Source of the DNA: Halorhodospira halophila
GTDB lineage: Bacteria > Pseudomonadota > Gammaproteobacteria > Nitrococcales > Halorhodospiraceae
Direction: 5' to 3'
DNA: 44,847 nucleotides
Assembly: GCF_016653405.1 (NCBI RefSeq)
Contig: NZ_NHSN01000010.1
Location: 1 to 44,847 of the forward strand
The notes below the pieces were generated by a model that was given only the letters and a program-made list of their open reading frames with translations, did not search any database and had not been told where the DNA came from. Position 1 is the stretch's first letter, and every line of letters starts with the position of its first letter. Positions 1 to 44,847 of the stretch are shown here, piece by piece. The position numbers and the translations under genes are program-made.

Positions 1-213
1 TTTCAGGCCCCCGGGCCGGATCGGCGGACGCGCCCCTGCGGGGTTCCCTGTGCTGCTCGCCCGCGCAGGGCCGCGCGCAAAGGAACGGCGCTGGCGCGCC
101 GTTCTGCGCTGCGCGCTGACCAACGCGAACCAGGAAAGGTTCGCGCTGGCCCCCTGCTTGGGCTGCGCTGCTCGGCGCGTCCGCAAGGATCCGGCCCGGG
201 GGCCTGACACAGG
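1..213. repeat. Structured intergenic repeat, copy A (left end clipped)
   Basis: This copy is nearly identical to copy B at 994-1210. Its terminal inverted arms lie at about 3-22 and 188-213, and the left arm is cut by the window edge. Inside are a conserved TTCCCTGTGCTGCTC segment, a hairpin around GGCGCTGGCGCGCC, a hairpin with stem CGCGAACC/GGTTCGCG, and the conserved GCTGCGCTGCTCGGCGCG segment near the right end. Short open frames across it are repeat-derived and are not called as genes. I see no gene in 1-372. Confidence 0.8.
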
Positions 214-372
214 GGCGACTGCCGGCGTCGACGGCGATAGGAGCAAACAACGCTTAGCTGCCGAGCCCCTCCCGGCTCCTACGCCCTTGCATGGGCAGCA
301 GGTCGTGAAACCGGTAAAGTAGATGCAGCAAACGCGACCCCGTCGGCCACCATAGACCGCGAGAGCAGGCCC

Positions 373-954
373 ATGACCGATTCGCAGCAGCCATCGGCCC
401 GCGACGAGCAACGCCTCTACGAAGCCATCACCCTCGCCATGTACATCCACCGCGATCAACGTCGGCGTTATACCGGCGAGCCTTACTGGAAGCACCTTGC
501 GGAGGTGGCGGCCTTGACCCGGCTCGGTACGGAGGAGACCGACGCACTGATCACAGCCTGGCTTCATGATGCTGTCGAGGACTCCGGCCTAGAGCCCGGA
601 ATGCTCTGCGCCCAGTTTGGAGAGCGTGTTCGCTCCGGGGTGATGTGGCTGACCTGCGCCGCGATCGAGGAGGGCGAGCCCCGCGACCAGCGCAAGGCCC
701 GCGCCGTTAAGCAGTTGCGCCAGGCACCGGGCTGGGTTCAGACCATCAAGTGCGCCGATCTGGCCAGCAACCTTGCCTCCATTGCTGATCACGATCTGGC
801 CTTTGCGCGTCATTACGTCCCGGAGTGCCGGGCTCTCTATGAGTCCCTTGGCCAAGCCAGTCCGCCGGTGCGGATGCTTGCCGCCAAGGAGTTGGTGGCT
901 GCCGAGGCGAAGTGCTTCGCAGTGGAGACGGACCCCCGGGGCACGCCTGCCTGA
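373..954 (+). CDS. HD-domain phosphohydrolase (SpoT/MESH1-like hydrolase fold)
   Basis: This 193-residue protein has the metal-binding pattern of HD hydrolases related to the ppGpp hydrolase domain of RelA/SpoT. His41 lies in the PYWKH segment, His65-Asp66 in WLHDAVED, and Asp129 in KCADLASNL. It has no synthetase, TGS or ACT domain, so it is a stand-alone hydrolase-type protein. The substrate could be a pyrophosphorylated nucleotide, but that is an inference from the fold. ATG is preceded by GAGAGCAGG. The gene lies alone between two same-orientation copies of the structured repeat. HD family membership is well supported; the substrate is unknown. Confidence 0.8.
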   Translation: MTDSQQPSARDEQRLYEAITLAMYIHRDQRRRYTGEPYWKHLAEVAALTRLGTEETDALITAWLHDAVEDSGLEPGMLCAQFGERVRSGVMWLTCAAIEEGEPRDQRKARAVKQLRQAPGWVQTIKCADLASNLASIADHDLAFARHYVPECRALYESLGQASPPVRMLAAKELVAAEAKCFAVETDPRGTPA

Positions 955-993
955 GGAGAGGCGCCGCTGCCTCGGAGGGCTCGATGGACCTCC

Positions 994-1210
994 CCTGTGT
1001 CAGCCCCCCGGGCCGGATCGGCGGACGCGCCCCTGCGGGGTTCCCTGTGCTGCTCGCCCGCGCAGGGCCGCGCGCAAAGGAACGGCGCTGGCGCGCCGTT
1101 CTGCGCTGCGCGCTGACCAGCGCGAACCAGGAAAGGTTCGCGCAGGCCCCCTGCTTGGGCTGCGCTGCTCGGCGCGTCCGCAAGGATCCGGCCCGGGGGG
1201 CTGACACAGG
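994..1210. repeat. Structured intergenic repeat, copy B
   Basis: This is a complete copy with perfect 26-bp terminal inverted arms at 994-1019 and 1185-1210. Predicted internal helices are: 1023-1029 with 1173-1179 (GGACGCG/CGCGTCC); 1030-1033 with 1037-1040 (CCCC/GGGG); 1056-1059 with 1065-1068 (GCCC/GGGC); 1081-1087 with 1094-1100 (AACGGCG/CGCCGTT, loop CTGGCG); and 1120-1128 with 1135-1143 (GCGCGAACC/GGTTCGCGC). Copies C and D have the same arrangement with different stem sequences. The remainder of the 955-1337 gap shows no gene. Confidence 0.85.
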
Positions 1211-1337
1211 GAGCGACGGCGGGGAATACGCCCGAGGCAATGGCTACAGGCAACCCCGCCCGGCCTACCTTGCTCGCCACCGGAGCGCTGGGTAAGGTAC
1301 GGCGTTTCCCGTCGTTCACCACCATCAGGGGATAACC

Positions 1338-2114
1338 GTGGCCGAACAAGCGTTGATCTCCGCCGACTACCAGCCCGCCGAAGACGCCTTCGACGGGCGC
1401 GTCATCCTGGTCACCGGCGCCACTGGCGGTATCGGCAGCGCCGTCTGCCGCCGGCTCGCCGCCGCCGGCGCCACGGTTGTCATCCTCGACAAGGACCTCA
1501 AGGCGCTCGAGAGCCTCTACGACCGCATCGTCGAGGACAACCACCCAGAACCGGCGATCTACCCCATGAACCTCGAGGGCGCCACCTTCGACAACTTCCC
1601 CGAGGTCGCGCAGCGTATCCGCGAGGGCCTCGGCCGCCTCGATGGCCTGCTCCACGCCGCGGCCACCATGGGCAAACCGGCGCCCGTCGAACTCTACGAC
1701 ATGGAGACGTGGTACAAGACCCTCCAGGTCAACCTCAACGCCGCCTTCATGCTCACTCAAGCGTGCCTGCCGCTGCTGCGCGAGTCCGACCGGGGCAGCA
1801 TCGTGTTCACCAGCGATGCCAGCGGCCGGAATGGCCACAAAGCCTACGGAGGCGCCTACGCCGTCTCCAATGCCGGGCTCGAGGGCCTGATGCGGGTGCT
1901 CGCCGCGGAGCTGGCCGAGACGACGAGCGTCTGCGTCAACACCCTCGACCCGGGCATTGTCGCCACCGGGCTGAGGCAGAAGGAGTTCCCCTTCGAGAAC
2001 CCCCTCGACCTGACCCAGCCGCAGCAGGTGGCCGGCGCCTTCCTGCGCCTGCTCGGGCCCGACGGGCGCAGCCACCACGGTCAGGCGCTGAGCGTCGAGC
2101 CGGCACCGGCGTGA
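1338..2114 (+). CDS. YciK-like short-chain dehydrogenase with altered active site
   Basis: This 258-residue Rossmann-fold SDR resembles E. coli YciK. The cofactor motif TGATGGIG is at 26-33. The catalytic Tyr is Tyr174 in YAVSN, with Ser159 or Ser162 upstream. The normally invariant Lys of YxxxK is Asn178 (codon AAT), so ordinary SDR catalysis is doubtful. A GTG start is used, preceded by CAGGGGAT. Its TGA overlaps the GTG start of the next gene, which suggests translational coupling. In E. coli, yciK also lies near rluB and yciO, which agrees with the neighbours here. The substrate is unknown. Confidence 0.82.
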   Translation: MAEQALISADYQPAEDAFDGRVILVTGATGGIGSAVCRRLAAAGATVVILDKDLKALESLYDRIVEDNHPEPAIYPMNLEGATFDNFPEVAQRIREGLGRLDGLLHAAATMGKPAPVELYDMETWYKTLQVNLNAAFMLTQACLPLLRESDRGSIVFTSDASGRNGHKAYGGAYAVSNAGLEGLMRVLAAELAETTSVCVNTLDPGIVATGLRQKEFPFENPLDLTQPQQVAGAFLRLLGPDGRSHHGQALSVEPAPA

Positions 2115-2815
2115 GCGCGCCCTCGCCGCGCCCCCACCCCGGCCTGACCGGTGAGCGGCTACGCTGGCTGCTTGAGCAGCTGGTCGCCCACCACGGTGAA
2201 CAGCACTGGTGGCCGGCAGAAACCGCCTTCGAGGTACTGGTCGGGGCCGTGCTGACCCAGAACACCGCCTGGAGCAATGTCGAGCGCGCCATGGAGCAGC
2301 TCCGTGGCGCGGGGCTGCTCGATCCCGTGGCCCTGATCGAGGCCGAGGGCGACGAGGTGGCCGAGGCGATCCGGCCGGCAGGCTACTTCAACGTCAAAAC
2401 CCGCCGGCTGCGCAACCTGTGCATCGCCTACCTGCAGGAGGGCTGCATGGAGGGCATGCAGCTACGGCGCACCGAGGCGCTGCGCGAGAAGCTGCTGGCG
2501 GTCAACGGCGTCGGCCGCGAGACCGCCGACGACATCCTGCTCTACGCCTTCCACCGCCCGGTGTTCGTCATCGACGCCTACACCCGGCGCATCCTCCAGC
2601 GCCTGGGCTGGATTCAGGGCGACGAGGGCTACGAACGGCTACGGGCGGGTGTCGAGGCGGCGCTGGGGCCGGACACCGCAGCCTTCAACGAGCTGCATGC
2701 CCAGATCGTGGCGCTGGGCAAGGACACCTGCCGCCCCACGCCGCGCTGTGCCGACTGCCCGCTCAGCGCCGCTTGCGCCCACGCCGCCGGCGGCGCTGGG
2801 GCGCCGTCCGCCTGA
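2111..2815 (+). CDS. HhH-GPD DNA glycosylase, MagIII-like (endonuclease III superfamily)
   Basis: This 234-residue protein belongs to the endonuclease III superfamily. The helix-hairpin-helix segment is NGVGRE, around 132-137. The aspartate needed for base excision is Asp155 in VIDAYTRR. The Lys that gives endonuclease III its lyase activity is replaced by Glu137, as in COG2231 proteins such as Helicobacter MagIII, so a monofunctional glycosylase for alkylated bases is likely (inference). Cys207, Cys213, Cys216 and Cys222 form a 4Fe-4S type cluster with spacing 5-2-5. The GTG start overlaps the preceding stop. The 3' end overlaps the convergent rluB by 53 bp. Confidence 0.82.
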
Positions 2816-3599
2816 CCGGCTCCGGCGGGGTCAGGCCCACGTGCTCGTAGAGTTCGCGCTTGCCGGCCTCGTCCAGCTCGTGCAGCTGGCCGCGGCGCAG
2901 ATCCCGGGGCATCACCACGGGCCCGTAGCGCACGCGGATCAGACGGCTGACCGTCACCCCTTGGGACTCCCAGAGCCGGCGGACCTCGCGGCGGCGCCCC
3001 TCGGTGACGATAACGTGGAACCACGCGTTAGCGCCCTCCTGCGGCTCGTCCACCGGCATGGCCGACTCCACCACCTCGAAGTGGGCGGGGCCGTCCTCGA
3101 GTTCGACCCCACCCACCAAGCGGTGGACCATCTCCTCGGTCACCTCGCCGTGGATCCGGCAGGCGTACTCCCGCTCAACCCCCGTGGAGGGATGCATCAG
3201 GGCGTTGGCGAGTTCGCCATCGTTGGTGAACAGCAACAGCCCCTGGCTGTTGATATCCAGCCGCCCGACGGCGATCCACCGCCCGGGCGTGCGCGGCAGC
3301 CGCTCGAAGACTGTTGATCGGCCCTCGGGGTCGGAGCGGGTGGTCACTTCGCCCTCGGGCTTGTTATAGAGCAGCACCCGCCGCGGCGGCTCGCGATGGA
3401 CCCGCTGCACCGTCTGCCCGTCCAGCTCCACGTGGTCACGGGGCTGCGCGCGATCGCCCAGCTTCGCCACGCGTCCCTCGATGCGCACGCGCCCGGCCTG
3501 GATGGCCGCCTCCATCTCGCGGCGCGAGCCCAGCCCGGCGCGCGCCAGTACCTTCTGCAGTTTCTCGCCCGCAGGCTGATTCCCACCGTCACTCGTCAC
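2763..3599 (-). CDS. rluB: 23S rRNA pseudouridine synthase RluB-type
   Basis: This 278-residue protein has an N-terminal S4 RNA-binding domain ([17 protein letters not shown]) followed by a RsuA/RluB-type catalytic domain. The GRLDINSQG motif carries the catalytic Asp. The C-terminal tail is very basic ([10 protein letters not shown]). The family isomerises a uridine in the 23S rRNA peptidyl-transferase region. A GTG start at 3599 was chosen because it overlaps the end of scpB by 11 nt and gives the normal family length. It is the last gene of yciO-trpS-scpA-scpB-rluB, and it overlaps the convergent glycosylase gene tail to tail. Confidence 0.92.
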
Positions 3600-4212
3600 G
3601 GGTCGCCCCCTGTTCGTCGTCGCTGGTTGCCGGATCGCCCTCGGCCTCGTCGGGCAGGCGCAGATCCAGCTCCAGATGCGCCTGATCCGGATCCTGCAGC
3701 GTGGCCAGATCCGGCAGCTGATCCAGCCCGCGCAGGTTGAAGTGCTCAAGAAACCCGCGGGTGGTGGCGTACATCGCCGGGCGCCCCGGCACGTCGCGCC
3801 GGCCCACCACGCGGATCCAGCCACGCTCCTCGAGCGTGCGGATGATCGAAGTACTGACGCTGACCCCGCGCACCTGCTCGATCTCCCCGCGGGTGATCGG
3901 CTGCCGGTAGGCAATCAGGGCCAGCGTCTCGAGGACGGCCCGCGAATAGCGTGCCGGCTTCTCCTCCCAGAGCCGCGAGACCCACGGGGCCATGTCGGCA
4001 CCGACCTGGATGCGGTAGCCGCCGGCCACCTCGCGGATCTCGATCCCGCGCCCCTGGTAGTCCGCCGACAGCTCGGCCACGGCCCGGCGGATGTCGTCGC
4101 GGCTCGGCGCCCGGTCGGCATCGAACAGGCCCTGGATGCGTTCGAAGGTCAGCGCCTCGCCGGCGGCCAGCAGCGCCGCCTCGATGATGTGCTTGAGTGG
4201 TGGCATATTCAT
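3589..4212 (-). CDS. scpB: Segregation and condensation protein B
   Basis: This 207-residue protein is ScpB, the winged-helix kleisin partner that binds ScpA and SMC in the bacterial condensin complex. It starts with the typical [14 protein letters not shown] segment and contains the conserved [15 protein letters not shown] and [12 protein letters not shown] segments of the second winged helix. The ATG at 4212 overlaps the scpA stop (ATGA), which points to coupled translation. A second ATG two codons further in is possible. The C-terminus is short and acidic. Confidence 0.95.
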
Positions 4213-5036
4213 CGTGCGCGGATGTAGATCGGGGCAAAGGCGTCGGCCTGGACCAGCTCCACCATGGACTCGCGCACCAGCTCGAGCAGCGCCAGGAAGG
4301 TCACCACGACCCCGGTCCGCCCCTCCTCCACCCGGAACAGCTCCTGGAAGGGCGTGTAACGCTCCTCGCTGAGCCCGCTCAGGGTCTCGCTCATCCGCTC
4401 GCGGATGCTGATCGTCTCGCGCTCGACGTGGTGGCTCTCATTCAGCTGCGCCCGGCGCATGACCTCTGAAAGGGCCAGCAGCAGCTCGCGCAGGCTGACT
4501 TCCGGTGCCTGCGCCCGGGGCCGACACTCCGGTGCGTCGGCGGCGGCCGGGAAGATATCCCGCCCCACGCGGGGGAGTTCGTCGATCTGCTCGGCCACCT
4601 TCTTGAAACGCTCGTACTCCTGCAGCCGGCGGATCAGTTCGGCCCGCGGATCGTGGTCCTCGTCCTCCTCGTCGTCGGCCGCCGCGGGCCGCGGCAGCAG
4701 CATGCGCGACTTGATCTCGGCGAGCATGGCGGCCATCACCAGGTACTCGGCGGCCAGCTCCAGACGCATCTCGCGCATGAGCTCGACGTACTCCATGTAC
4801 TGCCGGGTGATCTCGGCGATGGGGATGTCGAGGATGTCGAGATTCTGCCGCCGGATCAGGTAGAGCAGCAGATCCAGCGGCCCCTCGAACGCCTCGAGGA
4901 AGACCTCGAGCGCGTCCGGGGGGATGTAGAGATCGTCCGGCAGCCGTCGCAGCGCCTCGTCACCGACGCGGGCCACCGGCTCACCGCCGCCCGCCGGCTC
5001 GTCAGCGGACGCCTGCCCGGCGGCGGTCTCCGTCAC
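4209..5036 (-). CDS. scpA: Segregation and condensation protein A (kleisin)
   Basis: This 275-residue kleisin subunit bridges SMC heads and ScpB during chromosome compaction. The N-terminal kleisin signature is FEGPLDLLLYLIRRQNLDI, with conserved ITRQYMEY and AAEYLVMAAMLAEIKSRMLLP after it. The first 35 residues are a poorly conserved acidic and Gly-rich extension. The GTG start overlaps the trpS stop (GTGA). The gene sits between trpS and scpB, an arrangement common in gammaproteobacteria. Confidence 0.95.
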   Translation of the reverse strand: MTETAAGQASADEPAGGGEPVARVGDEALRRLPDDLYIPPDALEVFLEAFEGPLDLLLYLIRRQNLDILDIPIAEITRQYMEYVELMREMRLELAAEYLVMAAMLAEIKSRMLLPRPAAADDEEDEDHDPRAELIRRLQEYERFKKVAEQIDELPRVGRDIFPAAADAPECRPRAQAPEVSLRELLLALSEVMRRAQLNESHHVERETISIRERMSETLSGLSEERYTPFQELFRVEEGRTGVVVTFLALLELVRESMVELVQADAFAPIYIRAR

Positions 5037-6250
5037 CGGTACTCCAGGCCCATGGCGCTGCGCACCTCGCCAAGGGTCTCGCGGGCCTCCTCGCGGGCCT
5101 GCTCACAGCCGTCAACGATGATCGAGCGCACATGCTCCGGATCTTCCTCGTACTGTCGGGCCCGCTCGCGGATCGGCGACAGCTCGGCCTCAACGGCGTC
5201 GATGATGCAGCGCTTGCACTCCAGGCAACCGATCCCGGCGGTGGTGCACCCCTCTTGGACCCACGCGCGGGTCGACTCGTCGGAGTAGACCTGATGGAAG
5301 TCCCACACCGGGCACTTCTGCGGATCGCCGGGGTCGTTACGACGCACCCGCGCCGGGTCCGTCGGCATGGTGCGCAGCTTGCGGACGACGTCGTCGGTGG
5401 GCTCGCGCAGGCCGATGGTGTTGTCGTAGGACTTGGACATCTTGCGGCCATCGAGGCCGGGCATCTTCGCGGTCGGCGTCAACAGCACCTCGGGCTCGGG
5501 CAACAGTTCCCGGGTGGTGCCGTCGAGATAGCCGAAGAGCCGCTCGCGGTCGGCGACGGTGATGTTCGGCTGCCCCTCCAGCAGGGCGTGCGCCACCTCC
5601 AGGGCCTCGCGGTCACCCTCCTGCTGATAGCGACGGCGCAGGTCGTGGTAGAGGCGCGCATTCTTCTTGCCCATCTTGCGCGCCGCCTCCTGGGCCTTCT
5701 GCTCGAAATCCGGCTCGACGCCGTAGAGGTGGTTGAAGCGGCGGGCCACCTCGCGGGTAAGTTCCAGGTGGGCCACCTGGTCCTCGCCCACCGGCACCTC
5801 GGTGGCCTTGTAGATGAGCACGTCCGCCGACTGCAGCAGCGGATACCCGAGGAAGCCGTAGGTGGACAGGTCCCGGTCGCTCAGCTGCTCCTGCTGGTCG
5901 CGGAACGTGGGCACCCGCTCGAGCCAGCCGAGGGGGGTCATCATCGACAGCAGCAGGTGGAGCTCAGCGTGCTCGGGCACCCGGGACTGGATAAACAGCC
6001 GCGCCAGCTTGGGGTTGACGCCGCAGGCCAGCCAATCGATCACCATGTCCCAGACATTGTCCCCGACCACCCAGGGGCTCTCGTAGTGGGTGGTCAGGGC
6101 GTGCCAGTCGGCCACGAAGAAGAAACACTCGTACTCGTTCTGCAGGCGCACCCAGTTCTTGAGCACGCCGTGGTAATGGCCCAGGTGCAGCCGTCCTGTC
6201 GGGCGCATGCCCGACAGGACGCGGCTGGGTCGTTGGTTGATGTTAGCCAA
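5033..6250 (-). CDS. trpS: Tryptophanyl-tRNA synthetase, long form
   Basis: This class I synthetase charges tRNA-Trp. The HIGH-type motif is TGRLHLGH, residues 18-25, and the KMSKS motif is at 270-274. At 405 residues it is longer than the 334-residue E. coli enzyme. There is an insertion of about 65 residues around 184-250, before the KMSKS loop, and a C-terminal cysteine group: Cys313, Cys335, Cys342, Cys345 and Cys348. A TTG start at 6250 was chosen because AAGGAG lies 7 nt upstream and the next Met is already at the HIGH region. The gene is 42 nt downstream of yciO and overlaps scpA. Confidence 0.95.
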   Translation of the reverse strand: MANINQRPSRVLSGMRPTGRLHLGHYHGVLKNWVRLQNEYECFFFVADWHALTTHYESPWVVGDNVWDMVIDWLACGVNPKLARLFIQSRVPEHAELHLLLSMMTPLGWLERVPTFRDQQEQLSDRDLSTYGFLGYPLLQSADVLIYKATEVPVGEDQVAHLELTREVARRFNHLYGVEPDFEQKAQEAARKMGKKNARLYHDLRRRYQQEGDREALEVAHALLEGQPNITVADRERLFGYLDGTTRELLPEPEVLLTPTAKMPGLDGRKMSKSYDNTIGLREPTDDVVRKLRTMPTDPARVRRNDPGDPQKCPVWDFHQVYSDESTRAWVQEGCTTAGIGCLECKRCIIDAVEAELSPIRERARQYEEDPEHVRSIIVDGCEQAREEARETLGEVRSAMGLEYR

Positions 6251-6292
6251 GCAACGGCTCCTTATGGTTGTTCGCGATCCGTCTCCATGCGC

Positions 6293-6919
6293 TCAGGCAC
6301 TCTGGAAGACGCGGGTATCGCCGACCCCTTCGCGGATGACCTCGGCAGCCTCACCGGTGAGATCGATCACGGTGCTCGCCCCGCCCCCGGTGGGCCCGCC
6401 AGCAACGACGGCGTCGATCAGCTTGCCGATGCGCTCACGGATCGCCTCGGGATCGTCGAGGGGCATGTCGTCACCGGGCAGCTGCAGCGTCACGCTCATC
6501 AGCGGCTCGCCGAGAGTGTTGAGCAGTGCGCGGCTGGCCGGGTGGTCGGGTACGCGGATACCAATGGTCTTGCGCTTGGGGTGCTGCAGCCGCCGGGGCA
6601 CTTCGGACGTAGCCCGCAGGATAAAGGTGTACGGCCCCGGTGTGTGGGACTTGAGCAGGCGGTAGGCGTAGTTTTCCATCTTGGCGTAGGTGCCGATATC
6701 CTTGAGATCCTTGCACGCCATGGTGAAGTTATGGCTGTTGTCCAGACGCCGGATCTCGCGGATGCGGTCGAGGGCGGCCTTGTCGCCGAGGCGACAGCCG
6801 AGGGCGTAGCTCGAATCCGTCGGGTAGGCGATGACACCCCCATCGGCAAGAGTCTGCACGGCCTGGTTGATCAGGCGCTGCTGGGGCGTCTCCGGATGGA
6901 CTTCAAAGTACTGCGCCAT
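6293..6919 (-). CDS. yciO: YciO/YrdC/Sua5-family protein
   Basis: This 208-residue protein has the YrdC fold used by threonylcarbamoyl-AMP synthases. Conserved segments include ADGGVIAYPTDSSYALGC near the start and HTPGPYTFIL and KRKTIGIRVPDHP in the middle. Length and neighbours fit the YciO subgroup rather than TsaC itself. E. coli YciO is not the main tRNA t6A enzyme, so the exact role is open. The ATG at 6919 was chosen because GAGAGGAAG precedes it; a longer frame upstream lacks family similarity. It is the first gene of the operon through rluB. Confidence 0.88.
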   Translation of the reverse strand: MAQYFEVHPETPQQRLINQAVQTLADGGVIAYPTDSSYALGCRLGDKAALDRIREIRRLDNSHNFTMACKDLKDIGTYAKMENYAYRLLKSHTPGPYTFILRATSEVPRRLQHPKRKTIGIRVPDHPASRALLNTLGEPLMSVTLQLPGDDMPLDDPEAIRERIGKLIDAVVAGGPTGGGASTVIDLTGEAAEVIREGVGDTRVFQSA

Positions 6920-6967
6920 GACTTCCTCTCCCGTGGACACGCCCCGGCCATCCCGGGGCACGGCTTC

Positions 6968-6996
6968 ATTGTACCGGACCCCTTTCGGAGCGATAA
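6968..6996 (-). promoter_or_regulatory. Probable sigma-70 promoter for yciO-trpS-scpA-scpB-rluB
   Basis: On the minus strand a TTATCG box at 6991-6996 and a TACAAT box at 6968-6973 are separated by 17 bp. They sit about 50 bp upstream of the yciO start in the short divergent gap with yciI. The -10 box is close to consensus and the -35 box is moderate. Confidence 0.5.
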
Positions 6997-7007
6997 GGTA
7001 ACGACCC

Positions 7008-7307
7008 ATGTATTACGCGATCATGAGCAGGGACGTGGAGAACAGTCTGCCGCTGCGCCAGTCAGCGCGGGCGGAACACCTGGCACGGCTGGAGCAGCTG
7101 CGCGACGAGGGGCGGCTGTTGCTCGCCGGGCCGTATCCGGCCGTGGACACGGAGACCCCCGGTGAGGCCGGTTTCACGGGCAGCCTGGTGGTCGCCGAGT
7201 TCGAGTCACTAGAGGCGGCGCAGGCGTGGGCGGATGCCGACCCCTACGTGGCGGCGGGCGTCTACGCGCAGGTGGACGTCCGGCCCTTCAAGCCAGTGCT
7301 ACCGTAA
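7008..7307 (+). CDS. yciI: YciI-like protein
   Basis: This 99-residue protein is of the YciI family, small ferredoxin-like-fold proteins of largely unknown role. Typical segments are [13 protein letters not shown] at the start, [22 protein letters not shown] with the conserved His, and [33 protein letters not shown] precedes the ATG. The gene is divergent from yciO, and the two are also neighbours in E. coli and its relatives. The biochemical role is not known from the sequence. Confidence 0.88.
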
Positions 7308-7328
7308 TCGGGTGCGATCGCCATGGCC

Positions 7329-7572
7329 CGCCCTCGCCGGTGGTACCAGGTCGGGCCGGCGCCGGACGAACGCGCCCCGCCTATCGGCGGGGTTCCCTGT
7401 GCTGCTCACCCCGGCGGGGCCGCTCGCTAAACTCGCGGCGCTGGCGCGCCGCTCAGACAGAACCTCGCTGATCAGCGCGAACCGGCAAAGCTTCGCGCTG
7501 ATCCCCCGCCGGGGCTGCGCTGCTCGGCGCGCTCAACGGCGCCGGCCCGACCTGGTACCACCGGCGAGGGCG
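7329..7572. repeat. Structured intergenic repeat, copy C
   Basis: The terminal inverted arms, 7329-7363 and 7538-7572, match perfectly over 35 bp and are unrelated in sequence to the arms of copies A/B and D. Internal helices occur at the equivalent places: CCCCGCC/GGCGGGG (7375-7381 with 7386-7392); CCCC/GGGG (7409-7412 with 7416-7419); GCGGCG/CGCCGC (7435-7440 with 7447-7452, loop CTGGCG); and a 12-bp stem at 7470-7481 with 7492-7503. Conserved linkers TTCCCTGTGCTGCTC, CGCTCGCTAAACTCGC and GCTGCGCTGCTCGGCGCG are present. Confidence 0.85.
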
Positions 7573-7587
7573 CGAACCGTCTCGGCA

Positions 7588-7625
7588 GAAGGACTGCGCT
7601 GCTCGGCACGCTCAACGGCACCCCA
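7588..7625. repeat. Remnant of the structured repeat
   Basis: GACTGCGCTGCTCGGCACGC followed by TCAACGGCACC is a second partial copy of the right-hand conserved segment of copy C, about 70 bp downstream of the first. The other parts of the element are missing. I see no coding potential between 7308 and 7711. Confidence 0.55.
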
Positions 7626-7656
7626 GCGGCCCGACCCCCCCCCGGCCAGGGGCGCA

Positions 7657-7704
7657 GGCGGTCTCGGCAGACCGCCGCCGGGGCCCCGGTAAAAGGGCCC
7701 CGGC
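7657..7704 (-). terminator. Two tandem hairpins just downstream of tspO
   Basis: A stem GGCGGTCT/AGACCGCC (7657-7664 with 7669-7676, loop CGGC) adjoins a 10-bp stem GCCGGGGCCC/GGGCCCCGGC (7677-7686 with 7695-7704). They begin 8 bp beyond the tspO stop. There is no uridine run after the stems on the minus strand, so they may protect the 3' end or slow polymerase rather than act as a classic intrinsic terminator. Confidence 0.45.
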
Positions 7705-7711
7705 GAGCGGC

Positions 7712-8206
7712 TTAGGCGCCGCCCTGCTCCGTCGTGCCGGCCGAGGGGGCATCGCCGTTGCGTCGCCAGATGTCGTAGTTGAGGGCGCCCGCAAAGCTGA
7801 CCCAGGCCAGATAGGGGATGAACAGCAGCCCGGCCAGCCAGTCCGCGGCCAGGAACGCCGCCGTGGTCAGCAGCACCGAGACCCACAGCGCCCCAAGCAC
7901 CACCAAGCCGCCGAAGAGCTGCTGCAGACCGAAGAAAACCGGCGTCCACAGCGTGTTCAGAGCGATCTGCAGCGCCCACAGGGCCAGACCGAGGGCCAGG
8001 ACCTCGGAGCCGGACAGGGCCACCCGCCAGGCGGCCACGGCAATGGCCAGGTAGAGCACCGTCCACGCCACCGGGAACAGCCAGTTCGGCGGCGTCCAGG
8101 TGGGCTTGTCCAGCTCCTCATACCAACGCCCGGGACCGAACATGGCCCCGGTGGCGGCCGCCGCCATGCAGGCGCCGAGAAACGCGACAAAAATCAAAAG
8201 ACTCAC
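7712..8206 (-). CDS. tspO: TspO/MBR (tryptophan-rich sensory) membrane protein
   Basis: This 164-residue protein has five predicted transmembrane helices and the TspO hallmarks TWTPPNWLFPVAWT, ALNTLWTPVFFGLQ and PYLAWVSFAGALNYDIW. TspO proteins bind porphyrins and related ligands; in purple bacteria they modulate photosynthesis gene expression. The GTG at 8206 was chosen because AAGGAG lies 8 nt upstream and it overlaps the stop of the preceding gene (GTGA). A GTG three codons earlier overlaps the ribosome-binding site itself and is unlikely. It is the third gene of an operon with a permease and a thioredoxin-like protein. Confidence 0.92.
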   Translation of the reverse strand: MSLLIFVAFLGACMAAAATGAMFGPGRWYEELDKPTWTPPNWLFPVAWTVLYLAIAVAAWRVALSGSEVLALGLALWALQIALNTLWTPVFFGLQQLFGGLVVLGALWVSVLLTTAAFLAADWLAGLLFIPYLAWVSFAGALNYDIWRRNGDAPSAGTTEQGGA

Positions 8207-8436
8207 TGCAGCCACTCCTTGATCTGCTCGGGTTCAGGAACCGACCCGCTGTGGACCAGCCGCTCGTCCACCACCACGGCCGGTGTCGACATGACGCCGT
8301 ACTGGATCAGGGCCTCCGGCCCCGTCTCCTTGTGTACCTCTGCGGCCACACCCAGATCAGCAGCCATCTGCTCGATCCGCTCGGCGGTGTTGTTGCACTT
8401 GGCGCAGCCACTGCCCAGCACCTTAATGATGGTCAT
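8203..8436 (-). CDS. Small thioredoxin-like redox disulfide protein (CAKC)
   Basis: This 77-residue protein has a thioredoxin-like fold with a redox motif Cys11-Ala-Lys-Cys14 (GSGCAKCN) and the cis-proline segment MSTPAVVVD. It matches the short redox-active disulfide family often found beside COG0701 permeases. The ATG at 8436 was chosen because TAGGAGGAA precedes it; a longer upstream frame belongs to shadow sequence in the permease. The stop overlaps the tspO start, so the two are coupled. It may serve as the redox partner of the permease (inference from gene order). Confidence 0.85.
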   Translation of the reverse strand: MTIIKVLGSGCAKCNNTAERIEQMAADLGVAAEVHKETGPEALIQYGVMSTPAVVVDERLVHSGSVPEPEQIKEWLQ

Positions 8437-8486
8437 GGGATCCGTTCCTCCTATGCATCGTTCATGGTAACGGCCTGCCGCCGTCC

Positions 8487-9485
8487 TCACACCCCGGCAA
8501 ATAGTAGCGGCTCCACGGCATTGAGCAGCCACCCCGCCAGGGTGAAGGCGAACAGCAGCAGGACGAAGAAGATCGCCAGCAACCGCCACTGCATCACCTG
8601 CTTGAGCAGCACGAACTCCGGAAAGCTCGCAGCGACGGTGCTCATGCAGAAAGCCAGGGTGGTGCCGATGGGCAGCCCCTGGATAATCAGGCTCTCCATC
8701 ACCGGCACCACACCCGTGATGTTGGTGTACAGCGGAATGGCGACCAGCACCGCCGCAGGCACCTGCCACCAGTGACCGGCACCCAGGTGCTCCTCGATCC
8801 AGCCCTCGGGGACGAAGCCGTAAAGCGCCGCCCCGAGGCCGACACCGATCAGGACCCACTTCCAGACCCGCGCGAAGATCTCCCCCACCTCGCGCCGGGC
8901 AAAGTCGTGGCGCTGGCGCAGGGTCAGCCGCGTCGCACCGGCAGCGCCGTCAGCCGGCGCACTGCCCTCGGCATAGGCCTTGGCCAGGAACGGTTGCAGG
9001 TAGCGCTCCGCGCGAATGGCGTCGAGAAACGCCCCGCCGAGCATGCCGATCAGAAAACCGACGGCGATGTAGATCAGGGTCAGCTCCCAGCCCAGCAGCC
9101 CCCAGAGCAACACCACGGCCACTTCGTTGATCATCGGCGAGGTGATCAGGAAGGCCATGGTCACCCCGATAGGGATCCGCGCCGTGGTGAAGCCGATGAA
9201 CACCGGCACGCTCGAGCAGGAGCAGAACGGGGTCACGGCTCCGAACGTCGAGCCCAGGAAGTAGCCGAGGACGCGATTGCGCCCGGCCAGGAAGGCGCGG
9301 ACCCGCTCGACGTTCAGCGACGCCCGGGCCAGAGCAATGACGTAGATCAGCACCGCCAGCAGGGCGAAGATCTTCGCCGTGCTCTCAACGAAGAAGTGCG
9401 CGGCATCGCCGAACGGCTTGCCGGCCTCGATGCCCAGCAGGTCGTGGACGATCAAGGTGGCGAGATGAGCGAAGAGTTCAAGCAT
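8487..9485 (-). CDS. COG0701-type permease (DUF318 family)
   Basis: This 332-residue membrane protein has about eight predicted transmembrane helices. The family signature TPFCSCSSVPVFIGF carries a Cys-Ser-Cys-Ser cluster in a membrane segment. MAFLITSPMINEVAVVLL follows. Homologues are proposed to export arsenic or organoarsenic species or move other small anions, but the substrate cannot be read here. It is the first gene of an operon with the CAKC protein and tspO. The 145-bp divergent gap upstream is AT-rich for this genome. Confidence 0.85.
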   Translation of the reverse strand: MLELFAHLATLIVHDLLGIEAGKPFGDAAHFFVESTAKIFALLAVLIYVIALARASLNVERVRAFLAGRNRVLGYFLGSTFGAVTPFCSCSSVPVFIGFTTARIPIGVTMAFLITSPMINEVAVVLLWGLLGWELTLIYIAVGFLIGMLGGAFLDAIRAERYLQPFLAKAYAEGSAPADGAAGATRLTLRQRHDFARREVGEIFARVWKWVLIGVGLGAALYGFVPEGWIEEHLGAGHWWQVPAAVLVAIPLYTNITGVVPVMESLIIQGLPIGTTLAFCMSTVAASFPEFVLLKQVMQWRLLAIFFVLLLFAFTLAGWLLNAVEPLLFAGV

Positions 9486-9517
9486 GATGGACGGCTGTCA
9501 GTTCGGGATCGGCAGCC

Positions 9518-9550
9518 ATTGTCATATACGCCTAAACATATATCAAACAC
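9518..9550. promoter_or_regulatory. AT-rich divergent control region between permease and PP2C genes
   Basis: Within a GC-rich background this stretch contains ATATACGCCTAAACATATAT, an imperfect inverted ATAT pair. It lies between divergent starts at 9485 and 9631, so it is the likely location of promoters and perhaps a repressor site of the ArsR/SmtB kind. No regulator gene is adjacent, so this is only a suggestion. Confidence 0.3.
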
Positions 9551-9630
9551 GGCACAGGTTCCCGCAGCACGCTCTGCGGGCTAGGATGGCCTCAAACCTT
9601 TGGCAACCCTGCAACAGGAGGCGTGGAACC

Positions 9631-10356
9631 ATGGAGATCGCCGGCGAGACCCACCGCGGCCACCAGCGACCTCGCAACGAGGACCGTATCGACTGGGACG
9701 AGGGCGCCGGCGTCGCGGTGCTCGCCGACGGCATGGGCGGGCTGCCCTACGGGGCCGAGGCGGCGCGGCTGGCGGTGGAGGCGGTGATCCGCATCGCCCG
9801 CACCCACCACGGCAGTGACCACACCTGGCTGGAGTCCGGCGGGGAGCCGGCGGATCTGGTCCAGCTGGCCAACCGCGCCGTGCTCTCCTATACCGAGCGC
9901 GACCGCCGCTACGAGGGCATGGGCACCACCCTCGCCCTGCTCTGCGCGGCCCCCGACGAAGTGGCCCTGGCCCATGTGGGCGACTCCCGCATCTACCGCT
10001 TCCGGGACGGCCGCCTGGAGCGGCTCACCCGGGACCACACGCCGGTCCAGCGCGCGGTCGAGACGGGGGCGATGACCGAGGCCGAGGGGCGCCGCTCGCC
10101 GGAACGCAACGTCCTCGAGCGCGCGCTCGGCGCGGTGACTTGGGCCGAGCCCGACGTCACCCGCCTGCCGCGCGACCCCGGGGATCTGTTCCTGCTCTGT
10201 TCCGACGGCCTGACCGAGCCTCTGGAGGACGCGGCGATCGGTGCCATCCTGGCCGAGGAGGACCGCTCGCTGTCCCAGCGCGCCGGGGACCTGATCGAAG
10301 CCGCCCTCGATGCCGGCGGGCCGGACAACGTCTCGGTGGTGCTGGTCCGCACCTGA
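9631..10356 (+). CDS. PP2C-family protein serine/threonine phosphatase
   Basis: This 241-residue phosphatase has the complete PP2C motif set: GHQRPRNEDR near the N-terminus, VLADGMGG with metal-binding Asp and Gly, AHVGDSRIYRFRDG, LLCSDGLTE, and GGPDNVSVVLV at the C-terminus. It lacks transmembrane and sensory domains, like the stand-alone PppA/Stp-type enzymes that act on Hanks-type kinase targets. The ATG at 9631 has CAGGAG about 10 nt upstream; longer upstream frames show no similarity. No partner kinase is in the window. It ends 9 bp from the convergent der gene. Confidence 0.9.
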   Translation: MEIAGETHRGHQRPRNEDRIDWDEGAGVAVLADGMGGLPYGAEAARLAVEAVIRIARTHHGSDHTWLESGGEPADLVQLANRAVLSYTERDRRYEGMGTTLALLCAAPDEVALAHVGDSRIYRFRDGRLERLTRDHTPVQRAVETGAMTEAEGRRSPERNVLERALGAVTWAEPDVTRLPRDPGDLFLLCSDGLTEPLEDAAIGAILAEEDRSLSQRAGDLIEAALDAGGPDNVSVVLVRT

Positions 10357-10365
10357 ACCGCCCGG

Positions 10366-11784
10366 CTAGCGCCGGCGCTTGCGCTTCTTCTCGCGCTTCT
10401 TGGCGTGGTGGATGACCCGCTGGCGCCGGCGGCGCTGACGCTCGGTGAGCTGGTTGGGCTTGTCGGCGAAGGGGTTCTCGCTGGCCCGGCACTCGATGCG
10501 CACCGGCGTGCCGTACAGGTCGAAGGCGTCGCGGAAGAAGTTCTCCAGGTACCGCATGTAGGCCCGCGGCAGCCGCTGCACCTGGTTGCCGTGGACGACG
10601 ATCACCGGCGGGTTATGCCCGCCCTGGTGGGCGTAACGCAGCTTGATCCGCCGCCCGCGGGAGAGCGGCGGCTGGTGGTTGGCGAGCGCCTCCTGCAGGG
10701 CCTCGTTGAGTTCCGGGGTGGCCAGATCCCGGTGGGCGGCCGCATGGGCCCGGTCCACCGACTCCAGCAGCAGCCCCACGCCACTGCCGTGCAGGGCCGA
10801 GACGAAGTGGTGGCGTGCAAAACCGAGGAAACCGAAACGCAGATCGAGATCCCGGCGCACCTTGCGGCGCTGATCGGGATCGAGACCGTCCCACTTGTTG
10901 ATAACCAGCACCAGGGCCCGTCCGGCCTGCAGGACATGCCCGGCCAGGTGGGCGTCCTGCTCGGTGATCCCCTCTTGGGCATCGGTCACCAGCACCACCA
11001 CCGAGGCCCGCTCGATGGCCTCCAGCGTCTTGACCACGCTGAACTTCTCGACGGTCTCCTGGACCCGCGCCCGGCGCCGCACGCCGGCGGTATCGATCAG
11101 GGTGTAGTGCTGCCCGTCGCGCTCGAACGGCACGGCGATGCTGTCGCGGGTAGTGCCCGGCTCGTCGTAGACCACCACCCGCTCCTCGCCGAGGAGCCGA
11201 TTGACCAGGGTGGACTTGCCCACGTTGGGCCGGCCGATCAGCGCCACCGGGATGCCGTGCCCGGCGGCGACCTCCCCCTCCTCCGGCTCGGCGGGCGGGA
11301 GCGCAGCGAACACGGCGTCGAGCAGCTCGCCGACACCGCGCCCGCGCGTGGCGGCGATGCTGTGAACCGGCTGCAGGCCGAGGCCGTGAAAATCGGCGGC
11401 GGCCACCCCGGCCTCGAGGCCGTCGGTCTTGTTCACCGCCAGGAACACCGGCACCTGCGCCCGCCGCAGCTCGGCGGCGATCTCTTCATCCCCGACGGTG
11501 CTACCGGCCCGCCCGTCGACCAGGAAGACCACGGCGTCGGCTCCGGCGATGGCGGTGCGGGCCTGTTCGTGCATGCAGCCGCCCACTCCCTCGAGCTCCT
11601 CGCCCATCCCACCGGTATCGACCACCACGGCGTGACTGCCGCGATGGCGCACGACGCCGTACTGCCGGTCCCGGGTCAGGCCGGGGTGGTCGGCCACGAG
11701 GGCGTCCCGGCTGCCGGTGAGCCGGTTGAACAGGGTCGATTTGCCGACGTTCGGCCGCCCGACCAGGGCGATTACCGCAGACAT
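10366..11784 (-). CDS. der: Ribosome assembly GTPase Der (EngA)
   Basis: This 472-residue protein has two tandem GTPase domains and a C-terminal KH-like domain. The two P-loops are GRPNVGKST (residues 8-16) and a second GRPNVGKST about 200 residues later. NKTD and NKWD give the guanine-specificity motifs. Der helps late assembly of the 50S ribosomal subunit. The tail is very basic ([11 protein letters not shown]). The ATG at 11784 gives the normal N-terminus (MSAVIALVG); a longer frame upstream is not supported. Confidence 0.96.
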
Positions 11785-11897
11785 TGGGCGTTCCCCGCAT
11801 TGGCTGGGACAGGATGACCGCGCTGGAAAGGCGGTCCGAGGGCGGGGATTATAACGGACGGGGCAACGGCCCGTGAGCCGCTGCCCCCCTGGGAAGG

Positions 11898-12191
11898 TCA
11901 AACCATGGCGTCGATCTCGCCACCGGCGTCCAGATCGTCGACGCCACCGGAGGCGTCGTAGCTGGCTGCCCCACCATCGTCCTCAAAGGACTCGGTGCTG
12001 GTGCCAACGTCCTCGCCGCCGGCGATCGAGGAGATGTCCACCGTGTCGGCCCCGCCAGCGGCTTCACCACCGAACTCGGAGCCGCCAGCGCCCTCCATCT
12101 CCTCACCCTCGAAGGGGTCGTCACCACCGGCGCCCTGGGACGGCGGCGGCATGCTCGGCGCCCCTCCGCCAACTGCTCCTACTGCAGACAT
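11898..12191 (-). CDS. Small acidic Gly/Ala-rich protein of unknown function
   Basis: This 97-residue frame encodes a low-complexity, strongly acidic protein rich in Gly, Asp, Glu, Ser and Ala, with no Cys, signal peptide or transmembrane segment. An excellent AGGAGG lies 5 nt upstream of the ATG at 12191, which is the best evidence that it is real. A GTG one codon earlier is too close to that site. It lies 113 bp upstream of der on the same strand. I recognise no family. It would be expected to be disordered and salt-tolerant. Confidence 0.55.
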
Positions 12192-12428
12192 CACTACCTC
12201 CTGCGTTTCGTATCACTCGGGCCGGGCTCTCTACCCGCCTATCCGGCACTCCATTGCCGGTTGCGGCCATCCGGTTCCGGCGCCCGCTCCGCGCCATCCG
12301 CCCTCAAGGGGCTTGTGGCACGGAGCGTTTCCGGATATGCGTGGGACCTGCAACCCACGTGCCGGGTTCCAGATCCCACTTCTGCCTACACCCCCGTTGT
12401 CGTCGGCTGCCAGGCCAACTTGAGGGCC

Positions 12429-13664
12429 TCAGGAGGACGAACTGGTGGTGGAGGGGCTCAATCTTTGCCCCGCCCAGGCATCCACCCGGAAGTGCTTGCG
12501 ATTGAGCTGGAAGACCAGCCAGATCGTGGCCGCCTGGACCACCAGGGCGATGGCCGTCAGCGCCCAGTAGGCGACCCCGTAGGCCTCGATGACACCGTGG
12601 TGGGCCAGGCCCAGGTTGGTGAAGAAGTGGATCATCACCGCCAGCGCCACGCCGGGGCAAACCAGGGTGTAGGAGCCGGCGGAACGCTCAGGGCCGACTA
12701 CGAAGCGGCCGAAGTAGTTGAAGCGGCGCAGCACCACCCAACCGAGCAGCAGCAGCGCGACCTGCGCAGCCAGGAAGTAGGTGAGCAGACCCAGGGTCTG
12801 GATACCACCGGCCTCGGCGCCGAAGTGGGCCTCGATGCCCGCCGTCTGGCGCACCAGGGTGATGCCGATGATCGTCAGCACGGGAACGCCGATCCACAGG
12901 CTCGGCGCGCTGACCGGATTGGCGTTCTGCTCCATCATCGCGCGCACGCCGAGGACCAGCATGACGGCGCCAGTGATCACCGCGGCGATCAGGAAGAAGC
13001 TCGACAGCGCCAGACTGAACGCCGCTGTCGCCGGCACGCTGCTCATCCCCGCCGGCGCGGCGAGCCCCACGCCGACCATCGACAGCGCGAAGGCAGGCAG
13101 GGCCTGGGCCAGGCTGTTGTCGGCGGCGCAGTCGCAGTCGCTCTCGGTGAGCACCCGGCCCCAGAAGTCGCCGAGCTGGCGCAGAGCCCAGCCGCCGACG
13201 ATCAGGAAGGCGACCATGGCCGCGGGGAAGAGCCACTCCACGATGGCCGACAGCCCCGGGACGAAGACCATGCCGAGCACGAAGCCGACATTGATGGTCA
13301 TCGCCACGGTCAGCGGCGCGGCCAGCAGCTGCACCTCGGTGCGGTTGCCGCGCATGTTCTTGCGGTAGGCGTCGGTCTGCAGGAACCGCCGATGCTCGCG
13401 GATGTTCCAGAACAGCAGACGAAAATGGATGAAGGCCATGGCCAGGATGCCGGCCCAGGCCAGTACGATGGCCGTTTGCAGGCCGGCGTGACCGCTGCCC
13501 AGCGCCGCCACGATATCCTCGAAGAAGGGCACCATGCCCTCGTAGGGCACCCAGAACATCAGCCACATGAAAAACGATACGGTCAGCCCCCCGGCGCCCA
13601 GGGCAGCGAGCCAATACAGCGGGGAGTAGTTCTCCCCGAGGTCTCTGGGCAGTCGATGAAGCAT
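12429..13664 (-). CDS. Polytopic inner-membrane protein, about 10 TM helices
   Basis: This 411-residue protein is almost wholly hydrophobic with about ten predicted membrane helices, for example around YWLAALGAGGLTVSFFMWL, VAMTINVGFVLGMVF and LLTYFLAAQVALLLLGW. A Cys-Asp-Cys pair (ESDCDCAADN) sits in a loop near residue 175. The overall look recalls TDT-like transporters and the membrane proteins annotated as TsoY, but I cannot confirm either. The C-terminal tail is Ser/Thr-rich. AAAGGAGGG precedes the ATG. A 6-4-6 inverted repeat lies about 45 bp upstream. Confidence 0.7.
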   Translation of the reverse strand: MLHRLPRDLGENYSPLYWLAALGAGGLTVSFFMWLMFWVPYEGMVPFFEDIVAALGSGHAGLQTAIVLAWAGILAMAFIHFRLLFWNIREHRRFLQTDAYRKNMRGNRTEVQLLAAPLTVAMTINVGFVLGMVFVPGLSAIVEWLFPAAMVAFLIVGGWALRQLGDFWGRVLTESDCDCAADNSLAQALPAFALSMVGVGLAAPAGMSSVPATAAFSLALSSFFLIAAVITGAVMLVLGVRAMMEQNANPVSAPSLWIGVPVLTIIGITLVRQTAGIEAHFGAEAGGIQTLGLLTYFLAAQVALLLLGWVVLRRFNYFGRFVVGPERSAGSYTLVCPGVALAVMIHFFTNLGLAHHGVIEAYGVAYWALTAIALVVQAATIWLVFQLNRKHFRVDAWAGQRLSPSTTSSSS

Positions 13665-13707
13665 GCTCCCTCCTTTGCGTTGTCAGGTTGCGTATCCAGC
13701 GACTGGC

Positions 13708-13723
13708 GAACGTATCAACGTTC
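13708..13723. promoter_or_regulatory. Possible operator: GAACGT-ATCA-ACGTTC
   Basis: A perfect 6-bp inverted repeat with a 4-bp spacer lies upstream of the membrane-protein gene, in a locally AT-rich 127-bp gap. Its position fits a regulator site, but no matching regulator is nearby and the repeat is short. Confidence 0.3.
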
Positions 13724-13791
13724 TTGAATACGATGGTATGCGCATATTTGAAACTATGTCAAAGGGCGCGGGGCTTCGGTAGCGCGATGGC

Positions 13792-15384
13792 TCAGGAGGA
13801 GAGGAAGGCGGCGGCCATCAGAGCCCGGGTATAAGGGTCCTGCGGAGCGGCGAAGACCGCCTCTGCTGGCCCGCGCTCAACCACTCGGCCGGCCTGCATG
13901 ACCAGGACCTCATGAGCCAGGGCGCGGACGACCTGGAGGTCGTGACTGATAAAGAGGTAGGCGAGGCCGCGGCGACGTTGCAGATCGCGGAGCAGGTCGA
14001 TGATCTGGGCCTGCACCGAGACATCCAGCGCCGAGGTGGGCTCATCAAGCACCACGACCTGCGGTTCGAGGATCAGCGCCCGGGCGATGGCGATCCGCTG
14101 ACGCTGTCCGCCGGAGAACTCGTGGGGGTAGCGGTGGCGGGTCTCCGGGTCGAGGCCCACCTCCGCGAGCACGCGCACGATCCGCGCAGTCCGCTGTTCA
14201 CGACTCAGACGTGGATGGTGTAGGTCGAGCCCCTCGCCGACGATATCGCCTACGGCCATGCGCGGCGACAGGCTGCCGTAGGGATCCTGGAAGACGATCT
14301 GCAGGGCGCTGCGGTAGGGGCGCAGCTGCCGCGCCGTGCGCCCCTGGAGTTCATCACCGCGGAAGCGGATCGAGCCACTGCTGCGCTCAAGCCGCAGCAG
14401 CGCCAGGCCCAGGGTCGACTTGCCCGAGCCGCTCTCCCCCACCACGGCCACGGTCTGCCCGGCACGCAGGGTGATGTCGATGCCATCGACGGCCCGCACC
14501 CAGTCCACCGGCCGGCGCAGCAGACCGCCGCGCACCGGGAAGTGCACACGGACCCCCGCCCCGTGGAGGAGCACCGGCGCCTGGGTATCCGTAGCCACCG
14601 GCTCGCCGGCGGGCCGGGCCGCGAGCAACTGCCGGGTGTACGGATGCTCGGGTCGGCTGAACAGACGCTGCACCTCGCCCCGCTCGACGATCTCGCCCTG
14701 GCGCATGACACAGACCCGATCAGCGACTAGGCGGATCACGTCCAGATCGTGGGTGATGAACAGCAGGGCCATGCCCAGCCGCGCCTTCAGGTCGGCGAGC
14801 AGGCTAAGGATCTGCGCCTGCACGGTCACGTCGAGGGCGGTGGTGGGCTCGTCGGCGATGAGTAGATCCGGCTCGTTGGCCAGGGCCATGGCGATCATCA
14901 CGCGCTGACGCTGCCCGCCGGAGAGCTGATGCGGATAGGCGCTGAGCAGCCGCTGCGGATCGGGGAGTTGGACCTGTTCAAGCAGCCCCCTCACCCGCCT
15001 TCGGGCCGCCACCCGATCCAGACCGCGGTGGACGAGCAGCGTCTCGCGGATCTGCTTCTCCACCGTGTGCAGCGGATTGAGGGAGCTCATCGGTTCCTGG
15101 AAGATCATGCCGATGCGCCCGCCGCGGTGCTCGCGCAGCACCGGCTCGGGGGCGCCGAGCAGTTCGCGGCCACGAAAGCGGATCGAGCCGGCCGGGTGCC
15201 GCGCCCATGGATAGGGCAGGAGCTGCAGCACCGAGTGGGCGGTGACCGACTTGCCCGAGCCGCTCTCTCCGACCAGCCCCACGGTCTCGCCCGCGGCAAT
15301 ATCCAGATCCACGCCGCGCACCGCCGGCGCGCCATCGCCGAAGGCCACCTGCAGACCGCGGATGCTCAGCAGCGGTTCAGCCAC
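13792..15384 (-). CDS. yejF: Peptide ABC transporter, double ATPase subunit YejF-type
   Basis: This 530-residue protein contains two fused ATP-binding cassettes of the oligopeptide/nickel type. Each half has a Walker A (GESGSGKS), an ABC signature (LSGGQRQR and FSGGQRQR) and a Walker B ending in DEPT. It powers the YejABE peptide importer. The GTG at 15384 was chosen because GGAGG lies 6 nt upstream and it yields the length of E. coli YejF (529). It overlaps the end of yejE by 8 nt. It is the last gene of the yejABEF operon. Confidence 0.94.
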
Positions 15385-16420
15385 GCCCGGCCTCCTGCGC
15401 CCTGCGCGGGTCGAAGGCGTCGCGCGCCGCCTCGCCGACAAAGATCAGCAACGAGAGCAGCAGCGCCAGGCTGACAAAGGCCGAGATGCCCAGCCAGGGG
15501 GCGTGCAGATTGTCCTTACCCTGTTGCAGCAACTCGCCGAGCGACGGCGAGCCCGGCGGCAGCCCAAAGCCGAGGAAATCCAGCGAGGTCAGCGTGGTGA
15601 TCGAGCCGTTCATGATGAACGGCAGGAAGGTCAGCGTGGCCACCATGGCGTTGGGCAGCACATGGCGGAACAGCACCCGTAGGTGCCCGGCCCCCAGGGC
15701 CCGCGCCGCCTTGACATACTCCAGGTTGCGGGCGCGCAGCACCTCGGCGCGCACCACCCCCACCAGGCTGACCCACTGGAACAGCAGCAGGATGAACAGC
15801 AGCCACCAGAAACTCGGTTCGATCAGCGCCGAGGCGATGATGATGATGTAAAGCGCCGGCAGCCCCGACCAGATCTCCACGATGCGCTGGCCGAACAGAT
15901 CCGTCTTGCCCCCGAAGTACCCCTGCAGCGCCGCCACCACCACCCCGATCACCGAACTGGCCACGGTCAGCAGCAGGGCAAAGACCACCGAGATGCGGAA
16001 GCCGTAGAGGATACGCGCCGCCACGTCGCGCCCCATGTCGTCGGTACCGAGCCAGTTCTCCGCCGAAGGCGGCGCCGGGGCCGGCTCTGCCAGGCCGAAG
16101 TGCACCGTGTCATAGCTGAAGCGGATCGGCGGCCACAGCGCCCAGCCCCCCGCCTCGATCAACTCCTGCACATGGGGGTCGCGATAGACCGTCTCGGTGG
16201 GCAACTCACCGCCGAAGGTGGTCTCGGGGATCGACTCGACCACGGGAAAGTGGAGGCTGCCCTCGAACCAGACCACCAGCGGCCGGTCATTGGCGATGAG
16301 CTCGGCGAAGAGGCTGAGCACGAACAGCCCGACGAAGATCCACAGCGCCCACCAGCCCCGGCGATTGGCGCGAAAGCGGGCCAGGCGACGCTGATTGATC
16401 GGCGACAGCGACCCGACCAC
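15377..16420 (-). CDS. yejE: Peptide ABC transporter permease YejE-type
   Basis: This 347-residue inner-membrane permease is of the DppC/OppC class. One N-terminal helix (LWIFVGLFVLSLFAELI) is followed by a long periplasmic segment and then the core permease with the conserved NWLGTDDMGRDV and EYVKAARALGAGHLRVLFRH (EAA loop) segments. It pairs with YejB to form the peptide channel. The GTG start at 16420 lies 4 nt after the yejB stop, with GGGAGGTC upstream. Confidence 0.94.
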   Translation of the reverse strand: MVGSLSPINQRRLARFRANRRGWWALWIFVGLFVLSLFAELIANDRPLVVWFEGSLHFPVVESIPETTFGGELPTETVYRDPHVQELIEAGGWALWPPIRFSYDTVHFGLAEPAPAPPSAENWLGTDDMGRDVAARILYGFRISVVFALLLTVASSVIGVVVAALQGYFGGKTDLFGQRIVEIWSGLPALYIIIIASALIEPSFWWLLFILLLFQWVSLVGVVRAEVLRARNLEYVKAARALGAGHLRVLFRHVLPNAMVATLTFLPFIMNGSITTLTSLDFLGFGLPPGSPSLGELLQQGKDNLHAPWLGISAFVSLALLLSLLIFVGEAARDAFDPRRAQEAGRG

Positions 16421-16424
16421 CGGC

Positions 16425-17522
16425 TCAGACCTCCCGGGTCTCGAAGTCGATGCGCGGGTCGACGGCGACGTACATCAGGTCGCCGACGAGATTCAGCACC
16501 AGCCCGAGCACGGTGAAGATGAACAGCGTCCCGAACATGACCGGGTAATCCCGGTCCACGGCGGCCTCGAAACCGAGCAGCCCGAGCCCCTCCAGCGAGA
16601 AGATCACCTCGATGAGCAGTGCGCCGGTGAACAGCGTCGAGACGAAGGCCGCCGGGAAGCCGGCGATGACGATGAGCATGGCGTTGCGAAAGACGTGCCC
16701 GTAGAGCACCCGGCGCTCGGTCACCCCCTTGGCCCGGGCGGTCACCACGTACTGCTTGTGGATCTCTTCCAGGAAGGAGTTCTTGGTGAGCATGGTCAGA
16801 CCGGCGAAGCCACCGATGACCATGGCCAGCACCGGCAACGCGATGTGGTGCAGGTAGTCGAGGATGCGCATGGGCCAGGAGAGCTCCGCCCACCCCTCGG
16901 AGACCAGCCCACGCAGAGGGAAGAGATCCAGGTAGGTGCCGCCGGCGAAGAGGATGATCAGCAGGATCGCGAACAGGAAGCCGGGCACGGCATAGCCGAC
17001 GATCACCAGCGCCGAAGTCCAGACATCGAACGGCGAGCCATCGCGCACCGCCTTGCGGACCCCGAGCGGGATGGAGATGAGATAGACCAGCAGCAGGGTC
17101 CACAGCCCCAGGGAGATCGACACCGGCAGCGCCTCGACGATCAGCTCCAGGACGGACTGGTCGCGGTAGAAGCTATCGCCGAAATCGAGGGTGAGATAAT
17201 TGCCCATCATGGTGAGAAAACGCTCATGGGCCGGCAGGTCGAAGCCGAACTGCCGCTCGAGCTCGGCGAGCAGCTCCGGATCCATGCCGTGGGCGCCGCG
17301 GTAGCCACCGCCGGCCTCGGCGAAGGCGGCGCCCACCTCGCCCCCGGAGCCGGCCACCCGCGCGGTGGCCTCGACCCCGGTGCCGGCCAGCTCGGCACTG
17401 ATCCGCTCGATGGGCCCACCCGGGGCGGCCTGGACGATCAGGAAGTTGATGACCATGACCCCGAGCAGGGTCGGGATCATCAGCAACAGGCGGCGCAGGA
17501 TGTAGGCCGGCATGGTCCCCAT
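16425..17522 (-). CDS. yejB: Peptide ABC transporter permease YejB-type
   Basis: This 365-residue permease is of the DppB/OppB class and matches YejB in length. It has an N-terminal helix ([20 protein letters not shown]), a long periplasmic loop rich in Gly and Glu, and a C-terminal permease core with an EAA-type segment ([20 protein letters not shown]). ATG codons at 17522 and 17513 are both possible. It begins 3 nt after the yejA stop, so translation is probably coupled. Confidence 0.94.
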
Positions 17523-17525
17523 CGG

Positions 17526-19421
17526 CTATCGGACCGAACGCGGGCCGTTGGCCTCGCGCAGTCGCTGCTCCCTCTGCGGATCGACCCACCAGGTGTCGAA
17601 ACCCAGGCCGTAGTTGGGGGCGATCTCCGGCCGCCCGAACTTGTCCCAGTAGGCGACCCGGTGCACCGGGGTGTGCCAGTTGGGGATGACGTAGTGACCG
17701 GCGAGCAGGACCCGGTCCAGGGCACGCGTGAGCTGCACGAGCTCATCGCGCCCATCGGCGGTGACCAGCCGCTCGACCAGCTCATCGACCACCGGGTCGC
17801 GCACACCGGCGTAGTTCCGACTACCCCGCTGCTCGGCGGCCGCCGAGCTCCAGTACATCGCCTGCTCGTTGCCCGGCGAGGGCGACTGCGGCAGGACCAC
17901 AACGGCCATATCGAACTCGAAGTTATCCAGCCGGTACTGATACTGCGTGGTGTCCACGGTGCGCACCCGGGCCAGCACCCCGATGCGCCGCAGGTTCTGG
18001 ACGAACGGCAGGGCCACCCGTTCGAAACTAGGGTTGACCAACAGAAGCTCGAAGGCCAGCGGCCGGCCACTGTCCTGGTGACGGAGGATGCCGTCCTCCC
18101 CCACCGACCATCCAGCCTGCTCGAGGATGCGCAGCGCTCGCAGAAGGTCGTCGCGATTCCACCCGGAGCCGTCGGTCACCGACGGCTGGTACGGCTCGAA
18201 GACCGCCTCGGGGAGCTCGTCGCGATAGGGCTCGAGGATCGCCCGCTCGGCTTCACTGGGCGCGCCACGCGCAGCCAGCTCGGAGTTCTCGAAATAGCTG
18301 GCCGTGCGGGTATAGGCCGAGTGGAAGAGCTGCCGATTGGTCCACTCGAAATCGAAGGCGTAGCCGAGCGCCCGGCGCACTCCGCGGTCCTCGAAGACCG
18401 GGCGGCGGGTGTTGAAGACGAACCCCTGCATGCCCGCCGGGCGGCGGTGCTCGATCTCCTCGAGCACCATGCGACCGTCGCGACGCGCGGAAGTCTCGTA
18501 CCCCGTCGCCCAGTGCCTTGCGGTGTTCTCCTCGCGCAGATCGAACTCCCCGGCCCGAAAGGCCTCGAGGGCGACGGTGGCATCCCGGTAGAAGTCGTAG
18601 CGCAGACGATCGAAATTGAACCGACCGCGGCGCACCGGCAGGTCCTCGGCCCAGTAGTCGGTCACGCGCTCATAGGTGATGCTGCGCCCGGGGCGGGCCT
18701 CGGCGATGCGGTACGGGCCGCTGCCCAGGGGCGGCTGCATGGTGGTCCGGCTGAAGTCCCGCTCCTCCCAGTAGTGCTGCGGCAGCACCGGCAGCTCACC
18801 CATGATCAGCGGCAGCTCGCGATTGCCGGCGTGGGCGAACTCGAAGCGCACCCGGTGCCGATCCAGCGCCTCGGCCGACTCCACATGGCGGTAGTAGGAG
18901 CGCAGCCGGGGGTGACCGTGCTCACGCAGTAGTTCGAAACTATAGACCACGTCCTCGGCGGTGATCGGCTCCCCGTCGTGGAACTGCGCCTCTTCGCGCA
19001 GATGGAACGCCACCCAGGCATCATCCTCGCCCACCTCGACACGCTCGGCGATGAGCCCGTAGACGGAGAACGGCTCGTCCTCGGCGTGAGCCATCAGCGT
19101 ATCCACCACCAGCCCCAGACCCGGCGGCTTGGTGCCGCGCAGGATGTAGCCGTTGAGGCTGTCGTAACTGCCGCGGGCCTCGCGGATGACGGTCCCGCCC
19201 TTGGGCGCGTCCGGGTTGACGTAGTCAAAGTGCGAGAAATCCGGCGGGTACTTGGGCTCGCCGTGCAGCGCCAGGCCGTGCACCCCCGACGAGCCCGGCG
19301 CTGCCCCGACGATGGCCGGCAGCTGCACCGCGGCCACCAGGCAAGCCGTGCCCAGCAGCCAACGCGCCAGGCGGGCCCAGGCGCGGCCGCTGGGACGGGG
19401 GAAGGCGTGCATGCCGGTCAT
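17526..19421 (-). CDS. yejA: Periplasmic peptide-binding protein YejA-type
   Basis: This 631-residue extracellular solute-binding protein of family 5 has an N-terminal signal peptide: Arg-rich start, hydrophobic core around [13 protein letters not shown], and likely cleavage after VGAAP. Mature features include [23 protein letters not shown] and [18 protein letters not shown], typical of peptide-binding proteins. It is the first gene of yejABEF, whose E. coli homologue imports peptide-like molecules such as microcin C. The start at 19421 is one of two nearby ATG codons, the other being 19412. It is divergent from fabI. Confidence 0.92.
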
Positions 19422-19486
19422 GTTATCATCCCCGGCGTTTCGCCCCTGGGCACGCGCAAGCAAGCAACAGTTGCCGGAGAGCAGAT

Positions 19487-20278
19487 ATGGGATTCCTGCA
19501 GAACAAGCGCATCCTCGTGGTCGGTGTCGCCAGTGACCGCTCCATCGCCTGGGGCATTGCCGAGGCGATGCACCAGCAAGGCGCCGAACTCGCCTTTACC
19601 TACCAGAACGAAAAGCTCCAGGACCGGGTCACCAAGCTCGCCGCCTCGGTGGACAGCGAGCTGGTCTTCCCCTGCGACGTCAGCTCCGACGAGCAGATCG
19701 AATCGGTCTTCTCTGAGCTTAGCAAGCACTGGACCGATGGCATCGACGGTATCGTCCACGCCGTGGCCTTCGCGCCGCGCGAGGAGCTGGCCGGGTCGTT
19801 CGTGGACAACACCACCCGGGAGGGCTTCCGCACCTCTCACGAGATCTCGGCCTACAGTTTCGTGGCCCTGGCCCGCTACGGCCGCGAGATGCTGCGCCAG
19901 CGCCAGGGCTCGCTGATCACGCTGACTTACCTGGGCGGCGAGCGGGCCCTGCCCAACTACAACGTCATGGGTGCGGCGAAGGCGAGCCTGGAGGCGACCA
20001 CGCGTTACATGGCGGCGGATCTGGGCCCGGAGGGCATCCGCGTGAACGCCATCTCGGCCGGCCCGATCCGCACCCTGGCGGCCTCGGGGATCGGCAGCTT
20101 TAAGCAGATGATGAGCTTCAACGAGCAGGCGTCGCCATTGCGCAAGAACGTCTCGACCGAGGAGGTCGGGCACGTGGGGGCGTTCCTGTGCTCGGATCTC
20201 GCCTCGGGAATCACCGGTGAGGTGGTCCACGTCGACGGCGGCTTCCACTGCGTGGCGCTGTCGGGCGCGGAGCTTTAG
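19487..20278 (+). CDS. fabI: Enoyl-ACP reductase (NADH), FabI
   Basis: This 263-residue enzyme reduces trans-2-enoyl-ACP in the last step of each fatty acid elongation cycle. It has the FabI-type cofactor motif [13 protein letters not shown] at 13-25 and the active-site set Tyr148, Tyr158 and Lys165 (YNVMGAAK, Tyr-x6-Lys). GGAGA precedes the ATG. It is monocistronic, divergent from yejA, and followed by a clear terminator. Confidence 0.96.
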
Positions 20279-20312
20279 ACGCGGCCCCTGCTTGAAACAG
20301 GTGCCGAACGCG

Positions 20313-20344
20313 AAGGCCCTACGGCGCAAGCCGCGGGGCCTTTT
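20313..20344 (+). terminator. Intrinsic terminator after fabI
   Basis: The stem AAGGCCC/GGGCCTT (20313-20319 with 20336-20342) has an inner CGGC-GCAA-GCCG hairpin with a GNRA loop and is followed by TTTT. It starts 35 bp after the fabI stop. Confidence 0.85.
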
Positions 20345-20366
20345 GCTATGGGGGCTTCCACAAGGC

Positions 20367-20701
20367 GAGCGCTGGGCGCGACCGGGAAGAGCGGCTCATG
20401 GAGGGCGTCGCCCCATCCGGCGAGCGACGGGGTGCCCCTCTTCACCGGGGGCTGACGAGCGTGCCGCTTCGCGGTCCCCTGCGCGGCTCACCCGATCGGG
20501 TCGCTCGCTTAACTCGCTCCGCTGACGCTTCGCTCGGACAAAACCTCGCTAAAAGCGCCGACGGCGGGCGTCGGCGCTTTTCCCCGCTCGGGCTGCGCTG
20601 CTCGGCGCGCTCAATGCCCCCGGTGAAGAGGGGCACCCCAGCGCTCTCCATTTCGCCGTGTCGTGCCCCTGAGCCGCTCTTCCCGGTCGCGCCCAGCGCT
20701 C
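20367..20701. repeat. Outer 32-bp inverted repeats enclosing copy D
   Basis: Bases 20367-20398 and 20670-20701 are perfect 32-bp inverted repeats. Between them lies the complete copy D of the structured repeat (20429-20639) with its own 23-bp arms, giving a nested palindrome of about 335 bp. No transposase or other coding frame is seen in 20279-20741. Confidence 0.85.
20429..20639. repeat. Structured intergenic repeat, copy D
   Basis: The terminal arms 20429-20451 and 20617-20639 are perfect 23-bp inverted repeats, unrelated in sequence to the arms of A/B or C. Internal helices are CCGC/GCGG (20464-20467 with 20471-20474), ACCC/GGGT (20490-20493 with 20498-20501) and a 13-bp stem AAAAGCGCCGACG with its complement (20551-20563 with 20569-20581). 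The hairpin with loop CTGACG is poorly paired in this copy. Conserved linkers CGCTCGCTTAACTCGC, ACAAAACCTCGCT and GCTGCGCTGCTCGGCGCG are present. Confidence 0.82.
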
Positions 20702-20741
20702 CTTCCGCAGGGGGCCAGCGATAGAGCCCCCGCGCCCGCCG

Positions 20742-22316
20742 CTAGAGCCGCTCGCGGGCGATCTCGATATCCGCCTCGGCACGCAGGGCGCGGATCAGCG
20801 CCCGCACCTCGGAGTCCCCGGCCATGCGCTGGAGCTGTTGTTGCAGCTGCTCACGCTCCTGAGCCGAGAGGCCGTCCGGATCGCCGCGGCTGATCTCGTC
20901 CAGACGGAGCAGCGCCGCGGCCCCGTCCTCCAGCTCCACCCGGGCATGACCGCCCTCCTCTAGGGCGAACGCCTCGCGCACAACGGCCGCCGGGTGGCTG
21001 CGGTCGTCCCGATAGGCCTCCTCGACCGTGAAGCGTTCGACATCGAGCTCCTCGGCCAGCTCGTCCAACGACTCACCATCGCGCAGCCGGGTCATTAACT
21101 CCTCCGCCCGCTCCAGGGCAAGTTCGGCGGCATGCTCCTGGCGGATCTCCTCGCGGATGGAATCCGCCACCTCCTCCAGGGGCCGGGGCTCGGCCTCTCG
21201 GTGTTCCAGGAGCCGTACCACCAGGTAGCGGTCCTCGTCGGCGCGGATCAGGTCGCTGTTGTAGCCATACTCCAGCACATCCTCGCTGAACGCCTGCTCG
21301 ACGACCCCGGAAAGCTCGCCGATGCCCTCGCCGCCCTCGCGATCGATCCAGTCGCTGCTCCGGATCTCCAGGCCGAAGGTGTCGGCCAGCGGTTCCAGGC
21401 TGTCCGGCTGCTCAAAGGCAATATTGCCGAACTCATCGCCGGCCTCCATGAGCTCGGTGCCGTGCTGTTCGCGGATGTAGTCGGCCAGCAGCTCTTCGCG
21501 CACGGCATCGAAGGCCGGCGGGTCCTCGTCATCGCCGTAACGCTCGTCATAGCGCTCGCGGAGCGCATCATCATCCACTTCGACCTGATCACGCAGGGCC
21601 AGCGGACCCAGCTCGACGTACTCAAGGCGCACCGCCTCCGGGGCCATGTAGTCGTCGGTGTTGGCCTCGTAATGGGCCTCAACCTCGGCATCATCGACAC
21701 GAACCTCGTCGATGTAGCGCTCGGCGGCGAGCTCAAGGTAGCTGAAGCTGCGCGACTCGTCCTGCAGGCGCACCAGACGATCCAGCTGGGAGGGGGTGCT
21801 GATGCTGCTGGCGAACACGGCCTGCTGGAACTGATCGGCCTTAAGGTCCCGCCGGACCAGCTCCTCGTAGTCCTCCGGCGTCATGCGATTGCGCTCAAGC
21901 AGGGTTTGGTATCGACCCCGGGAGAACTGCCCGCCCTCGTGGAAGATCTCCTGGCTACGGATGGTCTGGGCCACCTCCTGATCGGTAACCCGCAATCCCT
22001 GGCGATCGACGTAGGCGTGCAGCAACCGCTCGTCGATGAGCTGCTCCAGGGCCTCGCGGCGCAATGCGGCAGCGTCGAAGGCGCCATCGGGAAGATCACC
22101 GCCGAACATCTCGCGCAGCTGCGCGCGCTGGCGCTCCACCGCCTGGTTGATCTGCGAGCGGGGAATCTCCTCGCCATCGACGCGGGCGACCACCGCGTCC
22201 TCGCGGCCACCACCGAAGTATTCGTAACCACCCATGAAGATGAACGGCAGGGCGATGAACCCGATGATGACCCACGCAATCCAGCCCTTGATGCCGTCAC
22301 GAATCGCCTGAAGCAT
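20742..22316 (-). CDS. ppiD: PpiD-like periplasmic chaperone lacking the parvulin domain
   Basis: This 524-residue protein resembles PpiD, a membrane-anchored chaperone at the SecYEG exit. It has one N-terminal transmembrane helix (about 11-30), a SurA_N-like chaperone domain (about 40-190), and a C-terminal region with DESLDELAEELDVERF and RAFALEEGG-type segments. E. coli PpiD is 623 residues. The missing part corresponds to the parvulin isomerase domain: after VEVDDDALRERYDERY the sequence passes straight to an acidic linker and DAVREELLADYIREQ. The protein is very acidic, consistent with a saline periplasm. It follows hupB and two tRNA genes, behind a terminator. Confidence 0.85.
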   Translation of the reverse strand: MLQAIRDGIKGWIAWVIIGFIALPFIFMGGYEYFGGGREDAVVARVDGEEIPRSQINQAVERQRAQLREMFGGDLPDGAFDAAALRREALEQLIDERLLHAYVDRQGLRVTDQEVAQTIRSQEIFHEGGQFSRGRYQTLLERNRMTPEDYEELVRRDLKADQFQQAVFASSISTPSQLDRLVRLQDESRSFSYLELAAERYIDEVRVDDAEVEAHYEANTDDYMAPEAVRLEYVELGPLALRDQVEVDDDALRERYDERYGDDEDPPAFDAVREELLADYIREQHGTELMEAGDEFGNIAFEQPDSLEPLADTFGLEIRSSDWIDREGGEGIGELSGVVEQAFSEDVLEYGYNSDLIRADEDRYLVVRLLEHREAEPRPLEEVADSIREEIRQEHAAELALERAEELMTRLRDGESLDELAEELDVERFTVEEAYRDDRSHPAAVVREAFALEEGGHARVELEDGAAALLRLDEISRGDPDGLSAQEREQLQQQLQRMAGDSEVRALIRALRAEADIEIARERL

Positions 22317-22360
22317 GCCTTGTCTTCCGCCGAGTGCTCATGTGGGTGATCAGGATACAA

Positions 22361-22387
22361 AAAAGGCGCCACTATGGGCGCCTTTTT
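22361..22387. terminator. Bidirectional intrinsic terminator
   Basis: The stem AAAAGGCGCC/GGCGCCTTTT (22361-22370 with 22377-22386, loop ACTATG) has A and T runs on both sides. It follows tRNA-Asp on the minus strand and lies upstream of ppiD. Confidence 0.85.
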
Positions 22388-22416
22388 ATCGCGGCTGTCA
22401 GGGCCGCTTTCTGATT

Positions 22417-22493
22417 TGGCGGAGCGGACGGGACTCGAACCCGCGACCTCCGGCGTGACAGGCCGGCATTCTAACCAACTGAACTACCGCTCC
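22417..22493 (-). tRNA. tRNA-Asp (GTC)
   Basis: A 77-nt cloverleaf with acceptor stem GGAGCGG/CCGCTCC, anticodon GTC in loop CTGTCAC, T arm GGGTTCGAGTCCC and encoded CCA. It follows tRNA-Val and precedes the terminator at 22361-22387. Confidence 0.96.
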
Positions 22494-22540
22494 GTGATTA
22501 CGTCGATTATTGTAACAACTTTTTGCCGCTTGTCTACCCC

Positions 22541-22616
22541 TGGTGGGTGGTGAGGGATTCGAACCCCCGACATTCGCCTTGTAAGGGCGACGCTCTCCCA
22601 ACTGAGCTAACCACCC
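22541..22616 (-). tRNA. tRNA-Val (TAC)
   Basis: A 76-nt cloverleaf with acceptor GGGTGGT/ACCACCC, anticodon TAC in loop CTTACAA, T arm GGGGTTCGAATCCC and encoded CCA. It begins 16 nt after the hupB stop, so it is probably transcribed with hupB. Confidence 0.96.
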
Positions 22617-22632
22617 GAACCGACTAAGCCCG

Positions 22633-22905
22633 TTAGTTTATCGCATCCTTGAGCGCTTTGCCAGGCTTGAAACCCGGGACCTTCGACGCCGGGATGTTGA
22701 TGCTCTCGCCGGTGCGCGGATTCCGGCCAGTGCGGGCGGCCCGATCGCGCACGGTGAAGGTGCCGAAACCCACCAGGGTGACCTGATCCCCCTCGCGCAG
22801 GGCGTCGGTGACCGACTCGACCATGGCATCGACGGCGCGCGCGGCCGCGGCCTTGGAAAGATCCGCGGAGTCGGCTACCGCCTCGATTAGTTCACTCTTG
22901 TTCAT
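22633..22905 (-). CDS. hupB: DNA-binding protein HU (beta type)
   Basis: This 90-residue HU/IHF-family nucleoid protein begins [11 protein letters not shown] and has the DNA-binding arm signature [18 protein letters not shown], followed by [19 protein letters not shown]. It bends and compacts DNA without strong sequence specificity. Its place immediately after lon, on the same strand, is standard for gammaproteobacteria. A strong sigma-70 promoter lies about 210 bp upstream. Confidence 0.96.
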
Positions 22906-23116
22906 CCCCGTGTCCCCTTTTCGGTTTTTTTACTCGATGCTGGCGTGGCTGGCCCTTCGGGCCTGGGTCACCGAACGGCGGCCCGGCAACCCTACGGACC
23001 CCCAAACCCTACCACGGCGTAGCGTGCTTCCACAGCGTTGCCGTTGAATCGCCCTGCTGGCAGCGCCGACGCCGCCGGCCCGGGCCTGTCACGGCCCAGG
23101 CCGCTCAGTTGCTGGC

Positions 23117-23146
23117 GTTATAGCAGCGGCTTTTCCGGACTGTCAA
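23117..23146 (-). promoter_or_regulatory. Sigma-70 promoter for hupB-tRNA-Val-tRNA-Asp
   Basis: On the minus strand TTGACA (23141-23146) and TATAAC (23117-23122) are separated by 18 bp, in the gap between lon and hupB. The -35 matches consensus perfectly. The long leader to hupB, about 200 nt, is GC-rich. Confidence 0.7.
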
Positions 23147-23161
23147 ACGGGCGGCACGAGC

Positions 23162-25624
<2,463 letters not shown>

Positions 25625-25698
25625 TGGATGCGAACCTCATTGGCGTGCGAACGGCGGGACGCGCGCGGCCGCAGCCGCGCGCCCCTCCTCTGGGTTCG

Positions 25699-25727
25699 GA
25701 ATGGGGGTGATACGGGCGGGTTTCAAG
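25699..25727 (-). promoter_or_regulatory. RpoH (sigma-32) heat-shock promoter for lon
   Basis: On the minus strand CTTGAAA (25721-25727) is followed after 14 bp by CCCCATTC (25699-25706). This matches the E. coli sigma-32 consensus CTTGAAA and CCCCATnT in sequence and spacing. It lies about 75 bp upstream of the lon start, in the clpX-lon gap. Confidence 0.8.
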
Positions 25728-25747
25728 GTGCGCCGGGTGACGGCGCC

Positions 25748-27028
<1,281 letters not shown>

Positions 27029-27112
27029 GCCACGGCCTCGGTTTGCGCACTGGAATCATTCGTTATCAACGATGCACCCTTTTCAGCGGGTACGCAACCA
27101 GCCCGCGGGTCC

Positions 27113-27745
27113 TCACTCGGAGGCACCGCGGCTGGTCAGGACCCGGTCGATCAGGCCGTACTCCGCGGCCGCCTCGGCGGTCATGAAGTTGTCCCGATCG
27201 GTGTCCTGGCGGATGGTCTCGATGTCCTGCCCGGTGTGGTGGGCCAGGATGGTGTTGAGACGATCCCGCATGTTGAGGATCTCGCGGGCGTGGATGTCGA
27301 TGTCCGTCGCCTGCCCCTGGAACCCGCCCAGCGGCTGGTGGATCATCATCCGCGAGTTGGGCAGGGCGTGGCGCTTGCCCGAGGCGCCGGCGGCGAGCAG
27401 CAGAGCACCCATGCTGGCCGCCTGCCCCACGCAGAGGGTGGCCACGTCCGGCTTGATGAACTGCATGGTGTCGTAGATCGCCAGCCCGGCGGTCACCGAT
27501 CCGCCCGGCGAGTTGATGTACAGGTGCACGTCCTTGTCCGGGTTCTCGGACTCGAGGAACAGCAGCTGCGCCACCAGCAGGTTGGCCTGGTAGTCCTCCA
27601 CCGGGCCCACAAGGAAGATGACGCGCTCCTTGAGCAGGCGCGAAAAGATGTCGTAGGCCCGCTCGCCGCGCGCCGACTGCTCGACGACCATCGGCACCAG
27701 GCCGGTGTTGAACACGTCGGGGGCGGATTGCTGCGTATCGCTCAT
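27113..27745 (-). CDS. clpP: ClpXP protease proteolytic subunit ClpP
   Basis: This 210-residue serine peptidase assembles into the tetradecameric barrel of ClpXP. The catalytic triad is Ser111 ([11 protein letters not shown]), His136 ([10 protein letters not shown]) and Asp185 (DTDRDNFM), at the same numbering as the E. coli precursor. AGGAGG lies 8 nt before the ATG. It is 25 bp downstream of tig. Confidence 0.97.
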
Positions 27746-27770
27746 GCCGTTGGCCTCCTGGGGCCGCGAC

Positions 27771-29081
27771 TCAGGCCGAAGCCTGGTCGCCGTCCTCGCT
27801 GTTCATGAGCTCGTCGAAGCTCATGGGCTTGTCCTCGGTCTGCACCTGCTCGAGCAGCCAGTCGACCACCTGCTCCTCGATCACCGAGGCCTCGAGCCCC
27901 TGCATCATCTGCCGGTCCTGAGCGATCTGCTGCAGGGCCTCGCTCGGATCCTGGCCGGAGTTGGCGGCCATCTCGCGCAGCTGGGTCATCATCCGCTCGC
28001 GGTCGAGCTGGATCCCCTGGCTGCGCACCAGCTCGTTGACCAGCAAGCCCAGCTTCACGCGGCGGCCCGCCACCTCTTCGTAGGCGGAACGCTCCGACTC
28101 GGGCAGCTCGCCTTCGGCGGTGGCGCCGGACTGCTGGCGCAGGGCCTCGATCTCGCCATCGATCAGGCTCTTGGGCAGCTCCAGCTCGTTCTGATCGGCC
28201 AGCTGATCGAGCACCTGCCGCTTGAGGCGCTGGCGCACGGCCTGGTCTCGCTCGCGCTCGAGGTTGCCGCGGACGGCGTCGCGCAGCGCCTCCACTCCGC
28301 CTTCCTGGATGCCCAGACGGGCCGCGAAGTCGTCGTCGAGCTCGGGTAGCTGCGGCTCTTCCACCCGCTTGACCGTCACCTGGAAGACTGCGGTCTTGCC
28401 TGCGATGCTCGGCTCGGCCAGCTCGTCCGGGAACTTGTGCTCAACGGTCAGCTCCTGGCCGGCCTGGGCGCCTTGCAGGGCCTGCTCGAAGGCCTCGGGC
28501 AGCTGCCCGGCGCCGAGGATCAGCGGAGCGTCCTCGGCGGAGTTGCCGGTGAACGCCTCGCCGTCGATGGTGCCGTGGAAGTCGATGACCACCCGGTCCT
28601 CATCCTGGGCCGCCCGATCCACCTCCTGGTAGTCGGCGTGCTGCTTGCGCAGCCGCTCGAGGACGTTGTCCAGGTCGGCGTCGGTGACCTCGACCTGGGG
28701 CCGCTCGACCCGGATCTGGTCGAGGCCCTGAACCTCGATCTCCGGCAGCACGTCGAAGGTGGCCTCGTACTCCAGGTCCTCCCCTTCGCCGGTACGCCTG
28801 GGCTCGATGTGCGGGTTGCCGGCCGGGCGCAGCGACTCCTGCTCGAGGGCCTCGGAGTAGGTCTGCTGGACCACCTCGCTGAGCACCTCGCTGCGCACCT
28901 GGGCGCCGTACTGCTTGCGAACGACCTTCACCGGCACCTTACCGGGCCGGAAGCCGTCCATCTTGACGCGGCCACTGAGGTCTTTCAGCCGGCGTTCTAC
29001 CTCTTGCTCCACGCGCTCGGCGGGGACCTGGACCGTCATGCGCCGGCCCAGGCCTTCGGTCGTCTCCACGGAAACTTGCAT
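27771..29081 (-). CDS. tig: Trigger factor
   Basis: This 436-residue ribosome-associated chaperone meets nascent chains at the tunnel exit. It has the ribosome-binding segment with GFRPGKVP (the family FRxGKxP signature), a central FKBP-type domain ([17 protein letters not shown]) and a C-terminal helical chaperone region. The ATG at 29081 was chosen because AAGGA lies 7 nt upstream and it gives the standard [13 protein letters not shown] start; an ATG seven codons earlier is less likely. It is the first gene of the tig-clpP-clpX-lon cluster. Confidence 0.96.
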
Positions 29082-29166
29082 CGGGAAGTCCTTGGGATCC
29101 AAACGTTTGGTGATTGCGGTTTCGCGCTTGCCGCACGGTCCTGGACCGCGCGGCCTACGGACTGCC

Positions 29167-29256
29167 TGGTGCGAAAGGAGAGACTCGAACTCTCACGGGG
29201 CTGCGAACCCCACCGGGACCTAAACCCGGCGCGTCTACCGATTCCGCCACTTTCGC
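29167..29256 (-). tRNA. tRNA-Leu (TAG)
   Basis: A 90-nt class II tRNA with acceptor GCGAAAG/CTTTCGC, anticodon TAG in loop TTTAGGT, a long variable arm, T arm GAGTTCGAGTCTC and encoded CCA. It lies upstream of tig on the same strand. Confidence 0.96.
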
Positions 29257-29305
29257 AGACTCTGCGCGGCGTAATGGGGGTAACCCTGACGCCTTTCGCC
29301 GCATC

Positions 29306-29311
29306 AGTATA
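29306..29311 (-). promoter_or_regulatory. Probable -10 box for tRNA-Leu
   Basis: TATACT on the minus strand lies about 50 bp upstream of tRNA-Leu. No good -35 box is seen at 17 bp; a TTGCGG at a 19-bp spacing is the nearest. The same short region separates this gene from the divergent membrane-protein gene. Confidence 0.35.
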
Positions 29312-29423
29312 ACAACGGTTGACGCGTTCCCCGCAATGCGCATCCGAGCGCTCGGCTGGCCGGCCGCGGTCCGCTACCATGGGCACCTGCCCATCGTCGG
29401 CGCCGCCCGCGCACAGAGGGAAG

Positions 29424-30254
29424 ATGATACTGCTTGCCATCACGGTCCTGGTGCTGCTGCTCGCCCTGCGCGAGGTCACCACAAACCGCATCCACCGCAC
29501 CCGCGACAATCCCGCGGCCGTTCGGCGCTGGCGGGCGGCGCGCCGCTGGCTGAACCTGGCCCTGCTGATTGCCGCGCTCGCCCTGCTGCCGACGTTCATC
29601 GACCAGCCCGGGGTACCGATCATTGCAGAGGCCCATACCCTGCTCAGCTTCGCCTGGCCGCTGATCCTCGGGGCGGCGGCCGTGGCGGCGGCCGTCGCCG
29701 TACGCACCGCCCTGCCTGAACTCCAGCGCGAACGCGAACGCCGTGCCGCCCTCGCCCGCCGCAACAGCGACGCCGCCCGAGGGCTCAACCCAGCACGCGT
29801 TTCCGCTGAACTGCGCCAGTGGATGGGTGACAACGCCCCTGATTACCGCTACCGATTCGACGTGGAGACCCCGGCCGGTGTGGCTAACATCCTGGTGGAG
29901 ACCGGCGAAGCCCGCTACGCGCTCTACGTGCTGCCGCCGGAGCACGCCAGCCTCGGCTTCACCCCGGCGCTGCAACGCTGCGCGCGGATCGCCGCCAGCG
30001 TGAACGCCCGCGGCGTGCTGTGGATCCCCGGGGACGGCCCGGAGGAACCGCAGCGCAGCCGCGATCACCCGGTGTACGTGGTCTACGGCTCAATGATGCG
30101 GATCTTCGAGCTCATCGAGCGCAACGAGACCACGCTGCGTCGGCGCCGCGAGCGCCAGGAACGACTCAAGGACTACGCCGCGGCCAGCGCCGAGCGCGCC
30201 GCCGAGGAAGAGCAGCAGCAGGCGCAGCGCCGGCGCGGCAGCCGCGCCCGATGA
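29424..30254 (+). CDS. Membrane protein of unknown function with cytoplasmic basic tail
   Basis: This 276-residue protein has three predicted N-terminal transmembrane segments: residues 1-16, about 42-60 and about 72-95. A soluble domain of about 110 residues follows (VETPAGVANILVETGEARYALYVLPPEH, split by loops), then a charged C-terminal coiled-coil rich in Arg, Glu and Gln. I recognise no family. The ATG at 29424 was chosen because GAGGGAAG precedes it and the hydrophobic segment starts there. The next gene, FliL-like, follows after 65 bp on the same strand. Confidence 0.7.
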   Translation: MILLAITVLVLLLALREVTTNRIHRTRDNPAAVRRWRAARRWLNLALLIAALALLPTFIDQPGVPIIAEAHTLLSFAWPLILGAAAVAAAVAVRTALPELQRERERRAALARRNSDAARGLNPARVSAELRQWMGDNAPDYRYRFDVETPAGVANILVETGEARYALYVLPPEHASLGFTPALQRCARIAASVNARGVLWIPGDGPEEPQRSRDHPVYVVYGSMMRIFELIERNETTLRRRRERQERLKDYAAASAERAAEEEQQQAQRRRGSRAR

Positions 30255-30319
30255 ACCAGCTGACCCTGCCACCCCGGCAGGACCTGCCCGGGGCTGGCTG
30301 ACCCGCGAAGGAGGTCGAC

Positions 30320-30799
30320 ATGCCGAAAGGTCTGATCGCGCTACTCGGCGGCCTGGCCGTCCTGATGCTCGCCACCCTGGGCCTGGTGCTGGCCATGGCC
30401 ACCGGGGTCTTCACCCCGCCCGGCATGGCCCCGGAGCACCGCGCAGAACCACGGCCGGAGCCGGCCGAGCAGGACCTGGCCGAGGCCCGCTATACCGAAC
30501 TCGAGCAGGCGCTGACCGTCAACCTCGATGACGACGGGCCGGCGCAGTACCTCGAGGCCGAGGTCGAGATCGCCACCACCAGCGAGGCCGCAGCCGATGG
30601 GATCGAGACCCACCAGGCCGCGATCCGCGATGCGCTGATGCTCTTCCTGGCCGATCAGTCCTCCACCGAGCTCGCCGAGCCGGATGCACGCGAGGCGCTG
30701 CGCGAGGAGGCGCTGGATCGCGTCAACGCCACGCTCCGCGAGTACGGTGTGGACGAGCCGGCGGCCGGCGTGTACTTCACCCGGTTCGTCATGCAATAA
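30320..30799 (+). CDS. FliL-family basal-body-associated protein
   Basis: This 159-residue protein has one N-terminal membrane helix (about 5-27), a Pro/Glu-rich linker and a C-terminal FliL domain with the pattern YTELEQALTVNL, YLEAEVEIAT and VYFTRFVMQ. FliL proteins associate with the flagellar motor and stator. No other flagellar gene is in the window, so it is either a stand-alone FliL paralogue or a fliL away from its operon. AGGAGG lies 5 nt before the ATG. Confidence 0.78.
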   Translation: MPKGLIALLGGLAVLMLATLGLVLAMATGVFTPPGMAPEHRAEPRPEPAEQDLAEARYTELEQALTVNLDDDGPAQYLEAEVEIATTSEAAADGIETHQAAIRDALMLFLADQSSTELAEPDAREALREEALDRVNATLREYGVDEPAAGVYFTRFVMQ

Positions 30800-30852
30800 G
30801 GGCCCAAGGGCGATTGCCCCCGGGGGCGCCGGCGGCGCCCCCGGCTGGCCCG

Positions 30853-32223
30853 TCACTCCGTGCGCTGCGGCTCCTCGGAACCACCCCCCGGGGCGAAGTA
30901 CGAGCGGGTGATGGCGAACACGGTCCCGGAGAGCGCCAGCAGGGCGATCAGGTTGGGGATCGCCATCAAGGCGTTCAGGATGTCGGCAACGATCCAGACC
31001 AGCCCCAGCTCGGCGATGGCACCGACGAACAGCAGCACCACCCACAGGTAGCGGTAGGGCGTGATCACCCGGGCCCCGAAGAGGAACGCGGCGCAACGCT
31101 CGCCGTAGTAGCTCCAGGCGACGATGGTGGTGAAGGCGAACAGGATCATGCCCACGGTGACGATCCAATTGCCTCCAGGCACGCCCTCGCCGAAGGCCAT
31201 GGAGGTCAACGACGCGCCGGTCTCGCCGGTGGTCCAGACCCCGGTCAGGACGATGGCCAGCGCGGTGATGGTGCAGACGATGATGGTGTCGATGAAGGTG
31301 CCGAGCATGGCCACGGTGCCCTGGCGGACCGGATTGCGGGTGCGCGCCGCGGCATGGGCGATCGGCGCCGACCCCAGACCGGCCTCATTCGAGAAGATGC
31401 CGCGGGCGACACCGAAGCGGATCGCCGCCCACACCGCAGCGCCGGCGAAGCCACCCGTGGCCGCCGTACCGGTGAACGCGTCGGTGACGATCTGCCCCAG
31501 AGCCGCCGGGACATCGGTGAGATTCCAACCGATGATCAGCAACCCACCGATCACGTAGATCGCCGCCATGGTCGGCACCAAACGCTCGGCGACCCGGGCG
31601 ATGCGCCGGATTCCGCCGATGATCACCAGAAAGACCAGGGCGGAGAGGATCAGCCCGGTGAGCCAGGGCGGCACCATCAGGTTCGACTCGACCACATCGG
31701 CCACCGAATTGGCCTGCACGGTATTGCCGATGCCGAAGGCGGCCACCATGGCGAAGATCGCGAACAGCGTCCCCAGCCAGGCCCACCGGGGCCCCAGGCC
31801 GTTCTTGATGTAGTACATCGGACCGCCGACGTAGCGCCCGTGCTCGTCGGTCTCGCGGTACTTCACCGCCAGAACGGCCTCGGCGTACTTGGTGGCCATG
31901 CCCACCAGCGCGGTGATCCACATCCAGAACACCGCCCCCGGGCCGCCCAGGGTGATCGCCGTCGCCACACCGGCGATGTTGCCCGTACCGATGGTCGCCG
32001 ACAGCGCCGTGGTGAGCGCCTGGAAGGGGGTAATCTCGCCCGGCTCGTCGGTGCGCTCCGCGCGGCCGCCCCACATGCGCCGAAAGCCGTAGCCGATCCG
32101 CCGGATCGGCATGGCCTTGAGGCCGATGGATAGGTAGAGGCCGGTGCCGAGCAGCAGCACCAGCATCGCCGGCCCCCAGACAAAGTCACTAACCGTCTCG
32201 AGCAATGAGGTCACCGCCTCCAT
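30853..32223 (-). CDS. Sodium:alanine symporter family (AGCS) transporter
   Basis: This 456-residue inner-membrane protein has about eleven predicted helices and AGCS hallmarks: TPFQALTTALSATIGTGNIAG, the GPGAVFWMWITALVGMATKYAEA region, and FSNEAGLGSAPIAHAAA. The family imports alanine or glycine with sodium, which suits a saline habitat. It lies 62 bp downstream of wrbA on the same strand and may be cotranscribed. The exact amino acid is not known. Confidence 0.92.
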   Translation of the reverse strand: MEAVTSLLETVSDFVWGPAMLVLLLGTGLYLSIGLKAMPIRRIGYGFRRMWGGRAERTDEPGEITPFQALTTALSATIGTGNIAGVATAITLGGPGAVFWMWITALVGMATKYAEAVLAVKYRETDEHGRYVGGPMYYIKNGLGPRWAWLGTLFAIFAMVAAFGIGNTVQANSVADVVESNLMVPPWLTGLILSALVFLVIIGGIRRIARVAERLVPTMAAIYVIGGLLIIGWNLTDVPAALGQIVTDAFTGTAATGGFAGAAVWAAIRFGVARGIFSNEAGLGSAPIAHAAARTRNPVRQGTVAMLGTFIDTIIVCTITALAIVLTGVWTTGETGASLTSMAFGEGVPGGNWIVTVGMILFAFTTIVAWSYYGERCAAFLFGARVITPYRYLWVVLLFVGAIAELGLVWIVADILNALMAIPNLIALLALSGTVFAITRSYFAPGGGSEEPQRTE

Positions 32224-32285
32224 GATCCTCTCCCCTGGTGCTCATGCGGCCCACCTCGCCGCACGGTGGCAACAATAAGGCCGGC

Positions 32286-32882
32286 TCAGCCGTGCAGGCG
32301 CTGGGCGATCTCGGCCACATGGCGCCCCTGGTAACGGGCCAGCGCCAGCTCCTGCTCGTTCGGCTGACGGCTGCCGTCTCCGCCGGCAATGGTGGCGGCG
32401 CCGTACGGACTGCCGCCCTTGACCACCGAGAGATCGGTCAGCTCCGCTGCCGCGTAGGGCAGACCGACGATGACCATCCCGTGATGGGCCAGGGTGTGCC
32501 AGAACGAGGTGATCGTCGTCTCGTTGCCCCCACCGGTGCCCGTCGAGGTGAAGACGCTGCCGACCTTGCCGATCAGCTGACCGTTGAACCACTGCGCGCC
32601 GGTCTGGTCCAGAAAGTTGCGCATCTGCCCGGCCATATTGCCGAAACGGGTGGGGGTGCCGAACAGGATGGCGTCGTAGTCGGCGAGTTCCTCCGGACTG
32701 GCGACCGGAGCCTCCTGATCGAGCTTGGCGCCGGCCTGGCGGGCAACCTCCTCCGGCATGGTCTCGGGGACGCGCTTGACCGCCACCTCGGCACCGGTAC
32801 CGCGCGCGCCCTCGGCGACGGCATGGGCGAGCGTCTCGACGTGGCCGTAGGTGGAGTAGTAGAGAACCAGTACCCTGCTCAT
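32286..32882 (-). CDS. wrbA: NAD(P)H:quinone oxidoreductase WrbA
   Basis: This 198-residue flavodoxin-like enzyme matches E. coli WrbA in length. The FMN phosphate loop is [11 protein letters not shown], with further flavin contacts in [12 protein letters not shown] and [12 protein letters not shown]. It reduces quinones by two electrons, limiting semiquinone stress. GGGAGGTGCC precedes the ATG at 32882; the longer upstream frame is shadow. It is divergent from ppc. Confidence 0.94.
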
Positions 32883-32955
32883 GGCACCTCCCGATTGTGG
32901 CTGAGCGTTGGTTACGACAGAGTGCCTCACACCCCTGGGGAGCATCGCGAATCCG

Positions 32956-32984
32956 TTGACAACGCGCAAGATCGCGCCGAGTGT
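32956..32984 (+). promoter_or_regulatory. Possible promoter for ppc
   Basis: TTGACA at 32956-32961 is a perfect -35 box, but the hexamer 17 bp downstream (GAGTGT) is poor. It lies 38 bp upstream of the chosen ppc start, in the divergent gap with wrbA. Confidence 0.3.
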
Positions 32985-33021
32985 CTTCCGGAACAACAGC
33001 AGCCGTGCCTGGATCCGTACC

Positions 33022-35748
33022 ATGCAACCACTGGCCGCCCGCTTCTCCGACATCTCTGCCGTCCGCGACGCCGGGGTCGTGGTCCCCGCGCCGCTGCGCG
33101 AGGAGATCGCCCTGCTCGACGGCGTCCTGCACGACGTGCTGCAGGAGTGCGAGGGGGAGCGCGTCACCACCCCACTGGCCCGGTTGCGCCAGGCCGCCCA
33201 CGAACTCCACTGGACCGAACACCCCGACCCGGAGCCGACCCTCGCCGAACTCGACCGCCTGGATCCGACCACGGGCCACAAGGTGGCCCGGGCCCTGACC
33301 CTGCACTGCCAGCTGCTCAATCTCGCCGAGGACCGCCAGCGGGTGCGCTCCCTGCGGGCACAGGGGCGGGACGGGCGCATCGTCGGCGATGGTCTTGAAG
33401 CCGGCATCCAGGAAGTCACCGAGCTCGAGGGCCGGGACGCCGCCCACGAGCTGATCCGCCGGCTGCGCATCCACCCGGTGCTGACTGCCCACCCCACCGA
33501 GGCCCGCCGCCGGGCAGTGGTTGATGCGCTACAGCGCATCTCGCGGGAGCTCGAACGCCTCGACCTGCACGAGGCCGACGACGCCCTCGCCTTCGACGTC
33601 CGCCGCAGCCTGGCCGAGGAACTCACCGCGCTGTGGGCCACGGCGCCCTTCCGCCAGGAGCGCCCCACCCCCCTCGACGAGGCGCGACGGATCATGGCGG
33701 TCTTCGACCAGACGCTCTTCGACCTGGTGCCGGGCATCTACCACGAGGTGGAGCGCACCCTGGCCCCCCGCAACACCGGGGCCCGCACGCCCCACACCCC
33801 GGCCTTCCTGCGCTACGGCTCGTGGGTGGGCGGTGACCGCGACGGCAATCCCAATGTCACCGCGGAGGTGACCCACCGGGCGATGGCCCAGCAGGCGACA
33901 CAGGTCCTCCAGCGCCTTGAGCAGCGCACCCGCGAGGTGGCCCGCACGTTCACCGCCAGCGACCGCTACGCGCCGCCGGCCCCGGAGCTGCTTCAGGGCC
34001 TGGAGCGCGACCGCGCCGATTTCCCGGAACAGGCCGCCGCCCTGGCGCGGACCTCCCCCGATCAGGCCCACCGGCACAAGCTCGTCTACGCCGCCGAGCG
34101 CCTGCGCGCCCGCCGCCAGGGCGATCCGGAGCGCGGCTTCGACGGCCCCGCGGAGCTGCTCGCCGAGATCGACCAGGTCCAGCGCTCGCTGGCCGGCGCC
34201 GGGATCCCGCGCCTGGCCTACGGCGCCCTCCAGGACCTGCGCTGGCAGGTCGAGACCTTCGGCTTCCACCTCGCCGAGTTGGAGCTTCGCCAGCACGCCA
34301 GTGTCCATGCCGCCGCTCTGGAGGAGCTGGCCCCGGGGGTCAGCACCGACGCCGCGGAACTCGACCGCCTGGCGCGCGAGGGCTGGGCAACGGCTCCGGA
34401 ACCGACCAGCGCGGCCACGCAAGAGGTGCTCGACACCCTGCGCGCCGCCGCCGATCTGCAGGCCGCCTACGGACCCGAGGCGTGCCGGCGCTACATCATC
34501 TCGTTCACGCGCACGGCGGCGGACATCGCCGCCGTGCGCGCCCTCGCCCGCCTGGCGGTGCCCGAGGAACAGTGGGCCACCTTCCGTCTCGATATCATCC
34601 CGCTGTTCGAAACGCGCCGGGATCTGGAGCACGCCCCGGCAGTCCTCGACGAACTCCTCGAGCTACCCGGCGAACAGCACGCCTTGCAGGCCCGCGGGTA
34701 CGAGTTGGAGGTCATGGTCGGGTACTCGGACTCGGCCAAGGACGTGGGTGTTCTCGCCGCCAACGCCGTGCTCCATGAACTCCAAGAGCGCCTGGCCAGC
34801 TGGGCGCGCGGGCACGGCATCCAACTTACCCTCTTCCACGGCCGCGGCGGCTCCCTGGGCCGTGGCGGCGGTCCGCTGAACCGGGCAATCCGTGGCCAGG
34901 CATCCGGCTCGGTGGACGGCCGGCTGAAGGTCACCGAGCAGGGGGAGATGATCTTCACGCGCTACCGGACGGTGGACTCCGGGCGGTGGCACCTGGAGCA
35001 GACCATCAACGCCGTGCTGGCCATGTCCACCGGGCATGCCGAAGAGCGCGCCGCGCGGGTCGCGGCCCGCTACCGCGGCGAGCTCCGACGCATGAGCGAG
35101 GCAAGCGAGCGCGCCTACCACGAGCTGGTCCACGCCGAGGGGTTCGCCGATTTCTTTACCCGGGTGACGCCCTACGAGGAGATCGGGCAGCTGGAGATCG
35201 GCTCGCGGCCGGCCCACCGTAGCGCGGCCCGCGACCTGGAGAGTCTGCGGGCGATCCCGTGGGTCTTCGCCTGGTCACAGAGCCGCATCAACCTGGCCGC
35301 CTGGTACGGCGTGGGCACCGGCCTGGCCGCTATCGGCGAAACCGAGGGCGGGCTCGCCCGGCTGCGCGAGATGCGCCGCGACTGGCCCTTCTTCGCCCAG
35401 CTGCTGGAGAACGTCGAGATGGGCTTGGCCCGGGCGGATCTCACCCTTGGCCGTCAGGCCCTGGAGCTCGGCGGCCACCCGGGGCTGCGCGAACGAATCC
35501 TCGACGAGTGGCAACGCACCCGTAACTGGCTCCTGGCGGCCATGGGCAAGGAACGCCTGCTCGAGCGCCAGCCGGCCCTGCAGGCGAGCCACGAGCTGCG
35601 CCGCACCGACCTGGACGCCCTGTCGCTGCTTCAGCTCTCGGCCCTATCGCGGCTGCGGCAATCCCGGGAACAGGAGCACCCGCGACTGACCGATCTGGTC
35701 AAGATGACCATCGCCGGGCTCAGCGCCGGGCTGCAGAGTACAGGCTAG
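33022..35748 (+). CDS. ppc: Phosphoenolpyruvate carboxylase
   Basis: This 908-residue enzyme carboxylates PEP to oxaloacetate to refill the TCA cycle. Active-site signatures are [12 protein letters not shown] with the essential His, [22 protein letters not shown] and [14 protein letters not shown]. The length is near E. coli PEPC (883). The ATG at 33022 is weakly preceded by GGATCC; the in-frame sequence before it lacks family similarity. The gene stands alone between divergent wrbA and the convergent PilZ gene. Confidence 0.96.
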
Positions 35749-35796
35749 CCAACGGCCGACTACAGCGTGAGCTTCAAGACGGGAAGGACGCACGGG

Positions 35797-35826
35797 GCGG
35801 GCGGGGGTGCTCGGAGCACCCGCCCG
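35797..35826. terminator. GC-rich hairpin between convergent ppc and PilZ genes
   Basis: A strong stem pairs the GCGGGGGTGCTC side with GAGCACCCGC, with a small G bulge. It lies about 50 bp past the ppc stop. No T run follows, so it is a weak terminator call. Confidence 0.4.
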
Positions 35827-35889
35827 GACGCCTACGAGCGCAAGGCGCCGCGGCGATGGCGCGCTGCGGCTGCCGGGACCGTTTCGAAG

Positions 35890-36267
35890 TCAGGAGACGA
35901 GCTGCATCAACTCCCGGTTGACCAGATCGACATCACCCAAGTTGGCCTCAAGCAGGCTGCGCAGATGGACCATGCTGTCCAGGTCGATCCGCTCGCAGCG
36001 CAACCCTACCTCCTGCTCATGCCAGTGGGCGGGCTGCACCTCCATGCAGATCCGGTCTTCCTCGCTCAGGGAGAGCTCCAGCGTCCAGCGGCTCTGTGGA
36101 TCGCAGAGGGCACCCTGAGGAGAACTCCCGTCGCTGAGTCGCACCAAGGCACCGCGCATGGACAGATCCAGGATCTCGACCTCGCGACCGTGACCCCCGG
36201 CATCGACCAAGCGGGCGGGAGCATGAAAGCTCACCCGGCTGAAACGGCGCTTCTCGTGCGTGGCCAT
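35890..36267 (-). CDS. PilZ-domain protein (c-di-GMP-binding type)
   Basis: This 125-residue protein is a single PilZ domain. The c-di-GMP-binding signature is present as an N-terminal KRRFSRV (RxxxR) and a DLSMRGA (D/NxSxxG) motif about 35 residues later. Such proteins act as cyclic-di-GMP effectors in motility, exopolysaccharide or envelope control. The ATG at 36267 was chosen because AGGGAG lies 4 nt upstream. It is 37 bp downstream of folD on the same strand. The target is unknown. Confidence 0.87.
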   Translation of the reverse strand: MATHEKRRFSRVSFHAPARLVDAGGHGREVEILDLSMRGALVRLSDGSSPQGALCDPQSRWTLELSLSEEDRICMEVQPAHWHEQEVGLRCERIDLDSMVHLRSLLEANLGDVDLVNRELMQLVS

Positions 36268-36304
36268 CCGACTCCCTGTCCCCGTCACTCTGTCCGGAGA
36301 CAGC

Positions 36305-37177
36305 TTAGCACGCCGCCGCAGTCAGTTCGTCCCGGTTGCGGGCAGCATCCAGAGTGTTCTCGAGCAGCGTGGCCACGGTCATCGGGCCCACCCCGCCCGG
36401 CACCGGCGTGATCCAAGAGGCACGCTCGCTGGCCGCCGCGAAGTCGACGTCGCCGGTGAGCTTGCCGCTATCCAGGCGGTTGATGCCGACGTCGATGACC
36501 ACGGCGCCCTCGCCGATCCAGTCGCCCTGGACCAACCCCGGCTTGCCCACCGATGCGACCACCAGATCCGCCTGGCGGACACGCTCGGCCACATCGCGGG
36601 TGCGACTGTGGCAGACCGTAACCGTGCAGCGGGCATTGAGCAGTTCCAGGGTCATCGGCCGGCCAACGATGTTCGACTGGCCCAGCACCACTGCATTGCG
36701 CCCCTCCAGTTCGATCCCGGTGTGGTGGAGCAGCGTCATGACCCCTCGCGGGGTACACGGACGCAGCCCGGGCAGTCGCAGCGCCAGTCGGCCCATATTC
36801 TCCGGGTGGAAGCCATCGACATCCTTGATCGGGTCGATCCGCTCGATCACCGTCTGCTCGTCGATATGACCCGGCAGCGGAAGCTGGACCAGGATACCGT
36901 CGATCTCCGGGTCGGCATTGAGCCGATCGATCCGCTCAAGCAGCTCACCCTCGCTGACATCGGCCTCGAGGTCATAGGCCCGCGACAGGATGCCGGCCTC
37001 CTCGCAGGCTCGCCGCTTGTTGCGGACATACACCGCTGAAGCCGGATTCTGCCCGACGAGGATGACGGCCAGCCCGGGCCGGCGCAGACCATGTTGCACC
37101 CGCTCTTCGACAGCCTCTCCAACGAGTGCACGACGCTTGGCCGCGATGGCTTTCCCATCCAGGATCTGTGCAGGCAT
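36305..37177 (-). CDS. folD: Methylenetetrahydrofolate dehydrogenase/cyclohydrolase FolD
   Basis: This 290-residue bifunctional enzyme interconverts methylene-, methenyl- and formyl-tetrahydrofolate. Catalytic Tyr and Lys lie in [26 protein letters not shown] and [12 protein letters not shown] are the family signatures, and [12 protein letters not shown] is the NADP-binding segment. GGGGGATTC precedes the ATG. It is followed by the PilZ gene. Confidence 0.96.
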
Positions 37178-37258
37178 GAATCCCCCGAAGAACCGCGAAT
37201 TGAGGCGGATTTTCGCACGCCGCGGGGGCGCCGGCAACGGCCAGCAACGAATGGGGAA

Positions 37259-37287
37259 TTGACGACGACAGGCGGGGTCGCTATGAT
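37259..37287 (+). promoter_or_regulatory. Sigma-70 promoter of the Pro-Arg-His-Lys tRNA cluster
   Basis: TTGACG (37259-37264) and TATGAT (37282-37287) are separated by exactly 17 bp. The first tRNA begins 46 bp downstream of the -10 box. Confidence 0.82.
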
Positions 37288-37333
37288 TTCGCACCTAGAC
37301 CGCGGCGGTCAGCGCGGATCTGCGGTGACCCTA

Positions 37334-37410
<77 letters not shown>

Positions 37411-37451
37411 CCTGGTCAACCAGGCGGTCGTGGCACGAACTGCCGAGCACT

Positions 37452-37528
37452 GCGCCCGTAGCTCAATCGGATAGAGCATCGGCCTTCTAAGCCGACGGTT
37501 GCAGGTTCGAACCCTGCCGGGCGCGCCA
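37452..37528 (+). tRNA. tRNA-Arg (TCT)
   Basis: A 77-nt cloverleaf with acceptor GCGCCCG/CGGGCGC, anticodon TCT in loop CTTCTAA, T arm AGGTTCGAACCCT and encoded CCA. Confidence 0.96.
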
Positions 37529-37564
37529 AACGCGCAGCGCAGGCAGGGTACAACGATTTACGGT

Positions 37565-37641
37565 GGTGGGCGTAGCTCAGCTGGTAGAGCCCCGGATTGT
37601 GGCTCCGGTGGTCGTGGGTTCGAGTCCCATCGCTCACCCCA
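37565..37641 (+). tRNA. tRNA-His (GTG)
   Basis: A 77-nt cloverleaf including the encoded G at position -1 that pairs with C73, as in other tRNA-His. Acceptor is GTGGGCG/CGCTCAC with one G-T pair, anticodon is GTG, and CCA is encoded. Confidence 0.96.
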
Positions 37642-37653
37642 TCCAACACGATC

Positions 37654-37677
37654 AGGCCCGGTGCGCCGGGCCTTTTT
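37654..37677 (+). terminator. Intrinsic terminator after tRNA-His
   Basis: The stem AGGCCCGG/CCGGGCCT with loop TGCG is followed by TTTTT. It lies between tRNA-His and tRNA-Lys, so tRNA-Lys either is reached by readthrough or has its own promoter in 37678-37737. Confidence 0.88.
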
Positions 37678-37737
37678 CGTTTGCCGAGACAACTTGCCTG
37701 ACCGGCAACGGCTTGGCACAATAAGTCCCTCTCAAAC

Positions 37738-37813
<76 letters not shown>

Positions 37814-37868
37814 GCTTCGCTACCATTGGCAACCCTACGTATGCCAAGGTAGACACCAGGCCAGGGGC

Positions 37869-37929
37869 GAGCCCGCTTGACTCCCCGTTGGCGGGCTCCG
37901 AAGAGCCGGTGCGGCGACACCGGCTCTTC
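37869..37929. other. Two tandem hairpins between tRNA-Lys and the integrase gene
   Basis: A stem GAGCCCGC/GCGGGCTC (37869-37876 with 37891-37898) is followed by a perfect 12-bp stem GAAGAGCCGGTG/CACCGGCTCTTC (37900-37911 with 37918-37929). No T run follows. The 37814-38132 gap shows no gene. It should hold the left attachment region and perhaps integrase arm sites. Confidence 0.5.
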
Positions 37930-38132
37930 TCCCACTTCCATGTGACCCCTGGGCAAACAACACTTGATAGTGCTCGAACCGCGGTAGGGGTTCGACCTGC
38001 TTTCCCGCTCAAACCGCCTAAATACATCTCCCCGTTTCACTTGCTGCAGCACACCCCCGATGCGCCGCAGCCGTTTTCGCTTCCCATCACCGCATGACTA
38101 CGCGTTCCAGTCAAGCGCCGAGCCTTTCTGAT

Positions 38133-39131
38133 CTACCTTCGCCGTCGCCCGCCGCCTGACCCCCGTGGGTCCGGCAGGCCATCTACCAGTCGATGCAGCT
38201 GCCCCAGGTCCGGTTCCACGTACTGCATCGTGGTCACTAGGCTGCTATGCCCGAGGAGCTGCTGCAAGCCACGCAGGTCGGGTTGAGGTTGCCCAGCAAT
38301 CTCGCTGGCACAAGTGTGGCGCAACCGATGCGCGGTGATCGACTCCCCCAGCTCATCGGAGAGACGTCGGAAGAAGCCAGACACCTGCTCGCCGGTGAGG
38401 CCGGTCTTAGCGAAATATTTTTGCCGGCGTGATGGCGCGGGCCTGAACAGCGGCAGGTCGAAGATGGCTCGATCCCCGCTCGGCGGGGCGCCAAGGACTC
38501 GGGTCGCCTCCTGCCAGAGGACAACAAACTCCTGCTGAACAGGCCGCGGGACCGGGATCTCCCACTCCTTGCGAGTCTTGCTGGTCTCGCTGACCAGCAG
38601 CAACGCGGCGCGCCTTGAGTCGTAATCGCGCCAAACGAGGTGCATCAGCTGTCGCCGGCGCATCCCCGTGTAATAGAACGTGATCAGAACCGAGCGCCAG
38701 AACCAGCGCGGCTGGAGCGTTTCGCCTTCCCGGCCGAGCGTATCAAGCGCGCGCGCAAGCACGGTCTGGCTGACCCGTTTCTTGCGGTTCCACGGCTCCG
38801 GGGCCGTAGGTACATGCCTGAAAGGGTTTTCTTCGATCCAACTGATCTCCTCCGCGTAACGCAGAAGCGCGCGGAGGTGGCGTCGATAGGTGTTCCATGT
38901 GGTTGGCGAAGCCCGCCTGAGGATCTGACTCCGCCACCCCAACAATCGGTCACGCGTCACCTGTTCCAACCGACGAACTCTCTGATCGGCCTCAAACCGT
39001 CGACAGACCAGGCGATAGGTGCGGACAGTGTCGGGCTGCAAGGCACGAACCTGGCAGTAGAGCTGGAATAGCTCGCCGAGCGTCCGCCCTCCCCGGTCTT
39101 CCGTGTCCAGGGAGCTCTCTTCAGGGGCCAT
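38133..39131 (-). CDS. Tyrosine-type site-specific integrase
   Basis: This 332-residue recombinase has a SAM-like N-terminal core-binding domain and a C-terminal catalytic domain with all expected residues: Arg158 (TGMRRRQ), Lys185 (SKTRKEW), His268 and Arg271 (ITAHRLRHT), His295 (LLGHSSLVTT) and Tyr304 (MQYVEPD). It lacks the DUF4102 arm-binding domain of P4-type integrases. The ATG at 39131 was chosen because AGGAGG lies 7 nt upstream. It lies between tRNA-Lys and the relaxase gene and presumably integrates or excises the element. Its target tRNA is an inference from position. Confidence 0.9.
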   Translation of the reverse strand: MAPEESSLDTEDRGGRTLGELFQLYCQVRALQPDTVRTYRLVCRRFEADQRVRRLEQVTRDRLLGWRSQILRRASPTTWNTYRRHLRALLRYAEEISWIEENPFRHVPTAPEPWNRKKRVSQTVLARALDTLGREGETLQPRWFWRSVLITFYYTGMRRRQLMHLVWRDYDSRRAALLLVSETSKTRKEWEIPVPRPVQQEFVVLWQEATRVLGAPPSGDRAIFDLPLFRPAPSRRQKYFAKTGLTGEQVSGFFRRLSDELGESITAHRLRHTCASEIAGQPQPDLRGLQQLLGHSSLVTTMQYVEPDLGQLHRLVDGLPDPRGSGGGRRRR

Positions 39132-39240
39132 GATGGCGCCTCCTTGCCTCCTACTCTCACGTGAGTGAGCAGCAGGACGGCACTTTAAAAACAAGCCCCT
39201 GGCTCTTTTCAATTTCCCCGAGGAGAGAACATACCACTTT

Positions 39241-40944
39241 CTAACGTGACCAATGCGCGCATACGAATGGATTGGGATTTGGAGGGCTGGAGAATAGCTG
39301 GGCTGCCTCGGGGATAACGACGCCCTTAAGCTCACTAGCCCTTCTTTGCCCCTTGGCAACGTAACGATGGATGTTGGTCCCATCCGGCGCTTTCCGATGC
39401 AGCTGCTTCTTAAGGAAGCGCCTCTGCACGCGCTGCCACTCCTGGCCCTGTTCTCGCCCGTAATCCTGGAAAATCCCAGGACTGACGAGCAGCAAGCCGT
39501 GGCTGCCATCCTCGAGCTCTACAACGTGGAGCCGGGCATCCCGCTGATTAACCGCTAGGTCACCCTGACCGAGGCGCTGGGTGAGCCACAGCCAGAAAGC
39601 CTCGCCTGGGTCTGAGTCATCCGGCAACGCCGCCGCAGACTCAGCCCGCTCACCAACCTGAGCAGAACGATCATCACCCACGGAATCCAGCTTGTCCGCG
39701 GATTGCCCCTCCTCCTCGGCTATTACACCAGGCTCCTCGCCACCGGGCGCCGGCTCGACCGGTGAGCCTGTGCCCTGCTCTTCCGTGACCGGCTCGACGC
39801 TACCCTCAAACTCGGAGGGACGCTGCTCAGGTTCGGGCCAAATCCGAGACGCCTCTACCCTGAGTAGCGTCAGCTCGTGCCGCCATCCATCGCCCGTCAC
39901 CCAAGCTTTCCAGATGGCCCTATCGCCGCTGGGTACCACAACCCCCTGCTCCTGGAGGACATCGAAGAGCCTCTCGTTGCGAGAAGGCAATGAGTGGAAC
40001 CCTTCCTCGTGGAGCTGCTCCCGGAGCGCGTCCGCAACCCGTTTGGAAACCAGCCACAGGTCCTCTCCCTTGAGCCACCCAGCCGCCCCGTTGCGATTCA
40101 ACGGCATACCCTTCTCCCGGAAGAGGTAACGGAGCGTCTTCAGCAGCCGCTCGCCCAAGGGCTCTTTAACAGCGGCGAGCGGCTCAGGGAGCTCCCCACC
40201 GAGACTCCGTGCAACAGACTCACGATCCCCCTGCTGCAGCAACTGCCCGAGAATGCCGGCATCCTCAAGCCGACCCTGGAGAGCAGCGGCCCAAAGCGAG
40301 AAGAGGTCAGGATGGCGAGCGATCCAGGCTAGCCCTGACGCAGGGATTACCCGATGAGCTAGCAGGGCTGAGGCAGGCTCATGCAGCCGATGCACCCTCC
40401 CCGAGGCATATCGAACCGCGTACCAAACAGCCCCCATATCGGACATGGTCCCGTACCAAGGCTCCCACAGCCGCAACTTTTGCCCACCCGAGCCGTAGAG
40501 CGTGATCCGCTGATCCACAACGACTTTCCCGAGATCATGGACAAGGGCCAAAGCCAGCAAGGCATACGTCCAGGCATCCGCTTCGTGAACGACGCGCTCC
40601 GGCTCGGCGTGCGGAGGCAGGACGTGCCCCTGACGCCGCTGCAAGCTGTAGATCGCCGTCTCCAGACCGTGATCCAGCAGCCCCCCTCTCCCGGCATGGT
40701 GGTGGGTCTCCGAGGCTGGCAGCTCCTGCACCAAACCCGCGAACGACCTCAGCAGGGAATCCACCAGCTCTACCCGGTGCGTCACCGGGAACGCTGTGAG
40801 CTGGACGATCTTGCGCACGCGTTTAACCCGCTCAGGGGCTCGCAGCAGCCTCCCCGCTGAGCAGACAGGCAGGAGACCGGGGCGCGGTGGCTCCTTTGGA
40901 TCCTCCTTCGCACGCGATCGAAGCTGCGAGAATAAACCCAGCAT
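39241..40944 (-). CDS. mobH: MobH-family relaxase (TraI_2 domain), conjugative element
   Basis: This 567-residue protein matches the TraI_2/MobH relaxases of ICEclc- and PFGI-1-type elements. A triple histidine (His81-83, SETHHHAGRGG) and an HD-like ALVHDLGKV (His136-Asp137) mark the N-terminal catalytic domain. An acidic, Pro/Glu-rich linker (about 380-440) leads to a C-terminal DUF1528-type domain (FWLWLTQRLGQGDLAVNQ ... LLVSPGIFQDYG). It would nick the transfer origin to start conjugation. The ATG at 40944 follows GAAGAGGCTGG. It is 109 bp upstream of the integrase gene on the same strand, and base composition is less GC-rich than in the core genes. Confidence 0.88.
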   Translation of the reverse strand: MLGLFSQLRSRAKEDPKEPPRPGLLPVCSAGRLLRAPERVKRVRKIVQLTAFPVTHRVELVDSLLRSFAGLVQELPASETHHHAGRGGLLDHGLETAIYSLQRRQGHVLPPHAEPERVVHEADAWTYALLALALVHDLGKVVVDQRITLYGSGGQKLRLWEPWYGTMSDMGAVWYAVRYASGRVHRLHEPASALLAHRVIPASGLAWIARHPDLFSLWAAALQGRLEDAGILGQLLQQGDRESVARSLGGELPEPLAAVKEPLGERLLKTLRYLFREKGMPLNRNGAAGWLKGEDLWLVSKRVADALREQLHEEGFHSLPSRNERLFDVLQEQGVVVPSGDRAIWKAWVTGDGWRHELTLLRVEASRIWPEPEQRPSEFEGSVEPVTEEQGTGSPVEPAPGGEEPGVIAEEEGQSADKLDSVGDDRSAQVGERAESAAALPDDSDPGEAFWLWLTQRLGQGDLAVNQRDARLHVVELEDGSHGLLLVSPGIFQDYGREQGQEWQRVQRRFLKKQLHRKAPDGTNIHRYVAKGQRRASELKGVVIPEAAQLFSSPPNPNPFVCAHWSR

Positions 40945-41103
40945 CCAGCCTCTTCGCTCTCGACACCGTGGATCCCCAAGACTGCTCGTCACCACAGCAG
41001 ACCAGAGCGAGAATTCCTGCTTCCCGCTTCTGCGTTTTCCCTTCTTCGGCTGTTGGCGAGATTCATAGTCTGACTAAGGCGCGTGGCAACGGGAGGTAGC
41101 CCG

Positions 41104-41796
41104 ATGATTTTGAATCATCGACAACAGCCGTGGACCAAGGCAGAAGCTACTCATATCCGACATGTGCTCCATCGCTTCAGCGGTACGAGATTTACGCTTG
41201 TGGAGCATGGCAATGGCTACGCCCTGCGGCCGGACTGCAGCGTGAGTGATAACCAACACGCTCTGCGCTCACAGCCACCGGTCCGCTTGCGACCAGCATG
41301 GCGTGCGCAGACCACCCCCTTGGTACAAACCGCAATCGGCGGGGGCCTTGTTCTAAGTTCCAGTAACGGAGAGCAGCTGGGCCGCAACCTATCCGGGACG
41401 CTGGCTCAGTTTGCGCTGTGGGAGCCCTCCTGGTTAGAGGCCTCATTGGTGGCTGCCTCGGTCGCGACCATCGGGCTGATGCTATTCGCCTGGGGCAGTT
41501 TTCGCCTTTTCCTGAACGTTTTCTCCTTCCGATACGAGCTCGGGGCAGACCGACTGGTTGCGCAGGAAGGTATTATCCGCCGACAACGGCGGTCGATTGA
41601 TTACCGGCATGCCAGGATTCCCACGCTCAGGCAAGGTTTTATCGACCGCCTACTCAGGATCGGCTCCGTGCACGTCTCCTCAGCCGGGACCGGGGACTCT
41701 GGAGAGGTCCACCTGCGCGACATCAAAAACCCCCAGACCATCCTCGACGAAATTCAAACCCGCATTGATGCCGCTACTAGAGGAGCTTGGCGATGA
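41104..41796 (+). CDS. Membrane protein with a bacterial PH-like domain
   Basis: This 230-residue protein has two central membrane segments, around 80-97 and 115-140, and a C-terminal bPH2-type pleckstrin-like domain (YELGADRLVAQEGIIRRQRR, then RIPTLRQGFIDRLLRIGSV). The N-terminal 70 residues resemble nothing I know. GGAGG lies 7 nt before the ATG at 41104; an in-frame GTG at 41083 is less likely. It is divergent from the relaxase gene and overlaps the next gene (ATGA). Its role in the element is unknown. Confidence 0.72.
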   Translation: MILNHRQQPWTKAEATHIRHVLHRFSGTRFTLVEHGNGYALRPDCSVSDNQHALRSQPPVRLRPAWRAQTTPLVQTAIGGGLVLSSSNGEQLGRNLSGTLAQFALWEPSWLEASLVAASVATIGLMLFAWGSFRLFLNVFSFRYELGADRLVAQEGIIRRQRRSIDYRHARIPTLRQGFIDRLLRIGSVHVSSAGTGDSGEVHLRDIKNPQTILDEIQTRIDAATRGAWR

Positions 41797-42539
41797 GCCG
41801 TGGAAGTTTCGCGACCATCTGCAGTGAGCAACAACCTTTGGCCGCGTGTAGCAGCTCGCAGAAACCAGGCGGGCTTCGAGGCCAGGCACGTATGACCATC
41901 CAAACACGGCAGGCTCAGCGTTTGGTGCATGGCCGCAGTCGCCGCCAGGAGCCGCATAAAGCCGAGATCATAGGCCTGACTCGCTTCGCCACACTCATGC
42001 GAGGCATCTGGAACGCGGCCAGCAGAGATGACCCATGGGCAGACTGGCTTCTGCTCCAAACTCACGAGGCCGTACAAGAGAATCGACAAGGCCTTGAAGC
42101 TTTGCGCGAGCAGATGGATCAGGCCCTGCAATCGATGCCAGCGGTCGAGATCGAACTTGCTGAAAGCCTCCGACCGATCCAGGTCCCTCTGTCCTTCACT
42201 TCGCCTTACGGGTACATGGGCGCCTATCTAATCGCCGAGTTCGACCAGTACGCGAGAGCCGTGCTTACGGCGCGCCATGTCGGGCTACTGAGTCGCGACG
42301 ACAGCGAGCGACGCCTCTATGAAGGGGGACGCCTTGTTCGCGGGGTGTTCCACATCCCGCAGGGCTGGCGCTACCGTGCGGTCAAACGCCCCGACCTAGA
42401 ACAACCCACACCCGCTGCACAGCAGATGATCGAGGAATGGGGCGAACCACCGCGGGCGATCATCGAAGGCACGCTGCGTGCCGAGGTTGCACCGGCAATC
42501 CAGGCCGATCAGGCAGCGGCCGATAACGATGTCACTTAG
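41793..42539 (+). CDS. Integrating conjugative element protein, PFL_4669 family (TIGR03761)
   Basis: This 248-residue protein resembles the PFL_4669-type proteins found in PFGI-1-like integrating conjugative elements next to ssb and topB. Recognisable segments include DDPWADWLLLQTHEA, PLSFTSPYGYMGAYLIAEFDQ and RLVRGVFHIPQGWR. Function is unknown; gene order suggests replication or partition of the excised element. AGGAG lies 7 nt before the ATG at 41793, which overlaps the stop of the PH-domain gene. Confidence 0.75.
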   Translation: MSRGSFATICSEQQPLAACSSSQKPGGLRGQARMTIQTRQAQRLVHGRSRRQEPHKAEIIGLTRFATLMRGIWNAASRDDPWADWLLLQTHEAVQENRQGLEALREQMDQALQSMPAVEIELAESLRPIQVPLSFTSPYGYMGAYLIAEFDQYARAVLTARHVGLLSRDDSERRLYEGGRLVRGVFHIPQGWRYRAVKRPDLEQPTPAAQQMIEEWGEPPRAIIEGTLRAEVAPAIQADQAAADNDVT

Positions 42540-42562
42540 CGCCTCGCCCCACCGGAAGGGGG

Positions 42563-42642
42563 GGGGGTGCACGTAGCACCCCCACATCCTTATGCATCAG
42601 CCGGTAACGATAAGCGTCTTAGGGGGTGCACGTAGCACCCCC
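42563..42642. repeat. Two identical 21-nt hairpins
   Basis: The same hairpin, stem GGGGGTGC/GCACCCCC with loop ACGTA, occurs at 42563-42583 and again at 42622-42642, in the gap between the PFL_4669-type gene and the DUF3158-type gene. The first copy is preceded by extra G residues. They could be terminators without T runs, protein-binding sites or small mobile palindromes. Confidence 0.8.
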
Positions 42643-42737
42643 TGGTCACCCATCATGACTGGCCACCATGCGCCGTGATCCCAGATGCATGGTCCAATGA
42701 GGGCGGGTTGAGTCACCGACTGCGACTACCACCCCTT

Positions 42738-42753
42738 TTAAAGGGCCCTTTAA
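42738..42753. promoter_or_regulatory. Perfect 16-bp palindrome upstream of the DUF3158-type gene
   Basis: TTAAAGGGCCCTTTAA is a perfect palindrome 22 bp upstream of the ATG at 42776. Its position over the likely promoter or leader fits an operator for a dimeric regulator. Confidence 0.4.
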
Positions 42754-42775
42754 GGGTAAGGGAGGCGTTGGATCC

Positions 42776-43219
42776 ATGATCGAGCTCGACGCACCGGACG
42801 CTATCGAACAGGCTCGTAAGCGGTCAGCCGAGCTGGAGAAGAGCTTGCTCTGCACCTGCGAAGAGATGAGGGCCCTCGTAGAACGATTTCGGCGTCAGTG
42901 GCCGACCCAGCCCAGGCCGATCTACCCCGGCATCCATGCCAGCGGCAACGAACGGGCCCCGGTGATCCGCTGGCGCCTCGGAGGCACCAGGGAGTCTCGA
43001 CAATCCTGGCTCAGCTTTACCTCGGAGCAGGTCCAAGAACACTTGGAACACCAGAACGTCCCACAGCTGACTCGTCTCGCGTGGCTCAGCATTGACCGCG
43101 AGGCCCAGCGACTCAATACCCGGGCCAGCGTCGCGAACGCCGAGTTGCGCATGCTGAAGCGCTTCGCCGAGCACATGGCTCAGCTCGATGCGCTAGAGCG
43201 AAATTGGTCATCGCAGTGA
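42776..43219 (+). CDS. DUF3158-type conjugative element protein
   Basis: This 147-residue, mostly helical protein matches the position and look of the DUF3158 proteins that lie between the PFL_4669-type gene and ssb in this class of elements. It has a Leu-rich N-terminal helix with Cys-Thr-Cys, a central RAPVIRWRLGG and a helical C-terminus. Function is unknown. GGAGG lies 10 nt before the ATG. Family assignment rests partly on gene order. Confidence 0.65.
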   Translation: MIELDAPDAIEQARKRSAELEKSLLCTCEEMRALVERFRRQWPTQPRPIYPGIHASGNERAPVIRWRLGGTRESRQSWLSFTSEQVQEHLEHQNVPQLTRLAWLSIDREAQRLNTRASVANAELRMLKRFAEHMAQLDALERNWSSQ

Positions 43220-43246
43220 ACGTTTTTTGACCCGCGAATTGGCACA

Positions 43247-43283
43247 TCCTCCCAGACTGGGTAACCACCACCCAGCAGGAGGA
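43247..43283 (+). promoter_or_regulatory. Hairpin that would mask the ssb ribosome-binding site
   Basis: TCCTCC (43247-43252) and CTGGGT (43257-43262) can pair with GGAGGA (43278-43283) and ACCCAG (43270-43275), giving a 12-bp stem with a small internal loop. The right arm contains the GGAGG that serves the ssb ATG at 43291. This suggests control of ssb translation. Confidence 0.5.
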
Positions 43284-43290
43284 CGCAGCC

Positions 43291-43722
43291 ATGGCCAATT
43301 TCTTCCGTGGCCGAGGCAATCTTGGTGCGACACCCACCTTGCGCCACGCCCAGGACACACCAGTTGCCAACCTGCGGGTCTACTTCGATCGACCCATCCC
43401 CGACGGCGAAGGTGGCTTTAACGAGCGCGGTGGCTTCTGGGCCAACGTGAGCCTCTGGGGCTCCCGCGCCGAAACCGCAGCCCGACTCCTGCCCAAGGGC
43501 ACGCGGGTTGCTGTCGAAGGTGAGCTTTTCGAGTCGCAATGGGTGGACAAGGAGACCGGCGAGGAGCGTCGCCAACTGGAGATCCGCGCCCGCCACGTTG
43601 ACCCGGATCTGGGAAGGATCGACTCCCTCACCATACGCCGCCGACATAACGCCCAAGAGGAGAACACCTCGGACAGCGATGGCGCGGTGGCGAATGCCCC
43701 CGGAAGCGCAAATACTTCATAG
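43291..43722 (+). CDS. ssb: Single-stranded DNA-binding protein of a conjugative element
   Basis: This 143-residue protein has one OB-fold of SSB type: FRGRGNLGATPTLRH, FWANVSLWGSRAETAA, KGTRVAVEGELFESQW and LEIRARHVD. The tail is acidic and polar but lacks the usual terminal DDDIPF. Element-encoded SSBs of this type coat single strands during transfer and replication. GGAGG lies 8 nt before the ATG, within a predicted hairpin. It sits upstream of topB, as in PFGI-1-type elements. Confidence 0.88.
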   Translation: MANFFRGRGNLGATPTLRHAQDTPVANLRVYFDRPIPDGEGGFNERGGFWANVSLWGSRAETAARLLPKGTRVAVEGELFESQWVDKETGEERRQLEIRARHVDPDLGRIDSLTIRRRHNAQEENTSDSDGAVANAPGSANTS

Positions 43723-43788
43723 TGCCGACTCCGGCATTTTTACGCTTTTCGTCGATTTTAGCGACTGATCGCCACAGGAGGGCGGACT

Positions 43789-44409
43789 ATGAAGCCGAAG
43801 CACACCACGATTACTGCGCTCCTCTCGTCTGCTTTGGCGACCGGCTGCGCCATGATCCAGGAGGATGAGCGCGATGATGTCGAGTACACCCTAGATACAG
43901 GCGCCTTGTTCGAGACGGATGAGGGCGAGGACGACGAGCGAAGCGCCGACGCCGGCGCGGAAACTCCGGACCAGGGCGACCCCTCGGAGCCGCCGCCTCT
44001 ACCTGACGAGCTCACCGATGCGCCGCAAACCGATGATGGGTACGTGATCGCCTACGAGGAGCTCGCGGATCTCGATGTCGATACCGCGTACAACCGCGTG
44101 CGCCAAACCTTCGGCTACAAGACTCCGGCTCAGCGCCATAATCACGAGCTGGCCGAGGACACCGGCCTTTATCACTACATCAGCGAGCCGGGGGCCTACT
44201 ACTCCCTGCGCGACGCCGCAGAGATCGGTGACGACCGCGTCGTCCTGCAAGTGGACCTCGAGCGGGAGCAGGATCGCACCCGTGTTCGTGCGGCGTATCA
44301 CCAGTTCTTTGCCGGATGGGGACGCCCCGAGGATCACGCACCGTGGCCTTCCGATCCCGAGGCGTTCGAGCGCAACCTCACCGAGCAGCTTGAGGGCGCC
44401 CTGGAGTAA
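43789..44409 (+). CDS. Acidic putative lipoprotein of unknown function
   Basis: This 206-residue protein starts with a short signal sequence ending in LATGC, so Cys20 is a likely lipidation site, although the lipobox is not ideal. A strongly acidic low-complexity stretch (about 25-85, rich in Asp and Glu) follows. The C-terminal domain of about 110 residues contains VDTAYNRVRQTFGYK and RAAYHQFFAGWG. I recognise no family. CAGGAGG precedes the ATG. It lies between ssb and topB, where I would not expect a lipoprotein. Translation appears closely linked to topB, 5 nt downstream. Confidence 0.65.
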   Translation: MKPKHTTITALLSSALATGCAMIQEDERDDVEYTLDTGALFETDEGEDDERSADAGAETPDQGDPSEPPPLPDELTDAPQTDDGYVIAYEELADLDVDTAYNRVRQTFGYKTPAQRHNHELAEDTGLYHYISEPGAYYSLRDAAEIGDDRVVLQVDLEREQDRTRVRAAYHQFFAGWGRPEDHAPWPSDPEAFERNLTEQLEGALE

Positions 44410-44414
44410 AGGCC

Positions 44415-44847
44415 ATGCAGCTTTACCTCTGCGAAAAGCCTTCTCAGGCCCGGGACATCGCCCGCGAGCTGGGTGCCACACGCCGCGACGCCGGCTGCCA
44501 GCATGGCTCCGGCGTCGCGGTGACGTGGGGCTTCGGCCATCTACTTGCCATGGCGCCGCCCGAGGCCTACGACGAGCAGCTGGGCCAGTGGCGGCTCGAG
44601 ACCCTACCGATCCTCCCGCGGCAGTGGCAGCTGCAGGTTCGCCCTAAGGCCAAAGAGCAGTACCGCATCGTCAGGCGTCTACTGAGCCAGGCCGACGAGG
44701 TGGTCCTGGCGACGGACGCGGACCGTGAAGGGGAGACCATCGGGCGCGAGATCCTGGATCATGCCGGCTACCGTGGCCCTGTGCGGCGACTGTGGCTGTC
44801 GGCCCTTGATCCAGCCAGCATACGCCAGGCGCTGGCGCAGCTTCTCG
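44415..44847 (+). CDS. topB: DNA topoisomerase III (TopB), partial
   Basis: This is the N-terminal 144 residues of a type IA topoisomerase; the frame runs off the window. The Toprim domain is clear: LYLCEKPSQARDIARELG with the catalytic Glu, and VVLATDADREGETIG with the DxDxEGE metal site. Element-borne TopB resolves DNA during replication or transfer of integrating conjugative elements. It starts 5 nt after the lipoprotein gene. Confidence 0.92.
   Translation, partial: MQLYLCEKPSQARDIARELGATRRDAGCQHGSGVAVTWGFGHLLAMAPPEAYDEQLGQWRLETLPILPRQWQLQVRPKAKEQYRIVRRLLSQADEVVLATDADREGETIGREILDHAGYRGPVRRLWLSALDPASIRQALAQLL

Follow-up and report, generated by a model that had tools for sequence, protein, structure and literature searches.

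A parvulin-less PpiD orthologue in Halorhodospira halophila and comparable excisions across Gammaproteobacteria

The window analysed here, a stretch of 44,847 nucleotides from Halorhodospira halophila (NZ_NHSN01000010.1, positions 1–44,847), carries a ppiD-like open reading frame of 524 codons on the minus strand at 20742–22316, with no internal stops. Its product is 99 residues shorter than PpiD of E. coli K-12 (b0441, 623 residues), and an initial annotation, made from the sequence alone, had placed about 100 missing residues at the site of the parvulin isomerase domain. Is the domain truly absent, has it moved to another gene, how often has it been lost, and what kind of protein does the loss leave behind?

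Orthology, locus and the missing domain

The membrane anchor, the SurA-like N-domain, the C-terminal region and the lon–hupB–ppiD locus identify the protein, as judged from sequence, as a PpiD orthologue. The anchor (about residues 12–30; 22227–22283, minus strand, as for all features of the locus given below) is a hydrophobic stretch recognized by eye that aligns with the anchor of E. coli PpiD. It is included in the N-domain (residues 1–163; 21828–22316), which matches Pfam SurA_N_3 with an E-value of 1.3e-52 and 178.4 bits (cut-off, 27.2). Two further blocks, C1 (residues 286–401; 21114–21461), which follows the parvulin position and forms the second part of the third domain, and C2 (residues 403–524; 20745–21110), which comprises the parvulin-related second domain and the final helix, match our own hidden Markov models (HMMs) with E-values of 1e-52 and 8e-45. 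E. coli PpiD gives 2e-36 and 7e-31 with these models, which include both the window protein and the E. coli sequence among their members. Together with the alignment, these matches bear out the earlier view that anchor, N-domain and C-terminal region are retained. The NCBIfam equivalog for PpiD-type peptidylprolyl isomerases (NF008054, PRK10788) matches in two stretches with 221.8 bits, below its curated value of 493.

The gene order in the window is clpX–lon–hupB–tRNA-Val–tRNA-Asp–ppiD, and the order lon–hupB–ppiD is common to the window and E. coli K-12. The conserved neighbors, both called as open reading frames, are a hupB-like (HU) gene upstream of ppiD (22633–22905) and lon (23162–25624), the source of the species tree used below. 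A tRNA-Asp (22417–22493) and a tRNA-Val (22541–22616), both on the minus strand, sit between hupB and ppiD in the window; in E. coli no annotated gene lies between the two.

The canonical parvulin domain (PF00639) is absent from the window PpiD, and the observation of the initial annotation is confirmed at the level of sequence. A Pfam scan with an E limit of 10, where the HMMER filters drop most matches above 0.1, listed neither PF00639 nor PF13616 in this protein. In the same scan PF00639 was found in three intact relatives (E-values of 1.8e-32, 1.1e-30, and 2.9e-34) and in E. coli PpiD (4e-14). PF13145 (Rotamase_2) exceeds its cut-off in the window PpiD through partial stretches (43.9 bits, best at residues 207–235). 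The gap in the alignment coincides with the parvulin domain and covers in E. coli numbering about residues 264–358 when read by eye or 276–358 by script on another alignment, so that its left edge varies with the alignment used.

In an alignment with 19 relatives, E. coli included, the window protein and its close kin have a helix at residues 249–260, a short acidic loop and then the post-parvulin helix (269–284), and the AlphaFold2 (AF2) model likewise connects the two helices by a short loop. The alignment, a table of domain boundaries and the model agree in placing the excision site in this loop of eight residues (261–268; 21513–21536), a position occupied in relatives by a parvulin domain of about 100 residues. 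The window protein thus lacks the combination of PF00639 and active-site histidines by which we recognize a parvulin-type peptidyl-prolyl isomerase (PPIase), and, with the central PF00639 missing, we refer to it as a parvulin-less PpiD variant.

Parvulin-like modules that remain

According to the initial annotation, a parvulin fold predicted within residues 230–400 would overturn the loss. Such a fold is indeed predicted. However, it belongs to the non-catalytic third domain of PpiD, which intact PpiDs have besides their true parvulin, and the loss therefore stands.

The evidence for this cryptic third domain (about residues 228–373; 21198–21635) comes from AF2, VIA-align, and hhalign. An AF2 run on window residues 198–402 from three sequences gave a best model of five with a pLDDT of 88.4 and a pTM of 0.70; the other four scored 54–70, and the model is for this reason used only beside profile evidence. 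A full-length AF2 prediction from three sequences reached a pLDDT of 46 and was set aside for fold calls. The best model runs strand, helices, short strand, helices, two strands, an order close to that of parvulins.

In VIA-align, residues 225–374 superpose on PrsA parvulins with Z 8.9 and an rmsd of 2.8 over 90 residues, and the match to the E. coli PpiD parvulin has Z 6.7 and an rmsd of 3.5 over 94 residues, where a Z below 8 may reflect a common arrangement. The top match is the PpiD–YfgM structure 8zht (Z 10.5, 156 residues, rmsd 9.9). Foldseek gave query-normalized TM-scores of 0.20–0.40 with large rmsd for the chaperone and PPIase rows, and the parvulin superposition depends on VIA-align rather than on Foldseek. 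The modules of PrsA and of Cj0596/PEB4-type foldases are true parvulins, whereas the module that matches them in the window protein is the degenerate third domain.

Profile comparison with hhalign ties the remaining blocks to parvulins at 91% for the contiguous third domain and 97% for the second-domain half (block 392–500). The corresponding values of 43.2 and 56.4 compare with at most 16.1 and 12.1 in 30 column shuffles each, and reversed-profile controls gave 14.7 and 12.7. The third-domain half alone had a real value of 28.8, but at least one of its 30 shuffles showed a printed value as high as 132.8, probably a parsing error, and this comparison was set aside. Second and third domains match each other at 97%, a value that carries no shuffle control. 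Rotamase_2 spans the third-domain region as a single match in two other parvulin-less proteins of the family, from genomes G021 and G019 (whole-protein E-values of 1.4e-14 and 1.6e-8).

For E. coli PpiD, an AF2 model in the literature is described as comprising four domains, named N/C, second, third, and parvulin; the last of these lies within the third, and the second and third share a fold (PMC9643414). On this basis the modeled residues 228–373 would correspond to the third domain, which has a parvulin-like fold and hosts the inserted parvulin in relatives. In our reading, a degenerate parvulin-like module hosts the parvulin as an insert, which would explain how the latter could be excised without harm.

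The same evidence raises an alternative in which the third domain is itself a working prolyl-binding or isomerase site, kept or re-activated, so that the protein would be no pure holdase. The parvulin-like fold of the model and the profile match of the third-domain block and the next block to parvulins speak for it. Two histidines are typical of parvulin active sites, however, and by eye the window third domain has a histidine at neither position. Furthermore, both E. coli and the intact relatives have the same block next to a true parvulin, for which it is thus no replacement. We consider this alternative unlikely.

Distribution in the family and the class

A search at the level of the order gave a match in 51 of 54 genomes. 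Within the family of the window organism (12 genomes), nine carry a short PpiD and three a full-length one (G023, G028, and G029, 632–634 residues). The deletion of the window genome (G000) recurs in five others (G022, G024, G025, G026, and G027), which gives six genomes of the genus with proteins of 524–527 residues; the other short forms have 481–483 (G020 and G021) and 484 residues (G019). Pairwise comparison of eight excised genes from the genus left 21 of 28 pairs with dS below saturation; their dN/dS is 0.08–0.43, values that are rough in the several pairs with dS above 1. The reading frame is conserved and, by this sequence measure, under purifying selection.

The initial annotation had proposed a search for a separate parvulin elsewhere in the genome. 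Parvulins exist outside ppiD, but the PpiD domain has not been relocated to any of them. Each of the three intact family genomes has four PF00639 matches, eight excised genomes have three, and G024, which is 83% complete, has two. Movement of the domain to another gene is ruled out for this family by these counts. The three matches of the window genome are the two domains of a SurA of 427 residues and one NifZ–parvulin fusion. By eye, SurA alone among these proteins has an export signal. The fusion (L003:1348–2313; G000:C5 near 22428–22712) has 321 residues, with NifZ at 3–73 and the parvulin at 177–271, and is a NifM-like isomerase joined to NifZ.

A Lon tree rooted on E. coli places, from the outside inward, G019 (excised), G028 (intact), G020 with G021 (excised), G023 (intact), and the window clade (excised). 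Seven of its eight inner branches are starred, the exception lying within the window clade, and the excised state thus occupies three separate positions with every separating branch supported. The tree was computed without G027 and G029, with a partial G026 (29% of columns) and a cut E. coli Lon. Besides the lon gene next to ppiD, G028 (L049, G028:C224) and G029 (L046, G029:C280) contain an extra Lon-like stretch with 46–47% identity and one or two in-frame stops.

Three losses within the family are the natural reading of this tree, and fit the sequences. One ancestral loss followed by two re-acquisitions (in G023 and in the line of G028 and G029) takes equally many steps, so that unweighted parsimony costs the same; moreover, the parvulin-domain tree cannot establish vertical inheritance of the intact domains, its support for joining G023 with G028/G029 being weak (32% of 200 bootstrap trees). 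However, the deletion edges differ among the excised groups, the intact genes share a contig with a nearby lon, just as in the other genomes, their cores follow the species tree, and an exact re-insertion at one hinge is unlikely. Re-acquisition therefore seems improbable to us, and we retain the reading of three losses.

A survey of the class shows that the loss is no peculiarity of one genome. The N-domain profile matched in 316 of 369 genomes drawn from Gammaproteobacteria, and open-frame lengths were taken from 310 of these (G241, G410, G411, G416, G418, and G419 were left out). Short frames of up to 574 residues numbered 29, and we examined 27, among them the frame of the window; the other two are G169 (96 residues) and G329 (574 residues). 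A protein was counted as excised when it matched the N-domain and C1 HMMs and had no parvulin; C2 is also present in all but G057. By this measure 21 of the 310 PpiDs are parvulin-less, in 15 families, the window protein included. The least certain case is G331, with a weak C1 and a low-complexity insert. The other six short frames, of which five are contig ends and one is broken, were set aside; a parvulin is present in all but G351, which stops before it. Frames above about 600 residues received the domain test on a subset. The parvulin-less PpiDs of the 14 further families (L079 in G173, L080 in G287, L082 in G186, L088–L100, L102–L104, and L107) tend to be basic.

Most deletions remove the parvulin alone, and a second class (G019, G020/G021, family f35, and G167) takes flanking parts of the third domain as well. 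Full-length members, intact or decayed, co-occur with excised ones in families f1, f99, f109, f117, and f138. In a tree of 104 PpiD cores with the parvulin columns removed (29 excised, including all nine of the window's family, 3 decayed, and 72 with parvulin), the state changes 14 times, ten of these changes being forced by well-supported branches, whereas shuffled labels average 25.5. This tree is a quick one under a simple model, with many open forks and compositional bias, and its changes do not distinguish losses from gains. The apparently repeated loss across the class suggests that the parvulin is optional.

Excision stands at one extreme of a continuum, with apparently competent domains at the other and decayed ones in between. 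The 72 PpiD parvulins have both active-site histidines in 53 cases, one in 12, and none in 7; the intact sister form of the G023 type has both. E. coli is among the 7, and its parvulin is thus atypical of the sample. Three full-length proteins (L124 in G223, L114 in G147, and L115 in G267), in which the parvulin HMM is silent at 1e-5, were counted as decayed and possibly represent an intermediate stage before excision. In the PpiD of G268 (L165) a long low-complexity repeat of Glu, Ala, and Ser replaces the first half of the parvulin. PPIase activity has been reported for C. jejuni PpiD according to a review (PMC12428200); this report and the 53 of 72 parvulins that keep both histidines suggest that selection probably maintains the domain in most lineages.

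Correlates of the loss and a probable translocon-side holdase

As initially described, the window protein is very acidic (pI 4.34; 24.2% Asp and Glu, 11.3% Lys and Arg, with 2 Lys). An adaptation to high salt, in which the parvulin is superfluous or can no longer be maintained in an acidic, halophilic periplasm, would agree with the pI of 4.2–4.7 of all nine parvulin-less PpiDs of the family. Yet 30 of the 72 PpiDs with parvulin have a pI below 4.7, and 16 of the 20 parvulin-less ones outside the family have a pI of at least 6, up to 10.15. The medians are 6.59 for the 29 excised proteins and 4.80 for the 72 with parvulin. A link between acidity and loss was rejected on this comparison. With most parvulin-less PpiDs outside the family neutral or basic, a tie to halophily or acidity is unsupported, and we regard the salt explanation as very unlikely.

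A second proposal derives from an AF2Complex prediction, described in PMC9797188, in which DsbA docks in the parvulin pocket of PpiD; the parvulin would then be lost after the oxidative-folding pathway. A DsbB match above the family cut-off is missing from 6 of the 29 excised genomes, as this proposal would have it, but present in 23 of the 29, against 7 of 13 other genomes, and in all 12 of the family. No link between DsbB loss and excision is seen in these 29 and 13 genomes, and where DsbB is retained a dock for DsbA on the parvulin appears to be unnecessary. The docking idea was examined here through DsbB, as the profiles PF01323 and PF13462 did not resolve DsbA. We judge this route to be highly improbable. 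A PF01323 match is missing in G000, G020, G022, and G024 although DsbB is present, and the single PF13462 match of the window genome (G000:C25:229881–229976) is weak.

The excised genomes of the class sample are at most 2.1 Mb in size in 14 of 21 cases, and parvulin loss is possibly connected with genome reduction. That the window gene results from faulty annotation or assembly, or is a pseudogene in decay, has a negligible probability and is refuted at this locus, given that six genomes of the genus share the deletion, that the frame is open, and that dN/dS is low; support for an artefact is nil here, and the contig ends and broken frame of the survey concern six other short frames.

What does the shortened protein do? 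A YfgM family match (E < 1e-26) is present in all 29 parvulin-less genomes and in 12 of 13 others, the matches of G118 and G225 carrying an internal stop. In the window genome the YfgM gene (PF09976, E 8.3e-47) lies at G000:C25:63735–64313. E. coli PpiD and the window protein have in common the anchor, the SurA-like N-domain, the C-terminal region, the locus, and a YfgM-type gene; they differ in that E. coli PpiD keeps a parvulin, with both active-site histidine positions lost in the alignment, whereas the window protein has no such domain. In E. coli, YfgM and PpiD are described as a unit at SecYEG (PMC9643414). The E. coli parvulin has been reported to be inactive (PMC2956729, PMC9797188), and reports on the prolyl isomerase activity of PpiD conflict, as noted in PMC2956729.

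The closest experimental counterpart is PpiD-deltaParv, an E. coli construct that, as reported by Matern et al. in 2010 (PMC2956729), complements in vivo, and in vitro prevents aggregation and is a better chaperone than the wild type. The same report describes lower cell levels and a slightly weaker complementation in one assay, which indicates that the domain is not entirely neutral in E. coli. Its cut runs from a natural EcoRV site at codon 251 to an engineered site near codon 355 (PMC2956729), and we located the natural site in the E. coli ppiD sequence. Construct and window protein have nearly the same cut, at codons of about 251–355 and 264–358, respectively, in E. coli numbering. The construct is engineered and less abundant in E. 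coli, whereas six sampled genomes of the genus encode the natural form.

SurA offers a further parallel. It is a soluble protein whose chaperone N-domain, also present in the parvulin-free construct SurA N-Ct, is related to that of the window PpiD, and the window genome encodes a normal SurA with two parvulins as well. The SurA chaperone module has been reported to work in vivo without PPIase activity (PMC2956729). In the open-access papers searched, we recognized no description of naturally parvulin-less PpiDs, and a term search of PMC11470409 for parvulin was negative.

Given the E. coli YfgM–PpiD unit at SecYEG, the function of PpiD-deltaParv, and the retention of YfgM, we take the window protein to be a translocon-side, YfgM-bound holdase without the accessory isomerase module, a PpiD orthologue from which the parvulin was cleanly deleted at the hinge. 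This reading we hold to be likely. The inserted parvulin would have been deleted from the hinge between two helices of its host third domain, a position at which the rest of the chaperone could fold as before. By analogy with E. coli, it is most likely still an inner-membrane-anchored protein that pairs with YfgM beside SecYEG. Emerging chains would be bound by the SurA-like N/C chaperone domain and the two remaining parvulin-like modules, and held without proline isomerization. The parvulin would be as dispensable here as in the E. coli construct, and the initial suggestion of a pure holdase agrees with the E. coli work and may describe this role. SurA would be the sole parvulin-type PPIase left in the periplasm of the species.

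More broadly, we propose with moderate confidence that PpiD consists of nested parvulin-like modules in a SurA-like shell. Only the innermost module would have isomerase chemistry, as an accessory insert that has been cut out at one hinge perhaps at least ten times in Gammaproteobacteria; the shell and the degenerate modules would hence account for the entire chaperone function at the translocon. If this is true, the name peptidyl-prolyl isomerase D designates a removable accessory. The natural parvulin-less PpiDs, with the gene and its YfgM-type partner kept, amount to a repeated evolutionary experiment with sharp edges. They may offer a direct route to separate the role of PpiD at the Sec exit from the contribution of its parvulin, and would make proposals such as the docking of DsbA in the parvulin pocket testable without engineered deletions. 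The interest of the window PpiD, a natural counterpart of E. coli PpiD-deltaParv, lies in this repeated, clean loss.
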